Below are positions 1 to 64,000 of a DNA stretch of 64,000 nucleotides, one piece after another. Both the position numbers and the translations under genes were made by a program. The number at the start of each line of letters is the position of its first letter. The first letter of the stretch is position 1. The notes under the pieces were generated by a model. The model searched no databases. It was not told the origin of the DNA and saw only the letters and a program-made list of their open reading frames with translations. Origin of the DNA: Gemmatimonadaceae bacterium (lineage in GTDB: Bacteria > Gemmatimonadota > Gemmatimonadetes > Gemmatimonadales > Gemmatimonadaceae); contig DATNEW010000033.1 of the NCBI GenBank assembly GCA_035606695.1, positions 62,001 to 126,000 on the forward strand. The letters are read 5' to 3'.

Positions 1-112
1 TTCTCCTGCGCGGCGGCCCGAAGCGCTTCGGGTGCGCCCGATGGACGCAGCCGTGAGCGCGCGGATGAATTGGTGCGGTCGAATGGTCATCATATGGGCC
101 GTTGGGTTGGCA

Positions 113-745
113 TTATTCTTCTCGAATGAGCCCCTGCTCGCGTGCCACGCGCACGGCCGCCGTGCGGTTGTCCACGCCCAGCTTTTCGAATATGTGCACG
201 AGGTGCGCTTTGACCGTCGGCTCGGCGATCCCCAGTCCGGCCGCAATACTCTTGTTGCCATCGCCGCGTGCGACACGGTGGAGGACCTCGAGCTCCCGAT
301 CGGTCAATGTCACGCGGGCCGGTTGCTGCCAACGCGCCATCAATCGTTCGGTAACGAGCGGTGCGAGATATCGCTCGTCACGCGCGACCGCGCGCAATGC
401 GCGGAACAACTCATCGTGCGGGACATCCTTCAGTAGGTAACCGACCGCTCCCGCTTCGATCGCCCGCAGTACTTCGCCGTCGGACGCATACGTTGTCAAA
501 ACGACGATGCGCGTCGACGGACGAGCGCGAAGAATCGCCGCCGCCGCCGCGACGCCGTCGCGGCCCGGCATTCGGAGGTCCATCAGCACCAGATCCGGCT
601 CCAACCGTGCGGCGCCGGCAATCGCCTCATCTCCCGTTGCAGCCTCGCCCACGACGTCGAAATCCGCCTGCGTCGCGAGCACGCTCGTAATGCCACTGCG
701 GACAATCGGATGATCGTCGACGACGAGAATACGAATTCGCGTCAT
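113..745 (-). CDS. NarL/FixJ-family response regulator
   Basis: This 210-residue cytoplasmic transcription factor has a CheY-like receiver (about residues 1-120) and a LuxR-type helix-turn-helix (about 145-205). The acidic pair D10/D11, phosphoacceptor D56 in the run ending LMD, T84 and K106 are all in place. The C-terminal segment TDRELEVLHRVARG is the usual LuxR HTH signature. It is the last gene of a two-gene minus-strand operon with the histidine kinase at 764-2053, its obvious phosphodonor. Translation is probably coupled to the kinase through an unusual triplicated ATGA junction (741-773). Only the third ATG (745) is in frame. The target genes cannot be read from the sequence. Confidence 0.95.
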   Translation of the reverse strand: MTRIRILVVDDHPIVRSGITSVLATQADFDVVGEAATGDEAIAGAARLEPDLVLMDLRMPGRDGVAAAAAILRARPSTRIVVLTTYASDGEVLRAIEAGAVGYLLKDVPHDELFRALRAVARDERYLAPLVTERLMARWQQPARVTLTDRELEVLHRVARGDGNKSIAAGLGIAEPTVKAHLVHIFEKLGVDNRTAAVRVAREQGLIREE

Positions 746-773
746 GCGCGCGTCATGCGCGCGTCATGCTCGC
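741..773 (-). repeat. three 11-bp tandem copies spanning the kinase stop and regulator start
   Basis: GTCATGCGCGC occurs at 741-751 and 752-762, and GTCATGCTCGC at 763-773. On the minus strand each copy contains ATGA. The kinase stop TGA (766-764) overlaps a first ATG (767), which opens a 4-codon cistron (MTRA) whose stop overlaps a second ATG (756). That opens another MTRA cistron whose stop overlaps the true regulator ATG (745). Because 11 is not a multiple of 3, the three ATGs are in different frames. Confidence 0.9.
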
Positions 774-2053
774 GGCAGAGAGATCGCTGCCAACGGCAGC
801 GCGACCGTGATACTCGTGCCGGTTCCACGATCGCTCTCGATGAGAACGTGCCCGCCGAACGGACGCACACGCTCGCGCATTCCGGTGAGGCCCATGTGCT
901 CCACGCGCGAATCATCCGAATTGGTGAACCCACAACCGTCGTCTTCGACGCAGAGCAGCACGAGCTCGTCGACGCATTGCATCGAGACGCCCACGCGTGT
1001 CGCGTGCGCGTGACGGGCGACGTTGCTCAGCGACTCCTGCGTCGCGCGCAGAAAGATGACATCGGCGTCGGGCTGGAGGGGTGGCAGCACGCCGATCGTA
1101 CAGGTGGCGGCGACATCGTTCGCTTCGCTCCATTGCGCGACGATGCGCTCGAGCGCCGCAGGCAGCGTTGCTTCGACCAACTGTGGCGGTCGGAGTGCCC
1201 AAACGAGCCGGCGAATCTCCGCCAGGCTTTCTCTCGATACTGCCTGCGCGCTCGCGAGATGCGGACGCGCGCTCGCCATGATGTCGTCGAGAGAAGCGCC
1301 GGCTTCAGTGCTCGATCGGCCCACGACCAGCTCGACCGCCTCGAGATGCTTGATCACGCTCGTAAATCCCTGGGCGAGCGTGTCGTGAATGTCACGTGCC
1401 AGGCGTTGCCGCTCTTCCTGCACGCCCGACTCCCGCGACCGCTCGGCAAGATCACGCTGCGCATCGTCGAGCTGACGCAGCAGTTGCGACCGAACTGACG
1501 CGTCACGGTTGGAGCGATGGATGTAGAGCATGACCGTTCCCACGGTGAGCCCGGTGGCCAAGAGGCCTACGATCCGGGCAAGCGTCAGCTTCGCATCCCA
1601 TCCGTGGCGCCCGCTCTGGACGAGCAGATCGCCGAGGGAAAGCAGAACGATCAGCGTGAGCGTTGCGATGCCCCATCCAAAGGGGAGAAAGATGAATCCT
1701 TGAAGAATCGCGCCGAGGATCAACAGGCTGAATGCGGTATTCGTTGCAACCGCGGCGACGATGATCGCCCAGCCGAGCGTGACGAAGAGGGAGATTGCCC
1801 AGCGCCGCCGGAGTATCCAGGCATACGATGAAACGCCGACGGCGTGGTACGCGGCGATCAACACGACTGCGCCGATGGTTCGTGCCGAGCCCCGAGACAG
1901 GAGGAAGCGCTCGATTCCGCCGGAGGCGTCGAGGACGATGTAGCAGACGACGAGGAGAGCCGCCGCTTGCGTCCCTGCCCACACGCGGAGCCAGAGGCGC
2001 CCGTTGGACGCAAACAGCGGTTCGACTGGCGATTGATCAGAGGCGACGGTCAT
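764..2053 (-). CDS. NarL-type sensor histidine kinase (HisKA_3), multi-pass membrane
   Basis: This 429-residue membrane kinase has five or six hydrophobic segments in residues 25-178. They are followed by a short coiled linker (about 185-215), a HisKA_3 dimerisation and phosphotransfer domain with H223 in the DIHD motif, and a GHKL ATPase domain. The N-box lies at 339-344 (QESLSN) and the G1-type motif DDGCGF at 371-376. There is no large periplasmic sensor domain, so sensing through the membrane segments (LiaS/DesK style) is likely. It is the first gene of the operon with the response regulator at 113-745, and its stop codon lies in the triplicated ATGA junction. The stimulus is unknown. Confidence 0.93.
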   Translation of the reverse strand: MTVASDQSPVEPLFASNGRLWLRVWAGTQAAALLVVCYIVLDASGGIERFLLSRGSARTIGAVVLIAAYHAVGVSSYAWILRRRWAISLFVTLGWAIIVAAVATNTAFSLLILGAILQGFIFLPFGWGIATLTLIVLLSLGDLLVQSGRHGWDAKLTLARIVGLLATGLTVGTVMLYIHRSNRDASVRSQLLRQLDDAQRDLAERSRESGVQEERQRLARDIHDTLAQGFTSVIKHLEAVELVVGRSSTEAGASLDDIMASARPHLASAQAVSRESLAEIRRLVWALRPPQLVEATLPAALERIVAQWSEANDVAATCTIGVLPPLQPDADVIFLRATQESLSNVARHAHATRVGVSMQCVDELVLLCVEDDGCGFTNSDDSRVEHMGLTGMRERVRPFGGHVLIESDRGTGTSITVALPLAAISLPRA

Positions 2054-2197
2054 GACGCGTAGACGAAGGATGCTTCACCAACGTACGCCGCGCATCCGTC
2101 AAAAGTTGTATGTCCCCCGCGACCTCTGGACGATACCGGCATTTGCGCTGGAGACGTAGCGTCAGCGCTCCGGCTTCCGGCCCACACTGGAGTGCTC

Positions 2198-2935
2198 ATG
2201 TTCCGTCTTGACAGTCGCTTGCTGCGAACGCTGTGCACCGTCGCCATGTGCGTCGTTGGTTCGGCGCCCTCCGCTCTCCAGGCCCAGGCGCGGTGGTATG
2301 TCTCCACGATCGGCGCGGACACACTGACACTCGAGCGCGTGGAGCGGGCGGGGAGCAGGATCTCAGGCCTCTGGGTTACCTACCACAATGGCGCGGATCG
2401 ACATCGGGAGATCATGCGGCATGAGTACACCATGGCATTGACCTCCGAGGGACACCCCAAGTCTGCACACCTCTTGCTGCGGCATCCGGGCGGGAAGGTT
2501 GAATACACCTACGACGCGCAGTTTACCGACGATACGGTGTTCGTTGCAATCGTCTCTGACTCCGCGGTGCGCCGAGCGATTGCTGCCCACGGCGCCTATC
2601 CCATACTTGGCGGGTCGATCGGGATGTTCGAGGCGATGATTGCCGGGGCGAGAACAGGCCGATCCGCGCCTGATTCGACCGTCATCGTCACCGTGCCGAT
2701 CACCGGGCCGTTCACGGCGCAGTCGCTGCCGATTGCGCTGCTCACGGTGAATGCGACGCGGCTAGGTCCTCGTGGCGGGCCCACGCTGTATACCGACGCC
2801 CGTGGGAGCGTCGATTCGATCGCCGGCGCAAATGGGCAGGTGCCGTTGCGGCGTGTTTCCGCGTTTGACATCGATGCCGTTGCCCTTTCCGCGCATCGAT
2901 CGCTGGACGCACCGAAGCGAGTGCCGCCGCCATGA
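2198..2935 (+). CDS. exported protein of unknown function
   Basis: The product has about 245 residues and a clear Sec signal peptide ending near LQAQA. The ATG at 2198 is preferred over the GTG at 2192 because GGAG lies 5 nt upstream of it. The mature start (YVSTIGADTLTLERVERAGSRI) resembles the N-terminal region of the DUF2911 lipoprotein at 53018-54229 (FVATLGSDTTSVEQVTRTPSRI). Both therefore probably carry the same periplasmic module, but this protein lacks the C-terminal DUF2911 part. It is divergent from the two-component operon and precedes the MacB-like permease. No enzymatic motif was recognised. Confidence 0.8.
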   Translation: MFRLDSRLLRTLCTVAMCVVGSAPSALQAQARWYVSTIGADTLTLERVERAGSRISGLWVTYHNGADRHREIMRHEYTMALTSEGHPKSAHLLLRHPGGKVEYTYDAQFTDDTVFVAIVSDSAVRRAIAAHGAYPILGGSIGMFEAMIAGARTGRSAPDSTVIVTVPITGPFTAQSLPIALLTVNATRLGPRGGPTLYTDARGSVDSIAGANGQVPLRRVSAFDIDAVALSAHRSLDAPKRVPPP

Positions 2936-2945
2936 TCGCTCATAA

Positions 2946-2973
2946 GCGTACACTAATGAGCGTACACTCATGA
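2946..2973 (+). promoter_or_regulatory. tandem 14-bp repeat forming a GTAC-centred palindromic operator
   Basis: GCGTACACTAATGA (2946-2959) is directly repeated as GCGTACACTCATGA (2960-2973). The junction makes the 16-bp near-palindrome ATGAGCGTACACTCAT (2956-2971), and the upstream copy gives a second, weaker GTAC-centred palindrome. The block ends 13 nt before the ATG of the MacB-like permease at 2987, as expected for a TetR-like repressor site. No TetR gene is nearby, so the regulator would act from elsewhere. Confidence 0.5.
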
Positions 2974-2986
2974 TTAGATACTCAAC

Positions 2987-4228
2987 ATGATCGCGGTGTC
3001 TCGCGCGTCCCTGGCCGAAGGCGTCTCCGCCATGACAGCCAATCCATTGCGGACCGCGCTCTCGACACTCGGCGTGGTGATGGGCATTGCATCCGTGATC
3101 GCGACGCTCACGCTCGCGGACGGATTTGAGGGATTCCTTCGCGACCGCATTGCCGCCCAGACGGGCATCCTGTCCATTGCCGTCAGTCCGAGAACGCAAA
3201 TCATTCGTGACGGCTTTGCCTTCCCGAACGCGGTTTACCCGGTCTTCGACCGACACGACGCCGCCGAGCTGCACGCATTCCTTGGGGGTCGTATCGACGT
3301 GACGATGAGCGTCACGGGCACCACAATCGTGGAGGCGCCACGCAAACCGGCCCACGCCGCGGCGGTGACTGCGACGCTTGCGAACTATCTCCGCTTTGGC
3401 GCCCGCGATGTGTTCGCGGGCCGGTACCTCACCGAGGCCGAGGTCGCACACAACACGCCGGTTGCCGTGCTGTCGTACAAGCTTGCAACGGAACTCTCAC
3501 CCACTGGAGATCCGGCGGAGATGATCGGTCGCGAAGTGAGGGTACGAGGCCACATGGCCACGACCGTCGGCGTGATGCCGCCCTACGTCGGTGAGACGAC
3601 GTTCGAAATCTTCGTTCCGCTCCGCCAGGCCGCCGCCGCGCTGGGTGCGCACGACGGGAAAGTGCCATCGCTCGCCGTCCTCGCGCCGAGTATCGAGCTC
3701 GTTGATCCCACCAGGGAGCGAATCATTGATTGGCTGGCGACACGCTATCGCGATTGGGACCGTCAGGTGTCCGTCACGACCTCGCTCGCGCAGCTCGCGC
3801 AAGTGCGCGGGGCAATGAGCGTTTTGAAATTCGTCCTGGGCGCGTTCGCCGGAATCGCGCTCGTCGTTGGCGGTGTGGGAATCATGAACGTGTTGCTTGC
3901 CGGGGTCGCCGAGCGGACCCGTGAGATCGGCGTCAGAAAGGCGCTCGGCGCGCGTCGTCGCGACATCATGTGGCAATTCCTCACCGAGTCTATTGCCATT
4001 GCGACCCTTGGAAGTGGATTGGGGACCTGCTTGGGGCTAGGCGGTGCGTTTGCACTTGCGGCGCTGGTTCGCTGGCGTGTGCCGGGAGCGCAACTCTGGG
4101 CCGCCGTGACCTGGCCAACCATCGTGACGTCGGTGGTCTCGGCGGTCGCCGTCGGTATCGTGTTCGGAATGTTGCCGGCACTTCGCGCGGCGCGACTGTC
4201 GCCGATCGACGCGATCCGCCACGAATGA
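2987..4228 (+). CDS. MacB/FtsX-type ABC transporter permease (single unit)
   Basis: This 413-residue inner-membrane protein has MacB topology: an N-terminal transmembrane helix (about 20-45), a large periplasmic MacB_PCD domain (about 50-235), and three C-terminal helices forming the FtsX domain (about 270-410). The FtsX loop contains the family motif ERTREIGVRKALGARRRDI. It is half the length of the duplicated ADOP permeases elsewhere in the window. No ATPase or membrane-fusion protein is adjacent, so the partner must be encoded elsewhere, or the protein works without one. Expression is probably controlled through the palindromic repeat directly upstream. Confidence 0.88.
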   Translation: MIAVSRASLAEGVSAMTANPLRTALSTLGVVMGIASVIATLTLADGFEGFLRDRIAAQTGILSIAVSPRTQIIRDGFAFPNAVYPVFDRHDAAELHAFLGGRIDVTMSVTGTTIVEAPRKPAHAAAVTATLANYLRFGARDVFAGRYLTEAEVAHNTPVAVLSYKLATELSPTGDPAEMIGREVRVRGHMATTVGVMPPYVGETTFEIFVPLRQAAAALGAHDGKVPSLAVLAPSIELVDPTRERIIDWLATRYRDWDRQVSVTTSLAQLAQVRGAMSVLKFVLGAFAGIALVVGGVGIMNVLLAGVAERTREIGVRKALGARRRDIMWQFLTESIAIATLGSGLGTCLGLGGAFALAALVRWRVPGAQLWAAVTWPTIVTSVVSAVAVGIVFGMLPALRAARLSPIDAIRHE

Positions 4229-4442
4229 AGCGCGTGTGCGCGATCCCGCGGCAGTACACCATTGATCGGCCTCCTAAATCCGACCAAGGACCAATGGGTC
4301 CGCTCTCCTGCGTGTCATAGGGTTCACGCTGCGCCTGTCTCGGTGAAACAAATCCGTCGCGCGACAGACGCGCGACCGGGCGATCCGCGCGCGGTTTCGG
4401 GAATCGCCTGGACATCCGGCGCCTTGCCGCGCATTTATCGGA
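4229..4442. other. intergenic region between permease and kinase-permease genes
   Basis: These 214 bp contain no convincing open frame. The only structure seen is a small hairpin, GGACC-aatg-GGTCC, at 4288-4301. No clear promoter for the downstream gene could be picked out. Confidence 0.4.
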
Positions 4443-7400
4443 ATGCCGGAAGACGCTTGCGCCGCCGTCGAGCGGCAACTTGGCAACCGCTATCAGATCG
4501 TTCGCGCGCTTGGCGCCGGCGCGTTCGGCGCCGTCTACCTCGCGCGCGAGCGCGATCTCCACCGGCTCGTGGCAATCAAGGTGCTGCGCGGCGACCGCGC
4601 ATGGAGCGACGACGAACGCGAGCGCCTGCTCCGCGAAGCGCGCACCATGGCAAATCTGAGCCACCCGGCGGTGGTGCCGCTACTCGCCGCCGGCGAGTCG
4701 AACGGCGCGGTCTACATGGTCATGCCCTACGTAAGCGGAGAGACGCTCGCCGATCGCATTGCGCGCGACGAGCCGTTCGACGCCGACGAAGTTCGACGAA
4801 TCCTCATCGAGATCGCCGACGCCCTCGCGTATGTGCACGGAGAAGGGGTGCTGCATCGGGACCTCAAGCCCGAGAACGTGCTGCTCGAGCGTGCCGGCGC
4901 GATCGATGACCACATCCCGCCGCGCGTGCGACTCATCGACTTCGGCGTCGCCGCGTTTCCGATGCGCGACGCCGGCGTGAACGCGACGCGTGAGACGTGG
5001 GGCACGCCGCACTTCATGGCGCCCGAGCAGATGCTCGGCGAGCCGGAACTCGATCCCCGCAGCGAGATCTACTCGTTCGGCGTGCTGGGATTTCTTCTCC
5101 TTGGAGGACGTCTGCCGTTCGATGCCACGTCGCCGGCCGAGCGACTCAGGCAGCAGCGCAACGGACCCGTTGTTCCGCTCGGCGTGTGTGCGCCCGATGC
5201 GCCGATGGATCTCGTGCGCGCGATCGAACGGTGCCTCGCCTACGACCCCGATCAGCGTTGGCGCCGTGTCCGCGATTGTCGCGATACGCTGATCGCCGGC
5301 ACAAGCGTCGGGAACAATTCGTTCACGCCGCTGGCACTCGTGCGCCAACGTTTGCGTCCGAATCCAGCCGCGCTCGAGCGATACGCGGCCAGACGTCGCA
5401 AACGTGAACAGCCGCGGCGTCCGCGGCGTCCGCTGGTCAAGCGAATCGCCGGCGCGTTCTCCGGGCTCGATGCCGACGCGCGCTTCGCCGCACGCGCGAT
5501 CAAACGGGCACCGGCATTCTCGGCCGCCATCATCGGAATTCTCGCGATCGGGCTCGGCGCGACGACCGTCGTACTGAGTGCCATCGAAGCGCTCGTCCTG
5601 CGCCCGCCGCCGGTGGCGGATCCGAAAGCGCTCGTTGTGATTCAAGAGCAACGGAAGGGTCCGAACAACGTGAATAACTTCGGTGCGAGCGGGTTTCGGT
5701 ACGACCGCTATCTCGCGTACCGCGACGCCACGGCCGGAGTGTTCACCAACATTGCCGCACAGAGTCATGCGTCCTTCTCGATGCGAGTTGGGAACGCGGC
5801 GCGCGCGGTGAGCGGCCTGCTCACATCGGGCAGCTACTTCGACGTTCTCGGAATCCGTCCCGCGCTCGGGCGATTTTACGATTCACAAATCGACAAGCCG
5901 GGCGGTGCGCAGTCGGTCGCGGTGCTCGGCTACGACTTTTGGCGAAGCGCGCTCAACGCAGATCCGAACATCATTGGTAGAACGATTCATCTCGACAGCC
6001 GCCCGATGACGATCGTCGCGGTGGCACCGCAAGGCTTCCGGGGCGCGATTGGCGCCGTGTTTTCGATCGACGTGTGGGTCCCAGCTCCAGCGTATGCAAG
6101 GCTGACTGTTCGCGGCGGAGGCCATAGCGACGACAAAACCGCCGCTGTTCTGCCCGGCTTCTGGATGAACATCTTTGGAAGGCTGCGCCCCGGAGTCGCC
6201 GTGCGCGGCGCGAGTGAAGCGCTCAGAGTCATCGCGCCCCGTGTCCCGACCGAGGATCCGAGAACGCGGATTCTGAATGCGTGGGCCGAGCCCGTGCGGA
6301 CGCTCCCAACCATGATGCAAAAGTCCATGGAGCAATTCATCACGATGCTTTTTGGCGTCGCGCTGCTGGTGCTCGTGGTTGCCGCGGCGAATGCCGCCGG
6401 GCTGCTGCTCGCGCGCGCAACCGCCCGCACGCGAGAGATGGCGACGCGGATGGCCGTGGGCGCGGGTCGCGCGCGTCTCATTCGGCAGCTGATCGTCGAG
6501 AGCGTGATCTTGTGTGCGGCCGGCGGAATTCTCGGAACACTCATCGCGCTGTGGCTTTCGCGATTTCTCAATGCGTATCGGCCGTCGGGAATTCCGATGT
6601 CCGTCGCATTCGGCGTGAATGCTACGGTCCTCGCGATCGTCGGCGTCATTGTGCTGGGGACCGCGCTCGTCGCGGGCATCGTTCCCGCCCTTCACGCCAC
6701 GGCGGTCGATCTCGCGAGCGCGCTCAAGGCGAGCGGTGTGCAGACCAGCGAGAGACGATCGAGGCTGCGCAGCACGTTCGTCGTCGCCCAGATTGCGTCG
6801 TCCGTCGTGCTGCTTGCGATCGCGGGACTCTTCATCCGCTCGCTTCAACGTTCTCTCAACATCGATCCAGGCTTCCGGGCCGAGGGTGTGATCGCCGGCG
6901 ATTTGAGTGTCGGAGTTCACGGCTACGACCGAAACGCGGCCGAACAATTCTATCAGCGTTTGCTGGCGAGGCTGCGCGCGCGTCCCGAGATCGCTGCCGC
7001 CGCGACCGCGAACGCCGCTCCGCTGAGTGGGGCGGTGATGAACGAGGAGACGAAACGCGTCAGTCATTCCGACGACGATGTCGTTGCGCAATGGGCGGTG
7101 GCCGACTCCGGGTTCATCGAGCTTCTCGAGACACCATTAGTATCCGGCCGACTCTTTACGAGCCACGATCGGCGCGAGCCGGCGCCCGTGGCGATCATCA
7201 ACCTGACGCTCGCGCACAAGCTGTGGCCGAACGATCCGCCGCCGAGCATTGTCGGTCGCCGCATCGTCACGTTTGGACGCGAGATGGAGATCGTCGGCAT
7301 CATCGGCGACGGCAAATACGCGAGCCTGCAAGAGGCGCCCAAGGCGTTCGGATATTTGCCGTCTGCCGAGCAGTTCGGCACGTCACGCCTTCTATACATC

Positions 7401-7919
7401 CGTGCCAGAACCACGACCACCTCCGCGCTGCGGGCCGCGACAGAGGAGTTGGCAAAGCTCGATCCAAACGTCGCACTCGAGCGCCCGAGGTTACTCGCGC
7501 AGGACGTCGACAAGTTTCTCCTGCAGCAAAAGCTTGGCGCGCGGCTGATCGCGGCGTTTGGCCTCGTCGGTGTCGTGCTCGCCATGACGGGTCTCTACGC
7601 GGTCCTGGCGTTTGGCGTCGCACAGCGCATGCGTGAGTTCGGGGTGCGTCTCGCGCTTGGTGCGCGCGGAGCGGATATCACGTGGTTGGTCGTGCGGCAT
7701 GGGTTTGCGCTCATGGCCGTCGGTCTCGTGATCGGGCTCGCGGGCGCGATCGGCGCGGGTCGCGTGGTTTCCAGATTCCTCTACGGCATCGGCGCAGTCG
7801 ATCCGGCAACGCTCGTGGCCGTTCCACTTCTTCTGGGTTTGGTTGCCGTCGGGGCGTGCGTCGTGCCGGCGCGTCGTGGCGCGGCGGCTGATCCGATGGC
7901 GTCGTTGCGCGCGGAGTAG
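4443..7919 (+). CDS. Ser/Thr protein kinase fused to a duplicated ADOP-type permease
   Basis: This 1158-residue protein joins two modules. Residues 1-285 are a Hanks-type kinase: glycine loop LGAGAFGAV (23-31), AIK lysine K46, catalytic HRDLKPEN (138-145, D140), DFG (166-168) and APE (193-195). The catalytic set is complete, although the helix-F segment reads SEIYSFG with Glu for the usual Asp. After a basic linker (about 300-350, rich in R and P) comes a complete duplicated MacB_PCD-FtsX permease: TM1 about 357-383, periplasmic domain, three helices near 630-760, a second periplasmic domain, and three C-terminal helices. The kinase sits where other ADOP proteins carry their cytoplasmic N-terminal helical prefix, so the predicted topology is consistent. 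It could couple phosphorylation to the permease; substrates are unknown. No ATPase gene is adjacent. Confidence 0.92.
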   Translation: MPEDACAAVERQLGNRYQIVRALGAGAFGAVYLARERDLHRLVAIKVLRGDRAWSDDERERLLREARTMANLSHPAVVPLLAAGESNGAVYMVMPYVSGETLADRIARDEPFDADEVRRILIEIADALAYVHGEGVLHRDLKPENVLLERAGAIDDHIPPRVRLIDFGVAAFPMRDAGVNATRETWGTPHFMAPEQMLGEPELDPRSEIYSFGVLGFLLLGGRLPFDATSPAERLRQQRNGPVVPLGVCAPDAPMDLVRAIERCLAYDPDQRWRRVRDCRDTLIAGTSVGNNSFTPLALVRQRLRPNPAALERYAARRRKREQPRRPRRPLVKRIAGAFSGLDADARFAARAIKRAPAFSAAIIGILAIGLGATTVVLSAIEALVLRPPPVADPKALVVIQEQRKGPNNVNNFGASGFRYDRYLAYRDATAGVFTNIAAQSHASFSMRVGNAARAVSGLLTSGSYFDVLGIRPALGRFYDSQIDKPGGAQSVAVLGYDFWRSALNADPNIIGRTIHLDSRPMTIVAVAPQGFRGAIGAVFSIDVWVPAPAYARLTVRGGGHSDDKTAAVLPGFWMNIFGRLRPGVAVRGASEALRVIAPRVPTEDPRTRILNAWAEPVRTLPTMMQKSMEQFITMLFGVALLVLVVAAANAAGLLLARATARTREMATRMAVGAGRARLIRQLIVESVILCAAGGILGTLIALWLSRFLNAYRPSGIPMSVAFGVNATVLAIVGVIVLGTALVAGIVPALHATAVDLASALKASGVQTSERRSRLRSTFVVAQIASSVVLLAIAGLFIRSLQRSLNIDPGFRAEGVIAGDLSVGVHGYDRNAAEQFYQRLLARLRARPEIAAAATANAAPLSGAVMNEETKRVSHSDDDVVAQWAVADSGFIELLETPLVSGRLFTSHDRREPAPVAIINLTLAHKLWPNDPPPSIVGRRIVTFGREMEIVGIIGDGKYASLQEAPKAFGYLPSAEQFGTSRLLYIRARTTTTSALRAATEELAKLDPNVALERPRLLAQDVDKFLLQQKLGARLIAAFGLVGVVLAMTGLYAVLAFGVAQRMREFGVRLALGARGADITWLVVRHGFALMAVGLVIGLAGAIGAGRVVSRFLYGIGAVDPATLVAVPLLLGLVAVGACVVPARRGAAADPMASLRAE

Positions 7920-8177
7920 CGCAGCATTCCCCTCGAACGCACGCCCGAGACGCTGCATGCGATGTTGCACGATGTCGGCACGGCGTGGATTGACGCCACG
8001 GGAGGGCCCGATACCTGAGGCGCTTACGCCATCCTCGCACATCTCGTCCGCGGCGAGCGCGCGAACTGGATCCCGCACGCCCGGTTCATCCTGTCTCAAA
8101 GTACGAGCCGCCGCCTTCCGTCGTACGATCGGTTCGCGCACGTCAGCGACAGTGAAAGCAAATCGCTGTCCCTCCTC
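7920..8177 (+). pseudogene. decayed DinB-superfamily gene
   Basis: Directly after the stop of the kinase-permease, and in the same frame, the translation reads IPLERTPETLHAMLHDVGTA. After a TGA (8016-8018) it continues GAYAILAHLVRGERANW and SYDRFAHVSDSESKSLSLL. This matches the usual DinB layout (LERTP, then a GPDTW-like motif, then HLxxGERxxW). The TGA sits where the conserved Trp codon (TGG) is expected. There is no start codon, the N-terminal residues are missing, and recognisable similarity ends near 8177. I read it as a gene lost by N-terminal deletion, a nonsense change and C-terminal loss. DinB genes accompany two other ADOP genes in this window (10397 and 13480). Confidence 0.72.
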
Positions 8178-8427
8178 TCGCGTGATGGCGAAACAGTACC
8201 GGGACGCAATCGGGCCGTGGTGTGCGTAGTTGGCCATCGTGGGCCGATAGAGGAGTGGAAGCGTTCGCGATCGTCGTCTCGTTTTGCTGCATGGTGCACC
8301 GAGTCGATCAGACGCGCACAAAGAAGCCGCGCAATGCGGAACCGGCCGGCACCGCGGCGCATTCGTGCGCGAGACGCGAACACTTGTCCATCACGTCCGT
8401 GGTTTTCGGGCCAACTTGACGCGGCGG
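8178..8427. other. non-coding stretch downstream of the DinB remnant
   Basis: About 250 bp between the DinB remnant and the convergent MarR-GNAT gene. Open frames here have no recognisable protein features. It is probably decayed sequence. Confidence 0.4.
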
Positions 8428-9321
8428 TCATCGCCTGCGACGAAGCTTCTTTTCGAACCAGTGGTGCGCGTAGGGCTCGTCATTGAACGGTTCGATCTCG
8501 ACGTATCCTGATCGCCGGTACATCGAAATGGCTTCCGTGAGCGTACGGTTCGTCTCGAGGCGCACCGCCGTCGCGCCGGCCATTCGCGCTTCATTCTCGA
8601 GCACGTCGAGAAGACGTTTGCCGAGTCCGAGCCCGCGCGACTCCTTGGCGATCCACATGCGCTTGAACTCGGCCGGCTGTTTGCCGTTGAACTTCACGGC
8701 GCCACACCCGATCGGACGGCCGCGCACTCGCGCGATCACGAATGCTCCGCTGGGGCGAGCGAACACGCGAGTGTCGGCGTACAGACTTCGCGCCGGATCG
8801 AAGCCAAGGTCGAAGCGCTCATTCAACTCGGCGAAGTACTGGGAGAGACACCATCGCGATGTCGCGGTCCGCGGATCCTCGACGTCGAACCGGACCATGG
8901 ACGCCTGGAGGAGACGTTCGATCTCGGCCAGCGATGACAAGAACGTCTCTCGTTGCGTCGCGCTGAGCGGCTCGAGCATTCGCTGGGCGACAGCGTTGGA
9001 CCTCTTGTCGAGCTCCCGGCGTTCAGCCAATCCTCGCTTCGTAAGCGTCGCGCGCCGCAGGCGCGCATCGCCGGCGTTGACGCGGACGGTCACCAGCCGC
9101 TGCCGCTCGAGCAATCGTAGAAGCCTGCTGACGTATCCTGAATCGAGACCGAGCCGGCCCCGCAGGTCGCGGACGTCGGCGCCGTCGGTGCCGATTTCCC
9201 AGAGAAGCCGCGCCTCACCGAGCGGACGGGATCGTCCGAGAAAATGATCCTCGAGTGCGCCAATGCGCTCGGCGACGAGACGGTTGAAGCGCCGGACTTG
9301 CTCGATGGCGGGGTTTGCCAT
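8428..9321 (-). CDS. MarR-type regulator fused to GNAT N-acetyltransferase
   Basis: This 297-residue bifunctional protein has a MarR winged helix (about 35-100, with LDSGYVSRLLRLLERQRLV as recognition region) followed by a GNAT domain (about 155-293). The acetyl-CoA loop RGLGLGKRLL lies at 229-238, and the family ending MYRRSGYVEIEPF is present. This architecture is common in proteobacteria and actinobacteria, but the acetylation substrates are mostly unknown. A perfect 7+7-bp palindrome (9326-9341) just upstream of the ATG is a probable autoregulatory operator. It lies 52 nt downstream of the LysR gene on the same strand. Confidence 0.93.
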   Translation of the reverse strand: MANPAIEQVRRFNRLVAERIGALEDHFLGRSRPLGEARLLWEIGTDGADVRDLRGRLGLDSGYVSRLLRLLERQRLVTVRVNAGDARLRRATLTKRGLAERRELDKRSNAVAQRMLEPLSATQRETFLSSLAEIERLLQASMVRFDVEDPRTATSRWCLSQYFAELNERFDLGFDPARSLYADTRVFARPSGAFVIARVRGRPIGCGAVKFNGKQPAEFKRMWIAKESRGLGLGKRLLDVLENEARMAGATAVRLETNRTLTEAISMYRRSGYVEIEPFNDEPYAHHWFEKKLRRRR

Positions 9322-9325
9322 GATG

Positions 9326-9341
9326 TCTGACCTCGGTCAGA
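9326..9341 (-). promoter_or_regulatory. MarR-like operator palindrome
   Basis: TCTGACC-tc-GGTCAGA is a perfect inverted repeat with 7-bp arms. It lies 4 nt upstream of the MarR-GNAT start codon (ATG at 9321-9319), the usual place for an autoregulatory MarR site. Confidence 0.55.
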
Positions 9342-9373
9342 TATCTGTCCGGGCCGATGACGGGGCGCAAGTC

Positions 9374-10276
9374 CTATTCACGATCCGTGAAGTGGCTTCG
9401 AAACTCCTGCTCGAGAAATGACGCCGCGGGTTCGAGCCGGCCGAGATGGGCGGCTTGCACGAACACGATCGACGCCTCGATGCTGATGCCGGACCGCGTG
9501 ATTCGCTCCAGCCGCCGGCGTTTCGAATGCGAGGCAAGAAATCGCGAGGGGATAGCCCCGAAGCCGATCCCGCTCGCCACGAGAGACAATTGCATGTCGA
9601 TATTGTTGATCGCGGCGGCGAGTTCGAACGGAGTGCCGAGCTCGCGCAACCTCGCCTCGATCGCGGCTCGAATAAAGCAACCGGACGGGTTGAGCACCCA
9701 GCGGCCGTCGAGCGCGTGATCCTTCGACTTGCTCGAGCGCCGCGGACGAGGTTGCGGTCCTTTGGCCTTGACCAAGACCAGACGTTCTGACGCCAAACGG
9801 CTGCTGGCCAAATCGCCGGGTATGGTGTCGTTCGCCGAGAGGAACGCCAGGGCGACGTCGAGCTCGCCGGTGCGGAGCTGCTCGATGAGCTGTTGCTTGA
9901 GGTGGGTGCTCAGCACCGGTTGAAGCCGGGGGAAGCGACTCGTCAAGCGCTCGATCGACGCGACGAGGCTCGGCTGTGCGAGCATAAACGACAATCCGAC
10001 GCGGAAAGCTCCGCTTGGCTCGGCGTCCGCCGCACTGTTCGCCTTGAGATCGTCCATGATGCGCAGCATCTGTCGGCCGCGATCGAGCACCTCGCGGCCT
10101 TCGCGAGTGATCCGTCCCGGCTTCACACGACGATCGAGCAGTGGCGTCTTCAATGCCGCTTCGAGGCGCTGGATCTGCCGGGTGACCGCCGACGGCGTCA
10201 GGAAGAGCCGTTCCGCCGCCCGCTGCAACGAGCCTGATTCGGCCAGGACGACGAACGTCCGCATCTCATCGAGCAC
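9374..10276 (-). CDS. LysR-family transcriptional regulator
   Basis: This protein of about 300 residues has an N-terminal winged helix-turn-helix (about 3-62, containing SLQRAAERLFLTPSAVTRQI) and a substrate-binding effector domain (about 90-295). I place the start at the GTG at 10276 because GGGAG lies 6 nt upstream. An upstream ATG at 10318 would put the palindrome at 10301-10315 inside the gene. The family usually begins a few residues before the LDEMRTFVVLAESGSL-type stretch, which also fits. It is divergent from the DinB-ADOP operon and very likely controls it through the palindrome. A second copy of that element lies at 16985-17019 in front of another ADOP operon. Confidence 0.92.
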   Translation of the reverse strand: MLDEMRTFVVLAESGSLQRAAERLFLTPSAVTRQIQRLEAALKTPLLDRRVKPGRITREGREVLDRGRQMLRIMDDLKANSAADAEPSGAFRVGLSFMLAQPSLVASIERLTSRFPRLQPVLSTHLKQQLIEQLRTGELDVALAFLSANDTIPGDLASSRLASERLVLVKAKGPQPRPRRSSKSKDHALDGRWVLNPSGCFIRAAIEARLRELGTPFELAAAINNIDMQLSLVASGIGFGAIPSRFLASHSKRRRLERITRSGISIEASIVFVQAAHLGRLEPAASFLEQEFRSHFTDRE

Positions 10277-10299
10277 GACAAACTCCCAGTTGCTGGTCG

Positions 10300-10334
10300 A
10301 GCAATATGATATTGCCAAAAGTGCATTTGACGCA
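10300..10334 (+). promoter_or_regulatory. LysR-box element 1 (shared with 16985-17019)
   Basis: The element contains the 15-bp palindrome GCAATATgATATTGC (10301-10315), a T-N11-A type site, followed by TGCATTTGACGCA. It matches the minus-strand sequence at 17019-16985 at 30 of 35 positions. TTGACG at 10327-10332 could serve as a -35 box; the TAACCG 17 bp further on is a poor -10 match. It lies between the LysR gene and the DinB-ADOP operon. Confidence 0.65.
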
Positions 10335-10396
10335 AACGTGAATCAGCCTTAACCGTTCGTTCGGGAAACCCCCATCACCAAATGAGGCTGCTCCAT

Positions 10397-10918
10397 ATGA
10401 AGAAAATTCTGATTCAGTTCGGCTTGTGCGCGCTTGCGGTCCTTCCAATGGCGCCGTCGGCGCAGGCGCAGCGGCAGGCGGGGGGATTACAGGCCGCCCT
10501 CGCGGAAGATGCCGGAACGCTGTCCGACAAATTCACTGGCCTCGCGCGTGTCATGTCGGGCAAGTACGACTGGAAGCCCGGGGAGGGCATTCGCTCCGTC
10601 AGCGACGTCTTCAACCTGATCGTGGCCGAAAACGGCCTGACCGCCAACGTGCTTTCAGGCTCCCCGGCCCCCGCCAGGCCGGCACCCATCACCGATCCAG
10701 AGAAGATGCAGGACGCTCTCAAGACGTCTTACGCGCAGCTGCAAAAAGTGATTGCAGGACTGTCCGACGCCGATCTGCGGACGAACGTGAAACTGTTCGG
10801 AAAAGAATGGCCGAAGCGGGACGCCCTGATGCACGTCCTCCTGGATCAACACGAGCATTTGGGACAGTCGATCGCGTATGCGCGCACCAACGGCGTGGTT
10901 CCACCCTGGTCCAAGTAG
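10397..10918 (+). CDS. exported DinB-superfamily protein
   Basis: This protein of about 173 residues has a Sec signal peptide (MKKILIQFGL... to AQAQ) and a DinB-like four-helix domain. The closing segment contains the expected histidines (LLDQHEHLGQSIAY). The ATG at 10397 is preferred over that at 10382 because GAGG lies 9 nt before it. DinB-superfamily proteins often bind a metal through a His triad and include thiol-dependent transferases, but the function here is unknown. Exported DinB proteins with this type of ending (NGVVPPWS) are common in soil phyla. The gene is followed after 21 nt by an ADOP permease and lies downstream of LysR-box 1. Confidence 0.88.
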   Translation: MKKILIQFGLCALAVLPMAPSAQAQRQAGGLQAALAEDAGTLSDKFTGLARVMSGKYDWKPGEGIRSVSDVFNLIVAENGLTANVLSGSPAPARPAPITDPEKMQDALKTSYAQLQKVIAGLSDADLRTNVKLFGKEWPKRDALMHVLLDQHEHLGQSIAYARTNGVVPPWSK

Positions 10919-10939
10919 CCGGCCATGCGGGAGATGCGG

Positions 10940-13435
10940 ATGACACGGTTCGTCTCGGAGCTCGGCCAAGATGTTCGCTATGGTGCGCGCATGCTGGTCA
11001 AGAAGCCCACACTCACCATCGTGGCCGTCCTGACGCTGGCGCTGGGCGTGGGAGCCAACACGGCCATTTTCAGCATCGTGGATGCCGTGTTGCTGCGTCC
11101 TCTGCCATACCGCAATCCGGATCGTTTGGTACGAGTATTCTTTAATGAGCCCGGCGCCGGATTGCGCGACGTCAGGTTTTCCGAGCCCGAGCTCGAGGAC
11201 CTGCAAAAGCGATCGGGCGTCTTCGACGATGTCACGCCGATCTTCGAGGGCAATGAGGATGTGATCGGCGACGGACCCCCCGAACGTGTCGAGGCCGTCA
11301 ACGGGAGCTTCAGCTACTTTTCCCTGCTCGGTGTGACGCCGCAAGTCGGACGGTTGTTTCGTCCGCAGGATTTTGTGCCGGGTTGGTCTGATAACGTCGT
11401 GATCAGCGACGGCTTCTGGCGCCGCGCCTACGGCGCCGATCCGAACATCGTCGGGCGTATCCTCCGGGTCGACAACGATCCCCAGATCATTATTGGAGTT
11501 CTGCCGCGCGGATTTCGCCATCCTGGACCGACCATCTCCGGCGAACCGGAGGTGTTTGCCGCCGGCGGCTTCACCGGGCCGCCTTTTCCGAAGCCAGCGC
11601 GCAGTGCCCGCCGTTTTGTCAATGCGATCGGACGACTGAAGCCTGGCCTGACACTGGCGCAAGCGCAGACCCGGCTCACGACGATGGCCGCCGAATTGCG
11701 CCAGGCCTATCCCGGCGATTACCTGCCGACGACGCAATGGACAATCGAGATTCAGTCATTGCAAGAAATGTTGGTGGGAAATGTTCGGCCGATGCTATTG
11801 GTGTTGCTGGGGGCGGTCATCCTGATCGTTTTCATCGTCTCGTTGAACATTGCGAATCTCCTGTTGGCCCGCGCTTCGGGACGACAACAAGAGATGGCGG
11901 TGCGGCAATCGTTGGGCGCGAGTCGCGGCCGTTTGGTGCGACAGATGGTGACCGAATCCATGCTGCTGTCGCTCGTCGGCGGTGTCGCGGGAATCGCAAC
12001 CGCGGCGGGTACGTTGCGCTTCATCGTGCGCTTCGTGCCGTCGAACGTTCCCCGCCTCAACGAAGTACGAATCGACTGGGTAGTGCTGGCGTTCGCGCTC
12101 CTGCTTTCCGTGCTCACCGGTTTGGTGTTTGGACTTGCCCCCGCGTTTCATTCGGCAAAAGGGGCGCTCGCCTCGGCCATTCGCGAAGGCGGTCGAGGAT
12201 CCGGCTACAGCGTGAAGACCGGCCGATTGCGGGATGTGCTCATCGTCTCCGAGTTGGCATTTGCCGTCATACTCATGGTCGGAGCCGGCTTGCTGCTGCG
12301 TACGATGCGCGACCTGTTGCAAGAAAATCCGGGGTTTAATCCGACTCACCTCGTGACGGCAAACCTCGAGCTTCCAAACCCGAACGACCGCGCAACGGAC
12401 CCGTATCGCGATGTACCTCGCCGAGCCACCTTCGAGCGTGAGTTGCAGCGCCGCATGAACGCAATTCCGGGAGTGGAACGCGCCGCGATCACTTCCGTTC
12501 TCCCGAGCACCAATACCAACCCCAATGCGGTCGGTGGTGTGCCGAATGAAGGCTTTGCGATCGAAGATAGACCGGACGCGTCCCTTCAGGACGTGCGCGC
12601 CGAGAGATTCCAAATAAGCCCCGATTATTTCAAGGTGTTACAAGCCTCACTCGTGCGCGGCCGCGTATTCACCGAGGACGATGAAGACGGCAAGCCGCTG
12701 GTGGCCATCATCGACGAAAGCACCGCGCGAAAGTATTGGCCAACCACCGATCCCCTGGGCCGCCGAGTGCGGTTCACGCGAGACGCGACGAAGCCATGGA
12801 CGACCATCGTGGGGATCGTCAAGGACATCAAGAGTGACGGCCTCGACATCGACGGCGTTCCCCACATCTACGTGTCGAGCTATCAAGACTCCAACAAGCG
12901 ACTGAGCGTGGTATTGCGGACGCCTCTCCCCGCGGCTGCTCTGGAACCGCGGATTCGGCACGAAATCCAGAGCATCGATGCGACCTTGCCGGTCTTTGGT
13001 GTCGCTTCCATGAACGACGTCCTCGATCGGTCACTGGCGTCACACCGTTTTTCTGCCGACCTGGTGGGCGGATTTGCCGGACTGGCGATGCTCCTGGCCT
13101 CGATCGGAATTTACGGCTTGTTGTCGTATATGGTCGGGCAACGGGCGCGCGAGATCGGTATCCGCATGGCGCTGGGCGCCCGGCGGGAACACGTGATGAG
13201 AATGTTCTTACAGCGAGGGATCGTGCTCGCCGGCGTGGGCGTCGTTATCGGATTGATCGTTGCCGCATCGTCTGCGTCGCTGCTGGCCAGCTTGCTCTAT
13301 GGGGTCCGCCCCCACGATCCGGCGGTGTTTCTGATCGTGCCTCTCCTCTTGTTTGCCGTTGCCGTTCTCGCCAGCTACCTCCCGGCGCGGCGCGCGACGA
13401 AAGTGGACCCGTTGATTGCCTTGCGCGAGGCATGA
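10940..13435 (+). CDS. ADOP-family duplicated permease
   Basis: This 831-residue inner-membrane protein has two MacB_PCD-FtsX units. TM1 is at about 23-50 ([21 protein letters not shown]). A periplasmic domain, three helices near 270-420, a second periplasmic domain and three final helices follow. Both FtsX loops carry the family motifs ([19 protein letters not shown]-like and [19 protein letters not shown]). It has no N-terminal PadR-type prefix. The start at 10940 has GGGAG 6 nt upstream; ATGs at 10925 and 10934 are weaker. It is closely similar in sequence and order to the permease at 14422-16896. Both are paired with a DinB gene and a LysR box. Confidence 0.9.
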
Positions 13436-13458
13436 TCGCGCGGCCCTTTCGCGCGATC
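13434..13458 (+). terminator. hairpin after the ADOP gene
   Basis: GATCGCGCG (13434-13442) and CGCGCGATC (13450-13458) form a perfect 9-bp stem with a 7-nt loop at the ADOP stop codon, between convergent genes. There is no T-tract, so it is a terminator candidate from shape and position only. Confidence 0.4.
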
Positions 13459-13479
13459 GGCTACATCTGACTTCATCAC

Positions 13480-13986
13480 TTATCGAATCAACGCGCCGAT
13501 GACCGCGAGATGATGATCATCGTGCTCCGCGACAAACTCCGCGTGGTCGATCAGCCGCAGCTCCCGCTTGAGGCGCGGATGCAGCGCGGTACGCGTGACG
13601 ATCGTCTCGTCAGCATCCATTAGCAGTCGCACCAGCCGGAGTCGCGCCGCACGAAAGCCGGACAGCAGATATTCGATGCTGCGCGCGTTGTGATTGGCAT
13701 TGGTCGTGGTCCGATTCGTAAGATCGGCCGGCGCAAGCTCGCTCTCACCAGCCAAGTATTGCTCGGCCCGGCGTAACCACAGTGCTTCGAGATCGAACAG
13801 ATGCCCGACGTTCTCCTGCGCTGACCACCGACCCGGATGCGCTCGCGTCAGGCGCTCTCGTGGCACGCCGCGCGTACGCTCATCGAGGCGCGCGGGAGTT
13901 CCGCGGAGCCGCTCGAGCAGGCTCGGAAACCGGCTTGCCGGCAATGTGAATTCAAACGAGTGCTGCAACCACTTTTCCGTTTGCAA
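13480..13986 (-). CDS. DinB-family protein
   Basis: This 168-residue protein has the DinB_2 layout. After the opening helix come GRWSAQENVGHLFDLEALW, with a first metal-ligand His, and a closing motif AEFVAEHDDHHLAVIGALI with the His cluster. There is no signal peptide, so it should be cytoplasmic, unlike the exported DinB at 10397. It is the last gene of an ADOP-RidA-DinB operon on the minus strand (30 nt after RidA). Detoxification by thiol transfer is possible for this superfamily but is not shown here. Confidence 0.88.
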   Translation of the reverse strand: MQTEKWLQHSFEFTLPASRFPSLLERLRGTPARLDERTRGVPRERLTRAHPGRWSAQENVGHLFDLEALWLRRAEQYLAGESELAPADLTNRTTTNANHNARSIEYLLSGFRAARLRLVRLLMDADETIVTRTALHPRLKRELRLIDHAEFVAEHDDHHLAVIGALIR

Positions 13987-14016
13987 GAATAGCCTCGCTG
14001 CTATGAGCCTGGATCG

Positions 14017-14394
14017 TTAGCCGGCGATCATTTCCATCTCGACGATCGCGCCGAGTGGCAGCGCCGCGACCGCTACTGTCGTGCGAGCCGGATACGGAGC
14101 CACAAAATGCTTGGCGTACACCTCGTTCATCTCGGCGAAGTGCCGTATGTCGGTGAGATACACGTTCACTTTCACGACATCGACGAACGACTTGTTCGCG
14201 GCGCTCATGATCGCTTCGAGGTTGCGAAAGATCTGCTCTGTTTGAGCGACAACGCCGCCCTCGATCAGCTTGCCCGTGGCAGGATCTTGTGCGACTTGCC
14301 CGCTCGTATACACGCGATCGCCGTCGCGGACGGCGGGTGAAAATGGACCGACGGGTTTCGCGAGACGGTCAGACGTAATGGGTTGTAGCGGCAT
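14017..14394 (-). CDS. RidA-family reactive-intermediate deaminase
   Basis: This 125-residue protein is full length for the RidA/YjgF/UK114 family. It has the typical opening (AKPVGPFSPAVRDGDRVYTSGQ), the central NLEAIMSAAN region, and the PARTTVAVAALPLGAIVEMEMIA ending that carries the active-site Arg and the Glu of classical RidA. RidA hydrolyses 2-aminoacrylate and related enamines or imines produced by PLP enzymes in the cytoplasm. The gene is 27 nt after the ADOP permease stop and 30 nt before the DinB gene, so the three are probably co-transcribed. Why a permease operon includes RidA is unclear. Confidence 0.95.
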   Translation of the reverse strand: MPLQPITSDRLAKPVGPFSPAVRDGDRVYTSGQVAQDPATGKLIEGGVVAQTEQIFRNLEAIMSAANKSFVDVVKVNVYLTDIRHFAEMNEVYAKHFVAPYPARTTVAVAALPLGAIVEMEMIAG

Positions 14395-14421
14395 ATCCAG
14401 GGTGTTGGGGAAGGGGTGTGA

Positions 14422-16896
14422 CTACTTGAGCGCCTGTATCGGAGAAACGCGCGTGGCGCGTCTCGCGGGAATGAAACACGCGGCCAGCGCCACGATCCCG
14501 AGCACGGCCGGCACGACGGCAAACGTCGTTGGGTCGTTCGACGACACGCCGAACAAGACGCTCGACATCAGCCGCGTCACGCCGATCGACGCGGCCAAAC
14601 CGACAATGGTACCGGCGGCGGTGAGAATGAGGCCGGGACGGAACGCGAGCCCGAGAATATTTCGAGGCATCGCACCCAGGGCCATCCGAATGCCGAACTC
14701 CTGCGCGCGCTGGCCGACGACGAAGGCCATCACCCCATAAATTCCCAGCGCGGCGAGCAGGAGCGCCGACACGGCGAAGACCGACATCAGGAAGAGTGAG
14801 AACCGGCGCCGCGCCATCGAAGCCGACTTCAGGTCAGCCATGCTCATGACGCCGAACACCGGAAGCTCCGGATCGATGCTGCGTACCGCCGCTGTGAGTG
14901 CTTCCTTCGTCGCCTTCACATCCACATCAGAACGCGTGCGCAGAAACACGGCCAGCTCCTGGCTGGGATATTGAAGAATGGACTGGTACACGCGCGGTGG
15001 CGGCGCGATATCCAGCCCGTCGTTTCGCACATCCCCAACCACGCCGATGATTTGGGCTTCTTGTGCTTGACCCCTCGCGATGAACCGCAGCCGTTGACCA
15101 ACCGCCTCTCGTTGTGGTGAAAATCTTCGGACGAACGCTTCGCTGACTACCACGACCCTCGCGGTGGATTCGGCGTCGTGCTCGGTGAAGCCGCGTCCTC
15201 TCTTGAGCGGCGTCCCGAGCACGTCGAAATACGCTGCGCTCACCGCTCCAAACTCCGCCGCGTGATCATTTTCCTGCGTCGACATCTCGTCGGGCAATGA
15301 AAACGGGAGGGGACTGTTCACATTGCTCAAGAGCGGGATATCGCTCGACGTGCCCACCGCGGATTGCTCCAGGCCGGGGAGCAGGGCGATCCGGTTCGTT
15401 AGTTCCCTGACAAGCCCGGCGCGCTGCACCTGCGTGAAGTATTGATTCGCCTTGGGATTGTTCGGAAAGGGAACCCAGATTTGACCGGTGACGAGCCTCT
15501 CCGGATCGAGGCCAGGATCCTGGCTCAGCGCGGCGGAGAAGCTGCGGACGAGCAATCCGGCGCCAACCAGCAGTACCGCCGATAGAGCAACTTCCAGCAC
15601 GACCAACGCGGCGCGCGATCGATTTTGGCGCACGCTCTGCCCACCGCCCGTCCGTCCGCCATCCCGCAAGTCGCGATTTGGGTCGAGCGTCGATGCGTGG
15701 AGCGCCGGCATCAATCCAACCAGCACGCCGGTCGCGAGGGAGAGCACGAGCGCGAGGAACACCATTCGCCAATCAGCGTGTACCTCGGCGAGTCGCGGGA
15801 CGTCCGCGGGCATCAGCGCAAGAAGCGATCGTTGCGCGAAGAGGAGCATGGCAACGGCAGCGGTGCCTCCGGTGAGCGATATGAGCACGCTTTCCGTCAG
15901 AACCTGTCGAACAAGCTGCCCGCGAGAGGCGCCCAGCGCCTGGCGAATTGCAAACTCCCGCATGTGTGCCGAGCCCCTGGCGATCAGCAAGCTGGCGACG
16001 TTGACGCAGGCGATCAGCAGCACAAAGCTGACGGCGGCGAGCAGGATCACCAGCGTCGGCCGCACGTTGCCCGTCAGGCTGGTTTCGGCAGGCTCGAGCC
16101 GAAGCGACCAACCCAACTGCTTGGGATAATCATTGGGGAAGGTCTGTTGCAACGAAGTCGCCAGCGCATCGAGTCGCTGTTGCGCCTGCTCAAGTGTGAT
16201 TCCCGGTCTCAACCGCCCCAACGTTCCGGGTAGAAAGCGCCTGACGCGTTGCGGGGGCGAAGGGAATGGATCGCCCGAGAAGCCGGTTCCTGTCCAGATG
16301 TCGACGTCGCCGCCGACGGTGTTGCCCGGGTGGCGAAAGTCGGGAGGCATGACACCGATGATCGTGTAGGGGTCTTCATCCACGCGAACGCGGCGCCCGA
16401 TGATGTGTGGATCCGATCCGAATTGGCGCTTCCAGAGCCCGTCGCTGATGACGACGCCGTCCAGGAAACCCGGCACCCACTCCGCCTGCGTGTACGTCTG
16501 TCCGAGGGCCGGCCTCGCTCCGAGGAGCTCGAAGTAGTTCGGGCTCGTCCCGAGTAACTCGATCCGCTCCACTCGGTCGCCGCCCGACAACGCCGTGCTC
16601 ACGGGAACAATCGCGCTGATCTGCTCGAATACGCCGGAGCGGCGCAAATCGTCGAGCTCGGGGACCGACATCCCAATGTCCTTCGCTCCCGCACGGCCTA
16701 CGTCATCGAACACGCGCACGAGGCGTTCGGGCTCGCGGAAGGGCAGCGGCTCGAGCAGCACGGCGTTCACGACCGTGAAGATCGCGAGATTCGCTCCGAT
16801 CCCGAGCGCGAGCGTCAACACGGTGATCGTCACGAACGCGGGGCTCTTCCTCAGCGTCCGGAGCGCATAGCGCACGTCCTGCAGGAGACCGTCCAT
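14422..16896 (-). CDS. ADOP-family duplicated permease
   Basis: This 824-residue permease has two MacB_PCD-FtsX units. The N-terminal helix TITVLTLALGIGANLAIFTV is followed by the usual pattern of periplasmic domain, three helices, periplasmic domain, three helices. Family motifs such as FAIRQALGASRGQLVRQ and [14 protein letters not shown] are present. The frame stays open to 17082, but the start is placed at 16896, where GGAGGA sits just upstream. The extra 62 codons would cover the promoter region and LysR-box 2. It is followed by RidA and DinB. The sequence is clearly paralogous to 10940-13435, and no ATPase is adjacent. Confidence 0.92.
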   Translation of the reverse strand: MDGLLQDVRYALRTLRKSPAFVTITVLTLALGIGANLAIFTVVNAVLLEPLPFREPERLVRVFDDVGRAGAKDIGMSVPELDDLRRSGVFEQISAIVPVSTALSGGDRVERIELLGTSPNYFELLGARPALGQTYTQAEWVPGFLDGVVISDGLWKRQFGSDPHIIGRRVRVDEDPYTIIGVMPPDFRHPGNTVGGDVDIWTGTGFSGDPFPSPPQRVRRFLPGTLGRLRPGITLEQAQQRLDALATSLQQTFPNDYPKQLGWSLRLEPAETSLTGNVRPTLVILLAAVSFVLLIACVNVASLLIARGSAHMREFAIRQALGASRGQLVRQVLTESVLISLTGGTAAVAMLLFAQRSLLALMPADVPRLAEVHADWRMVFLALVLSLATGVLVGLMPALHASTLDPNRDLRDGGRTGGGQSVRQNRSRAALVVLEVALSAVLLVGAGLLVRSFSAALSQDPGLDPERLVTGQIWVPFPNNPKANQYFTQVQRAGLVRELTNRIALLPGLEQSAVGTSSDIPLLSNVNSPLPFSLPDEMSTQENDHAAEFGAVSAAYFDVLGTPLKRGRGFTEHDAESTARVVVVSEAFVRRFSPQREAVGQRLRFIARGQAQEAQIIGVVGDVRNDGLDIAPPPRVYQSILQYPSQELAVFLRTRSDVDVKATKEALTAAVRSIDPELPVFGVMSMADLKSASMARRRFSLFLMSVFAVSALLLAALGIYGVMAFVVGQRAQEFGIRMALGAMPRNILGLAFRPGLILTAAGTIVGLAASIGVTRLMSSVLFGVSSNDPTTFAVVPAVLGIVALAACFIPARRATRVSPIQALK

Positions 16897-16984
16897 ACCG
16901 TCCTCCGTTCGATGCGGCACCGGCGTGATGGCAACGGGCGATTGCCACCTCCCAATGGACGAATGGGTACGTGCAGAACCGTAG

Positions 16985-17019
16985 TGCGTCAAATGCATGT
17001 TTAGCACTATGATATTGCT
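16985..17019 (-). promoter_or_regulatory. LysR-box element 2 (shared with 10300-10334)
   Basis: Read on the minus strand, this block begins AGCAATATCATAGTGC and ends TGCATTTGACGCA, matching 30 of 35 positions of the element at 10300-10334. It lies about 90 bp upstream of the ADOP-RidA-DinB operon start (16896). The two ADOP operons probably answer to the same regulator, most simply the LysR protein encoded at 9374-10276. Confidence 0.65.
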
Positions 17020-17066
17020 GACAAAGCACAATCGATAATCAAGTCTTGTGCGTCGGCGCGACAGCC

Positions 17067-17095
17067 TGTCACACCACGCCACGCTGCTCGGTCAT
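17067..17095 (+). promoter_or_regulatory. ECF41-type promoter of the LUD-CMD-propeller operon
   Basis: TGTCACA (17067-17073), 16 bp, then GGTCAT (17090-17095). The same bipartite sequence and spacing occur at both promoters between the ECF41 receptor operon and the VOC operon (29842-29870 and 29922-29950). The reported ECF41 consensus is TGTCACA-N16-CGTC. The -10-like box covers an in-frame ATG at 17094, which argues for the downstream start at 17121. Confidence 0.72.
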
Positions 17096-17120
17096 GAAGG
17101 CATCACTTTCCGAGAGCCTG

Positions 17121-17768
17121 ATGTCCGCGCAGACACACGCCAGTGCTGTATCGGTCGAGGATTCGTTCGCTGTTCCGGCCACAGCGGAGCAGTTGCAACA
17201 GGTGGCTCTGGCGCTCGAGTCGAACGGCTTTGCCGCCGAGGTGGTCGATACCGCGGAGGACGCCCGGCGGCGGATACGTTCGCTCGTTCCGGGCGGCAGC
17301 AGCGTGCTGACCGCGGCGAGCGAAACACTTCGCCTGTCCGGCATTGCCGACGATATCGACCACTCGGACGCCGCGGTATCGATCGGAGCCCGCGTGCACT
17401 CGATGAATCGACAAACCGAGGGCGAGGCGATTCGCCGCCTCATGGCCAGCCCGGACGTCGTCATCGGAAGCGTCAGCGCGGTGACCCACGATGGATCGCT
17501 CGTCGCGGTTTCGGCCAGCGGGAGTCAACTGCCGGCGTATGCGGGCGGAGCCGGTCGACTCATTCTCGTCATCGGCGCGCAGAAAGTGGTCGCCGACCTC
17601 GCGGCCGCGATGCGGCGCATCGAGAGCTATGCGCTCCCGCTCGAAACGGAGCGGACGAAGCGCGCCTACGGAGTGCCGAGCTTCATCGGGAAAATCCTGA
17701 TCATCAATCGTGATTATCGCCCGGGACGAACGACCATCATCCTCACCAAACAGGCCATCGGGTTCTAA
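17121..17768 (+). CDS. LUD-domain protein (LutC/YkgG-like)
   Basis: This 215-residue protein has a LUD fold, seen in the stretches VPGGSSVLTAASETLRLSGI, GEAIRRLMASPDVVIGSVSAV and the glycine-rich region before RLILVIGAQKVV. In LutC and YkgG this domain is part of the iron-sulfur lactate-oxidation complex. Here the LutA and LutB partners are absent, so a different role is likely. ATG 17121 has GAGAG 4 nt upstream. ATGs at 17046 and 17094 would lie upstream of, or within, the predicted promoter. It is first in an operon with a carboxymuconolactone decarboxylase-family protein (6 nt gap) and a propeller lipoprotein. Confidence 0.85.
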   Translation: MSAQTHASAVSVEDSFAVPATAEQLQQVALALESNGFAAEVVDTAEDARRRIRSLVPGGSSVLTAASETLRLSGIADDIDHSDAAVSIGARVHSMNRQTEGEAIRRLMASPDVVIGSVSAVTHDGSLVAVSASGSQLPAYAGGAGRLILVIGAQKVVADLAAAMRRIESYALPLETERTKRAYGVPSFIGKILIINRDYRPGRTTIILTKQAIGF

Positions 17769-17774
17769 CGACAC

Positions 17775-18365
17775 ATGCCACGCCTTCCAATTCCTACCTT
17801 CGATACCGCCCCGGCGGTCGCGCGCCCCGTCCTCGCCGACTTGCGCGAACGCTCTCTCTCGCCTGGAACGCTGCTCAACCTCCACGCGCAAATGTCGACC
17901 TCACCCGCGACGCTCATGGGATACATGGGTATGCGGAGCGCCATCGAGCAGTACGGGACGCTGGACGCGAAAGTGCGAACGGCGATCATGCTATCGGTGA
18001 GCCGAACTGACGGGGCGGGGTACGCGCAGGCGATCAATGTGATGCTCTGTCGTCGCGCGGGATGGTCGGCCGAAGAGGTCAGCGAGATCGCCGCCGGCAC
18101 CTTCAACGACGATCCGAAGATCGCGTCACTGCTCGAAGTCGCGCGTCAAGCCGCCAGGAACATCGGCCATGTCGACGACGGCGCGTGGCGCATAGCGCGC
18201 TCGAACGGCTGGAGTGCCGAAGAACTGAACGACACGTTCGCCAGCGTCGCGCTCACCATGGTGGTCGACTACTTCGTGCACTTCGCGGAGACCCCGCTGG
18301 ACGTTCCGGCCGCGCCCGCGGCCGCGGACACACGCAACCTCGAACGAATCAGGAGCCACTCATGA
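17775..18365 (+). CDS. carboxymuconolactone decarboxylase (AhpD-like) family protein
   Basis: This 196-residue protein has the all-helical CMD fold: GTLDAKVRTAIMLSVSRTDGAGYAQ, then AGWSAEEVSEIAAGTF, then LEVARQAARN and a second repeat-like half. The AhpD CxxC pair is absent; only one Cys is seen near residue 77. Peroxidase activity by the AhpD mechanism is therefore doubtful. CMD genes are the classical neighbours and targets of ECF41 sigma factors. This operon has the ECF41-like promoter at 17067-17095, while the sigma gene lies at 26383-27360. The stop codon overlaps the next start (ATGA). Confidence 0.87.
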   Translation: MPRLPIPTFDTAPAVARPVLADLRERSLSPGTLLNLHAQMSTSPATLMGYMGMRSAIEQYGTLDAKVRTAIMLSVSRTDGAGYAQAINVMLCRRAGWSAEEVSEIAAGTFNDDPKIASLLEVARQAARNIGHVDDGAWRIARSNGWSAEELNDTFASVALTMVVDYFVHFAETPLDVPAAPAAADTRNLERIRSHS

Positions 18366-19540
18366 TGAAATGGACAATGTCAGGCGCGGCCATGATCGCG
18401 GCCCTCGCGATCTCGGCGTGCAGCGATCAGGGAACAACGCAGCCAAGGAGCGCGCAGCCGCCGGTGTCATTCGATCGGCATGACGACGCGTCCACCGACG
18501 GCGTCGGTGCCGTGTTCACCAGCAGCAACGCCGTCGGCGGAAACGTCGTGTTCGCGTTTACCCGGCGCGGCGATGGCGTACTGTCGAAGACCGGAGAATT
18601 CCCGACTGGCGGGAACGGCGTAGGCGGTGACGTCGACCCACTTCAGTCGCAGAACTCAGTCGTGCTCGCCGACGACCGTCAGCATCTGTATGTCGTGAAT
18701 GCCGGCAGCAATACCGTTTCGACGTTCTCGATCGCGCCGAACGCGACGCTCCAGTTGCTCGGCACGACCTCGTCAGGCGGCGTTCGGCCGATTTCGTTGG
18801 CGGTCAGCAATCACGACGTGTTCGTGCTCAACGCGGATAACTCGGTTGCTACGCTCGCGCTCGATGACGCCGGCGTCCCGGTGGGAGCTCCTGTGGCCCG
18901 TGTTTCACTCGGCGACGCGTCCGACGGTCCTTCGACGATCGCCGCGACTCGCGACGGAGACTTTCTCTTTGTGACCCAGCGTTCGGCGAACGCAATCGAT
19001 GTGCTGCGTGCCGACGCGCGTGGCGCCCTCTCTCTCGTCGAGCGTCGTCCCTCGAGCGGCGGAGTTCCGTTCGGCTTCGCGGTGACGAAACGTGCGCAGG
19101 TGATCGTGTCCGAGGCGGCTGGCGATGCGCCCAACGGTGCTGCCTCGTCCTATGATCTCGCGCGAGATGGCTCGCTGACGTCCATCACGTCGTCGTTGTC
19201 GACGCACCAGGCCGCGTCATGCTGGCTCGTGCTCAGCAACAACGATCGCTTTGCGTTCGTCGCGAACGCCGGCAGTGGCTCCATCAGCGGGTACGCCGTC
19301 GCCTCGAACGGAACGCTCACGGCGCTCGATCCCTCGGGCCGGACCGGCATCACGACTACTCCGGACGCCACACCGCTCGACATGAGCGTGACCCGCGACG
19401 GGAAGTTTCTCTACGCCCTTCAGACAGGGACGGGAACGATCGGTTCGTTCGCGATCGCGGCGGACGGCCGTCTTACCACTCTCGCTGACACGCCGGGCCT
19501 CGCCGCCGCGGCGGGGTTCCAGGGCCTCGCTGCCTACTGA
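18362..19540 (+). CDS. beta-propeller lipoprotein (lactonase-like)
   Basis: This 392-residue protein has a lipoprotein signal (AALAISAC, lipid-modified Cys at about 20). It is followed by repeated blades of about 45-50 residues, each with a motif like HLYVVNAGSNTVSTFSI, FLFVTQRSANAIDVL, FAFVANAGSGSISGY or FLYALQTGTGTIGSF. This is the lactonase or YVTN-type seven-bladed propeller. Sugar-lactone hydrolysis is known in the family, but catalytic residues cannot be assigned here. The start ATG overlaps the stop of the CMD gene, with GGAG 6 nt upstream, so translation is coupled. Confidence 0.88.
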   Translation: MMKWTMSGAAMIAALAISACSDQGTTQPRSAQPPVSFDRHDDASTDGVGAVFTSSNAVGGNVVFAFTRRGDGVLSKTGEFPTGGNGVGGDVDPLQSQNSVVLADDRQHLYVVNAGSNTVSTFSIAPNATLQLLGTTSSGGVRPISLAVSNHDVFVLNADNSVATLALDDAGVPVGAPVARVSLGDASDGPSTIAATRDGDFLFVTQRSANAIDVLRADARGALSLVERRPSSGGVPFGFAVTKRAQVIVSEAAGDAPNGAASSYDLARDGSLTSITSSLSTHQAASCWLVLSNNDRFAFVANAGSGSISGYAVASNGTLTALDPSGRTGITTTPDATPLDMSVTRDGKFLYALQTGTGTIGSFAIAADGRLTTLADTPGLAAAAGFQGLAAY

Positions 19541-19586
19541 GCGGGAACGCGATGCACAGGTATACCTCGTTGACAAGTCTTTAATG

Positions 19587-19619
19587 GGCGCGCGCCGAGG
19601 GCAGTCCTCGGCGCGCGCC
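19587..19619. terminator. strong hairpin after the propeller gene
   Basis: GGCGCGCGCCGAGG (19587-19600) and its exact complement CCTCGGCGCGCGCC (19606-19619) form a 14-bp GC stem with a GCAGT loop, 46 nt after the propeller stop codon. No T-run follows on either strand. A transcription-ending or 3'-end-protecting role is inferred. Confidence 0.5.
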
Positions 19620-19686
19620 ACGTGCGAGCGGCCTTACTTGGCGGCGATCACCGGAATCGTTTCCTCATTGCCGGTCGCTTCGTCAA

Positions 19687-20232
19687 TTGATCGACATGTT
19701 GCCACACACGGGCGAAGACACCGCCAACCGCCGCTCAAATGCGAATCCGTCGCGCGAGGCAGTGCCGGGATTCGTGCGACTGCTGACGTGGCTCATCGCC
19801 ATTGGGCTCGGCTACAGCTTTCTTGTCCTTGGCATATCACTTCGCGACCGTTATGTCGCGTACAGCGGAACCGTCATCGCCAAGGGCGTCAGCCCGACCT
19901 TGCACAGAACGACGCAGTACCTGGTCATTCGTGATTCGAGCGGTCACGATCATCGCCGCTATGTAACGCCTATGAGCGGCGGTTGGATACCGGTCGGCAC
20001 GTTCGTCGTCAAGCGGCGCGGACTCTCGGCCACGGTCGAAACTCCGGGGAAGCTCACGCCGTGGCAGATGCTCGATTCCGCTGACAAGGTTCTGGCGCGG
20101 CACGGGATCAGACCAGAAGACAAGAACGATCCACTTCAGAACCCGGGGGCGTTCGAGGTCTTCGTTCTCGTATGCGCGGTGGCGGGCATGTATGCCTGCA
20201 GCCGGGTGCTGCGCGCCTCGGGCGCGCGATAG
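19687..20232 (+). CDS. membrane protein of unknown function
   Basis: This 181-residue protein has two membrane helices, at about 28-50 (FVRLLTWLIAIGLGYSFLVLG) and 157-173 (FEVFVLVCAVAGMYAC). Between them lies a 100-residue extracytoplasmic region with a beta-rich start (YSGTVIAKGV... QYLVIRDSSGHDHRRYVTP). The arrangement recalls small DUF3592-like proteins, but I do not assign it. No operon partner is evident: it follows the hairpin at 19587-19619 and is convergent with the DUF5916 gene. Confidence 0.7.
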   Translation: MIDMLPHTGEDTANRRSNANPSREAVPGFVRLLTWLIAIGLGYSFLVLGISLRDRYVAYSGTVIAKGVSPTLHRTTQYLVIRDSSGHDHRRYVTPMSGGWIPVGTFVVKRRGLSATVETPGKLTPWQMLDSADKVLARHGIRPEDKNDPLQNPGAFEVFVLVCAVAGMYACSRVLRASGAR

Positions 20233-20293
20233 CGGTCGTCGGCGCCGACGGGTCCATGAGTTGGCCCGACACTCGTTGCGCCCGGGTGGCGTC

Positions 20294-22894
20294 TCAATCG
20301 GTAAGCCAATACGACACTTTCACCAGCACCGTGTTCGCCGGGTGAAGCGCGAACAGATTCCGGAGATCGTCGCCCAGTCGAAGGCCGCCGTTTGAATCGA
20401 TCGATCCGCTTCGTCCTTCGTTCCAGACCACGAACAACGTCGATGCCGGTTTGTACTCCCACCGAAAAACGAGATTCGATTGCAGCTGCTTCACGTCGAA
20501 GCCGCCGGGATGTGATACGGCGGCCGCGTTGTCGAATGGTGCGAAGCGGTCATCGTACGCGCCCGCGCGCGGCGTGGCCGAGAGCTGGCGAACGTTCGAG
20601 TAGACGCCCGTCGAGATGAAAGGCTGAAGGTATGCCTGAAGTGACATCGCGGGCGTCATGGTGTAATTCGCGCGGAGCGTTGCTGACGTCGTCGTTTGGT
20701 CGAGATGCGTGAACGCGTAGTGGGCTCCGCCAGCGTCGTTGAACAGCCCGTACCATTGCGCGTCGTTGATGTTGTGGTTCCAGCTCAGCGAGAGAGCGGA
20801 ACTGAACCGGCCGCCTGCCTTGTAGTCCAACTCCGGCGTGGCATACCAGTCCGCTGCATGGCCGCCGAACGCGCTGTTCGCCCCGGCGCTGAGCGCTGCC
20901 ACCAGCGACCTGCGATCGTCCGTTGCGACGGACGCAAACGGCCAGATGGTCGACGACTGCCGCAGCGCGGGTCCGCCGCGCGCGGATCGGTCATCATACG
21001 TTGCACCCAGCTCGCCAAGGCCAAACCCGCCACGAACGTTCCAGTTGTTTCGGAATAAGGCCGTTGCATTGGTGCTGAAGCTCGCCTCGGTCGGCAGCCC
21101 TTCGGCGGTCCAGTGCTGCCACCAGCTCGTCGTCCACGTGAGGTCGCGATAGACCGAGCGCTCGTGATGGTCGGTGACGCTCACCACGTTGTTCCACGCC
21201 TGCTCGTCGGCGCGCCGCAGAAAACCCACGTCGTTGATCTCGAATCCAGGCGATCGCCGCTGGTAAAACGTTTCGTATTGCAATCGCTGGCCGCCCACCT
21301 TCGCGAACCGGAGCTCCTCCGCGTCGCCATCGAGCATGGTACGAGTGCTGTCCACCGCCAGCGCCCCGTCAGGGCGCTGGAAGTAATGAACGGGATCGGT
21401 CTGAACACGCACGATCGCCGCGCGGCTGCCGTGAATGCGGCTGGCGTCCAGGGAACCGCTCACCTCGTACGCGTTCGCGGCAAAACGATGGCGAAAGTCG
21501 AGACCGCCGGTGTACGCGTCCGACGTCAGGAATGGCGCTGACCACCGGTCGGTCGCGCGATTCACCGCGGTGACGATGCCGCCGAGGGAAGTGTTGCCGC
21601 CGCGGAGATCCTGCGTGAGTCGCACCACCGAGAAGTTCGTCCGCGGTTCGAAGGTCGTGTCCCCCGAGCTCGCCGCTCGGTCGGTCACGGCGTCGAACAC
21701 GCCGACTGCCAGATTGCCGGCGGTGCGGCCCGTCAGCTTCGCGGCGCCGAGTATGGTGGTGGGGGCGGTGAGCACGGTGTCTCCGTACGCGCCCGCGAGC
21801 TGTGGCGCGCGGCCAATCCGCCGGCTGTAATACAGGCCTTCCTTGAAGCAGCTGACGTGACTGCAATTCACGTCGAACCGAAAGATCCCGCGCCCGGCGA
21901 CGAAGAAGGGCCGGCGTTCGTCGAAGAAGGATTCGTTCGTCGTGAGATTCAGCACCGCGGGATCGGCCTCGACCTGGCCGAAGTCCGGATGCACGGTGGC
22001 GTCGAGGATGACGTTCGACGCGAGATGATACCTGAGATCTCCGCCGATGGAAGCGGTCGACGGGTTTGTGAAATGATTGTTCGCGATCGAGGACGCGCGC
22101 TTCGACACCGCGTACGGCGTGAGCTCGAACATCCCCGGCGCGTCGACCGAATCGATCCCCGCGAGGGTGCCGAGCTGCGACAGGAGGTCCGGTTGCGAGA
22201 GGCTGTACGACGGCCAGCGCACGCGCTCATTGTAACGGTAGATCTGCCGGTCGATGGCGAAGCCGAACGCGCGTTGGTCCGTGTGTTCGAAGCGGAGCTG
22301 CGACAACGGAATGCGAAACTCCGCGGTCCATCCCAGGGAGTCGATCGCGGTGGCCACGTCCCACACCGCGTCCCACGCGGGATCCTCCACGCCGCCGTCG
22401 TACACCGCCTGATCGATCTTCGTGCCCGCGGCGTTGACCGCGAACTCGTAACCGCTCCGCCGGTCATGGTATGAATCGACGAACAGCCAGATCATGTCGG
22501 ACGGCGTGAACGTGTCGCGTCGTTCGAGAATTCTGATGATGCTGTCCGGTCGTGCATCGAACGCGCGAACGAAGACGTACAGGTTGGCGGCATCGTACGC
22601 GACCTTGGCCTCCGTCCTGAAACGCGGTCGCTGCCCTTCGGTCGGCATCCATTGCGTGAAGCCGGATATCGTCGGCGCCCGACGCCAGATCGCGTCGTCG
22701 TCCCTTCCATCGATAATGGGTGGCGTACTGGTCCGAACCGCCGAGATGGTTGCCGCAACGCTCGACGTCTCGCTCGGCTCAGCGCGCGATGCGCCACTCT
22801 GAGTTTGTGCGGCAAGAGAGCCCGGTGCGACACACGCCAGGACTGGCGCGAGCGCCGCGAGCGCCGCGAGCGCCGAAATACGAAGCCGAGTCAT
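20294..22894 (-). CDS. exported CBM9-like / DUF5916 outer-membrane protein
   Basis: This protein of about 866 residues has a signal peptide (RLRISALAALAALAPVLAC... SLAAQ). A carbohydrate-binding family 9-like beta domain follows (about 65-230: PPIIDGRDDDAIWRRAPTISGF, LYVFVRAFD, SGYEFAVNAAGTKIDQ). The rest is a long beta-barrel-type DUF5916 region with alternating hydrophobic strands, ending in a strand (TVLVKVSYWLTD). Such proteins are abundant in Gemmatimonadota and Bacteroidota and probably sit in the outer membrane; their function is unknown. The start at 22894 is chosen to fit the signal peptide, although the frame opens at 22936. It is the downstream neighbour of the MocR regulator. Confidence 0.87.
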   Translation of the reverse strand: MTRLRISALAALAALAPVLACVAPGSLAAQTQSGASRAEPSETSSVAATISAVRTSTPPIIDGRDDDAIWRRAPTISGFTQWMPTEGQRPRFRTEAKVAYDAANLYVFVRAFDARPDSIIRILERRDTFTPSDMIWLFVDSYHDRRSGYEFAVNAAGTKIDQAVYDGGVEDPAWDAVWDVATAIDSLGWTAEFRIPLSQLRFEHTDQRAFGFAIDRQIYRYNERVRWPSYSLSQPDLLSQLGTLAGIDSVDAPGMFELTPYAVSKRASSIANNHFTNPSTASIGGDLRYHLASNVILDATVHPDFGQVEADPAVLNLTTNESFFDERRPFFVAGRGIFRFDVNCSHVSCFKEGLYYSRRIGRAPQLAGAYGDTVLTAPTTILGAAKLTGRTAGNLAVGVFDAVTDRAASSGDTTFEPRTNFSVVRLTQDLRGGNTSLGGIVTAVNRATDRWSAPFLTSDAYTGGLDFRHRFAANAYEVSGSLDASRIHGSRAAIVRVQTDPVHYFQRPDGALAVDSTRTMLDGDAEELRFAKVGGQRLQYETFYQRRSPGFEINDVGFLRRADEQAWNNVVSVTDHHERSVYRDLTWTTSWWQHWTAEGLPTEASFSTNATALFRNNWNVRGGFGLGELGATYDDRSARGGPALRQSSTIWPFASVATDDRRSLVAALSAGANSAFGGHAADWYATPELDYKAGGRFSSALSLSWNHNINDAQWYGLFNDAGGAHYAFTHLDQTTTSATLRANYTMTPAMSLQAYLQPFISTGVYSNVRQLSATPRAGAYDDRFAPFDNAAAVSHPGGFDVKQLQSNLVFRWEYKPASTLFVVWNEGRSGSIDSNGGLRLGDDLRNLFALHPANTVLVKVSYWLTD

Positions 22895-22989
22895 GCCGAC
22901 AAACTCGCGACTCGCTCGGCCCTCGAACAGCGCCATTCATGGCGCGGCGATGGAGCCACTTCATCGTGCTGACTCGCGGCTCCCGGTCT

Positions 22990-24495
22990 TCAGAGAAGGT
23001 CGGCCAACGCCCGCACACCCTGGGCGATCCTGCTTGGAGGGGAGCTCGCGAAGTTGAGGACCAGCCCCGGGCCCGGCGCGCGCCGTGCGTAGTACGCGGC
23101 AACGTCGCGCAGGTAGAGATGCTTCCGTGCCGCGCGCTCTCGCAGGCGTGACATGTCGGTCCCCGGAGGCAGCCACCCGACCATGTGCATTCCGGCTTCG
23201 CTCGCGCCCAGCGTGATGCGGCCTGCGGCGTATCGGTCGACCGCCTCGCGCAGCGCATCTCTTCGTGTGCGGTACGTCTCGCGCATGGTGCGAAGATGTT
23301 GCCCGAAATGTCCGCCATTGATGAAGTCTGCCATCACGGCCTGGGTCATGGCCGGCGTGTGACCGTCCAGCCACTGACGTGCATTGGCGGCCGCCGCGGT
23401 CAAGCTCGCGGGCACCACGAGATAGGCCAGCCGCAGTGAAGGAAACATGGCTTTGTTGAACGTGCCGACGTAGAGCGTTCGCCCGGCCCGGTCGAGTCCC
23501 TGCAGCGCGGCGATAGGGCGCCCGCTGTATCTGAACTCGCTGTCGTAGTCGTCCTCCACGATCCAGGCCGACGCTTTCTCGGCCCACGCGAGCAACGCGA
23601 GACGCCTCTCCGCCGTCATGGTGACGCCGAGCGGGAATTGATGCGAAGGTGTCACGTACGCCATGCGTGCGTGCGGAGCGGCTCGAATGCCGGCATCGAC
23701 ATCGAGCCCATGTGCGTCCACGCGGGTCGGAATGATTCGAGCGCCGGCGTTGCGAAACGCGGCCGTCGCACCGGCGTAGCACGGTTCCTCGAGCCACACC
23801 TCGTCTCGCGGATCGAGGAGCAGGCGCGCGACCAGATCCAATGCCTGCTGGGTGCTCGACACGACGATGACCTGCGACGATTCGCATTGGACGCCGCGCG
23901 CCGCGGTCACGTACGTCGCAATCGCGTCGCGCAGGCCCGCGAGCCCGCCCGGCGGCACCTCATCGAGCAGGCGGCGGTCCAGACGGCGCGAGCGCCGGCC
24001 CATGAGCCTGTTCCATATCTCATATGGAAAGACATCGATGCCCGGGCGACAGACGCCGAACGTGGCGTCGACGTCGGCGGCGGCGCTCGGCCCCGCTATG
24101 GCCATCAATTGGCCGCGTTTCGACAACGCCGGGTGTTCGGCGGTGCCGCGAAGCGTTCTCGCCGCGGAGCGCGGACTGGAGCGCGGAGTGGAGCGCGGAG
24201 TGGAGCGCGGCGCCATCAACGAATGCGTGAGCGCGCTGACGTAACTGCCCGATCCAACCTTGCGGGTGATGAAACCCTCGGCTTCGAGCTGCGCGAACGC
24301 CGCTTCGATCGTGTTGCGTGCGACGCCCAGATCGGTCGCGAACGTTCTGGACGACGGAAGGCGCTGGCCCGGCCGTAGCACGCCTCGCACAATCATGTCG
24401 CGCAGGCGCGCATAGGCGCGCCGATAGAGCGGAATGGTGTCATCACCGTCCGCATCCGCGAACAACGGGATCGGCATATCGACGCGGTGCTTCAT
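22990..24495 (-). CDS. MocR/PdxR-type GntR regulator with aminotransferase domain
   Basis: This 501-residue protein has a GntR winged helix (about 22-88, RPGQRLPSSRTFATDLGVARNT) and a fold-type I aminotransferase-like domain (about 140-500). K348 in GTFNKAMFPSLRLAY is the expected PLP lysine, and EDDYDSEFRY (314-323) is the conserved PLP-site segment. Family members use PLP or an external aldimine as effector, typically to control B6 or amino-compound genes. The linker (about 96-112) is a low-complexity R-S/T-P run encoded by a 12-bp tandem repeat. Target genes are unknown; flanking genes show no vitamin B6 link. Confidence 0.92.
   Translation of the reverse strand: MKHRVDMPIPLFADADGDDTIPLYRRAYARLRDMIVRGVLRPGQRLPSSRTFATDLGVARNTIEAAFAQLEAEGFITRKVGSGSYVSALTHSLMAPRSTPRSTPRSSPRSAARTLRGTAEHPALSKRGQLMAIAGPSAAADVDATFGVCRPGIDVFPYEIWNRLMGRRSRRLDRRLLDEVPPGGLAGLRDAIATYVTAARGVQCESSQVIVVSSTQQALDLVARLLLDPRDEVWLEEPCYAGATAAFRNAGARIIPTRVDAHGLDVDAGIRAAPHARMAYVTPSHQFPLGVTMTAERRLALLAWAEKASAWIVEDDYDSEFRYSGRPIAALQGLDRAGRTLYVGTFNKAMFPSLRLAYLVVPASLTAAAANARQWLDGHTPAMTQAVMADFINGGHFGQHLRTMRETYRTRRDALREAVDRYAAGRITLGASEAGMHMVGWLPPGTDMSRLRERAARKHLYLRDVAAYYARRAPGPGLVLNFASSPPSRIAQGVRALADLL
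24167..24210 (-). repeat. 12-bp tandem repeat in the MocR linker
   Basis: About 3.7 copies of GAGCGCGGAGTG (first copy GAGCGCGGACTG) lie at 24167-24210. In the minus-strand reading frame they encode the repeating RSTP-like linker between the DNA-binding and aminotransferase domains. Copy-number change would alter linker length in frame by 4 residues. Confidence 0.85.
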
Positions 24496-24545
24496 GCCAC
24501 AATGCTAATGTCGCGTTCCTCCCCTCCGCCAGACTTTGCCGATTA

Positions 24546-25451
24546 TTACGGTGTGCCCCGGCCGTTGTTCGCGTGATGCCACTCGCGGATGGCGCCGGCA
24601 ACGAGACTCGGGTCGTCGCACATCGGAAAATGATTGCCGCCCGCCAGCACGAGCTCGGACGCATGTGGTACGCGACGCTTCCACTCCGCCTGAAAGCCGA
24701 ACGGATCATTTCGGCCTCCGAAAATCGTGAGTAGCGGGCCGCGTTGCACGATCGTGCTCACGACTCGTTCTGCTTCGTGGTGGAGCGGCTCGCAGCGTAG
24801 AGCGTCGGCCAGGTACTGATGGAACGCACGGATCTGCGGCGCCTGCATCGATTGACGGAACGCCCGACGGCTCGAGGGGTTCAGATGCCGGCCAATTCCG
24901 AACCGGCTCGCGGTGATTCGCGGCACCACGTGCGTGAGCACGTCGAGCTCCCGCGCCGCCGCGCTGCCCGCGATCCGAAGCATGAGCCGGAGGAAACGGC
25001 CGTTCGGCTGCCAGGCAAACGTGTTGATTGCTACCACGCCATGAAGCGCGGCCCGCGATCGACCGGCACCGACGACGCCGCTAAGGCCGCCGAGATCGTG
25101 AACGACGAGCGTGAGCTCTCTCAGGTCGAGGGCACGGATCACGCTGTCGACGGCGTTCGCTGCACTCTCGAGGCTGAGCGGCCAGCTTCCGATTCCGCTG
25201 TGACCGGTGCCCGGCGAATCGACGGATATGCACCGGAAATGATTCGAGAGATGTTGAATGACATCGCGCCAGATGAACGACCACAGCCCGGTGTGCACCA
25301 GCAACAGTGTGGGGCCGCTGCCAACGTCGTAGTAGGCGACCGGTGCGCCATCAACGTCGATCGCGCGTGCCTGATACGGCCAGCTGCGATCATCGATCGA
25401 TGGCTGCGTCAGCGCGCGTGAAGATTTCGCTGCTCGTTGTTGTATTGCCAT
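24546..25451 (-). CDS. alpha/beta hydrolase (haloalkane dehalogenase/epoxide hydrolase-like)
   Basis: This 301-residue protein has the alpha/beta-hydrolase order: YYDVGSGPTLLLVHTGLWSF (oxyanion region), CISVDSPGTGHSG, the nucleophile elbow LTLVVHDLGG and the C-terminal HxF region (GGNHFPMCDDP). An Asp in HDLGG as nucleophile is typical of dehalogenases and epoxide hydrolases, not serine esterases. The substrate is not predictable. It is last in the receptor-ECF41-SDR-hydrolase operon. The SDR stop TGA and the hydrolase ATG share a base (TGATG at 25451), so translation is coupled and the longer upstream frame is not the gene. Confidence 0.88.
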   Translation of the reverse strand: MAIQQRAAKSSRALTQPSIDDRSWPYQARAIDVDGAPVAYYDVGSGPTLLLVHTGLWSFIWRDVIQHLSNHFRCISVDSPGTGHSGIGSWPLSLESAANAVDSVIRALDLRELTLVVHDLGGLSGVVGAGRSRAALHGVVAINTFAWQPNGRFLRLMLRIAGSAAARELDVLTHVVPRITASRFGIGRHLNPSSRRAFRQSMQAPQIRAFHQYLADALRCEPLHHEAERVVSTIVQRGPLLTIFGGRNDPFGFQAEWKRRVPHASELVLAGGNHFPMCDDPSLVAGAIREWHHANNGRGTP

Positions 25452-26386
25452 CAATCGGCGCCCACGGGTAACGATCCTGCAAGTTCGCGTGACGGTGCCG
25501 AGCGCAGTTTGTCCAAGAGGCGGCCGGAGAAACGCCAGAGCTCGTCCCACGCCGCGGGAACGGCCGCATCGGCTTTCGGCTGGTATGGGCGCAGTCTTCG
25601 AATTCTCGTGAACAAAGGTGGCGCGGACGCCTGTACGGACACGCGGCGCAGAACGTCCATGGCGGCATCGGCTGCCTCGACAGGCGTCTGCGCCAGCCAC
25701 GGATCGAGAACCGGCACCGCCAGCTTCATCCACCAGGGGAAATTCTGGCGAATCTCCGTCTTCACCACGCCAAACTTGAGACACGCGACCCGCGGCGCGG
25801 CGCTGTCACCGTTCAGCTGCTCGTGGTATAAGCGTAAGGCGAACAGATCGTTCGCGCGGCAGAATTGGCGAACTGCGCGAAGAACGCCGAACGTTCGCCC
25901 CGCGAGAATGTCCTGGTAGCGAATCGGCTCGCCATGCGCCGCACCGTTTATCAGCAACACGACGGACCTGGAACGGTCGGTGTGACTGCTCAAGAGTGGA
26001 GACAAATACTGCTGAAGCACGAATCTCGAGAAGTAGTTGATCGCGAAGTGCTGGTCGATTCCGTCGGGCGACAGCTTCCGCCGGCGGTCGACAATGCCCG
26101 CGTTGTGCACGATCAGATCGATGCGAGCGGTGTATTTCGAGATCACCAATGCCAGATTTCTAATACCATCGACGGATGACAGATCTCCGGGCACGAACCG
26201 TGACTCTGGCTCGATAGTCCTGAGCTCACCCTCGAGCGCATGACCGCGCTCCTCGTTTCGTCCCACCACCATCGTCGCGTAACCTTCGCGAACGAGTCGC
26301 CGCGCGAGCTCCCGGCCGATGCCGTTCGTTCCGCCCGTAACGACCGCGATTCTAGCGTAGCGGTTGGAACCGGACGCCGTGATCAT
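25451..26386 (-). CDS. short-chain dehydrogenase-like protein lacking the catalytic residues
   Basis: This 311-residue protein has a complete Rossmann start: TGGTNGIG (17-24), DLS near 69 and NAG (95-97). In the retinol dehydrogenase-like SDR subgroup the active site reads xSSxAH and YxxSK. Here the corresponding segments read LINGAAH (about 145-151) and AVRQFCRAN (171-179), so Ser, Tyr and Lys all appear replaced. NAD(P) binding is likely but ordinary dehydrogenase chemistry is not; the alignment is by eye. The start at 26386 overlaps the ECF41 sigma stop (ATGA), and the stop overlaps the hydrolase start. An oxidoreductase next to ECF41 is typical. Confidence 0.87.
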   Translation of the reverse strand: MITASGSNRYARIAVVTGGTNGIGRELARRLVREGYATMVVGRNEERGHALEGELRTIEPESRFVPGDLSSVDGIRNLALVISKYTARIDLIVHNAGIVDRRRKLSPDGIDQHFAINYFSRFVLQQYLSPLLSSHTDRSRSVVLLINGAAHGEPIRYQDILAGRTFGVLRAVRQFCRANDLFALRLYHEQLNGDSAAPRVACLKFGVVKTEIRQNFPWWMKLAVPVLDPWLAQTPVEAADAAMDVLRRVSVQASAPPLFTRIRRLRPYQPKADAAVPAAWDELWRFSGRLLDKLRSAPSRELAGSLPVGAD

Positions 26387-27360
26387 GCGACACCGTTCGT
26401 CGTGTTCCATTTCCATTGAGAGGCAGCTGACTCCATTGCGGCTGCCGCGGCATCGAGTGTGTGCAAGCGGAGCTCGACCCGGCGCAGCTTCTCCGGATTC
26501 GCGACGATGCTGATGCCGCGAATGCGTCCGTCGCTCACGACGATCGTCAACACCTGTTGCGGCGAGTTGCCGACCGCGGTCACCAGCGCCGGTTCCCCGT
26601 TGACGTCCAGGACCATCGTCCGCAGGTCCGCCGGACCGACCTTGCGTGTTACACCGGAGAGGAACTTCGCGATCGCCAACGCGCCGCGCAGCGGGCGCCG
26701 CGCCGCGGCGCGAATGACGCCGCCGCTGTCCACGTACAGCATCGCGTCCTCGGCCAGCAGGTTCACGACACTGTCGATGTCTCCGAGACGCACCGCGTGC
26801 GCGAATTCCGCGAGCAGTCGAGCGTGGAGTGCTCGGTCCGGCCGATAGCGGCGCACGTTCTGGCCCAATCGCACCTTGGCACGGTGAAACAATTGCCGGC
26901 AATTCGTTGCCGTGAGCCGCAGTACCTGCCCGATCTCGTCGTATTCGTAGTCGAAGACGTCGCGCAGGACGAAGACGGCACGCTCGCGCGGATTCAACCG
27001 CTCCATCACCGTGAGAAACGCGAGAGAGAGCGAGTCGGCAAGCTCCAGGCGTTCGTCCGCCCCGACGTGATCCGTCGGAAGCGGTTCGGGTAGCCATGGA
27101 CCCACATACTGCTCTCGTCGCGTTCGGCTGGACTGAAGCTGATTCAACGCCAGCCGAGTCACGACGGTCGATAGCCATGCGGCCGGAGTGCGGATCTCGT
27201 CGCGCGTGGCGGTCTGCCACCGCAGAAACGTCTCCTGAACCATGTCTTCCGCGTCTTCGACGCTGCCCAGCATGCGGTAGGCAATCGCGAACAGCCGCGC
27301 GCGGTGTTCCTCGAAGACCGAGAGCGGTGCAGGCGGTAATTCAGAAATCGAATCGGCCAT
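26383..27360 (-). CDS. ECF41-type sigma factor with C-terminal SnoaL-like domain
   Basis: This 325-residue sigma factor is long for an ECF. It has region 2 (about 13-80, with VEDAEDMVQETFLRW), the ECF41 linker motif GPWLPEPL (87-94), region 4 (about 118-170), and a fused SnoaL-like regulatory domain (about 175-300). The domain carries the group signatures in variant form: DSGGV (211-215, family DGGGR-like) and NPEKL (288-292, family NPDKL). ECF41 sigmas have no separate anti-sigma; the fused tail tunes activity. It lies 6 nt after the TonB-dependent receptor and overlaps the SDR start. TGTCACA-N16-GGTCAT sites in this window are its likely targets. Confidence 0.94.
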   Translation of the reverse strand: MADSISELPPAPLSVFEEHRARLFAIAYRMLGSVEDAEDMVQETFLRWQTATRDEIRTPAAWLSTVVTRLALNQLQSSRTRREQYVGPWLPEPLPTDHVGADERLELADSLSLAFLTVMERLNPRERAVFVLRDVFDYEYDEIGQVLRLTATNCRQLFHRAKVRLGQNVRRYRPDRALHARLLAEFAHAVRLGDIDSVVNLLAEDAMLYVDSGGVIRAAARRPLRGALAIAKFLSGVTRKVGPADLRTMVLDVNGEPALVTAVGNSPQQVLTIVVSDGRIRGISIVANPEKLRRVELRLHTLDAAAAAMESAASQWKWNTTNGVA

Positions 27361-27366
27361 GGCCAG

Positions 27367-29763
27367 TCAATAGAGAAGCTTGAGTCCGAATGTCGGAACG
27401 ATACGAACTCCATCATACACGAGCCGTCCCGTGCGCTCGACAAAGCGCGCGTTGTTGACGTTCAAGCGATCGTACGCGTTCAGTACATCCAGAAATGCGT
27501 CGATGCCCAAGGCGCGCGCCTGGCGCTGATAGTCGGCGCGTACGTTGAGTGTATGGAGGTCTGGAAATCGCGCGGCATTGTGCCCGACGATCTCCTGCGA
27601 GAACCGCATTGGTCCACTCGGCCCGAAGATCGCGTCGTGCACGACGTACACGTCGGTCGGTTTCCCCTCGGCGAACTTGAACTTGCCCGAAAACGACCAA
27701 TGCGAGTCGAGCGTATACCCACCCAGAACGTTGATCGCGTGCGGTTGGTTCCCGTCCGCGTCATACCAGCCGTCGCCGCGATGGTCGTTCCGGCGAGATT
27801 GGCTGTACGAGTAGCCAAGCTGTCCAAAGAACTTGTCGACCAGCCGCTTGACCAGCGTCACGTCAAGGCCGCTCGCGTATCCCGTGCCGATCGCCTCTTC
27901 GATACCCGACGTCTCGTCGCGGCGCACCGCAAGGTCGCGCAATCCGCGATAGTATCCTTCGACCGTCAGCTTCACATCCGGCCGAAGGAGGCGCGACAGG
28001 CCGGCGATGGCGTGAGTCGCGCGCTGCGGCGGGAGAGCCGCGTTGGACTCGGAGCCGATCAGGTCGCGCAGCAGCAACGGTTCGAGATAGAGGCCGCCGG
28101 CCGCCGTGAACGTGATTCCGTTCCAGGCGGGGCTCGATGCGCTCAGACGGGGCGAGACGTTCGTCCGGCCGCTCAGGCCGTCGCGTTCCACTCGCGCACC
28201 GATGGTTACGTCGCCGTCAGCTCCAAGTGCCCGCCGATAGCTCGACGAAAACGCGGCGTCAGTCACGCGTCGCGCCACACGCGCGTTGTACGTTTGCGGG
28301 GTGACGACGACGTAGTAAGTGCTCGGCGACGCGCGTGGATCGTTCTTGCCGAACGAATAGAGCGTATCGGATCCGGAAACGGCGCGCCCACCGCCGACGG
28401 AACGACCTGCCAGTTCCAGCGACGAAATGAGCGAGTGCGCGCCGTGCACGAGATGCACGACCGATCGTAGGCCAACCTGCGTCTCGGATTCATCGGCGCT
28501 GAGGATGTCGGGGCGCGCGGCGATGGATCGGCCGCCGTCGATCGGCGAGTCTGGATACGCGGTGCCGTTCTGGCTCGTTCGAGTGTACCGCTGCGCGTAA
28601 ACCGTCGTTTGAACGATCGACGCTCCGCCCACCAATGTTCGCAACGACGCGCCGACGACCGCCTTCGTTTCTTTCCAGTAGTATAAAGCGGCGTCGTTCG
28701 TGTCGGACTCGGTCAGGATGTTGTCGACCGTCCGGAGCACCTGCTCGGGCGCGAAGATCGCGAGCACCGTCAAGTGATTGCGACGGCCCACGTCGGTCGT
28801 GGTCTTCACGATCGCGTCGGTGAAGCTCGGCGTCCCCGCGTCCGCGCGTCCGATCAGCTTGAGCGCACGCTCGAGATTTTCATGCCGCGCCGAAGCGAGG
28901 ACGCTCGTGTTCGCGAACAACCGGCTCGGTCCATCGTAATCCGCCTCCCAGCCGAGGAGATCGTACCGTCCGCCGAACGTCGGTGTCTCGGTGTTGCCGT
29001 CCCGCAGCCGCAGCGACAGCACCGACGCGTCCTTGCCGCCGTACTGCGCCGCGAATCCGCCGGCCCGGAAATCAGCCGACTGTACGAGGTCGGGCGCGAA
29101 GATGCTGAAGCGGCCGCCTTGCGCTTCGTCGCTCTCGATGCCGCCCTCGAGATGCGTCACCTTGTCGAACGGGATGTCGTCGATGAGAATGAGGTTGTCC
29201 CGCGGCCCGCCGCCCCGCACGGAAAACGCGGAAAATTCTCCGCCGCTGCTGCTGACGCCGGGCAGCGTCTCGATCGCGCGAAACAGGTCGCCGGCCGCGC
29301 CCGGGGTTCGCCGGATCTCATCCGCCGTATACGTGAAGCGCGAAACGTCCTGATCGGCGTCTTTCGGGAACGCCTCCGCCGTGACACCGATGACGTCGAG
29401 TTGTTGCGCCGCCCGGTCGAGTTGCGCGCTCAGGATGGAGACCTTCCCACGCGTGACGCGAACGTTGACCTCTCGCGCCGCCACATACCCGATACGTCGC
29501 ACGACGACCACGTAGAGGCCTTCCGGAAGCTCGCCGATCCGAGCGACGCCCAGCGAATCGCTCGTCGCCGCCCGGCCGCCCGGTTGCACGGCGACCGCTG
29601 CGCTGTTCAACGGGCGCTGCGTCGATGCGTCGACCACCATGACGCGCAACGCGCCCACCTCCTGAGCGAACGCGCAGCGCACGCACAGCGGCGAGGCGGC
29701 GATGAGCGACAACAGGAGGAACGGTGACGCGCGGCGGCCCCATACGGGTGTGCTCTTGAGCAT
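27367..29763 (-). CDS. TonB-dependent receptor with carboxypeptidase-like N-terminal domain
   Basis: This outer-membrane protein of about 798 residues has a signal peptide (to FAQ, about residue 34). A CarboxypepD_reg-like beta-sandwich follows (about 38-120), then a TonB plug (about 145-230, RTPGAAGDLFRAIETLPGV and SVRGGGPRDNLILIDDIP), and a long beta-barrel ending in a terminal aromatic strand (TFGLKLLY). No TonB box could be defined. The ligand is unknown. The start at 29763 has GAGG 5 nt upstream; an earlier frame start at 29871 would lie in the promoter. It is first in the operon with ECF41, SDR and hydrolase. This pairing suggests that uptake or sensing at the outer membrane is linked to the sigma regulon. 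Confidence 0.92.
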   Translation of the reverse strand: MLKSTPVWGRRASPFLLLSLIAASPLCVRCAFAQEVGALRVMVVDASTQRPLNSAAVAVQPGGRAATSDSLGVARIGELPEGLYVVVVRRIGYVAAREVNVRVTRGKVSILSAQLDRAAQQLDVIGVTAEAFPKDADQDVSRFTYTADEIRRTPGAAGDLFRAIETLPGVSSSGGEFSAFSVRGGGPRDNLILIDDIPFDKVTHLEGGIESDEAQGGRFSIFAPDLVQSADFRAGGFAAQYGGKDASVLSLRLRDGNTETPTFGGRYDLLGWEADYDGPSRLFANTSVLASARHENLERALKLIGRADAGTPSFTDAIVKTTTDVGRRNHLTVLAIFAPEQVLRTVDNILTESDTNDAALYYWKETKAVVGASLRTLVGGASIVQTTVYAQRYTRTSQNGTAYPDSPIDGGRSIAARPDILSADESETQVGLRSVVHLVHGAHSLISSLELAGRSVGGGRAVSGSDTLYSFGKNDPRASPSTYYVVVTPQTYNARVARRVTDAAFSSSYRRALGADGDVTIGARVERDGLSGRTNVSPRLSASSPAWNGITFTAAGGLYLEPLLLRDLIGSESNAALPPQRATHAIAGLSRLLRPDVKLTVEGYYRGLRDLAVRRDETSGIEEAIGTGYASGLDVTLVKRLVDKFFGQLGYSYSQSRRNDHRGDGWYDADGNQPHAINVLGGYTLDSHWSFSGKFKFAEGKPTDVYVVHDAIFGPSGPMRFSQEIVGHNAARFPDLHTLNVRADYQRQARALGIDAFLDVLNAYDRLNVNNARFVERTGRLVYDGVRIVPTFGLKLLY

Positions 29764-29841
29764 GAGGACCTCGAGCGGGTGATCGATCGGGTCGGCACGC
29801 ATTCCAAGTCCGCGGCGTGTCGATGGCACAATGCTGCGATA

Positions 29842-29870
29842 ATGACCGGAATGACGGAGTGGGTGTGACA
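29842..29870 (-). promoter_or_regulatory. ECF41-type promoter of the receptor-sigma operon
   Basis: On the minus strand TGTCACA (29870-29864), 16 bp, then GGTCAT (29847-29842). The transcript would start about 70 nt before the receptor ATG (29763). The sequence and spacing are identical in both boxes to the plus-strand site at 29922-29950 and the site at 17067-17095, which suggests that the ECF41 sigma autoregulates its operon. Confidence 0.72.
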
Positions 29871-29921
29871 TTCGCTTCCGGTGGCGCGGCGCGCGTCACA
29901 TAGCGGGTCTCACACCACACG

Positions 29922-29950
29922 TGTCACACGGCGCGTGCGCCGGCGGTCAT
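29922..29950 (+). promoter_or_regulatory. ECF41-type promoter of the VOC-DoxX operon
   Basis: TGTCACA (29922-29928), 16 bp, then GGTCAT (29945-29950), about 35 nt before the VOC start at 29986. It faces away from the matching promoter of the receptor-ECF41 operon. Confidence 0.72.
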
Positions 29951-29985
29951 GATGTCGAACCACGACGGCCCGCTGGCCAGGGCGC

Positions 29986-30360
29986 ATGAGACTCGCACAG
30001 GTACGCCTCGTCACGACAGATGTCGTTCGGCTTTCCGAGTTCTACCGCCGGCTCACGTTGCGTGAGCCGCTGGGCAGCGAGGACTACGTCGAGCTGCACC
30101 TTGGGGACGCGGGCATCGCGATCAGCAGCCAGCGGGCCGCTGATCTCTACGGCGCAAACGCCGCGACCGCGGCGCGAAACGGTTCGGCGATCATCGATCT
30201 CGAAGTCGATGATGTCGATGCCGAGCGCGCGCGGCTCGCGCCGCTCCTCGTCGACGTCGTGCTCGAGCCGGTGACACAGCCGTGGGGCAATCGCGCCATG
30301 ATGTTTCGCGATCCCGACGGCAATCTGATCAATCTTTTTTCACGCGGAGAGCGGCAATGA
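29986..30360 (+). CDS. VOC-superfamily (glyoxalase/bleomycin resistance-like) protein
   Basis: This 124-residue protein has a single VOC module: MRLAQVRLVTTDVVRLSEFYRRLT at the start, two beta-alpha-beta-beta halves, and the family ending NRAMMFRDPDGNLINLF. Such proteins are cytoplasmic dimers that act as metal-dependent isomerases or dioxygenases, or as drug-binding proteins; the substrate is not predictable. Glu near the expected second metal site is not obvious. It is first in an operon whose second gene overlaps by ATGA, and it has the ECF41-like promoter at 29922-29950. Confidence 0.9.
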   Translation: MRLAQVRLVTTDVVRLSEFYRRLTLREPLGSEDYVELHLGDAGIAISSQRAADLYGANAATAARNGSAIIDLEVDDVDAERARLAPLLVDVVLEPVTQPWGNRAMMFRDPDGNLINLFSRGERQ

Positions 30361-30803
30361 CCCACGCGGCGACGCACGCACGCAAGCAAACGATCGACGC
30401 GATCGCGCCTCCGCAAAACGCTCAATCGGTCAATCGGCCGCGGCGAATCACGGGCAACGTGCTCATGGGAATCGTCGTCGTCGCCTTGATCGGTGCGGCG
30501 TCCGCGAAGCTCGTGCATGCGCCATTCCTCGTGAATCAGTTGCGTCCATTCGGATTCGATGACGCCTGGATTTCGATTCTTGGCGTCATCGAGCTCGGAA
30601 GCGCCATCCTCTTTGCCATCCCACGTACGCGAGCACTCGGACTCCTGTTGATCACCGGCTTTCTCGGCGGAGCGATCGCCACGCACATCCAGCACGGCCA
30701 ATCGCCGGCGCAGCCGGCGGTGTTGCTGGCCGTGGGCTGGACCGGCGTGTGGTTGCGGCACCGCGAAGCCAACTGGAGCCGACAGGCTCCGGTACATCCG
30801 TGA
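30357..30803 (+). CDS. DoxX-family membrane protein
   Basis: This 148-residue protein has a polar N-terminus followed by four hydrophobic segments: GNVLMGIVVVALIGAASAKL, ISILGVIELGSAILFAIP, ALGLLLITGFLGGAIATHI and AVLLAVGWTGVWL. This is the DoxX/DoxD-like four-helix pattern with the H-x-Q-x-G loop (HIQHGQSP). Function in this group is poorly known; some members act with redox proteins in oxidative stress. The ATG overlaps the VOC stop codon, so translation is coupled. It is likely part of the ECF41 regulon by position. Confidence 0.88.
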   Translation: MTHAATHARKQTIDAIAPPQNAQSVNRPRRITGNVLMGIVVVALIGAASAKLVHAPFLVNQLRPFGFDDAWISILGVIELGSAILFAIPRTRALGLLLITGFLGGAIATHIQHGQSPAQPAVLLAVGWTGVWLRHREANWSRQAPVHP

Positions 30804-30851
30804 AATGTCGGAATTTCAAATATCTCTAAACAGTCAGCCAGGCGGCTCGAA

Positions 30852-31298
30852 ATGAAACGGCAGGACATCGTGATGTGGTTTAGCCGGATCATCCTGGTGC
30901 TCGTCGCCGGGGTCCTTGTGCTCATCGCCAGGAAGTACCTGTTCGATCCGACGAGCGCGTCGGCGGAACGAGGGATCGTCCTGTCGACGGGAGCGGGGCG
31001 CACGATCGCTCGCGTTGGGTTCGGAGGTTTCCCCCTCGCTTGCGCGATCGTCGTCGCGGCATGTGTAGCCTCGGCGAGGCGCGTGAGGTACGGTTTGTGG
31101 TTCGTGATCGCGTTGTTCGGAACGGTGCTGTTCGTCCGCCTTGCGGGTGCGGTCGCCGACAACAGCCTGGCCGACAATCTGCCGCTCATCATTCCGGAAG
31201 TGGTTTTTCTGACGTTGACCACGGCGGCGCTCATCGTCGGTCGTGCGCACGACGCTGGACCGCGCACGGCACGCGACGCAGTCTCGCGTTCGGGGTGA
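30852..31298 (+). CDS. DUF4345-like four-helix membrane protein
   Basis: This 148-residue integral membrane protein has four predicted helices: about 9-27, 53-73, 80-101 and 112-130. The first loop (RKYLFDPTSASAERGI) and overall pattern resemble DUF4345 proteins, which often lie near DoxX. It follows DoxX after 48 nt on the same strand and may extend the operon. No catalytic motif is visible. Confidence 0.72.
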   Translation: MKRQDIVMWFSRIILVLVAGVLVLIARKYLFDPTSASAERGIVLSTGAGRTIARVGFGGFPLACAIVVAACVASARRVRYGLWFVIALFGTVLFVRLAGAVADNSLADNLPLIIPEVVFLTLTTAALIVGRAHDAGPRTARDAVSRSG

Positions 31299-31359
31299 CG
31301 AGTCCTTTGAAACCTGTTCGTCACGCAAGGGGTTCGTCGTCATTATATGACTCGAATCC

Positions 31360-31797
31360 ATGCGTGAAACTCCGCAGCGCCTGCGCACTGCCTTCGGGAT
31401 AGCCCCGCTCGCGGCGCCGCTCGCGGTATTCGTTGCGGTACTTGCTCGCGCCGCCTCGAATGGCGGCCGTCTCTCCGGTCCGACGCCGGCCACTCCGGCG
31501 TCGCTCCTGGTGCTGCTCTGGGTATTCATGCTTTTCGGAGCGCCGCTCGCGTATGCGGCGACGGTCATCGTCCTCTGGCCCGCGACCGTGCTGCTCCGGC
31601 ACTGGAATCTCCTGCGATGGTGGACACTGGCAACGATCGGCGCGCTCGCCGGCACCGTGCTGCTGCGCGCCTACGCCGCGCTGTTGCAGCCAAATGGCAC
31701 GATCGATCTCGTCCCCGGCGCCGGTGCGATCGCCGGCGCGGCGGTCGCGCTCGCGCTGTGGTGGATGGGACTTCGCGGTGCGCGGCGGGACGTGTAA
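31360..31797 (+). CDS. small membrane protein of unknown function
   Basis: This 145-residue protein has four hydrophobic segments: APLAAPLAVFVAVLARAA, LLVLLWVFMLFGAPLAYAATVIVL, WWTLATIGALAGTVLLRAYAAL and AGAAVALALWWMGL. No family was recognised. It is on the plus strand 61 nt after the DUF4345-like gene and convergent with the DUF5694 gene. Codon usage looks normal, so it is probably a real gene. Confidence 0.65.
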   Translation: MRETPQRLRTAFGIAPLAAPLAVFVAVLARAASNGGRLSGPTPATPASLLVLLWVFMLFGAPLAYAATVIVLWPATVLLRHWNLLRWWTLATIGALAGTVLLRAYAALLQPNGTIDLVPGAGAIAGAAVALALWWMGLRGARRDV

Positions 31798-31822
31798 GCG
31801 GTATCGCGCCGGTTGTTCACGC

Positions 31823-32644
31823 TCACCCCGCCGGGGTGAACTCGCTCAGCGTTCGCAATCGAATCGCCGGATCCTGCCGTGCGATCTCCTGGAGCCAGCC
31901 GACGTGTCCGTATCCGTAGATCACGAGAATGCGATCCGCCTCGGAGCCGATCAGGCTGACGATGTTGCGGTAGATCCTGATATTTCTCAGATAGTAGTTT
32001 CCTAACAGATCCGCTCCGGCGTAATCGCCCGGCTCGCCCAGCCGCGCCAGCGCGAAGTAGGGGTCCATGTTCTCGGCGATGAACGCGGCCGAATTGGCGT
32101 GCGCCAGCGTTTCCAATACCGTGTGCGCCTTCAGGTAGGCGTCCAGCTCCTTGGTGGCTGCGCTCCATTGCGCCAGGATCGGCTGCAATTGCGCCTCCTT
32201 GCCGTGCGCCTTGGCATAATCGCTCACGGGTTGAAGCGGGAAGTCGTTGCCCGCCCAGGCATTCACCGCATGGACGCTCCTCAGGCCGAGCTCGCGGGCG
32301 GTGCGGTACCCGAGCTGGTTGGTCTCGTCTGCGGATAGCTGATATCGCCCGGCGAGGTACTCGGCATACTCGCGCGCGATCCGGCGGTCATCCTCGATGT
32401 CGGCTTCGATCGCGACCGTGGTCGGATGAAACCGTTTCAGCACCTCGATGACTTCGGCGATCTCGCGCTGCCGCTGTGGCGAACGGACGTCGTCGGCTTG
32501 CACGTCGTACAAATCGTGATTCCGGTTCGCCATGTGGAAGCTGCCGACGATGAGAATCTCAGGCCGGTGCTGGGACTGCGCCCGGAGCGCGGACGTTGCG
32601 CCCGACGCGGCGATGAGTGCGAATGCGACCACGCCCGCCTGCAT
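31823..32644 (-). CDS. exported DUF5694 (TraB/GumN-like) protein
   Basis: This 273-residue protein has a signal peptide (AFALIAASGATSALRAQ). It opens with PEILIVGSFHMANRNHDLY, contains TTVAIEADIEDDR, and ends with ILVIYGYGHVGWLQEIA. These are hallmarks of DUF5694, a relative of the TraB/GumN metal-dependent fold, in which the GSFHM and GYGHxGWLQ motifs probably form the active site. The biochemical function is unproven. It is on the minus strand downstream of the lipoprotein gene at 32708. Confidence 0.87.
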   Translation of the reverse strand: MQAGVVAFALIAASGATSALRAQSQHRPEILIVGSFHMANRNHDLYDVQADDVRSPQRQREIAEVIEVLKRFHPTTVAIEADIEDDRRIAREYAEYLAGRYQLSADETNQLGYRTARELGLRSVHAVNAWAGNDFPLQPVSDYAKAHGKEAQLQPILAQWSAATKELDAYLKAHTVLETLAHANSAAFIAENMDPYFALARLGEPGDYAGADLLGNYYLRNIRIYRNIVSLIGSEADRILVIYGYGHVGWLQEIARQDPAIRLRTLSEFTPAG

Positions 32645-32707
32645 CTGAATCTCCGAAGAAGCCAGTGCATAGACACGCGACGGGTGCGGAGGGTTGGCCC
32701 TCGACTC

Positions 32708-33580
32708 TTAGATCGCGTCCTTGTGCGTGAAGACCTGAATGACGTTGGCGCGCAGCACTTGCCACGTGACGCCGTTGGGCGTCGTGATCGTCGATCCATC
32801 GAGCGTGCCGACGACGTTGAAGAAATTGGCGACGAACTGCGCCGGCGCCGGTCCCTTGCAGTCGAGATTGATCACGTTCGTGAGCGGCTGCGTTCCGTCG
32901 AAGTAGTTCGTGATGACGTAGTAGTTCACGCCGTTCGACTGGAACCCGAACTGCTCGAAGACTCCGAATGAATCCACGCTGCCGAACATCATCACGCCGT
33001 TGTACACCGCCTGACCGACGAGCTGGGAGCACGGCGCGAGCGGCGTCTTCACCTGGACGTTCACCGTGACGCGGTTGTTGGCCGGCTGCGGATCGGGCGT
33101 GTCCGACGTAATGACACCGGTGTTGCTGAACGTGCCGACGGTCGGCGGCGCATTGAGGTTGATGGTCACGTTCGGCGTGTAGCCCGTCGTCTTGTCGAAG
33201 TTGCCCATCGCGCACGTCACGACTTTCGCGTTCTGGGCGCAGCGCGCCGGAACTCCGTCCACGGCGGCGTAATTGAACCCGACATTCGCCGGCAGCGTGT
33301 CCGTGAACATGACATTGTTGGCCTGGCCGCCGCTCGACCATTTCACCTGGAACGTGTATGTGAAGGCGGCGCCGCCGTTCGGCGAGCCCGTGCTCGACGA
33401 GCCGGACATCTGCATGTCGGCGCTGGTGGGCGCCGTATTGAACGAGGCGCGGAGTCCCTGCGGCTCGTTGATGGTCGAGGTCGAGTCGCCGCATGCGGCC
33501 AGACCCGCGACGCCGACGATGGTGACGATGGTGACGATGGTGACGATGCAGCGGAGGCGGCCGGACGTAAACGGCGGCAT
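32708..33580 (-). CDS. lipoprotein with DUF11-like domain
   Basis: This 290-residue protein has a lipoprotein signal (VGVAGLAAC, Cys at about 30). A DUF11/Ig-like repeat follows (about 60-155, FTYTFQVKWSSGG, FTDTLPANVGF, NTGVITSDTPDPQPANNRVTVNVQV). The C-terminal domain has no recognised family and ends VLRANVIQVFTHKDAI. The signal peptide core TIVTIVTIV is encoded by a 9-bp tandem repeat (33515-33548). The last 49 bases of coding sequence are 88% identical to a fragment at 45040-45088. The start at 33580 has GGAG upstream. Confidence 0.8.
   Translation of the reverse strand: MPPFTSGRLRCIVTIVTIVTIVGVAGLAACGDSTSTINEPQGLRASFNTAPTSADMQMSGSSSTGSPNGGAAFTYTFQVKWSSGGQANNVMFTDTLPANVGFNYAAVDGVPARCAQNAKVVTCAMGNFDKTTGYTPNVTINLNAPPTVGTFSNTGVITSDTPDPQPANNRVTVNVQVKTPLAPCSQLVGQAVYNGVMMFGSVDSFGVFEQFGFQSNGVNYYVITNYFDGTQPLTNVINLDCKGPAPAQFVANFFNVVGTLDGSTITTPNGVTWQVLRANVIQVFTHKDAI
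33515..33548 (-). repeat. 9-bp tandem repeat in the signal peptide of the DUF11 lipoprotein
   Basis: About 3.8 copies of GACGATGGT lie at 33515-33548. On the coding strand they encode TIV units in the hydrophobic core of the signal peptide. A copy change would lengthen or shorten the core by 3 residues in frame. Confidence 0.85.
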
Positions 33581-33636
33581 GGTGGTTCTCCAAAATGAAC
33601 GAGGAAAATCGTTGTCGATGATGCATTACATGGAGA

Positions 33637-33654
33637 TAGTTTATACGACAACTA
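33637..33654 (-). promoter_or_regulatory. inverted repeat upstream of the DUF11 lipoprotein
   Basis: TAGTT-N8-AACTA, 57 bp upstream of the start at 33580, in an AT-rich island with TATAAA-like sequence on the minus strand. It resembles a BlaI/CopY-type half-site arrangement, but no such regulator is nearby. Promoter assignment is tentative. Confidence 0.35.
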
Positions 33655-33734
33655 AATTCGCACAATCGGGAAACCGCTGTCAGACATTAGCTTACGCGCT
33701 CCTCAATACCGACCGAAGCCGCTTCCCGGCCTCT

Positions 33735-36476
33735 TTATTCGTTTCGGAGGGATCGAATCGGATCGACGCCAAGCGCATGCTTGGCCGGCAACACGGTCGC
33801 CAAAGCCGCGCTGACGATGATGGCCGCTGCCGCCGCTCCGAGACTCAACAGGTCAACAGGGGATGTGGCGTACAGCAGCGATTGAATTCCACGACCGACG
33901 CCGACAGCGGCCACCGCGCCGACGGCGAGACCGACTCCGACCGAACGGAACGCCTCAGCGACGACCAGGCGGATCACCTGCGAGGCGCGCGCGCCGAGTG
34001 CGATGCGAATCCCGATTTCGTGGGTCTGCGATCGCACGATGTACCCAACCATTCCGAACACGCCAACACTCGACAACAGCAGGGCAAGGACCGCGAAGCC
34101 TCCGACGAGCAGCATCAGAAAGCGCCGTGGCGAAAGCGATTCGGTGACGGCGCTCTGCAATGGCCGGACGCTCGCGATAGTGATCGCCGGGTCGGCGGCT
34201 TTGAGAGCCTTCATGACGGCGGGAATGAAACGCGATGCCGGAAGCGAGGATGATAGCACGAGCGAGCCTCCGATTCCCGGATTCTGCGCGAACGGGATGA
34301 ACACGGTAGGCGCCGGAGCCTTGTCGACCGACTCGCCGCGCGCATTCCGTACGATGCCGACGATCGTGCGGTAGGCGGCGAATGTCTGGTCGTCGAAGAG
34401 AAAGATCGTCTTGCCGAGAGGGTCCTGGCCGGGAAAGTACCGCGAGGCCATCGCTTGGTTGATGATCGCTACTCCCACCGGCCTGGGCACCGACGGATTC
34501 GTCAGCTCGTCCTGGGTGAAACGATCGGTGTCGTCGAACGAGCGACCGCGAACGACAGGGATGTTCAAAGTTTTGAAATAGCCGGGCGTCACCGCCTGGA
34601 ATGCCGCCTTCCATTGATCGGCGGCCGACGTCGGCGGTTTCCGTCCGTGAGCGCCGGGCGCATCGGTTCGCCACATGCCACCCGAGTGCGCATCACCAGT
34701 GAGTGGAAGCAGCGTAGTCACTCCGACGCCGGTGACTCCGGGAAGACGCGACACCTCGCTGACCAAGTGGTCATAGTACGCCACGCGAAGGAACCAAGGG
34801 CGCGCGCCGGGGAATCGGCCGACGGATACACGCAGCTGCGCGGTGTACACGTTCCGGCGGTCGAATCCGAGATCGGTGCCGCGCAGTCGCTCGAAGCTCC
34901 TCACCAATAGGGCCGCAGCGACCGTCAGCATCAACGCGAGCGCGACCTGGGCCGCGACGAGCGCGGCGCGATACGGGCGGCCGCCGCCGATCGCGGACGT
35001 GCGAGACCGCATCACGCTGTGCGCGTGATCCAGCCCGGCTCGGGCGAGCGGCGCAACTCCCACCAGAAGCGTCACGCCGGTGGTGGCGAGGAGCGCAAAC
35101 GCCAACGCCGAACCCGCGAACCGTACTTCACTCAAACGAGGCAGTTTCGACGGCGCGAACGCGACGAGCAAGTGCGTAGTGCCGTAGCCGGCGGCGATGC
35201 CGGCGAGGCCGCCGAGTGACGCGAGCAAGAGGCCGTCTGTTATTGAATGGCGCATCAATTTTCGGCGGTCGGCTCCGAGCGCGATTCGGACGGCGAGCTC
35301 GTGAGCCCGCGCCCTCGCCCGGGCCAACACGAGCGTCGTGACGTTCGCGCAGCCGATCAGCAATACACAGACTGCGAGCCCGAACAGCGCGAGGAGCATC
35401 GGACGATTATCGCCAAGTATCGCGCGATCGAGTGGCGCGGTTTGAAGCGACCATCCGGCATTGGAGGCCGGATACTCGGCCGCCAACTGCGCCTCGATCG
35501 CCGCCAGCTCCCGCTCGGCGCGTTCCACAGGCGCCGTGTTGCGCACGCGGGCAACCGAGCCGTAATAGCGAAATTGGCGCTCGACAGGCGACAACGAGTG
35601 AGCGTACGACATCGGCGTCCAGACGTCGGTCCCATTCGGGAATGCGAATCCGGGCGGCATGACGCCACGCACCCGATAACTCCACGCGTCGTCGACCTTC
35701 AACGTCCGGCCGACCACATCGGGTCGGCCGCCGAACGCACGCTGCCAGAGCTCGTAGCTGATGACGACGGAATTCTGAAGTTGGTTCTGACCGTCGAGAG
35801 CTGGCTCCGGCGGGAATCCGCTGCCAAGAATGGGATGCACCTCGAGAACGTCGAACAGCGACGGCGTCGCTCCGGCTTCGTGCACGGCCCAGTGATCATG
35901 GTCGTCCTCCACCGAGGCCACCGCGTCACGCTCGCCGTACAGCGCAATGTGATCGAGCGAGTGCGCTCGCGCGCGCAACGCCACGAACGTTCCCGGCGAC
36001 ACGGGCCCGTGCGTGACGCTCTGCGCTCGATTCTCTTCCCAAATTCGTATCAGTCGCTCGGGTTGCGCGTAGGGAAGTGGCGCGATCACGATCGCATGTA
36101 CCACGGCGAAGACGCCGGTGGCGCTACCCACGGTGAGCGCGAGCGTCGCGACGACCGCCGCGGTAAACGCCGGCGCGCGCCGCAACGTGCGCGCGGAATA
36201 TTTCAGATCTCGAATGGTATCGTCGATCCAGGCGAGCCGCTGCACGTCACGCAATGCTTCGGCGGTCTGATTGACGCCGCCAAACGCGAGCAGCGCCGCG
36301 CGTCGTGCCGCGTCCGGCGTGAGTCCGGCGCGCCGGTACTTCTCCGTCTCCATCTCGAGATGGAACGCAAGCTCGGCGTCCGCCTCCCGTTCAGTCGCCC
36401 GAGGGCGAAGCAGCGAACGCAGGCGGCGGCTCCAGGCCCGCGCGCGGTCCTTCAGTGTGGGCCGGGTTCGAGACAT
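33735..36476 (-). CDS. ADOP permease with N-terminal PadR-type prefix domain
   Basis: This 913-residue inner-membrane protein begins with the cytoplasmic helical prefix found in PadR-linked ADOPs (about 25-85: ADAELAFHLEMETEKYRRAG, then DAARRAALLAFGG). A duplicated MacB_PCD-FtsX permease follows, with TM1 at about 104-128. FtsX loop motifs include HELAVRIALGADRRKLMRH and HEIGIRIALGARASQVIRL. ADOP prefix domains are thought to be linked with the paired PadR regulator. The padR gene ends 1 nt before this ATG (TGAcATG). No ATPase is adjacent. Confidence 0.92.
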   Translation of the reverse strand: MSRTRPTLKDRARAWSRRLRSLLRPRATEREADAELAFHLEMETEKYRRAGLTPDAARRAALLAFGGVNQTAEALRDVQRLAWIDDTIRDLKYSARTLRRAPAFTAAVVATLALTVGSATGVFAVVHAIVIAPLPYAQPERLIRIWEENRAQSVTHGPVSPGTFVALRARAHSLDHIALYGERDAVASVEDDHDHWAVHEAGATPSLFDVLEVHPILGSGFPPEPALDGQNQLQNSVVISYELWQRAFGGRPDVVGRTLKVDDAWSYRVRGVMPPGFAFPNGTDVWTPMSYAHSLSPVERQFRYYGSVARVRNTAPVERAERELAAIEAQLAAEYPASNAGWSLQTAPLDRAILGDNRPMLLALFGLAVCVLLIGCANVTTLVLARARARAHELAVRIALGADRRKLMRHSITDGLLLASLGGLAGIAAGYGTTHLLVAFAPSKLPRLSEVRFAGSALAFALLATTGVTLLVGVAPLARAGLDHAHSVMRSRTSAIGGGRPYRAALVAAQVALALMLTVAAALLVRSFERLRGTDLGFDRRNVYTAQLRVSVGRFPGARPWFLRVAYYDHLVSEVSRLPGVTGVGVTTLLPLTGDAHSGGMWRTDAPGAHGRKPPTSAADQWKAAFQAVTPGYFKTLNIPVVRGRSFDDTDRFTQDELTNPSVPRPVGVAIINQAMASRYFPGQDPLGKTIFLFDDQTFAAYRTIVGIVRNARGESVDKAPAPTVFIPFAQNPGIGGSLVLSSSLPASRFIPAVMKALKAADPAITIASVRPLQSAVTESLSPRRFLMLLVGGFAVLALLLSSVGVFGMVGYIVRSQTHEIGIRIALGARASQVIRLVVAEAFRSVGVGLAVGAVAAVGVGRGIQSLLYATSPVDLLSLGAAAAAIIVSAALATVLPAKHALGVDPIRSLRNE

Positions 36477-36477
36477 G

Positions 36478-36810
36478 TCACCGCCCATCCAGAATCAGGT
36501 CGACCGCGTAGACGTACTGGCGCCAGCTCTTCGTTTCAGCGGTCAGCGCGCGGCGCCCCGATGCGGTCAGGGTGTAGAACCGCGCGGGACGATTGTCTTC
36601 CGTCGTTCTCCATTCGCTCTGGATCCAGCCCTGCTGTTCGAGTCTTCGGAGCGCGGGGTAGAGCGAGCCCTGGCCGATGCGAAGGAGATGCTCCGATTGC
36701 TGCTCGATGCGCTGGGCCAGCGCCCAGCCGTGCAGGGCGCCGAGGGCCAGTGATCGGAGGATCAGGAGATCGAGAGTTCCGCGCAGGAGGTCGGTCGACG
36801 AGCGGGCCAT
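36478..36810 (-). CDS. PadR-family transcriptional regulator
   Basis: This 110-residue protein is full length for the short PadR group: LLRGTLDLLILRSLALGALHGWALAQRIEQ, QGSLYPALRRLEQQGWI, and FYTLTASGRRALTAE. It has the winged helix and one C-terminal dimerisation helix. The group represses membrane transporter genes and releases on ligand binding. Two near-identical palindromes directly upstream (36817-36868) indicate autoregulation of this gene and the ADOP that follows it. The ligand is unknown. Confidence 0.95.
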   Translation of the reverse strand: MARSSTDLLRGTLDLLILRSLALGALHGWALAQRIEQQSEHLLRIGQGSLYPALRRLEQQGWIQSEWRTTEDNRPARFYTLTASGRRALTAETKSWRQYVYAVDLILDGR

Positions 36811-36816
36811 GTCGAG

Positions 36817-36868
36817 TATTGTCGGGTTCCGACAATAGTGCGGCGACTATTGTCGAAAGTCAACAATA
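36817..36868 (-). promoter_or_regulatory. double palindromic PadR operator
   Basis: TATTGTCGG-gtt-CCGACAATA (36817-36837, 9-bp perfect arms) and TATTGTCGA-aag-TCAACAATA (36848-36868, 8 of 9 matched). The centres are 31 bp apart, three helical turns, so two dimers would bind on the same face. The block sits 7 bp upstream of the padR start codon. Confidence 0.75.
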
Positions 36869-36873
36869 CGGGT

Positions 36874-37641
36874 TCATGCGCGTACGTCGCCACGCGCACC
36901 GGAACCGGACGAACGCGCGACGACGATCCGGTACCCGATGTCCAACGTCGTGCGCGCGAGGAGGTCGGCGTGTCGTTCAGCCCAGTCGCCGCTCTCGACG
37001 TCGCGGCGCAGTCTGATCAGACGTGGATCGTCGTCTGCAACATCATGAAAGGACGAAATCCCTGACCGTACAACGGCATCGAGATACGCCTCGGGGCGGC
37101 GCCAATACGCGCCGAGAAATCCGTCGGTGCAATCGGCGGGGATGAGCACGTCATGAACTTCGATCGGGCCCATCATCGCGGTCAGCTCGGCGAAGGTCGC
37201 GAAGCGCGGTAGATCGAGCGCCTGAAATTCCGGGAAGTACTCGCGAATGAGCCAGTAGTCGTTGCACGTCGGATCCCACGTCAGGAGGACGACGCGATCG
37301 CGCGCGACGCGCCGGCACTCGAGCAGGCCGCGACGCTGATCGGTCCAGTGGTGCAGCGTCAGAATTCCCAGCACCGCGTCGAACTGCCCGTCGCGAAACG
37401 GAAGATGCTCGGCCACGCCGCACACCGCCGCGGCGGCGTCCGACGGCCGCTGCGCGATCATCACACGCGACGGCTCGAGCGCGATCACCGCGCGGTCGGC
37501 CGGCTCATACGAGCCGGTGCCCGCGCCCACGTTGAGCACGGACGGTGAGCTTCCGAGGGCGGACGCGATCGCGGCCGCGATTCGCGGATCGCTGTGTCGC
37601 CGCGCCGAGTAGGCGCGTCCGAGAATGTCGTAAGTGGTCAT
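36874..37641 (-). CDS. class I SAM-dependent methyltransferase
   Basis: This 255-residue cytoplasmic protein has a methyltransferase-11-like core: VLNVGAGTGSYE (motif I, about 35-46), ALEPS (motif after strand 2), AEHLPFRDGQFDAVLGILTLHHW and the strand-4/5 region RDRVVLLTWDP. The C-terminal 100 residues form the substrate region. The substrate is unknown. It is followed by the PadR operator region and lies between two oppositely oriented PadR-ADOP pairs, but nothing ties it to either one. Confidence 0.88.
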   Translation of the reverse strand: MTTYDILGRAYSARRHSDPRIAAAIASALGSSPSVLNVGAGTGSYEPADRAVIALEPSRVMIAQRPSDAAAAVCGVAEHLPFRDGQFDAVLGILTLHHWTDQRRGLLECRRVARDRVVLLTWDPTCNDYWLIREYFPEFQALDLPRFATFAELTAMMGPIEVHDVLIPADCTDGFLGAYWRRPEAYLDAVVRSGISSFHDVADDDPRLIRLRRDVESGDWAERHADLLARTTLDIGYRIVVARSSGSGARGDVRA

Positions 37642-37762
37642 CCGCGATCCATGATGTCACGTGAAATTATTGCTCGATGGTCGCTCGCGCACCCCGCGGC
37701 GATTCGCACGGCGAAGGGCCGAACATGGGGCTTGCGCCGTGCAGGTTCGCACGGCAATAATA

Positions 37763-37775
37763 GTGACAATGTCAC
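37763..37775 (+). promoter_or_regulatory. palindrome upstream of the second padR gene
   Basis: GTGACA-a-TGTCAC, a perfect 6-bp inverted repeat, 15 bp before the padR ATG at 37791. It is a likely PadR autoregulatory site and differs in sequence from the operator at 36817-36868, so the two PadR proteins probably do not cross-regulate. Confidence 0.5.
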
Positions 37776-37790
37776 ACTTATGAGACGCTC

Positions 37791-38108
37791 ATGCTCGGCG
37801 AGTTCGAACAGGTGCTCCTGTTGGCGATCCTCCGGATCGGCGAAAACGCGTATGGCATTCCCATCCGCGACGAGATCCGCGACTGCACCGGACGCGACGT
37901 CACTCTTGGCGCCATCTACAAGACCCTCGGACGATTAGCCGAGAAGGGATTCGTCACCGCCACGACCGGAGCGCCGACGCCAGTGCGCGGCGGCCGGCGC
38001 ACTCGATGCTACTCGGTGACGGCCGCCGGCCGGCGCTCCATTCGTGAGAGCGTACGGGGGCTGAGGAAGCTCACCGCGGGCCTCGACCTCAGGTTCGACG
38101 CGCGATGA
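37791..38108 (+). CDS. PadR-family transcriptional regulator
   Basis: This 105-residue PadR protein has LGEFEQVLLLAILRIGENAYGIPI, LGAIYKTLGRLAEKGFV and TRCYSVTAAGRRSIRE. It is of the short type with winged helix and C-terminal helix. Its stop overlaps the start of the ADOP permease at 38105 (ATGA), a tight regulator-transporter pair. The small palindrome at 37763-37775 is the candidate operator. It differs substantially from the PadR at 36478. Confidence 0.94.
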   Translation: MLGEFEQVLLLAILRIGENAYGIPIRDEIRDCTGRDVTLGAIYKTLGRLAEKGFVTATTGAPTPVRGGRRTRCYSVTAAGRRSIRESVRGLRKLTAGLDLRFDAR

Positions 38109-40813
38109 CGAATCACGCCGCGCGTCGATGCGCACCCCGGCTAGCACTCTGGCTTCTCGGCACCTTGTTGCCCGAAGCCGAGCGTGAGCACGTCATCGGC
38201 GACCTGCTCGAGGATTTTCATGACGAGACGAGACACGCGGGGCACTTCGGTGCCCGGAGCGCGTTCTGGCGTCAAGCAATCGCCGCGGTCTGGACGCTTT
38301 CATTGCACCGCCAGCGCGCCGCCGGTTCACCCGCTCCCCATGGAGATCCATTGATGCGCCAACTCTGGACCGACGTGCGGCATGCGGCGCGGAGTCTTCG
38401 CTCCGCGCCGGGCTTCGCGATCCTCTGCGCCGTTACGCTGGGACTCGGGATCGGCTCTGCCGCGGCCATGTTTGGAATCGTCGATCGCATCCTGCTCCAT
38501 GGCCCCGATCATGTGATCGAGCCCGCGCGGGTCATGCGATTCTACGCCACCGTCAGACACCCGCCCAACGAGCTCGAGACCAATAGCACGACGAGTTACG
38601 CCGCGTACACGGGATTGCGCGACGGTGCGCATGCTTTCGCGAGCATCGGCGCATACCAATCGAGCTCCTGGGTCGTGGGAACAGGTGTGAACGCTCGCAG
38701 CCTGCCCGGCGTCGCCGCATCGGCGGATTTGTTCACCACGCTCGGGGTTCGGCCCTACCTTGGCCGGTTCTATTCCGCCGCCGAGGACGATCCGCGTGCG
38801 CCGCAGGACGTGACGGTGCTCGCGTACGAGTACTGGATCAGAGCGTTTGGCGGTGATCGCGACATTCTTGGACGCACGATCACGATTGCCTTCCGTCCAT
38901 TCACGGTGATCGGCGTTGCACCACCGGGATTCACCGGCGCCGAACGCTCGGAGGTCGACTACTGGATTCCGCTGTCGAGCGGTGCTCATCCCCGGCCTGA
39001 CTGGCCGACCACGTGGAACGCGCGCTGGGTGCAGATCGTTGCGCGCGTGCGTCCGGGAATCGATGCCGATCAAGCATCGTCGGACGCGACGACGGCGTTT
39101 CGGCGCGCGTACACGGGAACGGACACGAACTGGCGTGACGCGACGATCAGTGTGCGGCCCATCTCGTTCACGCCTGAAGGAACCGAGCCCGCGGTCGCAT
39201 CGCTTGCGCGGTGGTTGACAGGGGTGACGGTCGTCGTGCTCCTCATTGCCTGCGCGAACATCGGCAATCTGCTGCTTGCACGCGCGCTCCGGCGGCGCGG
39301 CGAGCTGGCGGTGCGCCTGGTGCTTGGCATGAGCCGACGGCGAATGATTCAGCTGCTGCTCGCCGATGGCATGCTCGTCGCGCTCCTCGGCGGCGCGGTG
39401 GGTGTCGTCGTCGCGAACGCCGCGGGGAACGGGATTCGCCGTTTCTTTCTCACCGATATGACGTGGACGACGTCGGCGGTCGATCCGCGCGTGCTCGCCG
39501 TGATCGTCGTTCTGACCGCAATCGTCTCGCTCGTCGTTTCCGTGACGCCGTTGCTTCAGTCGCGTCGCATCGATTTGTCGCAGGCGGTGAAGGGCGGCGC
39601 GCGCGACGGCGGCGGCCGACACGAGCGAGTACGCACCATGCTCCTGTTCGCGCAAACCGCGCTCACCGCCGTGCTTCTTATCGCCGCCGGCTTGTTTGTG
39701 AGAAGTCTCATGAACGTGCGGCGGATCGATCTCGGGATCGACACCGACAAGGTCGTGGCGGCATCGGTGTACTGGCCGGTGTCGCCGCCGGGCGACAGCG
39801 CCGCCAAAGCCGCGGCGGCGCAGCAGGCGCTCGCATGGAATCGGATTCGCGACAGCGTGGCTCATCGGTCGGATGTGACGGCCGCCAGTCTCGTCATCGG
39901 TTCGCCATTTCGCAGCGCGTTCACCGTGAATCTGAGCGTGCCGGGCCGGGACACGATCCCGGTCCTCGGCGGCGGCGGGCCGTATGTGACCGCGGTCGGC
40001 GATGACTACTTTCGAACCGTCGGCACGCGCCTGCTCAGCGGGCGAGTATTCTCTCCGCACGAGGGCGCGTCGCGCGTCCGCGCCGCGATCGTCAATGAAA
40101 CGATGGCGCGCACCCTCTGGCCGCACGAACGAGCGCTGGGCAAGTGTCTGCTCATCGGTGGACTCGAGCAGTGCGCGACGATCGTTGGCATCGTCGCGGA
40201 TGCCCATCGGTTCGGCATTCGCGAGGAGCCGGCGATGCAATACTACGTTCCGCTCGGCCAGGAGATCGGCATCTCCGGGACGACGTTGCTCGTCCGGCCA
40301 CGCGGGCCGGTTGGCGCGGCGATCGAGATGACGCGGCGCACGGTTGCGCGGCTTGCCCCGGCGGCGCGGTATGTCGACGTCGCCGCGCTGCAGGACCGCG
40401 TCGATCCGCAGATTCGCACGTGGCGCGTTGGCGCGGCGCTGTTCGGCGCGTTCGCGGCGCTGGCGATGATCGTCGCCGCCACCGGTTTGTATAGCGTGAT
40501 TGGTTATCTCGTTGCCCAGCGGATGCGCGAGTTCGGCGTGCGCATCGCGGTCGGCGCTACGGGAAGGAACATCATCACGTTGGTCGTCGGCTACGGTGTT
40601 CGGGTGGTGTTCATCGCATTATCCGCCGCGATTCTCGTCGCATGGGCGCTCGGCGGACGCATTGGCCCGCAGTTGTTCGACGAGTCGCCACACGACCCCG
40701 TTGTCTATGTGGCGGTGTCGGCGACGATGCTTGCCGTGGCGTTGATCGCGCTGATCATGCCCGCATGGCGCGCGGCACGAACCGATCCGGCGCTGGCGCT
40801 GCGGCAGGAATAG
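38105..40813 (+). CDS. ADOP permease with type-2 prefix domain
   Basis: This 902-residue inner-membrane protein opens with a different helical prefix (about 10-65: ALWLLGTLLPEAEREHVIGD, LLEDFHDE), the second PadR-linked prefix type. A duplicated MacB_PCD-FtsX permease follows, with TM1 near 105-127. FtsX loop motifs include GELAVRLVLGMSRRRMIQL and REFGVRIAVGATGRNI. It overlaps the padR stop, so translation is coupled. It has no ATPase neighbour. The opposite-strand 637-codon frame across it is a shadow. Confidence 0.92.
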   Translation: MTNHAARRCAPRLALWLLGTLLPEAEREHVIGDLLEDFHDETRHAGHFGARSAFWRQAIAAVWTLSLHRQRAAGSPAPHGDPLMRQLWTDVRHAARSLRSAPGFAILCAVTLGLGIGSAAAMFGIVDRILLHGPDHVIEPARVMRFYATVRHPPNELETNSTTSYAAYTGLRDGAHAFASIGAYQSSSWVVGTGVNARSLPGVAASADLFTTLGVRPYLGRFYSAAEDDPRAPQDVTVLAYEYWIRAFGGDRDILGRTITIAFRPFTVIGVAPPGFTGAERSEVDYWIPLSSGAHPRPDWPTTWNARWVQIVARVRPGIDADQASSDATTAFRRAYTGTDTNWRDATISVRPISFTPEGTEPAVASLARWLTGVTVVVLLIACANIGNLLLARALRRRGELAVRLVLGMSRRRMIQLLLADGMLVALLGGAVGVVVANAAGNGIRRFFLTDMTWTTSAVDPRVLAVIVVLTAIVSLVVSVTPLLQSRRIDLSQAVKGGARDGGGRHERVRTMLLFAQTALTAVLLIAAGLFVRSLMNVRRIDLGIDTDKVVAASVYWPVSPPGDSAAKAAAAQQALAWNRIRDSVAHRSDVTAASLVIGSPFRSAFTVNLSVPGRDTIPVLGGGGPYVTAVGDDYFRTVGTRLLSGRVFSPHEGASRVRAAIVNETMARTLWPHERALGKCLLIGGLEQCATIVGIVADAHRFGIREEPAMQYYVPLGQEIGISGTTLLVRPRGPVGAAIEMTRRTVARLAPAARYVDVAALQDRVDPQIRTWRVGAALFGAFAALAMIVAATGLYSVIGYLVAQRMREFGVRIAVGATGRNIITLVVGYGVRVVFIALSAAILVAWALGGRIGPQLFDESPHDPVVYVAVSATMLAVALIALIMPAWRAARTDPALALRQE

Positions 40814-40851
40814 TGCGCGAGCGCCGGCACGCGGCTCGTCTGCACGTGCCC

Positions 40852-42306
40852 TTATGCACGCGCAGGCGGAATATTGCGGTTGCGATGAAAGACGTTGTCG
40901 GGATCGTACATGCGTTTGATCGCGGCCAGGCGTTCGTAACTGTTGCCGTAGGCCGCACGCACCGCGGCGTTGGAACTCTCGCTGAGATAGTTGACGTACG
41001 TGCCTGTATCGGCGAACTGATGCAGCGCACTCCAGGTGCCATCGACCCATGTGAGCGCCCGGTCCGCGTCCTTTCCATCGCTCCAGCTCGCGCTGATGAA
41101 ATGGGTGGACTGACCCAGCTTTCGCTGAAATGGCGTCGCGCTCGCCGCGACGTCGCAAATGCGGCCATGCATGTAGTGGCCAAGGCCCAGTTGCCAGCCG
41201 GCTGGCGCCGAGGCGATGGAATTGGCGAACGCCGAAATCGCGCCGTCGGACAGCACGCTCAACGTGTCGCCGCGCCAGTAGGTGTTGCTGGTCCTGACCA
41301 TCGTCCGCTGCGGCATTCTCGCGAGGAATCGCGTCCATGGGGCTTCCTCGATCGTATCAGCAATCGGTGTAGCGAATGTGCGGAGCGGCTCGAGCGCGCG
41401 TAGTCCGGCGTCAGGCGGACCGTTCCAGCAAACCATCGCCCAGATTACGGGGTCGGGGTCGCTGAAGATCGACACTTCGACCGCGAGCGGATCAGGCGCC
41501 GCCTTCATATAATCGCGATAGAAGCGAAGGAAGGCGCCGATGTCGCTCTGCCGAAACGCGACCACGCCGCCCACGACAGTAGTGATCGGGTGTACGCGAT
41601 ATTCGAGCTGCGTCACGATACCGAAGTTTCCGCCGCCGCCTCGAATCGCCCAGAACAGATCGGGGTGCTCGTTCTCGCTCACGTGAAGCAACTCGCCGCC
41701 GGCGGTCGCGATGGTTGCCGATGCGAGGTTGTCGCACGCCGCGCCGTGCGTTCCCAGGAACCACCCAATGCCTCCTCCCAACGTAAGTCCCGCGACGCCG
41801 ACCGCGGGATTGCAGCCAAGTACGGGCGCGAGGTCCGGTGGAAGAGCCGCCTTGAATTCGCCTGAGACCACGCCAGGCTGTACTCGAGCCGTGCGTTGTC
41901 TCGAATCGACCTCGATGGCCTTCATTGACGAGAGATCGATGATCAAGCCGCCATTTACCGTCGAGGCGCCGAGAATGTCGTGGCCGCCGCCGCGAACGGC
42001 GAGCTCCAGCGAATGCTCGCGCGCGAACGCGACCGACTTGAGGACGTCGTCCGCGTCGGCGCAGCGAACGATTGCCGCCGGCCGGGCATCCGTACGCGGA
42101 TTGAAGCTCCACGTACGCCGCGCGCGCTCGTACGGCGCGTCTGCCGGAAGCAGCAGTGTTCCCCTGATCGACGCCCGCAAGGTCTCGAAATCCGATCCCG
42201 CTCGCGGAAAATCGCGAAACGCGGACCGACCCAGCAATGGTCGGCCGGCAAATGCCGCGGCCGCGATGGCGCTACGTGAAACAAACGACCGGCGGGAGAG
42301 TGTCAT
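40852..42306 (-). CDS. Tat-exported FAD-binding oxidoreductase (berberine bridge enzyme-like)
   Basis: This 484-residue protein has a Tat signal (SRRSFVS then AIAAAAFAG). A PP-type FAD-binding domain follows, with VRGGGHD containing H109, the expected covalent flavin ligand. The segment VLGCNPAVGVAGLTLGGG (163-179) has a Cys (C165) close to, but one residue off, the bicovalent position. The BBE C-terminal motif appears as NSYERLAAIKRMYDPDNVFHRNRNI. Family members oxidise sugars, alkaloids or polyphenols using O2 outside the cytoplasm. The frame extends upstream, but the start at 42306 matches the signal peptide. It lies downstream of the LytTR operon with a 163-nt gap. Confidence 0.9.
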   Translation of the reverse strand: MTLSRRSFVSRSAIAAAAFAGRPLLGRSAFRDFPRAGSDFETLRASIRGTLLLPADAPYERARRTWSFNPRTDARPAAIVRCADADDVLKSVAFAREHSLELAVRGGGHDILGASTVNGGLIIDLSSMKAIEVDSRQRTARVQPGVVSGEFKAALPPDLAPVLGCNPAVGVAGLTLGGGIGWFLGTHGAACDNLASATIATAGGELLHVSENEHPDLFWAIRGGGGNFGIVTQLEYRVHPITTVVGGVVAFRQSDIGAFLRFYRDYMKAAPDPLAVEVSIFSDPDPVIWAMVCWNGPPDAGLRALEPLRTFATPIADTIEEAPWTRFLARMPQRTMVRTSNTYWRGDTLSVLSDGAISAFANSIASAPAGWQLGLGHYMHGRICDVAASATPFQRKLGQSTHFISASWSDGKDADRALTWVDGTWSALHQFADTGTYVNYLSESSNAAVRAAYGNSYERLAAIKRMYDPDNVFHRNRNIPPARA

Positions 42307-42392
42307 GGAAATGCACGCAACGAACGTGAGGAGCGGAGGGAACCGCGAGGCGGATTGGCGATCTGCTGTCCGTGGCGAAGAAAACCGCCTAT

Positions 42393-42431
42393 GTGTTTCG
42401 ACCATTCCAATGTTCGAAAGGTTTGAAACAC
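42393..42431 (-). promoter_or_regulatory. inverted repeat between the LytTR regulator and the FAD oxidase
   Basis: GTGTTTC (42393-42399) and GAAACAC (42425-42431), flanked by ACC/GGT, form a perfect 7-bp inverted repeat around a 25-nt spacer, 87 bp upstream of the oxidase start. It could be a regulator site or a weak hairpin. Confidence 0.3.
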
Positions 42432-42469
42432 ACCGCGAGCCCGAAACGTTGCCGGGCCGTCGCTCTCGC

Positions 42470-43249
42470 TTAGGCTCCGAGCTCGAGCAATCGGCGCAGA
42501 CCGGCCTGATAGAACCGGCCGGTGACCACCTTCGCACCGCTGCGGAGATGCACGACGTAGGTGCCCTTGCCGTACCGCTCGATCTTTCCCACGAAGCGCG
42601 TGTTGATGAGGGCCGTGCGTCGCACGCGCAAGAACGTATCGGCTGCCAGGCGCCGCGCGACGCGATCCATCGTCGTCCGGATCACGAACGCGCGACCGCC
42701 GCTATGCACGTGTACGTAATTGCCGGCGCTCTCGATCCACTCGATCTGGCTGGATTCGAGCAGGCGCAGTCCCTCTCCATCTCGCACCGTCAGGCGTTGT
42801 GCCGGAACGGGTGCAGCGCTGGGGGCCAAAGCAGTCGGCAGATGCGTCAACAGCCGTTCGAGCCGATCGGCGAGTGAAGCCCCGCGCTGCAACGACAGAA
42901 CGGAGGCGGCCCGGTCGAGCGCTTCCCGCAGGCGATCGGGATCAACGGGTTTGAGGACATAGTCGAGCGCATGCACCTCGAACGCCTTGAGTGCGTGGCG
43001 GTCATACGCCGTCACGAAGATGACCAGCGGCATTTCCTCGACGCCGATGTCTTCAATGATCTCGAATGCCGTCGTGCGGCCCAGTTGGATATCGAGTAAC
43101 ACGATGTCCGGTTTGCGCTCGAGAATCATCGCGACCGCCTCGTCGCGGCGGCCGCACTCGCCGACGCACGCGATGTCCGGCAAGAGGTCGAGCGCGCGCC
43201 GGAGCACCCGCCGCGCCAACGGCTCATCGTCCACCACGAGCACGTTCAT
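42470..43249 (-). CDS. LytTR-family response regulator
   Basis: This 259-residue regulator has a receiver domain (about 1-120, acidic pair D7/D8, phosphoacceptor D53 in LLDIQLG, K at the LKP motif near 103) and a LytTR DNA-binding domain (about 155-257: IEWIESAGNYVHVHSGG, RRTALINTRFVGKIE). It binds DNA through the beta-rich LytTR fold after phosphorylation by the membrane kinase encoded immediately upstream. The starts overlap by ATGA, and the start at 43249 is preferred over 43264. Targets are unknown; the FAD oxidase downstream is a candidate. Confidence 0.95.
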   Translation of the reverse strand: MNVLVVDDEPLARRVLRRALDLLPDIACVGECGRRDEAVAMILERKPDIVLLDIQLGRTTAFEIIEDIGVEEMPLVIFVTAYDRHALKAFEVHALDYVLKPVDPDRLREALDRAASVLSLQRGASLADRLERLLTHLPTALAPSAAPVPAQRLTVRDGEGLRLLESSQIEWIESAGNYVHVHSGGRAFVIRTTMDRVARRLAADTFLRVRRTALINTRFVGKIERYGKGTYVVHLRSGAKVVTGRFYQAGLRRLLELGA

Positions 43250-44343
43250 GACGACCCGGCCCACGGCAGCCGGATCACGACGCTGGTGCCGCGCAGTTGC
43301 GCGGCGTCGCGCCGCGCCGACAGCTCGACCGCCGCTCGCGCGCCGTACAGATGGTTCAGCCGCGCCCGCGTATTTCCGAGCCCGACGCCTTCGCGTACCG
43401 GATTCACGACTGCCAGCCCCGGTCCGTCGTCCTCGACGCGGATGACCAGCTGATCTCCGTCGCGATGAGCGGACAGACGAATCGTCGTGTGGCCATCGTC
43501 GGATTCTCCGTACTCGATCGCGTTTTCCAGGAGCGGCTGCAAGAGGAACACCGGCACTCGCGCCCCGAGCGCGCCTGGCTCCGTGTCGACCTCGACGACC
43601 AGTTGGTCTCCGAACCGCAGCCGCTGGATGTCGAGATAATCATCGAGGAACGTCAGCTCCGTCCGAAGCGGAACCTCGTGGGAGTCTTCGTCGAGACTCC
43701 GCCGCAGGAGCGAGGACAGCCTCAATATCATCCGGTGAGCGTTGTCACCCTGCGGTACGAGCCCCGAGATGGCGTTGAGCGTATTGAAAAGAAAATGAGG
43801 CCGAAGCTGCGATCGTAACGCATCGAGCTTCGACCGGTTGAGCTCCAACTCCAGTGCGGCGTAGCGACCTCGGAAGCGCAGCGCCGCATCCACTGCGGCG
43901 ACCAGCCAGTAGAAGAACATACCAGCAAAGGCACCCCATGCCAGCGCGGACGGACTGGTGGCGGCTTTCAATGCTTCATGCGCACCGGCCGATCCGGACA
44001 GATACAACGCGAACGACCCGAGGCCGAACGCAAGCATGGTTTGTACGACGGCCATGACGATCGATAGGCCCAAGTGCAGAAGCACCGGTCGATAGATCGG
44101 CGTTGTGTCGAGTGGCCAACGGTGCGTGGCCACCAAGACCACGGGAGTCAGCAGAGCCCATAACCCCCAGAACAGCAACGCGGCGAGGACGGTCGGTCCG
44201 ACGTCGACGGGCTGGCCGGTGTGGAGTTGCGTGAGCACCACTTGCCCCGTGAACAGCGTGCCCGCCGCGAGCGCGAGCGCCACGATTCGCGAGATCTGCG
44301 TGATGCGCGTGGTCCGCGTGATCCGCATTACGTCGGTTGCCAT
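43246..44343 (-). CDS. LytS-like (His_kinase family) membrane sensor kinase
   Basis: This 365-residue inner-membrane kinase has four hydrophobic segments in about 20-152. The LytS-type phosphotransfer domain contains H183 in RPHFLFNTLNAISGL. The GHKL ATPase domain carries ENAIEYG, DDGPGL and GVGLGNTRARL. Typical members respond to peptides or membrane state and phosphorylate a LytTR regulator, here the gene overlapping at its 3' end. It is divergent from the small membrane protein gene at 44510. Confidence 0.95.
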   Translation of the reverse strand: MATDVMRITRTTRITQISRIVALALAAGTLFTGQVVLTQLHTGQPVDVGPTVLAALLFWGLWALLTPVVLVATHRWPLDTTPIYRPVLLHLGLSIVMAVVQTMLAFGLGSFALYLSGSAGAHEALKAATSPSALAWGAFAGMFFYWLVAAVDAALRFRGRYAALELELNRSKLDALRSQLRPHFLFNTLNAISGLVPQGDNAHRMILRLSSLLRRSLDEDSHEVPLRTELTFLDDYLDIQRLRFGDQLVVEVDTEPGALGARVPVFLLQPLLENAIEYGESDDGHTTIRLSAHRDGDQLVIRVEDDGPGLAVVNPVREGVGLGNTRARLNHLYGARAAVELSARRDAAQLRGTSVVIRLPWAGSS

Positions 44344-44509
44344 GCGACATGATGCGTCGATGCTCTGGCGGCGGCAACCGGGTGTCGTTTGTCACGCAAC
44401 GAGTTCAGTCGATCAGCGTGACGCCGTCGTCGATCCCACAACCCTTGTTGGCATCGTGGAGCACGAGGTAGCCTGCTCTCCGTTCGCACATCTCAAACCG
44501 GAGGATGGC

Positions 44510-44950
44510 ATGAAGCGTCAGCGCGCGGTGCAGGTCGTCGTGGGCCTCGTGGGCCTCTTGTATCTGTCCTGGATGTACCCGCTGTTCGATAGCCTGTTGC
44601 GGCCCAACTGGCTTCAAAACCATCAGGACGCCTTCCCGATGTTCGTGAGCGTCAACACCGTGCTCGGGGTCTTTCTGTTGCTGGCCGTGAAGCAGCCGGC
44701 ACGACATCGCTCGCTGATCGCATTTGGCGCTTGGTCCACGCTCGCTCATGCGACAACGATGGCGGTCATGACCGCCGAAGCCTGGTCGCACGGGCTGCAC
44801 AGGAAGGACAGTCCACAAGACATCGTGATCGTTGGCGCGATTGGCCTGCTGCTCCTCGCCGCGTTACCGGCACGAGACCCAGCACCGGCGCGCACGGAGA
44901 GATCTCATTCCGCTCGAACCTCCGTTCAGCCGAATCCAGCGGGGGCGTAG
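44510..44950 (+). CDS. small four-helix membrane protein (DUF6632-like)
   Basis: This 146-residue protein has four predicted helices: VVVGLVGLLYLSWMYPLF, MFVSVNTVLGVFLLLAV, SLIAFGAWSTLAHATTMAVM and DIVIVGAIGLLLLAALP. The start (MKRQRAVQ) has a strong GGAGG 5 nt upstream. It resembles proteins labelled DUF6632 from memory, but I cannot confirm this. It is divergent from the LytS-type operon. A TTGTTG-N18-TAGCCT promoter-like pair lies just upstream. Confidence 0.75.
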   Translation: MKRQRAVQVVVGLVGLLYLSWMYPLFDSLLRPNWLQNHQDAFPMFVSVNTVLGVFLLLAVKQPARHRSLIAFGAWSTLAHATTMAVMTAEAWSHGLHRKDSPQDIVIVGAIGLLLLAALPARDPAPARTERSHSARTSVQPNPAGA

Positions 44951-44977
44951 CCAACCGCGGCGACGATCGGGCCGCCG

Positions 44978-45175
44978 GCCACCAGTTGCTTGTTGCGCGG
45001 ATCGACCTTGAGGTTCATGTCCCGGCGGCCACGCCGGTGCTCAGGGCCAGCGTCGTTCAGGTCTTCACCCACAAGGACGCGATCTGGCGGAACGGCGGCG
45101 GCCCGATCCAGCACACGGCCGCCGCCGCCGCCGCCACCGCCACCGCGATCGCCTGCGCCTTCGTTCGAGGATCAC
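44978..45175 (+). pseudogene. possible gene remnant ending VFTHKDAI-like
   Basis: In one plus frame this stretch reads ARIDLEVHVPAATPVLRASV and then VQVFTHKDAIWRNGGGPI, followed by a poly-Ala run from GCC repeats. The segment at 45040-45088 is 43 of 49 identical to the 3' end of the DUF11 lipoprotein gene (minus strand, 32712-32760). Short frames on the opposite strand exist but look weaker. It is probably a decayed C-terminal fragment; a conserved DNA element is the alternative. Confidence 0.35.
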
Positions 45176-45182
45176 CGCGCGA

Positions 45183-45929
45183 TCACGTCCGGCGCATGCG
45201 ACGCACGAGCGCCGGCGCGAAGCTCATCGTGACCAGCACCACGCCCGCGCCGACTGACCAGAGCAACGCCTCGTGGGCCGCGCCGGTGGTGAGTCCCGTC
45301 GCCACATGAGACGCCAGAAACACGAAGATCGCGGTGCTCGTGAATGACCCGAGCATCGTCGCGCCGACATACGCCACATAATCCATGCGCGCCGTGCCGG
45401 CGGAGTAGTCGAGCAGAAGCGACGGAATCAGCGGGATGGCGCGCAGCCGCAGCAGCGTCAGAAAGCCTCTTCGTCCGTGCAGCTTCGCGATGATGTCCTC
45501 ATGTCCCGCGAGCAGCCGGGTGACCGAGGCGCCGCCGATGAGCCGCGCGATCCAGTACGCGCCCGACGTGCCGAGGATCAGGCCGACCCAGGCGACGACG
45601 ACCCCCTCGGCGAACCCGAACAGCGCGCCGGCGAGGAGAACCAGCGGCGTCAGCGGAATACCAAGCGCCGCCACGAGCGCAAAGCCGACGACGTACAATG
45701 GGCCGATCCACGGCACGCGATGCAGACGGTCCATGAGCCGGCGAAGGCCGCCGCTGCCGAGCAGCGTGAAGTAGCCAAGCCGCCAGGCGACGAGGCTCGC
45801 GGCGCCAAGGATCACGACCAGGATGGCAATGCGGACGACGAGCTTCCGGCGGAGACCACGGCGGTCTTCGGTCGATCCATTCACCGCCGGTGTCGCGTGT
45901 ATGGCAGGCATTCGTGCACACACTGGCAA
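45183..45929 (-). CDS. VTT-domain (TVP38/DedA-like) membrane protein
   Basis: This 248-residue membrane protein has a basic N-terminus, a first helix at about 30-50 (KLVVRIAILVVILGAASLVAW), and the VTT core. The core includes GPLYVVGFALVAALGIPLTPLVLLAG, LFGFAEGVVVAWVGLILGTSGAYWIARL and a C-terminal LRLRAIPLIPSLLLDYSAG segment. VTT/DedA proteins are implicated in lipid scrambling or small-molecule transport. The start at 45929 is the frame's first ATG; a later Met near 45911 is also possible. It is convergent with the remnant and divergent from the FixH-like gene. Confidence 0.9.
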   Translation of the reverse strand: MPVCARMPAIHATPAVNGSTEDRRGLRRKLVVRIAILVVILGAASLVAWRLGYFTLLGSGGLRRLMDRLHRVPWIGPLYVVGFALVAALGIPLTPLVLLAGALFGFAEGVVVAWVGLILGTSGAYWIARLIGGASVTRLLAGHEDIIAKLHGRRGFLTLLRLRAIPLIPSLLLDYSAGTARMDYVAYVGATMLGSFTSTAIFVFLASHVATGLTTGAAHEALLWSVGAGVVLVTMSFAPALVRRMRRT

Positions 45930-46101
45930 GGCACGCGCCAGACGCCCCCGATCGCTGCCGCGTGCGTCGCTCTACACACCGGCAATGCATCGAGTCACCG
46001 CATACACACGCCGGACATTTTCTGCACAAATCCGGCACGAAAGATTCGCTCGGCACACTGAGCGTTGTGCTAACGTGTCGTTCACCGTGCACCCTCCCCG
46101 G

Positions 46102-46593
46102 ATGGCATTCGGAATCATGCGAATCACGCGCCTTGTCTCCATCCCTGTCGCGGCGTTGGTGTGCGCCGCCGTGGTCGGGGCAACCAAGCTGCCGGCTCAG
46201 ACGTGCACGATTCAGCAAGGCTGGAAAAAGGATTTCATTCCCGCCGTCGCGCGCGATTTTAGCCGCACGCGCGTGACGCAAGGCGGCTTGTATCGCGTCT
46301 CGATCAAAGCCCCCGAGTCGCCGCCGCCCACGGGCAAGCTCCACGAGTGGATTCTGCACGTCGAAGACACGACCGGCGTCGCGGTCGACGAAGCGACCAT
46401 CTGTGTCGACGGCGGCATGCCGGAGCACGGGCACGGACTGCCGACAAGTCCGGAGATGAGCGGCGTGCCCGACGGCGGCGATTACCGAATCGAAGGAATG
46501 AAGTTCAGCATGTCCGGTTGGTGGGTCGTCAAGTTCGTGATCCAGGGCCCGGCGGGAACCGACAGCGTCCGGTTCAACCTCGGGTTGCGCTGA
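46102..46593 (+). CDS. exported FixH/YtkA-like protein
   Basis: This protein of about 163 residues has a signal peptide (RLVSIPVAALVCAAVVGATKLPAQ) and one beta-sandwich. It carries the motif ATICVDGGMPEHGHGLPTSP and the ending YRIEGMKFSMSGWWVVKFVI. The GGMPEHGHG/GMxxxxxxGxW pattern is that of FixH/YtkA-like domains, several of which are linked to copper delivery or haem oxidases. ATG 46117 is an alternative start. It is followed 12 nt after its stop by a di-haem peroxidase, and the pair looks like one operon. Confidence 0.82.
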   Translation: MAFGIMRITRLVSIPVAALVCAAVVGATKLPAQTCTIQQGWKKDFIPAVARDFSRTRVTQGGLYRVSIKAPESPPPTGKLHEWILHVEDTTGVAVDEATICVDGGMPEHGHGLPTSPEMSGVPDGGDYRIEGMKFSMSGWWVVKFVIQGPAGTDSVRFNLGLR

Positions 46594-46605
46594 GGAATGC
46601 CTGTG

Positions 46606-46650
46606 ATGATGCCAAGGCTCATGATGCGAAGGCTCATGATGCGAAGGCTC
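46606..46650 (+). repeat. three 15-bp tandem repeats at the start of the peroxidase gene
   Basis: ATGATGCCAAGGCTC (46606-46620) is followed by two identical copies of ATGATGCGAAGGCTC (46621-46635, 46636-46650). They are in frame (MMPRL-MMRRL-MMRRL), so each copy supplies two potential ATG starts and a charged N-region for the signal sequence. Confidence 0.9.
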
Positions 46651-47934
46651 GCGTTCGGGGCATTCCTGGCCGCCGGCGGCGCGGCCATGATCGTTGTTAC
46701 GGGATTCGCACGATCGACGATTCCGGACCACACGTCGGAAAGCTGGTCGGCGGACGAGATAGCGAAGCTGCAATCGCTCACGCTCGCGCACATCGATGAG
46801 CTCCCGGCCGACCCGTCGAATCGGTACGCCTCGAGCGCCATGGCGGCGGCGTTCGGGCGACGAGTGTTCTTTGATAGCAGTTTCAGCATAAACGGCCGAG
46901 TGGCCTGCGCGACGTGCCACCTCCCCAATCGGCAATTTCAGGACGATCGACGCCTTGGTGCCGGTGTCGGGACAACCGGCCGCCGTACGATGACCGTGGT
47001 CGCTTCGACGTACAGCCCATGGCTGTTCTGGGACGGCCGAGCCGACAGCCCCTGGTCGCAGGCGCTCGGTCCGTTCGAGAGCGCGGTCGAGCATGGCGGC
47101 ACTCGTACGCTGTATGCGCGCGTGGTTGCACAATCGCTCGCCCGGGACTACGAACGAATATTCGGCGCGCTTCCTGACGTGAGCCATTTGCCCCATTCGG
47201 CGGGACCAAACGGAACCGCCGACGAACGCGCGGCGTGGGACCGGCTGCCCGACGCGACGAAGGACAGTGTGACCCGAGTATTCGTCAACCTCGGTAAATC
47301 CATCGAGGCGTTCGAACGTGGCATTCGGTTCGGTCCGTCGCGGTTCGATCGTTACGTCGCCGGCCTGGGCGACTCCGCCGGCACGCGTCGCGACCGCGTG
47401 TTGCTTTCTCGCGACGAACGCGCCGGGGCGCGACTCTTCATCGGGCGCGCGCAGTGCACTCGATGTCACAGCGGCGCCTTGCTGACGGACAATCTCTTTC
47501 ACAACGTCGGCGTGGGCGGTGCGCAGCCGCGGGATTCGGGTCGCAGCGTCGGCATCAGGCTCGCGGATGCAAGCGATTTCAATTGTCTGGGCCGTTACAG
47601 TGACGCCTCCGCGAACGACTGCGCGGAGCTGCGCTATGCGAAACGCTCCGGCGCGGAGCTCGTCGGGGCGTTTCGCACGCCGTCACTCCGCAACGTTGCG
47701 CTGCGGCCGCCGTACGGACATGACGGCGAGTTTGCGAACTTGGCCGCGGTGCTCGATCACTACAATCGGGCGCCGGCTGCCGCGGTCGGCCACTCTGAGC
47801 TCGAAGCGCTTCACCTGACGAGCGCCGAGGTGCGACAGCTCGAGGCGTTTCTGCGCACGCTCGACGGTCCGGTCATTGTGCCGGGATCTCTCGGCCGAGC
47901 GGCATCGGACACGGCCCGACATCCACCGACATGA
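46606..47934 (+). CDS. di-haem cytochrome c peroxidase / MauG-family protein
   Basis: This protein of about 442 residues has a signal sequence (LAFGAFLAAGGAAMIVVTGFA). Two c-type haem sites, CATCH (101-105) and CTRCH (284-288), have the spacing of bacterial cytochrome c peroxidases. Family segments such as SINGRVACATCHLPNRQFQD, YSPWLFWDGRADSPW and GAFRTPSLRNVALRPPYGHDGE are present. It should act in the periplasm on H2O2 or an unknown electron donor. The ATG at 46597 has its GAGGA directly adjacent, so 46606 or a later ATG in the 15-bp repeats fits better. The last 62 nt overlap the convergent lipoprotein gene. Confidence 0.92.
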   Translation: MMPRLMMRRLMMRRLAFGAFLAAGGAAMIVVTGFARSTIPDHTSESWSADEIAKLQSLTLAHIDELPADPSNRYASSAMAAAFGRRVFFDSSFSINGRVACATCHLPNRQFQDDRRLGAGVGTTGRRTMTVVASTYSPWLFWDGRADSPWSQALGPFESAVEHGGTRTLYARVVAQSLARDYERIFGALPDVSHLPHSAGPNGTADERAAWDRLPDATKDSVTRVFVNLGKSIEAFERGIRFGPSRFDRYVAGLGDSAGTRRDRVLLSRDERAGARLFIGRAQCTRCHSGALLTDNLFHNVGVGGAQPRDSGRSVGIRLADASDFNCLGRYSDASANDCAELRYAKRSGAELVGAFRTPSLRNVALRPPYGHDGEFANLAAVLDHYNRAPAAAVGHSELEALHLTSAEVRQLEAFLRTLDGPVIVPGSLGRAASDTARHPPT

Positions 47935-48778
47935 AGTGACCGTCGAGCAGGTCTCGGCCGGTCTGAACGGCGCTGTAGGGAGGAGTCCACCCGTTGTCGA
48001 ACGCCATGTGACCGACGAGGCGGTCCTCGGTGCGCGCCGCGGTGAACTTGACCGTTCCCGATCCCCGGAGCGTGCTGCCACCGCAGCGGTTCGAGTAGGG
48101 CGGAGTCGCGACATATGTGCCCGTGCCGTTGACCGAATCCGCCGTCCAGCGCAGCGCCAGCCGCAGCAGAATTCCGTCCGCCCCGCCGGACCACGTTCCG
48201 TCGAGCACTGTCCCGGGCGGCACGATGTATTCGAGTCCGATGAAGATCGACGCGGCCGTAACCTGCGCGGGAAGCGTTGGTGATCGCAGATCGGCGCTCG
48301 CCGTCAGGATGTAGGTATCCGATGGCAGCGAATCGCCCAGGATCTCGGCGTTGCCGATTTCTCGAGTCAACGAAACACTCGCGTTCGGCGCGAGGACGAG
48401 TGGCAGGGGGTGTCCGGGACAGGGCACGACCGGTACCGCCGACGAAAGCCACGCCAGCGTGTTTCGTCCATTCGCGTGATGCCACGCTCGCACGATCAGG
48501 CCGCCGTCGCAGCTACCGCTCTCTGACGAATACAACGTCTCGGGTCTCGTGCCCCGGTTCATGATCAGCAGCGTGACGTCGACCGCTGCGCGCAGAGGAC
48601 TCGGAGCGACGGACGCCGTCTCACGGAAATCGCCGTCGACGGAGGCGGTATCGCTCAGCAGTGTGCCGGTGCTCAGCCCCGATCCGTCGGAACAGGCGGC
48701 GACCGTCAGTGGCACAACGAACGTCATGAAGGTCATGACAGCGAGCGACAGACGCGATGAGGCAGATCGATTCAGCAT
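47873..48778 (-). CDS. lipoprotein of unknown function
   Basis: This 301-residue protein has a lipoprotein signal (MTFVVPLTVAAC). The mature part is beta-rich, with an Ig-like half (AAVDVTLLIMNRGTRPETLYSS, PNASVSLTREIG) and a C-terminal half (GTWSGGADGILLRLALRWTADSVNGTGTYVATPPY, LRGSGTVKFTAARTEDRLVG) resembling lipocalin-like stability domains. The start at 48778 is favoured by the signal; the frame opens at 48844. It is convergent with the peroxidase gene and overlaps it by 62 nt. Confidence 0.78.
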   Translation of the reverse strand: MLNRSASSRLSLAVMTFMTFVVPLTVAACSDGSGLSTGTLLSDTASVDGDFRETASVAPSPLRAAVDVTLLIMNRGTRPETLYSSESGSCDGGLIVRAWHHANGRNTLAWLSSAVPVVPCPGHPLPLVLAPNASVSLTREIGNAEILGDSLPSDTYILTASADLRSPTLPAQVTAASIFIGLEYIVPPGTVLDGTWSGGADGILLRLALRWTADSVNGTGTYVATPPYSNRCGGSTLRGSGTVKFTAARTEDRLVGHMAFDNGWTPPYSAVQTGRDLLDGHFMSVDVGPCPMPLGREIPAQ

Positions 48779-48969
48779 ACGATGCCGAACCGCGCCGATT
48801 CCGCCGGCGTCACCGGCGTCACCGACTCGCGATGCATCGCACACGCTTTCTGCGCTCGGCGCTTCTTACAGATCCTGGACACATCTGGCACGAGACGGTC
48901 ATCGGACGCGGAACGCGGTCAAGTATCCTCCGCCAACCTCGAATTCACTCTTTTCACAGGCAGGGTGTG

Positions 48970-49449
48970 ATGTTCGCTCGGAGATTTTGCGTGGGGGTGT
49001 GCGCAACCATTCTTGCGGCCGCCGCTTCTCTCGGCGCGCAGTCAAGTGCAAACCACCCCGACATCACGGGGACCTGGAAGATGGATACCACGAAATTCGA
49101 CAAGCACGATCCCGCATTGGCTGGTCTTACTCTCACCGTGTCGAACCATGGCGATACGCTCCTCGTCGTCGCGGACGTGGTCGATGCCGGGCGACCACCC
49201 GTTCAGATGCGTTCGACCTACCTGTCGATGCAGGCGGCCGCTGGTCAGCCCATCGAGACGCGGACGAGCGTCAAAGGGTGGATCGGCGATACGCTCGTAC
49301 TGCGGCGCGTCGAGAAGCGGCCGGACCGAACGCTCGAGATCGAGGAACGTTGGACACTCGACGCGAGCGGCCGAACCCTGTCGCGCTCGCAGACGGCGGT
49401 CGATGGAATCCGCTGGAGTCGCCAGACACTGGTATTCACGCGGCAGTAA
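48970..49449 (+). CDS. exported lipocalin-like protein
   Basis: This 159-residue protein has a signal peptide (RFCVGVCATILAAAASLGAQ) and a small beta-barrel: ITGTWKMDTTKFDKHDPALAG, LTVSNHGDTLLVV, QMRSTYLS, ERWTLDASGRTLSRSQ and QTLVFTR. The pattern of a GTW start and a terminal SRSQ-TLVF strand is common in exported proteins of this phylum that follow a lipocalin-like fold. No ligand is known. It is divergent from the lipoprotein at 47873. Confidence 0.8.
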   Translation: MFARRFCVGVCATILAAAASLGAQSSANHPDITGTWKMDTTKFDKHDPALAGLTLTVSNHGDTLLVVADVVDAGRPPVQMRSTYLSMQAAAGQPIETRTSVKGWIGDTLVLRRVEKRPDRTLEIEERWTLDASGRTLSRSQTAVDGIRWSRQTLVFTRQ

Positions 49450-49510
49450 CGTCCCGTCGCCGCTGGCTCAATCGTCGCGTGGGATCCCCTGAATCTCGCG
49501 CGTGTACTAA

Positions 49511-49546
49511 CCCGGAATCACCAAACCATTCAGCAGCCATTCCGGG
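49511..49546 (+). promoter_or_regulatory. hairpin overlapping the ribosome binding site of the Ig-like lipoprotein
   Basis: CCCGGAAT (49511-49518) and ATTCCGGG (49539-49546) form a perfect 8-bp inverted repeat around a 20-nt loop. The GGG at the 3' end of the stem is also the first half of the GGGAG ribosome binding site (49544-49548) for the GTG start at 49556. Folding would partly hide the site. Confidence 0.4.
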
Positions 49547-49555
49547 AGCCTGGTC

Positions 49556-50269
49556 GTGTCGTATCTGAGAAGTATGATCGTCGCCGCTGTCGCGTTCGCC
49601 GCCATGGCGTGCGCCGGCGATTTGTTCAACCCCTCAGGGCCTGATTCAAAGCCGGCAACTATCGCATCCGCCGTCGGCGATACGCTTCGCGCGGACGTCG
49701 CCACATCCGTTGCCATTGCGGCCACCGTACTGGACGCCGGCGGCAATCCCGTTCAGGGAAGTTCCGTCATGTTTGCGATTACCAGCGGAGGCGGATCGCT
49801 CGCGACGACGACCGCACAGACGGATAACCTGGGACAGGCAAGCATCATGTGGACGCTCGGAACGAGGGCCGGCCCGCAAACAGCGACGGCAACCGCCGAC
49901 GGGCTCTCACCGGTCGTGTTCACCGCGATCGCCGAGCCCGGCGCCGCGCTGACTCTCGACATCGCCGGCGGCGGCAACCAGTCAGCGATCGCTGGAACGG
50001 CGGTGCCGACCGATCCCTCGGTGCGGGCGCTTGATACGTACGGCAACCCGGTACCGAACGCCATGGTGCTCTTCCAGGCGCGCAATGGCGGATCGGCGAA
50101 TGGGCGCACGGATGGCAACGCGGCGTCCGCCTTCACGAACGCGGATGGTATCGCGACGGTCCATTGGATTCTGGGGCCGAGCGTCGGCGCCGATACGCTG
50201 CTTGCGCGGCTCAACGGGACGGTAGCCCCGATCGCGTTGTTCGCGAACGGGATCGCGCCGGCGCCGTAG
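49556..50269 (+). CDS. lipoprotein with bacterial Ig-like (Big_1-type) domains
   Basis: This 237-residue protein starts at GTG with GGGAG 7 nt upstream. It has a lipoprotein signal (VAAVAFAAMAC) and two Ig-like repeats of about 95 residues. Each has the Big_1 motif set: TVLDAGGNPVQGSSVMFAIT with DNLGQASIMWTLG, then ALDTYGNPVPNAMVLFQARN with NADGIATVHWILG. Such domains are structural in adhesins and surface proteins. No partner or binding specificity can be read. It is convergent with the thioredoxin-like gene at 50318. Confidence 0.85.
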   Translation: MSYLRSMIVAAVAFAAMACAGDLFNPSGPDSKPATIASAVGDTLRADVATSVAIAATVLDAGGNPVQGSSVMFAITSGGGSLATTTAQTDNLGQASIMWTLGTRAGPQTATATADGLSPVVFTAIAEPGAALTLDIAGGGNQSAIAGTAVPTDPSVRALDTYGNPVPNAMVLFQARNGGSANGRTDGNAASAFTNADGIATVHWILGPSVGADTLLARLNGTVAPIALFANGIAPAP

Positions 50270-50317
50270 GCCGGAACCGGCGTTGAACGTCTGCTGCGAG
50301 GTGCATTCATCATCCAT

Positions 50318-52297
50318 TCACTTTTTTCTCGACTGTTGAACGGCGGCGACCATGCCTGCCAAATCAACGGCGCGGTTCGTCACGAAGCGAACCTTGCCGT
50401 CGTCGACCACGAAATACTGCGGCGTGACGCTCTGCCTGATGGCCCTCGCGACTTCCGCGCGGTCGTCGAACATCACAGCTCCATGGAATCCCCATCTCGC
50501 GAACGTCGTGGAAATCGCCGAGTCACGTCCCTCCTCGACCGCCATGAGGGTCGGCACGTCCGCGTCGCGCAACAGACGGGAGACGGAATCCACCGATGCG
50601 AGATCGCCAAGCGAGGGCGCGCAGTAGCGCGAGGCGAACGCGATGACGGCCACTCCATCACCGACGATGTCCTTGACGCGGTAGCGGCGTCCGCTGGAAT
50701 CAATCAGCGAAGCGTTCGCGTCGAACGGGCGGTGAATCGCGGTCACAAGCAGCTTCGCCAAAAGGTCGGCACGTCGGTGCTGGACGAGATCCGTCCACGA
50801 CGAGTCATGCAACGCGCCGACGCGCAGACGCAAACTGTCGCCGAGCGCGCTCGGCAGCCGCCAGTCGGCCGCGGCCCACGCGTACTCGCGGGCAGCGCCG
50901 ATCGTATCGCCCAACGCCAAGGTGGCGTCACCCAGCAAACGCGCCGCCGATGAACTTCGGCCGAATGCGACGGCTTCGCGCAGCGTGTCGCGCGCCGCGA
51001 CCAAATGGCCGTCACGCAGCAGCGCTTTTCCAAGGTTGAGAAGAAGCGGCGCCTGTTGCGCACGTGGTGTCGAGCCCAGCATGTCGCGCAGAATCCGCTC
51101 GCCCTTGTCGCGAAGATTCGGAATTTCGATGTACCGCGCCGCCACCATCGATTGATAGCCGCCGCCGAAATCGGCGAGCCGGTCGCCCCAGCGGATGACC
51201 GCGGCCGAGTCGGACAGCGACGTCGCCAGGTTGAACGCGTCGGCGAGCAGTTGAATGGCCTGGCCTCCACTTTCGCGCCAGACCAGTTCGAGCGCGGCAA
51301 GTCGTGCGCGCGGGTCGGGAACGGAATCGAAAACCGCGAACACGCGCTGCTGGATGGTGCCGGGCGCGCGCGGGTATTCACGAATCATCCGCTGGCGCCA
51401 GTGCCGAAGGAGCGCCGTGTCACGCGCGACGCCGGCGAGAAAAGCCATCTCGCTCATTGTCGATGCGTCGACGCGCGCGTCGGCGAGCTTCGCGGCCACT
51501 GCGTGCACACGCGGCCGAAACGCCGCGATCACGGCGTCGGCGTTCGCGGCACCGCCAAGTCGCAATGAGTCGCCCAGGAAGAATCGCAGCCCGGTGGGAT
51601 TGTCGGGATAGTCGCTCGCCATGGTTCGCGCGGCGACGAACGACCGCTCCCAGTCATCGCGGCCATGCAGGGCGAATTGCACCCAAAGACCGTCGAACGA
51701 CGGCTTGCCGCCGTCGCGAACAATCTGCTCCCATCCGCGTGAATCGTTGTCGTCGACGCGTTGGCCGTCCGTCGACGCGACCGTGAACTGCATGAGTGTC
51801 GTACCGGGCGGCAACGGTGCTGTCGCCTCGAAGAGGCCGTCGTCGCGCCGTTGAAGGCCGACGGTTGCGACAGGGTGGGGAACGAGCTGGCTGTTCTGAT
51901 AGGACACAATACGCAACTCGAGTTGCCGATCGCCGGCGAGCGTCGCCGGCGCCGCATATCGTACGGTCACGACAGGCTCATTCGCCGTTCCGCCCTGCCG
52001 CACGTCGAGCGTGCCGGCGGTCGGACTCGCGTCCACCGCCCGGCGCGGCAGAATCACCAGCGACAGTCCGGCCAGCGCCAATGCGGCCCACACACCAATG
52101 CGGCCGAAGACCGGTCGGGCGTGCGCCGGCGAATCGTTCACCGGAAGCAATACCTGCTCGCGTGCCGCCACGCGTTCGAACACGCGATCGCGTACCTGCG
52201 GGCGCATTCGCGAAGCGAGCGGCCGGCGCAGCGCGGACTCGATCGAACGTACGTCCTCGACCGAGAGGCGACGAAATCCATCTATCGAGAATCTCAT
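50318..52297 (-). CDS. membrane-anchored repeat / thioredoxin-like protein, possible anti-sigma factor
   Basis: This 659-residue protein has a cytoplasmic N-terminus of about 65 residues and one membrane helix (66-84, GRIGVWAALALAGLSLVILP). The periplasmic part has a beta-rich segment (about 95-190), a helical TPR-like region (about 200-500: DRLADFGGGYQSMV, APLLLNLGKALLRDGHLVAARDTLREAV), and a C-terminal thioredoxin-like fold (about 545-655). There the motif is RYCAPSLGD with only the first Cys of the usual CxxC. It overlaps the ECF sigma stop by ATGA. Position and topology suggest a transmembrane anti-sigma factor, although the N-terminus lacks a recognisable zinc-binding HxxxCxxC motif. Confidence 0.78.
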   Translation of the reverse strand: MRFSIDGFRRLSVEDVRSIESALRRPLASRMRPQVRDRVFERVAAREQVLLPVNDSPAHARPVFGRIGVWAALALAGLSLVILPRRAVDASPTAGTLDVRQGGTANEPVVTVRYAAPATLAGDRQLELRIVSYQNSQLVPHPVATVGLQRRDDGLFEATAPLPPGTTLMQFTVASTDGQRVDDNDSRGWEQIVRDGGKPSFDGLWVQFALHGRDDWERSFVAARTMASDYPDNPTGLRFFLGDSLRLGGAANADAVIAAFRPRVHAVAAKLADARVDASTMSEMAFLAGVARDTALLRHWRQRMIREYPRAPGTIQQRVFAVFDSVPDPRARLAALELVWRESGGQAIQLLADAFNLATSLSDSAAVIRWGDRLADFGGGYQSMVAARYIEIPNLRDKGERILRDMLGSTPRAQQAPLLLNLGKALLRDGHLVAARDTLREAVAFGRSSSAARLLGDATLALGDTIGAAREYAWAAADWRLPSALGDSLRLRVGALHDSSWTDLVQHRRADLLAKLLVTAIHRPFDANASLIDSSGRRYRVKDIVGDGVAVIAFASRYCAPSLGDLASVDSVSRLLRDADVPTLMAVEEGRDSAISTTFARWGFHGAVMFDDRAEVARAIRQSVTPQYFVVDDGKVRFVTNRAVDLAGMVAAVQQSRKK

Positions 52298-52848
52298 TGT
52301 GAATCCTCTAACAATCGTTTGAGCTTGAGAATGGCGCGGTGAAAGCGAACTTTGGAGGCGCTGACGCTGATACCGAGCAATCGTGCGACCTCCTCGTGCC
52401 CATGACCCTCGAGCGCCTTGAGCACGACCACCGCGCGCATCCCCGCCGGCAATGCCGCCAGTGCGCGCTCGACGTGGTCGTCCTGCGGCGGCGCGCTCTC
52501 CACCGTGACTTCGGCCGCGGCCTCACGCATGGCGCGTGTTCGCGCGCTGCGGAGCCGCATCAACGCGGTGCGTGCGGCGAGCCGCCGAAGCCACGCGCCG
52601 AATGTGCCGCGCTCCTCATACTTGCCCAGCGCCAACCGCAATCCGACGAACACGTCCTGCACCGCATCCTCGGCGTCGTCTCGTGATCCGAGGAGGCGAA
52701 ACGTGAGGTGATAGATCGCCTCGGCATGACGCTCAAAGAGCGCGGCAAGCGCTTCGTCGTCGCCGAGCCGCACGCGCTCGGCAAGTTCAGCGTCGTTCGC
52801 CGTGACGATGCGGGGCGTTTCTATTCGAGGGGAGTGGAGGCTCGCCAT
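52294..52848 (-). CDS. ECF-family RNA polymerase sigma factor
   Basis: This 184-residue sigma factor has region 2 (about 22-90, FERHAEAIYHLTFRLLGSRDDAEDAVQDVFVGLRL) and region 4 (about 125-178, LAALPAGMRAVVVLKALEGHGHEEVARLLGISVSASKVRFHRA). It has no C-terminal extension and so differs from the ECF41 protein at 26383. It heads an operon with the membrane-anchored thioredoxin-like protein, whose start overlaps this stop. A GGTAACC-N12-14-TGCATT-like sequence on the minus strand just upstream (52858-52885) may be its own promoter. Confidence 0.93.
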   Translation of the reverse strand: MASLHSPRIETPRIVTANDAELAERVRLGDDEALAALFERHAEAIYHLTFRLLGSRDDAEDAVQDVFVGLRLALGKYEERGTFGAWLRRLAARTALMRLRSARTRAMREAAAEVTVESAPPQDDHVERALAALPAGMRAVVVLKALEGHGHEEVARLLGISVSASKVRFHRAILKLKRLLEDSQ

Positions 52849-52857
52849 ACATCATGA

Positions 52858-52885
52858 GAATGCACGCCGGGTCGAAAAGGTTACC
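52858..52885 (-). promoter_or_regulatory. possible ECF autoregulated promoter
   Basis: On the minus strand GGTAACCTTTT (52885-52875), then TGCATT (52863-52858), in front of the ECF sigma gene. The -35-like box has the AAC core typical of ECF promoters. The leader would be only a few nucleotides, which weakens the call. Confidence 0.25.
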
Positions 52886-53017
52886 TTGGCCTCCGGCAGG
52901 CCCGGCGAAGGTGGCGTACGGATGCTGTAAGTATGGCGCCCCCGGGTGTGGCGCGCGGCGATCAGAGATCTATTGTAGTCTCATCCGCTGCTTCCTCGAC
53001 CCTCGCGCAGGCATCGT

Positions 53018-54229
53018 ATGACTTCCACCGCTTGTCGCATCGCCCTGCTGCTCGCGCTCGTCGCGTGCGGCACCCAGCACGAAGAGCGCTACGGCTTCGT
53101 CGCGACGCTTGGCAGCGACACCACCTCCGTCGAACAGGTGACTCGAACGCCGAGCCGCATCGTCGTCGACGCCGTCGGCCGATCGCCGCGCGTCACGCGC
53201 CGCCACTGGACGGCCCAACTCGGGCCGGACGGGAGCGTGCAGAAGTGGTCGATGGACACGTACATCCCGAATGCCGAGCCAGCGAACCAGCACATCCACC
53301 ACACCGCCGACTTCAGCGGCAACACCATCTCGCTGTCGCGCGGGGTCGCGGCGGGTTCGCGCGACTTCGCATACCAGAAGCAGTATCCGGCCACCGTGCC
53401 GTGGAATGCGTTCGTGTACAGCACCTACGAGCCGCTGTTCGACGCGGCGCGCCGACAAGGTGCGGCCGCGCGCATCGGGCAATACTTCTTCGAGGGATGG
53501 GACGAATCGCACATCGGATACGCCGACATCAGGCGGCAGTCCGACGGCTCCTATTCGCTCGCCAGCACCGGGCTCGCGGGCAGCGGTGTGGCTCACTTCG
53601 ATTCGGCCGGGCGGATGGTGGCGTATTCCGGCGCGGGCACCACGTACAAGCAGGAGGTGCGCCGCGTATCAGAAGTTCCTAATATCGATTCTCTTACAAC
53701 ACGTTTGGCCGCCGCGGAGCTCGAGACCGGCGTGCCGTCGGAGCTGAGTCCGGGCGACTTCGTCCAGGACACGCTCGGCTCGGCGATACTCACGATCACG
53801 TACAGCCGGCCGGCTCGTCGCGGGCGCACGCTGGTGGGTGGGCTCATCCCGTACGATCAGGTGTGGCGCACCGGAGCGAACGCCGCCACGCAGTTCACGA
53901 CGTCCGAGCCGATCACGCTCGCCGGTATTCCGCTTCACGCCGGCAAGTACACGTTGTGGACGCTGCCCTCGAAAACCGGCGTGCAGTTGATCGTGAACGG
54001 GCAGACAGGACAGTGGGGAACGTCGTATCGATCGAGTGCCGACGTCGCGCGAAAGCCAATGCAGGTGGATTCGCTTCCCGGCAACGTGGAGCAATTCACC
54101 ATTCGCGTCGAGCCGGACGCCGCGGCCAAAGCCGGTGCTGGACGTGGCCGGCTCGTCATGGAGTGGGGTCAGTTTCGATGGTCGGCGGCGATACAGGCTC
54201 CTGTTCCCGCGCCGGCGAAGACCCGGTAA
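53018..54229 (+). CDS. lipoprotein with DUF2911 domain
   Basis: This 403-residue protein has a lipoprotein signal (ALLLALVAC, Cys17). The N-terminal domain (about 25-240) starts FVATLGSDTTSVEQVTRTPSRI and resembles the exported protein at 2198-2935. A C-terminal DUF2911 domain follows (about 250-390: ITYSRPARRGR, VWRTGANAATQFTTSEPI, LHAGKYTLWTLPSK). DUF2911 has no known activity. It is followed 10 nt after the stop by the HEAT-cyclophilin gene, so the two are probably co-transcribed. It is divergent from the ECF sigma operon. Confidence 0.88.
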   Translation: MTSTACRIALLLALVACGTQHEERYGFVATLGSDTTSVEQVTRTPSRIVVDAVGRSPRVTRRHWTAQLGPDGSVQKWSMDTYIPNAEPANQHIHHTADFSGNTISLSRGVAAGSRDFAYQKQYPATVPWNAFVYSTYEPLFDAARRQGAAARIGQYFFEGWDESHIGYADIRRQSDGSYSLASTGLAGSGVAHFDSAGRMVAYSGAGTTYKQEVRRVSEVPNIDSLTTRLAAAELETGVPSELSPGDFVQDTLGSAILTITYSRPARRGRTLVGGLIPYDQVWRTGANAATQFTTSEPITLAGIPLHAGKYTLWTLPSKTGVQLIVNGQTGQWGTSYRSSADVARKPMQVDSLPGNVEQFTIRVEPDAAAKAGAGRGRLVMEWGQFRWSAAIQAPVPAPAKTR

Positions 54230-54239
54230 CTTCGCGGCC

Positions 54240-55871
54240 ATGCGCCGCTTTGCTCGTTTCCTCCCCGTCATCTTCGCCCTTCGCGTCGGAGCACAAACTC
54301 CGAAGCGCCCGCCGCTCGATTCCGCGGCGATCGCTGACATTGCGACGCTCCTGATGCTCGAGGACACACGTGCCTTCGATGCACCGGAGCTCACGCGGCT
54401 CCTCGCTTCCGCGCATCCCGAGGTCCGCCGTCGCGCGATGCTGTCGGTGGCCCGACTTCGAGACGCGCGCGGAGTCGAGCTGCTTCGCGCCGTGCCGCTC
54501 GATCGCGATACCGCGCTCGCGGCGACGCGCGTATTTGCCGTGGGACAGTTGCATGATAGTCTCACGATCCCGTGGTTCGACTCGCTGCTCGCAAATTCGC
54601 GGACACCGCGGACGGTGTTGACCGAGGCGGCGTGCGCGCTGGGGAAGATCAAGACCGCCGCGGCGCGCGAGGCGCTTGCGCGTTTTCTCACGCGCGCGAC
54701 CGCGGGACCGCGATCCAGCGACGCGATAGGAGAGGCGCTTCTATCGATCGGTCGTTCGACCGCGCGCGGCGACATCGCGCCCATCATGAAGTGGACGACG
54801 TCGGCCGACGAAGAAATTCGTTGGCGAGCGACGTGGGGGTTGTTTCGCCCACGAGATCCCGCGGCCGTGCCGGCCCTGCTGACGCTCGCGCGCGATCGTT
54901 CACCGCTCGTTCGTTCATGGGCGGTTCGCGCGCTCACGAAACCGCAGGCGGACTCGGCGTCCGTAGGCGATCGCGCCGAACGCGCGCTGATCGCCGCACT
55001 CGGGGATTCCGATCGGCGCGTGCGCACCGAAGCCATTCGCGCCCTGGCCACCTTCAATGATTCGGCGGCGGTCGCGCGCTTGGCCGGCGCACTGGACTCG
55101 AGGGATTCGTGGATCTCAGTCAGTGCCGCAGAGGGCTTGGCGCGGGCGCGGGCGGCGTGGACAATTCCGCGGCTGCTCGATGCCGCGCGGAATCCGCGCT
55201 CGTGCGCGTTGCGCGCGACCGCCATGCGCACACTCAATGTGTTCGCGAACGCTGAAGCGCGCGCCGCGGCGACCGACATGGCGAACGACAGCGTCTCGTA
55301 TTGCCGGAACGCCGCCGCGCAGTTGCTGCGCGACACGATACCCAACGCGGGTCGCGGCGGTGGTCGAGGACCGCGTCCGCGGGCGACGATCGCGGCTCGT
55401 CCAATGAACGAGTACCGTGCGATCGTCGAGACGTGGGTTGTCCCGGCGTACATGGGTCAGCCACTGCCCCGCGCGCGCTGGGAAACGCCGCGCGGCGCCA
55501 TCGAGATCGAGCTCTATGCGGGCGATGCTCCGCTCGCGACGGATGCGCTCGAGCGAATCACGAACGCGGGAACGATGGTGGGTACGGAATTCACGCGCGT
55601 CGTTCCGGACTTCGTGGATCAGCAGGAAACGATTCGCGACGCCGCGGTTCAACGCGACGAAGTGAATCGGCATCGGCTCACGCGCGGCAACCTCGCGTGG
55701 GCGAGCGCCGGGCTCGATACCGGACGTCCCGGCTATACGCTCAACCACACGCCGCAGCCGCACAACGAAGGCGATTTCACGTCGCTTGGCCGGGTTGTCG
55801 CGGGGCAGGATGTGGTGGATCGGATCGAGCTCGGTGACCGGATCGTGAGCGCGAGAATTCGTCGCCCGTAA
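54240..55871 (+). CDS. exported HEAT-repeat protein fused to a cyclophilin-type prolyl isomerase
   Basis: This 543-residue protein has a short signal sequence (RRFARFLPVIFALRVGAQ) and an array of HEAT/armadillo-like helical repeats (about 40-380: LASAHPEVRRRAMLSVARL, EIRWRATWGLFRPRDPAAV, LGDSDRRVRTEAIRALATF). It ends in a cyclophilin domain (414-543) starting WETPRGAIEIELYAGDAPLA and closing FTSLGRVVAGQDVVDRIELGD. The expected cyclophilin catalytic Arg (F-x-R) appears in TEFTRVVPDF. It probably folds or scaffolds exported proteins. The start ATG is 11 nt after the DUF2911 gene. Confidence 0.88.
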   Translation: MRRFARFLPVIFALRVGAQTPKRPPLDSAAIADIATLLMLEDTRAFDAPELTRLLASAHPEVRRRAMLSVARLRDARGVELLRAVPLDRDTALAATRVFAVGQLHDSLTIPWFDSLLANSRTPRTVLTEAACALGKIKTAAAREALARFLTRATAGPRSSDAIGEALLSIGRSTARGDIAPIMKWTTSADEEIRWRATWGLFRPRDPAAVPALLTLARDRSPLVRSWAVRALTKPQADSASVGDRAERALIAALGDSDRRVRTEAIRALATFNDSAAVARLAGALDSRDSWISVSAAEGLARARAAWTIPRLLDAARNPRSCALRATAMRTLNVFANAEARAAATDMANDSVSYCRNAAAQLLRDTIPNAGRGGGRGPRPRATIAARPMNEYRAIVETWVVPAYMGQPLPRARWETPRGAIEIELYAGDAPLATDALERITNAGTMVGTEFTRVVPDFVDQQETIRDAAVQRDEVNRHRLTRGNLAWASAGLDTGRPGYTLNHTPQPHNEGDFTSLGRVVAGQDVVDRIELGDRIVSARIRRP

Positions 55872-55909
55872 ACTCTCCGGTGCTTGCCCACCGTTCAAAA
55901 TCACCGACG

Positions 55910-56236
55910 CTAGCGCGCCGGCGTTCCGTGTGTGGCCGCGACGTCGTAGTGCGCGGCCTTCGCGTCGTATCGCACGAGATACTTGCGCCGCTCTTCCGGA
56001 ACGATCGCGGTCTCGTAATCGTCGTGCCCCGCGGCCGCGCGAATAGCGTCGAGCGAATCCCAGAGCAGGATCGTGATGAATTCGACCTCACCGCCGAGCT
56101 CCCGGCGTAACAGGTAGCTTCCCCGGTAGCCCTCTTTGTCTCCGATCCCGGGCAGGAGCTCCGGCTTGAGCATGTTCTCATAACTCTCAGCGTTCTCCGG
56201 CGTCGCATAACCGTGCCAGACGCGTGCGATCATCAA
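55910..56236 (-). CDS. ABM-type antibiotic biosynthesis monooxygenase-like protein
   Basis: This 108-residue dimeric alpha-beta-barrel protein has IARVWHGYATPENAESYENML, GYRGSYLLRRELGGEVEFITILLWDSLDAIRAAAG and the closing PEERRKYLVRYDA. This is the ABM family pattern. Members range from haem-degrading enzymes to quinol monooxygenases, and no catalytic residues can be assigned here. It is a single gene, divergent from the ADOP at 56361 and convergent with the HEAT-cyclophilin gene. Confidence 0.85.
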   Translation of the reverse strand: MMIARVWHGYATPENAESYENMLKPELLPGIGDKEGYRGSYLLRRELGGEVEFITILLWDSLDAIRAAAGHDDYETAIVPEERRKYLVRYDAKAAHYDVAATHGTPAR

Positions 56237-56360
56237 TCCCTCCGGGGGTTTTGAATGAGTACTCGAGCCGGCACATCTCGCGCCGACCTCGTGCCGCTGA
56301 GCGGTCGCGTTCGCCAGCCGCTTCTCTTGACGCTTCGACAGAAATAAACCAACCTACGCC

Positions 56361-58778
56361 ATGTCGCGCGAAGCAGTCGCCGATGAAGTTCGCGGAGCGT
56401 TTGCCCGCCTGCGCCGACGGCCGGCATTCACGATCGGGGCGGCGCTGTCGCTCGCGCTGGGCATGTCGCTCGCGACGGCGATCTTCAGTATGGTGGACGC
56501 CATTTTTTTGCGGCCGCTCCCATATCCGCATGCCGAGCAGCTCGTTCACCTCTACGAAGTCATTCCCTCGACGCGCGCATACCGCTGGAGCGTCAGCCCG
56601 CGACATCTCGAGGCGGCGCGGACTGGCGTGAAATCGTTCGCGTCGATTGCCGCGTGGCGATTCGGAACACCACCCGCCGTCATCGGCGTGAGCGGCGACG
56701 CACGCGAATATCCGGCCGCCAGCGTCACCGCGAGCTTCATCGATGTCCTCGGGACGCGCCCGTTCCTCGGACGATCGTTCACGCCGTCCGACGCACGACT
56801 CGGGGCGTCCGCCCCCGTGATCCTCTCGTTCAACCTGTGGCGATCGCGCTTCGGCGGAGACCGCGATATCGTCGGACGCGCGATCACGATCAACGGTGCG
56901 CAACGGACGGTGGTCGGTGTGATGCCCGATCACTTCGACCTTCCAGCCGGCGTACAGCTCTGGTATCCGCTCGACGACGACGCGCTTCGCGCCGACGCAG
57001 CGTCCGGCGATCGTGACGTTCCATACTACGCCGCGATCGCTCGGCTGGCTCCGGGTGCGACGCCCGAACGCGCTTCCGCCGAGCTGGCCGTGGTCGTGCA
57101 GCGCTCGGACGAGATGGTGCGCGATCGAGGAAGCTTGTTCCGCCCGCTCGCGATGCCGCTCGCGAAGCATGTGACCATGGATTATCGCGAATTGTCGAGC
57201 ATCTGGATCGCGGCGGCGATCGCGATCGTCGTGCTCTGCGCGGTGAACTTCGCGACAATGGCGCTCGCGCGCGGCATGCGCCGCCGCGGCGAGATCGCGG
57301 TCCGCTCCGCGCTCGGCGCCGGCTCGCGGCGCATCGTCGCGCTGCTCGGTTCGGAGGGTGTGATCATCGCGCTCATCGGCGCGGCGGGTGCCGTGATCCT
57401 TGCGCGTTGGCTAATCGGGTTCAGCAAAGTCTGGCTCGGCGGCTCGCTGCCCGTCGAACCGTCGCTCGATTGGCGAACGATCGCGTTCGGCGCGCTGCTG
57501 ACGACGATCGTCGGCACCGTCTGCGCGCTTGCGCCCGCGATCGATCTATCCCGAATCGATCTTCGCGTCGTCCTCTCGGGCGACGCCGGCACGGTGACCA
57601 GCGGCGCCCACGAGCTGCGCGGTCGTCGAAGCCTTGTCGCGCTACAGATCGCGCTCGCGCTGATCTGCGTCTCGTCCGTCGGAACGTTCGTGCAGATGGC
57701 GCGCCGTGCGGAGTCGCGAGGTCCGGGGTATGACTATTCTCACATGGTCGCGGCGAACCTCTTCGTCGCCGACAGCTCGGCGCGCGCCGGCGCCGCCGCG
57801 GACGTGCGCGAGTTTCTCCGCGGCGTTCCGGGCGTTGCGAGTGCCGCGGTCGTTCGCTCACCGAGCGGGGAAGCGATGCTCTGGCTCGCCGATGGTCGCT
57901 CGGTGGAGGCGGCGATCGGCTGGCACGACGTGACGCCGGACTATTTCTCGACGCTTGGACTCGAGCCGATCGCCGGGCGACTTGCGACCGACGCCGAGTT
58001 TCGGAATCACGCGCCGGTGGCGGTATTGTCGGAGACGTCGACCCGTTATCTGGGCTACGCGAGCCCCGACTCAGCAGTCGGACGCCGCCTACGCTGGCGC
58101 GACGGGCGCAAGAAGGTGTGGTTGACGATCGTCGGCGTGGTTCCCGACGTTCGCTTCGGCCCCCACTTCGCCGCGCTCAGCGAACCGATCTACACGCTCG
58201 GCGCCATCTCCGCTTCGTTTCCCGTTCAGCGACTCTTCGTACGACTGCGGGGCGACGTGCGCAACGCGCTGCCGCCGCTTTCCACCGCGCTGCGGAAGTT
58301 CGATTCGAGAATCGTCATTACCGATCTGACATCGGTCAATGCGCAAGTCGAACAGTGGACGGTGCTCAGCCGGGGGCGGGGAATGTTTCTGCTCACGATC
58401 GCCGTGTTCGCGCTTTTCCTGGCGATGGTCGGCGTCTACAGCCTCACCTCCTTCACGACTGAGCTGCGCGCGCGCGAGCTTGGCGTGCGCATCGCTCTGG
58501 GCGCATCGAGTGTGAACCTCGCTCGCGCGATCGCGACCGATCTCTGGATGATGGGATTGGTTGGCCTCGTGGCCGGCTGGTTCGTGAGCGGCCGCGTCGC
58601 CGCGCTCGCGGGATCGTATCTGCTCGATCAACGCCGGCCGGCCGATGCGTTCATCCCGAACGCATTGCCGACGGGAATTGCGGCGGCGGCGCTCGTTTGC
58701 ATCGTGATTGCCGGAACCTATGGACCGCTCCGCCGTGTAACGCGCATGGACGTCATGCGCGTGATACAGGGCGCGTAG
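56361..58778 (+). CDS. ADOP-family duplicated permease without prefix domain
   Basis: This 805-residue inner-membrane protein has TM1 at about 23-47 (FTIGAALSLALGMSLATAIFSMVDAIFLRPLPYP). Its duplicated MacB_PCD-FtsX arrangement has FtsX motifs GEIAVRSALGAGSRRIVAL and RELGVRIALGASSVNLARA. It is more divergent than the two LysR-box ADOPs. It stands alone: no regulator, ATPase or DinB gene is adjacent, and the neighbour at 58789 is convergent. The substrate is unknown. Confidence 0.9.
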   Translation: MSREAVADEVRGAFARLRRRPAFTIGAALSLALGMSLATAIFSMVDAIFLRPLPYPHAEQLVHLYEVIPSTRAYRWSVSPRHLEAARTGVKSFASIAAWRFGTPPAVIGVSGDAREYPAASVTASFIDVLGTRPFLGRSFTPSDARLGASAPVILSFNLWRSRFGGDRDIVGRAITINGAQRTVVGVMPDHFDLPAGVQLWYPLDDDALRADAASGDRDVPYYAAIARLAPGATPERASAELAVVVQRSDEMVRDRGSLFRPLAMPLAKHVTMDYRELSSIWIAAAIAIVVLCAVNFATMALARGMRRRGEIAVRSALGAGSRRIVALLGSEGVIIALIGAAGAVILARWLIGFSKVWLGGSLPVEPSLDWRTIAFGALLTTIVGTVCALAPAIDLSRIDLRVVLSGDAGTVTSGAHELRGRRSLVALQIALALICVSSVGTFVQMARRAESRGPGYDYSHMVAANLFVADSSARAGAAADVREFLRGVPGVASAAVVRSPSGEAMLWLADGRSVEAAIGWHDVTPDYFSTLGLEPIAGRLATDAEFRNHAPVAVLSETSTRYLGYASPDSAVGRRLRWRDGRKKVWLTIVGVVPDVRFGPHFAALSEPIYTLGAISASFPVQRLFVRLRGDVRNALPPLSTALRKFDSRIVITDLTSVNAQVEQWTVLSRGRGMFLLTIAVFALFLAMVGVYSLTSFTTELRARELGVRIALGASSVNLARAIATDLWMMGLVGLVAGWFVSGRVAALAGSYLLDQRRPADAFIPNALPTGIAAAALVCIVIAGTYGPLRRVTRMDVMRVIQGA

Positions 58779-58788
58779 GCCGTGACGC

Positions 58789-59805
58789 TCATCGCCAGCC
58801 CAGCGCCGGCGCGACGTGCGTGAGAATGGATTCGATGACGTGCGCGTTGTACTCGACGCCGAGTGTGTTGGGCACGGTCAGCAGGAGCGTATCCGCTTCG
58901 GCGATCGCTTCATCCGTTCTGAGTTCTTCAATGAGCACTTCTGGATCAGCGGCATATGATCGGCCGAACACCGCCCGCATGTTGTCGAGCAGTCCGACCT
59001 GATCGCTGCTTTCATCGCGGCCGAAGTACAGGCGGTCGCGATCGTTCATCAGCGCGAAGATCGATCGAGACACCGAGACGCGCGGCTCTCGCGTGTGTCC
59101 CGCCTCCTTCCAGGCTTTCCGGAAAATGCGGATCTGGCGCGCCTGCTGAACGTGAAACGGTTCGCCCGACTCGTCTTCCTTGAGCGTGGAGCTTTGCAGG
59201 TTCATCCCGCGCTGCGCGGCCCAGGTCGCCGTCTTGTTCGACGCCGAGCCCCACCAGATGCGATCGCGCAGTCCCGCCGAATGCGGCTCCAGACGAAGCA
59301 TGCCGGGCGGGTTCGGAAACATCGGCCTTGGATTCGGCCGAGCGAATCCTTCTCCCTTCAGAAGTTCCAAGAACTCCTCGGCATGACGGCGGCCCAAGTC
59401 CGCGTCGGTTCCGCCGTCCGGCGGCGCGTAGCCGAAGTGTCGCCAGCCTTCGATGACCTGCTCCGGCGAGCCGCGGCTGATTCCGAGCTGGAGCCGGCCG
59501 TTGCTGATCAAGTCGGCCGCGCCCGCGTCCTCGACCATGTAGAAGGGATTCTCATACCGCATGTCGATGACGGCCGTGCCGATCTCGATGCGGCTCGTTC
59601 TGGCGCCGACGGCGGCGAGCAACGGGAAGGGAGACGCGAGCTGCTGCGCAAAGTGATGGACGCGAAAGTATGCGCCGTCCGCGCCGAGCGCTTCGGCCGC
59701 CACCGCCAGCTCGATCGACTGCTGTAGAACGTCGCGCGCCGAGCGCGCCGCTGATTGGCGCGACGCGCTCCAATGACCAAATGACAGAAAGCCGATCTTC
59801 TTCAT
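58789..59805 (-). CDS. LLM-class flavin-dependent oxidoreductase
   Basis: This 338-residue TIM-barrel protein of the luciferase-like family has GFLSFGHWSAS, ELAVAAEALGADGAYFRVHHFAQQLASPFPLLAAVGARTSRIEIGTAVIDMRYENPFYMVEDAGAADLISNGRLQLGISRGSPE segments in order. The central part WGSASNKTATWAAQRGMNL matches the flavin-binding region of such enzymes. It probably uses FMN (or F420) and acts on an unknown small molecule. It is 26 nt downstream of the ABC-F gene on the same strand, so co-transcription is possible. Confidence 0.92.
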   Translation of the reverse strand: MKKIGFLSFGHWSASRQSAARSARDVLQQSIELAVAAEALGADGAYFRVHHFAQQLASPFPLLAAVGARTSRIEIGTAVIDMRYENPFYMVEDAGAADLISNGRLQLGISRGSPEQVIEGWRHFGYAPPDGGTDADLGRRHAEEFLELLKGEGFARPNPRPMFPNPPGMLRLEPHSAGLRDRIWWGSASNKTATWAAQRGMNLQSSTLKEDESGEPFHVQQARQIRIFRKAWKEAGHTREPRVSVSRSIFALMNDRDRLYFGRDESSDQVGLLDNMRAVFGRSYAADPEVLIEELRTDEAIAEADTLLLTVPNTLGVEYNAHVIESILTHVAPALGWR

Positions 59806-59831
59806 CGTATTCTCATGTTATTCTCATGAGG

Positions 59832-61451
59832 CTAGGCCTTCGCCGCACGACGCACGCGATCCGCTTCCCATTCGACGAACGGGCCGTCAAAGTCTCGGAC
59901 ATGCGTACCGTCGAACGCCCAGACCCGCGTCGCCACCTCGCGGAGAAATGCGCGGTCGTGACTCACCAGGAGCACCGAGCCGTCGTATTCCTCGAGCGCA
60001 TCCTCGAGCGCCTCGATGTTCTCGACGTCGAGATGGTTCGTCGGCTCGTCGAGGATGAGGAGGTTGGCATGCGCGAGCGTCATGAGGGCGAGTGCAACAC
60101 GCGCGCGCTCACCGCCGCTGAGCGTGCCGATCTCGCGTTGCACGTCGTCGCCGCTGAACCCGAACGCGCCGAGACAATTTTGTATCTGGCCGCGGCTCCA
60201 GAGCGGACGCTGATCCTGGATGGCGTCGTACAACGTCTTTCGAAGCGGGAGGTCGCTCAAGTCCTGACGAAACCACGCGGGCGTGATCGATCCGCCGATT
60301 TTTACCTCGCCGCTCGCCGGCTCCCGGTCGCCGATGATGGTCGAGATGAACGATGACTTGCCCGCGCCGTTCGGCCCGATGAGCGCGATGAAGTCGTTCC
60401 GCCGCAGCACGCCGGTGAAGTCTTGGACGAGCACGCGGCCCGGTACCTCGACCGTGAGATCCTTCACCGCGATCACCTGATCGCCGCCGCGTTCATCAAC
60501 CTCGAATGTGAGATCCATCGCGGCCGGATCGCCGGGTGGAGGCGCGAGCCGCGGCAGACGTTCGAGTCGCTTGCGCTTGCCCTTCGCCTGAAACGAGTTG
60601 ACGCCCGCGATGTTGCGCCGGATGTACTCCTCTTCCTTCTTGACGTACGCGCGCTGCTTCTCGATCTCGCGATCGCGCGTGAGACGTCGCTCCGCGCGCT
60701 GCGGGACGAACTGGCTGTAGTTGCCCTTGTACGACTCGCTCGTACGCCCTTCCACGTGCAGGATGTGCGTGCAGATGGCGTCCATGAAGGCGCGGTCGTG
60801 CGACACGACGATGACCGTCTCGTCGGCTTCGCCGAGCCATTGCTGGAGCCACGTCGTCGTATCGAGATCCAGGTGGTTCGTGGGTTCGTCGAGCAGCAGC
60901 AAGTCGGCCGGCGCAATGAGCTGCGCCGCGAGTCCGACGCGGCCGCGCTCGCCGCCCGAGAGCGTCGACACGAGACGCGTCTTCGACTCCTCGGCATCGA
61001 AGCCCAACCCCTGTAGCACTGCGTCGACGCGCGCGTGATAGATGTAGCCGCCCAGGTCCGAAAAGCGCTCCTGGTCGTGCCCGAATTTTTCGAGGAAGGC
61101 GTCGCTGACGCGCTCGCCCAGCTCACCCAGTTCGATCGCCTGCTGGGCGATGCGTTTTTCCAGGGCGATGACCTCGCGCCATGCAGCCGCACCCGCTTCC
61201 CAGACGGTCGTGGCGCCCTCGAATGCGCGGTGCTGGTCGAGCAGTGCCCAGCGGAGGCCAGGTTTGCGCGCCACGCTGCCCACCGTTGGTTCGAGCTCGC
61301 CGGTGATCAGCCGGAAGATCGACGTCTTGCCGGCGCCGTTGCGCCCGATGATACCCCAGCGCTCGCCCTCGGCGACGGTGAAGGTGATGTTCTTGAACAG
61401 TTCGGTGGCGCCGAACGAGACGCCGACATTGGATAGCGAGAGAAGAGTCAC
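59832..61451 (-). CDS. ABC-F family ATP-binding protein (ribosome-associated type)
   Basis: This 539-residue soluble protein has two complete ABC cassettes. The first carries GRNGAGKTS, LSGGERGRV and LLDEPTNHLD; the second carries GPNGAGKSS, LSGGERARV and LILDEPTNHLD. A charged linker between them (about 245-315, RLTRDREIEKQRAYVKKEEEY) is the P-site tRNA interaction motif region. There are no membrane helices, so it does not energise the orphan permeases. ABC-F proteins act on the ribosome in translation control or antibiotic protection. It is divergent from the S9 peptidase. Confidence 0.96.
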   Translation of the reverse strand: MTLLSLSNVGVSFGATELFKNITFTVAEGERWGIIGRNGAGKTSIFRLITGELEPTVGSVARKPGLRWALLDQHRAFEGATTVWEAGAAAWREVIALEKRIAQQAIELGELGERVSDAFLEKFGHDQERFSDLGGYIYHARVDAVLQGLGFDAEESKTRLVSTLSGGERGRVGLAAQLIAPADLLLLDEPTNHLDLDTTTWLQQWLGEADETVIVVSHDRAFMDAICTHILHVEGRTSESYKGNYSQFVPQRAERRLTRDREIEKQRAYVKKEEEYIRRNIAGVNSFQAKGKRKRLERLPRLAPPPGDPAAMDLTFEVDERGGDQVIAVKDLTVEVPGRVLVQDFTGVLRRNDFIALIGPNGAGKSSFISTIIGDREPASGEVKIGGSITPAWFRQDLSDLPLRKTLYDAIQDQRPLWSRGQIQNCLGAFGFSGDDVQREIGTLSGGERARVALALMTLAHANLLILDEPTNHLDVENIEALEDALEEYDGSVLLVSHDRAFLREVATRVWAFDGTHVRDFDGPFVEWEADRVRRAAKA

Positions 61452-61498
61452 GTGCGAAAGTTAGTTGAATCAGTTCGGTGCTTGCGGTAGCGTTGGGC

Positions 61499-63631
61499 AT
61501 GTTCACTCCCCGAATGCTGTCGCTGCCGGCGCTGGTGCTCCTTGCCGCGAGCTCCGCCGCGCAATCGAAGCTGACCATCGATCAGCTCATCGCGATCAAA
61601 CACCCCTCGAGTCACCAGTGGACGCCCGACGGCAGCCACGTCTGGTTCACCTATGACAGCGCCGGCATCAACAACGTCTGGGTGGCGCCCGCGAACGGCT
61701 CGAGCCCGGCGAGGCCGCTGACCACTTACGCCGACGGCCAGAGTGGCAATGGCGGATTTTGGAGCAGCGATGGTCGCACGTTCTTTTTTCAGCGCGACGG
61801 GGGGCTCGTTGCCGTCTCGGTAACGGGTGGCGCACCGCACACCGCGTGGGCCTCGGCCGCACACGCGCACGGGTTCTCGCTGTCGCCCGATGGGACGCGC
61901 ATCGCGTTCGTGACCGGAGCCGCAAACGGCGGCGATCTCATCGTTCATACGCTCGCGACCAACACCGACCAGACGATCGCGCACGCGGACAGCACCCTCG
62001 GCGCGCCGTCGTGGTCGCCCGACGGCGCGAATCTCATCTACTCCGTCGGTGGGCGCGCCGCCGAGCCGATTCCGCACTATGCATCGCCGCCGGAGATCGG
62101 ACCGAAGCTCATTTTCGTCGCGTCGGAGTTCGCTCGCGGTGGCGGCGGCGGTACGACGTTCACGGTGCCCGCGAGCGGTGGAACACCCCAACGCATTACC
62201 GGGCGCGGTGGCTTTGGCCGCGGCGGAAACGTGATCGACGCGACGCACACACTCTCGACGCGCGTCTCGAACGGCGGATTGACGCGCACGACCGAGTCCA
62301 TCGATGCGAACGGCGGACCGCCGATCATTCTCCACGTCGACACGGCCGAGAAGTTTTTCAGTTCTGTCAACACCACGAACAACGCGATCTCTCCCGATCA
62401 CCGATGGCTGCTCTACACGAGCGACGTCACCGGCTGGGATCAGATCTACGTCGTCCCGACGGCCGGTGGCACGCCGGTGCAGATCACGAAGACGCCGGGC
62501 GAACACTGGCGCGCCGTGTGGTCGCACGACAGCAAGCACATCGCGTGGGACGCGAACACGGCCGAGAAGCCGGGCACGCGTGAGATTCAGTTTGCGACGA
62601 TCGGCGACAATCCCGCGAACGCAACCATCGTCACTGTCACGTCGGGAAGCGGCACGAACACGGCGCCGCAGTGGTCGCCCGACGACGCGCGGCTGCTCTT
62701 CCAGCACACTGACGCTCAGAACTCGGCGGATCTCTACGTCGCCGGCGCGGTCGCGAACGCCAGGGTGACGCGGCTGACGTCCTCGATGCCGGGGAGCATC
62801 GACAAGTCGCGGCTCGTCGCGCCGACGCTCATTCACTATCCGGGTCCGGACGGGAAGCCGGTACCCGCGTGGCTCTTCGTGCCGAAGAACTTTGACCGCA
62901 CCAAGAAGCACGCGGCAGTCGTCTGGATTCATCCCGACGGCGTGAATCAGAACTACGACGGCTGGCACACGGACCGCAACGAAGCCGTCTATTATGAGTT
63001 TCATCAATATCTGCTGCAGCAGGGCTATGTCGTCATCGCGCCCGACTACCGCGGCAGTATCGGATATGGCCGGCAGTGGCGCAACGACGTGTACATGGAC
63101 GTCGGCGGCAACGATGCGAAGGACGCGCGCATGGCGGCGACGTATCTCAAATCGCTCGGCTACGTCGATCCGGATCGCATCGGCGTCTGGGGGCTGAGCT
63201 ACGGCGGGTTCTTCACGCTCCTCGCCATCACGCAGGAACCAACGTGGTTTCGCGCGGCGGTCGACGTCGCCGGCGTCGCGGATTACAAGCTCTATTATGA
63301 TGATCCCTATCACGGCGGCTGGACGACGAGCCGCATCGGCACGCCGGACGAGCATCCGGACGTGTATGCCAAGGCAGCGCCGATGTCACACGTCGATCAA
63401 CTTCAGCATCCGTTGTTGATCCTGCACGGGACCGCGGACGTCAACGTGCCGTTCATTCACTCGGTGCTGCTCGTGGATCACCTGCTCAAGGCGGGGAAGG
63501 GCGATCTGACAAGCTTCATGGTGTATCCCGGCGAGTATCACTACTTCGACCGCGGCTTCGTGGTGCGCGACGCGTGGCATCGCGTGGATGCGTTCTTTTC
63601 GAAGAACTTGCGGCCGGACGTCGTCCAGTGA
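61499..63631 (+). CDS. exported S9-family prolyl oligopeptidase-like peptidase
   Basis: This protein of about 710 residues has a signal peptide (MLSLPALVLLAASSAAQ). Its N-terminal propeller region (about 25-440) has repeated SPDG/SPDD motifs such as FSLSPDGTRIAFVTGAANGGDL and APQWSPDDARLLF. The C-terminal alpha/beta-hydrolase domain (about 450-705) has the nucleophile GLSYGG (S567), a catalytic Asp in HGTADVNVP and a His in GEYHYFDRGF. It probably cleaves short peptides, often after proline, in the periplasm. The ATG at 61499 is chosen over the GTG at 61478. It is divergent from the ABC-F gene. Confidence 0.95.
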   Translation: MFTPRMLSLPALVLLAASSAAQSKLTIDQLIAIKHPSSHQWTPDGSHVWFTYDSAGINNVWVAPANGSSPARPLTTYADGQSGNGGFWSSDGRTFFFQRDGGLVAVSVTGGAPHTAWASAAHAHGFSLSPDGTRIAFVTGAANGGDLIVHTLATNTDQTIAHADSTLGAPSWSPDGANLIYSVGGRAAEPIPHYASPPEIGPKLIFVASEFARGGGGGTTFTVPASGGTPQRITGRGGFGRGGNVIDATHTLSTRVSNGGLTRTTESIDANGGPPIILHVDTAEKFFSSVNTTNNAISPDHRWLLYTSDVTGWDQIYVVPTAGGTPVQITKTPGEHWRAVWSHDSKHIAWDANTAEKPGTREIQFATIGDNPANATIVTVTSGSGTNTAPQWSPDDARLLFQHTDAQNSADLYVAGAVANARVTRLTSSMPGSIDKSRLVAPTLIHYPGPDGKPVPAWLFVPKNFDRTKKHAAVVWIHPDGVNQNYDGWHTDRNEAVYYEFHQYLLQQGYVVIAPDYRGSIGYGRQWRNDVYMDVGGNDAKDARMAATYLKSLGYVDPDRIGVWGLSYGGFFTLLAITQEPTWFRAAVDVAGVADYKLYYDDPYHGGWTTSRIGTPDEHPDVYAKAAPMSHVDQLQHPLLILHGTADVNVPFIHSVLLVDHLLKAGKGDLTSFMVYPGEYHYFDRGFVVRDAWHRVDAFFSKNLRPDVVQ

Positions 63632-63754
63632 GGTGCCGACAGGCGGGCCGCGCGTCGCGCGTGTAAACGGAACTCCAAGTCGTGCGAATTCAGGGCATCA
63701 CCGCGCCGCACCGCCGGCGCCACCGGGTCGCCTCACACTAGTCCGGAGTCCTGC

Positions 63755-64000
63755 ATGCTTCGCCGCCTCGCCTTCACGATCCTTGCGCTCGCCGCCGGCT
63801 TCGCCCCCGCCGCTGCGCAGATGCCCGCACCATCGCACGCTCGAGTGCATGCTCTCGAGCACGCGACACTCATGTCGGGCGCACCGATCGACTCCGCGCA
63901 ATGTGCGACGCTTCACGCCGCCTTGCAACAGCATTTCGCCGATCTGCAGTTGGACTCGACGCAGATGCTGGCGCTGCACACCATGCTCCTGGCCCACGCC
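63755..64000 (+). CDS. exported protein, 3' end beyond the window
   Basis: The first 82 codons are visible: a signal peptide (LRRLAFTILALAAGFAPAAAQ) and then a helical stretch with DSAQCATLHAALQQHFADLQ. The ATG has GGAG 7 nt upstream. The visible part suggests a small exported helical protein. No family can be given without the rest. Confidence 0.75.
   Translation, partial: MLRRLAFTILALAAGFAPAAAQMPAPSHARVHALEHATLMSGAPIDSAQCATLHAALQQHFADLQLDSTQMLALHTMLLAHA

Follow-up and report, generated by a model that had tools for sequence, protein, structure and literature searches.

A LysR-type regulator and a shared operator predicted to control two ADOP permease operons in a Gemmatimonadaceae genome

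In a soil bacterium of the Gemmatimonadota, two operons encoding ADOP permeases carry matching elements upstream of their first genes. The elements lie approximately 6.7 kb apart, and one of them adjoins the gene of a LysR-type transcriptional regulator (LTTR). Sequence comparisons make it very likely that one LTTR binds both elements and regulates both operons, and that regulator and operator form an old, horizontally spreading pair with a varying cargo. Both operons are probably switched on together by a single LysR protein.

The matching elements and the two operons

The analyzed stretch of DNA (64 kb, referred to below as the window) contains the following features.

8428..9321, minus strand: MarR-GNAT fusion, encoded on the strand of LysR and 52 bp downstream of it
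9374..10276, minus strand: LysR-type regulator (Pfam HTH_1 and LysR_substrate; GTG start likely, MLDEMRTF)
10300..10334, plus strand: element copy 1, 35-bp match
10397..10918, plus strand: DinB1, exported DinB-fold protein (Pfam DinB_2; signal-peptide-like N-terminus by eye)
10925..13435, plus strand: ADOP1 permease (MacB_PCD and FtsX, duplicated; TIGR03434)
13480..13986, minus strand: DinB2, cytosolic DinB-fold protein (Pfam DinB_2), last gene of the second operon
14017..14394, minus strand: RidA-family protein (TIGR00004)
14422..16896, minus strand: ADOP2 permease (TIGR03434)
16985..17019, minus strand: element copy 2, 35-bp match

The ungapped alignment of 10300-10334 (plus) with 17019-16985 (minus) has 30/35 identical bases, as an earlier note on this DNA had claimed, and the best pair obtained in 1000 shuffles of both intergenic regions reached 23/35. 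In an all-against-all comparison of the window on both strands, only two distinct pairs of 35-mers attained 30/35, one of them being the pair of elements. The other (32705-32739, plus, and 45090-45056, minus; GTCCTTGTGCGTGAAGACCTGAA) resembles a coding fragment common to both places, near a gene end. The scan for further copies that the note had proposed found the pattern at these two places only in the 5.9 Mb genome (up to 3 mismatches), so that no further regulon members were detected there at this threshold; the reversed pattern, used as a control under the same conditions, gave zero matches.

The gene orders described earlier, LysR (minus), box, DinB-ADOP (plus) and box, ADOP-RidA-DinB (all minus), were found to be correct, as was the placement of the LysR gene beside the first operon. 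The LysR protein belongs to the LTTRs, with matches to PF00126 and PF03466 above the cut-offs. Its start is probably the GTG at 10276, chosen by homology to the ATG starts in two relatives (G109 and G021).

Both permeases exceed the curated cut-off of the ADOP family TIGR03434 (916 bits for ADOP1 and 848 bits for ADOP2, against 622), and the RidA-family protein exceeds that of TIGR00004 (140 against 106 bits). DinB1 and DinB2 score above the DinB_2 cut-off, with an automatic alignment too poor to place metal ligands. DinB2 has a weak, below-cut-off YfiT-like match (29 of 160 bits), and DinB1 gave no match to the YfiT equivalog profile.

A search with ADOP1 gave 132 matches in the genome (G000) at E <= 1e-20, of which well over 100 are full-length. 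Among these ADOP genes ADOP1 and ADOP2 are mutual nearest paralogues; they are only 44% identical, and their description as close paralogues holds in a relative sense. The neighbors of the next-nearest ADOPs elsewhere in the genome (L065-L068) include no comparable LysR or DinB partner; one of these ADOPs, at L065, comes after a PadR-like gene. Within the window, a further ADOP-like permease (4443-7919) is fused to a serine/threonine kinase-like N-terminus, a reading based on visual inspection and BLAST comparison with ADOPs.

Genes for LUD-domain, CMD-family and lactonase-type beta-propeller proteins (17127-19540) diverge from the second box. They were considered as its targets and dropped, as no homologues turned up in the related loci.

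Anatomy of the operator-promoter

The anatomy was derived from 13 sites gathered from six Gemmatimonadales genomes. In the two copies of the window it comprises the following parts.

10290..10304, plus strand: distal T-N11-A dyad TTGCTGGTCGAGCAA, copy 1, predicted LTTR recognition site
10312..10325, plus strand: imperfect middle dyad TTGCCAAAAGTGCA, possible alternative activation site
10322..10334, plus strand: proximal T-N11-A dyad TGCATTTGACGCA, copy 1, conserved in the sites
10327-10332, plus strand: −35-like TTGACG, copy 1, overlapping the proximal dyad
10350..10355, plus strand: −10-like TAACCG, copy 1, 17 bp from TTGACG
17015..17029, minus strand: distal dyad GTGCTTTGTCAGCAA, copy 2, from the 13-site conservation
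16997-16985, minus strand: proximal dyad TGCATTTGACGCA, copy 2, conserved in the sites
16992-16987, minus strand: −35-like TTGACG, copy 2, within the proximal dyad
16964..16969, minus strand: −10-like TACCCA, copy 2, 17 bp from TTGACG

The 35-bp element is real, but its extent had been set too small, since conservation runs on both upstream and downstream. The distal dyad has the form TGC-N7-GCA, with TGC at positions −10 to −8 and GCA at the start of the element as first reported, and both arms are almost invariant in the 13 sites. The proximal dyad, located 31 bp beyond it, has (nearly) invariant arms of the same kind, and TGCATTTGACGCA is the same in 11/13 sites. The middle dyad is the weakest of the three: the bases of its left arm are conserved in 13/13 (T), 12/13 (G) and 8/13 (C) sites, and its right arm overlaps the proximal dyad. 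Its use as an alternative activation site is only a suggestion.

A TA is found at a fixed distance of 17 bp from TTGACG in nearly all target-linked sites, often followed by TTCGT. A scan with the sigma-70 consensus found no promoter and the −10 is poor against that consensus, so it is from conservation that we propose one: TTGACG, 17 bp and TA look like an activator-dependent promoter. A T-N11-A motif within an interrupted dyad, upstream of a target and near a divergent regulator gene, together with the 31-bp spacing and a TTGACG inside the proximal dyad followed by a weak −10, would make the element and its flanks a standard LysR-type operator-promoter, to judge by sequence.

We propose that the distal TTGC-N7-GCAA dyad is the recognition site anchoring an LTTR tetramer, which would span about three helical turns (31 bp) to reach the proximal TGC-N7-GCA over the −35. 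An inducer would alter the engagement of the second dimer with the proximal sites, and DinB1-ADOP1 and ADOP2-RidA-DinB2 would then be transcribed more strongly from their weak promoters. The probable LysR start codon is preceded, at 14 bp, by the distal dyad of copy 1, so binding at this site may also restrain expression of LysR itself.

Box and regulator in other genomes

A LysR orthologue (E <= 1e-40; 55-86% identical) was found in 6/288 genomes of the order Gemmatimonadales, and the box is present in exactly those genomes (6/6 with LysR, 0/282 without). Regulator and operator therefore co-occur in the same 6/288 genomes, as befits an LTTR regulon; a phylum-wide sample of 395 added no case. 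The chance of this co-occurrence would be about 1e-12 for independent genomes, which these are not, because one box sits beside the LysR gene and is transferred with it. More weight falls on the second box, which lies kilobases from LysR. In G021 the DNA-binding domain of LysR is approximately 81% conserved, against 55-61% for the whole protein. Taken together, these observations suggest that LysR almost certainly binds both boxes.

The targets in these genomes are as follows.

G000: DinB-ADOP1; ADOP2-RidA-DinB2
G004: exported DinB protein (behind a short unknown frame); ADOP2-RidA
G024 (C15): exported DinB protein; ADOP2-RidA
G024 (C38): DinB-GNAT with a LysR remnant
G109: ADOP2-RidA-ADOP1, consecutive behind one box
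G025: ADOP1; GNAT and a frame-broken DinB2
G021: RidA-PhzF, downstream of LysR and box; box and RidA are about 0.9 kb apart, with a lipoprotein-like frame in between

The earlier note had itself raised the possibility that the similarity is a remnant of a recent duplication with no conservation in relatives. The mutual nearness of ADOP1 and ADOP2 would fit such a leftover, devoid of regulatory meaning, of the event that made two ADOP operons. However, identity reaches 86% in the element, which is conserved in relatives, but only 44% between the two genes. The LysR-side and ADOP2-side boxes keep distinct orthologous middle sequences in G000, G004 and G025 (GATATTGC versus CATAGTGC), and therefore both predate these lineages. 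Boxes also precede DinB-GNAT and RidA-PhzF loci. We rejected this explanation as extremely improbable.

Relatives of LysR (about 34-42% identity) were found by a search of the genome collection in Alphaproteobacteria and Geothrix, where most of their genes face a zinc-type alcohol dehydrogenase/quinone oxidoreductase. Upstream of most of these related LTTRs, a weight matrix built from the Gemmatimonadota sites picked a site that agrees in strand and register (consensus judged by eye, GCATnATnATnnTGAnnATTATGAATTTGAA); it often ranked first or within the top ten of about 40,000 locus positions. When the upstream DNA was shuffled, the results for individual sites ranged from 0/300 to about 60/300 (50/300 at L048); by this comparison the matrix failed at L034 and L036, and nothing convincing was seen upstream of the distant LysR genes L053-L060. 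The argument for a cross-phylum operator is carried by the repeatedly shared register and not by individual scores. Such conservation would allow sequence-based prediction of regulons for this LTTR clade. Upstream of position 8056 in locus L029 (Alphaproteobacteria MAG palsa_895) there is a nearly Gemmatimonadota-like operator, GCAATATCATAGTGAC, between a LysR gene of 41% identity and a large outer-membrane-receptor-like frame.

These data bear on another explanation, that the element is a promoter or the site of a different regulator and that the adjacency of LysR is incidental. The conserved TTGACG, and the TA 17 bp downstream, would be expected of a promoter; two conserved dyads reach past its hexamers, the box tracks LysR (6/6 and 0/282), and related LTTRs of other phyla mostly have an upstream site in this register. 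In the case of G109, the LysR-side box is without a recognizable divergent target and its core, TTGCGTGTGACGCAA, has an altered −35 and a perfect dyad, a single case but the expected result if selection acts on regulator binding without promoter function. We consider an incidental neighbor unlikely, and binding of the two boxes by LysR remains our preferred interpretation.

The operator is kept while its cargo varies, from genome to genome, around one set of permeases and detoxification-type enzymes: ADOP permeases, RidA, DinB-fold proteins, GNAT and PhzF. The MarR-GNAT fusion next to LysR is a possible associate of the regulon; a homologous GNAT (61%) comes directly after a box in G025. Signs of decay were also seen, namely a 3′ fragment of LysR (L086:1475-1891) beside an intact box-DinB-GNAT set, and the frame-broken DinB2 of G025 (L022:7625-7935).

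The LysR proteins of G024 and G109 are 91-93% identical and their ADOP2 proteins 83%, while RpoB is 72% identical. The higher identity of LysR than of RpoB, combined with the occurrence in 6/288 genomes, implies horizontal transfer, and the LysR module appears to have spread in this way between two families.

The earlier note read the locus as a small regulon for sensing and handling a single class of compound. The regulon is strongly supported by T-N11-A dyads, co-occurrence, conservation across genera and families, and the cross-phylum register; a single compound class is suggested only indirectly by the recurring detoxification-type cargo (RidA, DinB, GNAT, PhzF and ADOP), in which the repeated RidA, DinB and GNAT point to the handling of small molecules. 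LysR might instead control the two operons for different ends, such as envelope maintenance and metabolic repair. The variation of the cargo agrees with this, as do the membership of RidA in a general metabolite-repair family and the oxidoreductases that mostly face the alphaproteobacterial LTTR relatives. The uninterrupted ADOP2-RidA-ADOP1 run of G109 and the recurrence of RidA, DinB and GNAT as targets argue against it, and we give separate ends a substantial chance, short of an even one.

More tentatively, and as less likely than not, we suggest that the module, by spreading horizontally and swapping its cargo, places pairs of ATPase-less ADOPs and RidA, DinB and GNAT proteins under chemical induction as one system of protection against a small molecule. 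If true, this would open a first way to the function of the large family of ADOPs.

Comparison with known systems

Regulons under LysR-type control are common. One dedicated to ADOP permeases appears not to have been described in the literature searched (subscription journals lay largely outside it), in which we found neither an ADOP-LysR link nor a function for these permeases. Compared with the ADOP family in general, the two permeases of the window appear to be tied to one LTTR operator. An operator and a regulator for two of more than 100 ADOPs offer a testable route to ADOP function, leading first to the inducer and then to what these proteins transport or signal.

The LysR-alcohol dehydrogenase pairs of Alphaproteobacteria and Geothrix share the register and strand of the operator at approximately 34-41% LysR identity. 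They differ in the proximal core (TGAATTTGA versus TGCATTTGACGCA in Gemmatimonadota) and in having a single oxidoreductase as target; the literature searched yielded no characterized member.

The nearest solved LTTRs by sequence are BenM and CatM, a remote relation (E about 1e-15). At benA and catB of Acinetobacter, site 1 is the dyad ATAC-N7-GTAT, a T-N11-A motif, sites 2 and 3 are less perfect, with site 2 over the TTGAAC −35, and occupancy of the sites shifts with the effector (PMC6628147). The present operators would likewise use a T-N11-A dyad with N7 as anchor, with further sites at the −35. They differ in their TGC/GCA arms, in dyads 31 bp apart, and in targets that comprise permeases and detoxification-type genes instead of aromatic catabolism. 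In layout they resemble the two-activation-site model summarized for LTTRs (PMC11739112).

Follow-up and report, generated by a model that had tools for sequence, protein, structure and literature searches.

The gene pair and its surroundings

In the window, that is, the whole 64-kb stretch of DNA analysed here, two genes on the minus strand overlap each other. The upstream gene (52294..52848, minus strand, stop codon included) encodes a 184-residue ECF sigma factor. Its product matched Sigma70_r2 (E 1.2e-15) and Sigma70_r4_2 (E 1.4e-13) in Pfam, both above the cut-off, and TIGR02937 in NCBIfam (E 3.1e-22). By Pfam it contains regions 2 and 4 and little else, the composition that marks an ECF sigma factor. 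The second gene (50318..52297, minus strand, stop codon included) encodes a 659-residue protein, predicted from its open reading frame, family and gene order to be a membrane anti-sigma factor. The stop and start codons share an ATGA (52294..52297, minus strand), and the same spacing of -3 was seen in many relatives, which suggests that translation of the two genes may be coupled. Both reading frames and their overlap had been described in the original prediction for this DNA, and the sequence bore them out.

Genome-wide, 38 Sigma70_r2 matches were found, including that of the sigma gene at 52294-52848. A further match lies in the window at 27124-27315 on the minus strand. The convergent neighbour of the pair (49556-50269) encodes Big_1-type Ig-like repeats (Pfam Big_1, E 1.1e-16), and the divergent neighbour (53018-54229) encodes a DUF2911 domain (Pfam, E 1.3e-39). 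Across seven wide loci, judged by eye after gene calling, no genes common beside the pair were found.

Architecture of the 659-residue protein

The protein comprises a cytoplasmic tail, one membrane helix and three outer domains (all coordinates on the minus strand). Alignment with zinc-type relatives indicated that the tail, residues 1-64 (52106..52297), is a degenerate class I anti-sigma domain, in which a helix-4-like segment is kept (residues 30-52, 52142..52210). A hydropathy scan placed the single membrane helix at residues 65-83 (52049..52105). A tail of about 65 residues and one membrane helix had been proposed before, in agreement with the tail of about 64 residues found here. Outside the membrane, AlphaFold models revealed an Ig-like or FN3-like β-sandwich (residues 94-195, 51713..52018), a TPR-like helical solenoid (residues ~200-520, 50738..51700) and a thioredoxin-like domain of the TlpA/ResA type (residues 521-659, 50321..50737). 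The Ig-like domain, like the promoter motif described below, was absent from the original prediction and emerged in the follow-up. Cys559 (50621..50623), the only cysteine of the protein, lies within SRYCAPS and aligns with the thioredoxin nucleophile, and Pro626 (50420..50422, in VTPQYF) aligns with the thioredoxin cis-proline. Compared with the TlpA/ResA type, the thioredoxin fold with its cis-Pro is thus present, but the CxxC redox pair is replaced by CAPS.

On its own, the protein had almost no Pfam matches (TPR_14, E 0.16) and only a weak NCBIfam match to ResA (E 6.5e-4, below the cut-off). A profile built from 12 relatives matched ResA/TlpA-type structures over the C-terminus, and these relatives contained Pfam AhpC-TSA (10/12), Redoxin (9/12) and TPR_14 (3/12). 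The AlphaFold model had a mean pLDDT of 78.5, with values below 50 at residues 1-32 and 46-93, so that the tail was poorly modelled. The thioredoxin fold spanned residues ~521-656 of the model, and a second-look structural alignment gave its best Z of 16.4 with ResA (1st9; rmsd 2.3 over 132 residues). The top Foldseek matches of the solenoid were TPR proteins for the most part. The Ig-like domain matched many unrelated β-sandwiches with Z of 9.5 and below, and these structural matches provided no functional lead. The TPR-like repeats and the thioredoxin fold with a single Cys, both anticipated earlier, were recovered in the AlphaFold model, the family profile and the sequence.

Recurrence of the pair in relatives

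The window protein was a poor query by itself. It matched in 3 of 59 genomes, its own included, and a first contig scan with this single sequence found nothing. Profiles reached further: of 395 genomes sampled from the phylum, 58 matched at 1e-25 or better, a count that includes relatives lacking a sigma gene. A scan of named genomes yielded nine loci, all in Gemmatimonadetes or Gemmatimonadaceae metagenome assemblies. Judged from these relatives, a Gemmatimonadota origin of the window is very likely. The original prediction had suggested seeking the pair in other genomes and would have counted a lack of conservation against itself. That outcome did not occur: the sigma gene lay upstream at 9/9 of the named loci, and the gene order recurred in relatives, often with the identical ATGA overlap. 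Because of this recurrence, we regard the pairing as more than chance.

Several relatives departed from this arrangement. In genome G014 (L048), a full-length homologue lacks both the cytoplasmic tail and the sigma gene. In G124 (L051/L105), the homologue has a broken-looking N-terminus, the upstream frame resembles an aminotransferase by eye, and tblastn found no sigma gene within the stretch examined. Another set (L018-L021, also L059-L062) combines a zinc tail, a membrane helix and a similar outer part with no recognised C-terminal thioredoxin domain, so the sensor end appears to have been exchanged; several of these proteins have cysteines at matching places. Finally, L066-L073, L075-L077, L081, L084 and L085, which have no sigma gene, are related to the outer part and are secreted or lipoprotein-like, some of them with a full CGPC. 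These are possibly enzyme forms of the sensor.

The cytoplasmic tail and the class I anti-sigma domain

The presence of a cytoplasmic tail followed that of the sigma gene. Among 63 relatives with a readable N-terminus, the window protein included, at least 40 residues preceded the first hydrophobic segment in 47/47 sigma-linked proteins and in 2/16 sigma-less ones (Fisher p 3e-12, a value that overstates independence because near-copies were counted). In 14 of the 16 sigma-less relatives, a hydrophobic segment starts within the first 31 residues, and the two exceptions (L076 and L077) also begin in a signal-like manner, below the cut used. Start codons were taken near the sigma stop for the sigma-linked proteins and from the longest frame for the others, a bias that runs against the difference. 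The comparison was made with L051, L054, L058, L078, L079, L088 and L105 set aside.

Most of these tails are recognisable zinc-binding domains. The HxxxCxxC motif occurs in 38 of the 47 sigma-linked tails, and one His and two Cys are invariant in 30/30 zinc-type tails (30 of 37 available, taken without near-copies), 23 of which match zf-HC2 in Pfam. The profile of these 30 tails matched six distinct sequences in total. These were ChrR (E 8e-8, two entries), DdvA (1.2e-6), RsiW (4.5e-6), 3hug (1.5e-5), which we take to be RslA, and also the CHAT-domain protein 8rot (1.5e-5). The matches place the tails of the relatives within class I by ancestry.

The window tail contains no Cys and so lacks the Hx3Cx2C motif. 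Helices 1-3, present in the zinc-type relatives, could not be recognised in it. The helix-4-like segment, however, aligned: eight non-zinc tails fit the C-terminal end of six zinc-type tails, with the pattern LLxRIxxRRAAGxRVILP. The tree also contained a starred group in which L045/L046, without the zinc motif, joined their close kin L044/L047, which have it. This grouping points to loss of the zinc helices. PMC7406223 describes helix 1 of class I anti-sigmas as contacting sigma4 and helix 4 as contacting sigma2. It also describes zinc and non-zinc forms as mixed across the class, with non-zinc domains common and the Hx3Cx2C motif found in about 56% of members, so that the motif is not obligatory (PMC7406223). 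The window tail may therefore grip its sigma factor mainly through sigma2, which the helix-4-like segment would contact.

Since most relatives carry the standard zinc motif, the window tail is best seen as a derived class I domain. By its alignment with these relatives, we classify the window protein as a predicted class I-derived anti-sigma factor that lost its zinc helices, and its gene lies directly beside an ECF sigma gene in the conserved ATGA arrangement, as in class I. The assignment of the 659-residue protein as an anti-sigma factor, as originally proposed, is well supported at the sequence level by gene order, by the association of tail and sigma gene (47/47 against 2/16) and by the zinc domains of its relatives. 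The accompanying description of it as unlike the standard zinc anti-sigmas holds for the window copy but not for most of its family.

The active-site cysteine across the family

The active site was compared in 62 aligned relatives, comprising 45 sigma-linked proteins (among them L088, at a contig end) and 17 sigma-less ones, with L051, L054, L057, L058, L062, L064, L078 and L105 set aside. A nucleophile Cys without CxxC was found in 24 of the 45 sigma-linked proteins. In 23 of these 24 it is the only ectodomain Cys; L086 has CxxF plus a second Cys. The +3 position is Ser in 14, Ala in 9 and Phe in 1, the -3 position is Ser in 22, and the cis-Pro is kept in 23. Three sigma-linked proteins (L052, L053 and L055) have CxxC. 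In the other 18 the site has no Cys, and the cis-Pro is mostly absent as well; a sigma gene was seen for 17 of them, L088 lying at its contig end. The 17 sigma-less relatives divide into CxxC (8), CxxS (8) and one in which the region is lacking. In the alignment of 12 proteins, the nucleophile Cys is one of 24 invariant columns among 830.

On a quick tree of 61 of these sequences (L082 also set aside), the active-site states required five changes. All proteins without the Cys fell on one side of a single branch with support 93, and on the window's side the Cys was kept among proteins only 26-39% identical to L007. The tree is unrooted and has long branches, 20 of its 57 inner branches are open, and it does not show which event came first; that an enzyme became a sensor is therefore only the simpler reading. 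On that reading, the outer part of the window protein is probably a converted thiol enzyme now serving as a sensor.

The original prediction had suggested that the protein could sense the periplasmic redox state. For the window protein this is possible, as the lone Cys is kept on its side of the tree. As a general mechanism it fails: 18 relatives without the Cys keep the architecture, 17 of them with a sigma gene, so signalling in the family needs no thiol. Judged from these comparisons, thiol sensing is plausible in the window's subgroup and cannot be the mechanism of the whole family.

Since the window protein has no other Cys, no internal disulfide is possible. Cys559 could therefore carry a thiol signal only by bonding to another molecule, by becoming oxidised or by dimer formation. 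Because only these thiol outcomes are possible, we hold with moderate confidence that thiol capture is the best reading for the window's subgroup. A serious rival, because relatives without the Cys persist beside sigma genes, is ligand binding by the surface of the solenoid or the thioredoxin domain. The protein would then be an anti-sigma factor with a non-redox binding platform outside, where a protein, peptide or glycan docks on the Ig, TPR and thioredoxin folds, and Cys559 would be a leftover of the enzyme ancestor. Ig-like and TPR domains are indeed common binding modules, and the architecture outlasts the loss of the Cys and, mostly, of the cis-Pro. However, the members without the Cys are confined to one side of a single branch. 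A leftover would also be expected to drift, whereas the Cys is kept on the window's side despite the low identities there, as the only ectodomain Cys in all but one of the one-cysteine proteins and together with its Ser and cis-Pro neighbours. We consider this explanation rather unlikely for the window protein.

Peroxide sensing through a sulfenic acid, with Cys559 as a peroxidatic residue like that of a 1-Cys peroxiredoxin, would account for the frequent AhpC-TSA and Redoxin matches among the 12 relatives, for the peroxiredoxins among the fold matches (Z about 14-15) and for the Ser at -3, where peroxiredoxins have Thr or Ser. The motif of 1-Cys peroxiredoxins is PxxxTxxC. Its Pro is missing from the window protein, which has Ile552 at -7, and we rank this reading low for that reason; moreover, the thioredoxin cis-Pro is present and ResA/TlpA types come out best in both the fold and the profile comparisons. 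Such a role seems improbable. It is more improbable still that the protein is no anti-sigma factor, but a thiol protein anchored in the membrane that only shares a transcript with the sigma gene. Secreted relatives without a sigma gene do exist, some with a full CGPC, but two things speak strongly against this: the cytoplasmic tail goes together with an upstream sigma gene, and relatives carry zinc anti-sigma domains in their tails.

A promoter-like motif upstream of the sigma genes

A promoter-like motif, GGTAACCTT-N11-GTGCAT, lies upstream of the sigma gene (52860..52885, minus strand) and scored 14.05 against the family consensus TGTAASSTT-N11-CGGCAT, which was derived from 44 regions upstream of sigma genes. 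The motif emerged first from pairs of words that up to 17 of the 44 regions had in common, compared with 4-5 in shuffles. Scores of at least 13 were reached by 27/44 family regions and by 2.5% of 2000 random windows from the same loci, and the spacer was exactly 11 in 28 of the 36 regions scoring at least 11. The motif was not seen in several relatives without the Cys (e.g., L092, L095, L098 and L100). In the window it ends 11 bases before the ATG of the sigma gene, with similarly short distances in relatives, so that the mRNA may be nearly leaderless. Its position upstream of the sigma gene implies that this gene is autoregulated from the motif.

The exact promoter pattern matched twice in the genome itself and five times with the reversed control, which is not above chance. 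No regulon beyond the sigma gene is therefore supported there. The second of the two matches lies upstream of a DsbA-like gene (L122, 730-1413; Thioredoxin_4, E 3.1e-22). At 29 other DsbA-like loci no such site was found, the best score being 12.2 (20 genomes gave many more matches, of which 30 loci were retained), and the DsbA-like gene was rejected as a conserved target. A stricter pattern gave 11 matches in 6 of 14 genomes and no control matches. Six of the 11 lie, by position, at sigma genes of the family. The other five lie at another sigma gene and, judged by eye, at genes for a bactofilin, a soluble protein, a PAS-type kinase and an ABC transporter, and no common target was found in the 14 genomes. 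In genome G096, a second ECF sigma gene (L131) has the same motif upstream, a hint of cross-regulation between sigma paralogues.

Proposed mechanism

On balance, we lean towards reading the pair as an ECF sigma factor and a membrane class I-derived anti-sigma factor whose sensor works by thiol capture with one cysteine. The tail, with its helix-4-like segment and without the zinc helices, would hold the sigma factor at the membrane. The outer part, consisting of the Ig-like domain, the TPR-like solenoid and the thioredoxin-like domain, would be the sensor; secreted TPR-thioredoxin proteins of the TlpA/ResA type are its relatives by descent. In the laboratory, thioredoxin partners are trapped with a nucleophile Cys that has no resolving Cys beside it. 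At a CxxS or CxxA site, a mixed disulfide with a partner could likewise form and could not be resolved. The likely signal in the window's subgroup would be a periplasmic thiol event, in which Cys559 captures an envelope protein or a small thiol. This capture would alter the outer part and so free the sigma factor, probably through intramembrane proteolysis, for which RseA/RseP offers an analogy (PMC8103513). The genome encodes site-2-protease-type Peptidase_M50 proteins (best E 2.5e-61); such proteases were also present in 14/14 control genomes, so their presence says little. Once free, the sigma factor would act at the TGTAASSTT-N11-CGGCAT promoter to transcribe the operon that encodes it, and possibly further targets.

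More tentatively, the proposal might be extended to a Gemmatimonadota-wide family whose anti-sigma sensor is a recruited TPR-thioredoxin enzyme, made a natural trap mutant by a change from CxxC to CxxS/A. A side branch may have lost the Cys and changed its ligand, and the zinc helices may have been lost several times in parallel. If this is true, the sensor reports the thiol status of the envelope by covalently capturing a partner that cannot be released.

Comparison with known systems

Among the papers covered, a literature search returned no account of an anti-sigma factor with a TPR and thioredoxin ectodomain, and the passages retrieved from PMC8103513 do not mention the architecture of the window anti-sigma factor. 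The sigma factor may already belong to a numbered group of the large ECF re-classification. The closest parallels are the class I ECF anti-sigmas ChrR, RsiW, RslA, RseA and RskA, with which the window protein shares a gene beside an ECF sigma gene, an N-terminal cytoplasmic domain, a single membrane helix and a sensor outside. It differs in its tail, which lacks the HxxxCxxC shared by most family relatives and keeps little more than the helix-4-like segment, and in its sensor of Ig, TPR and one-cysteine thioredoxin domains. DdvA of Myxococcus xanthus (PDB 8rlz) was one of the closest anti-sigma proteins in the search with the zinc-type tails, a comparison that covers the tails. According to PMC4374960, DdvA is the cognate anti-sigma of the ECF sigma DdvS, and its signal is unknown. 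The outer part resembles the TlpA and ResA oxidoreductases, its best structural and profile matches, in the thioredoxin fold, the nucleophile Cys and the cis-Pro. In contrast to these enzymes, the second Cys is Ser or Ala, the -3 position is Ser, and the same chain carries a solenoid and an anti-sigma tail. With a graded series from CxxC through CxxS/A to no Cys within one family, the step from enzyme to sensor can be tested directly, and the family promoter motif is now available for a group in which regulation has been little studied by experiment.

The redox zinc anti-sigmas of the RsrA type also couple thiol chemistry to release of a sigma factor. RsrA responds within the cytoplasm, using its own zinc-binding domain, whereas the only Cys of the window protein lies in a predicted periplasmic thioredoxin domain. 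To our knowledge, thiol-sensing anti-sigmas use cytoplasmic cysteines. Coupling an ECF sigma factor to a one-cysteine thioredoxin outside the membrane would be a different way to report the thiol state of the envelope.
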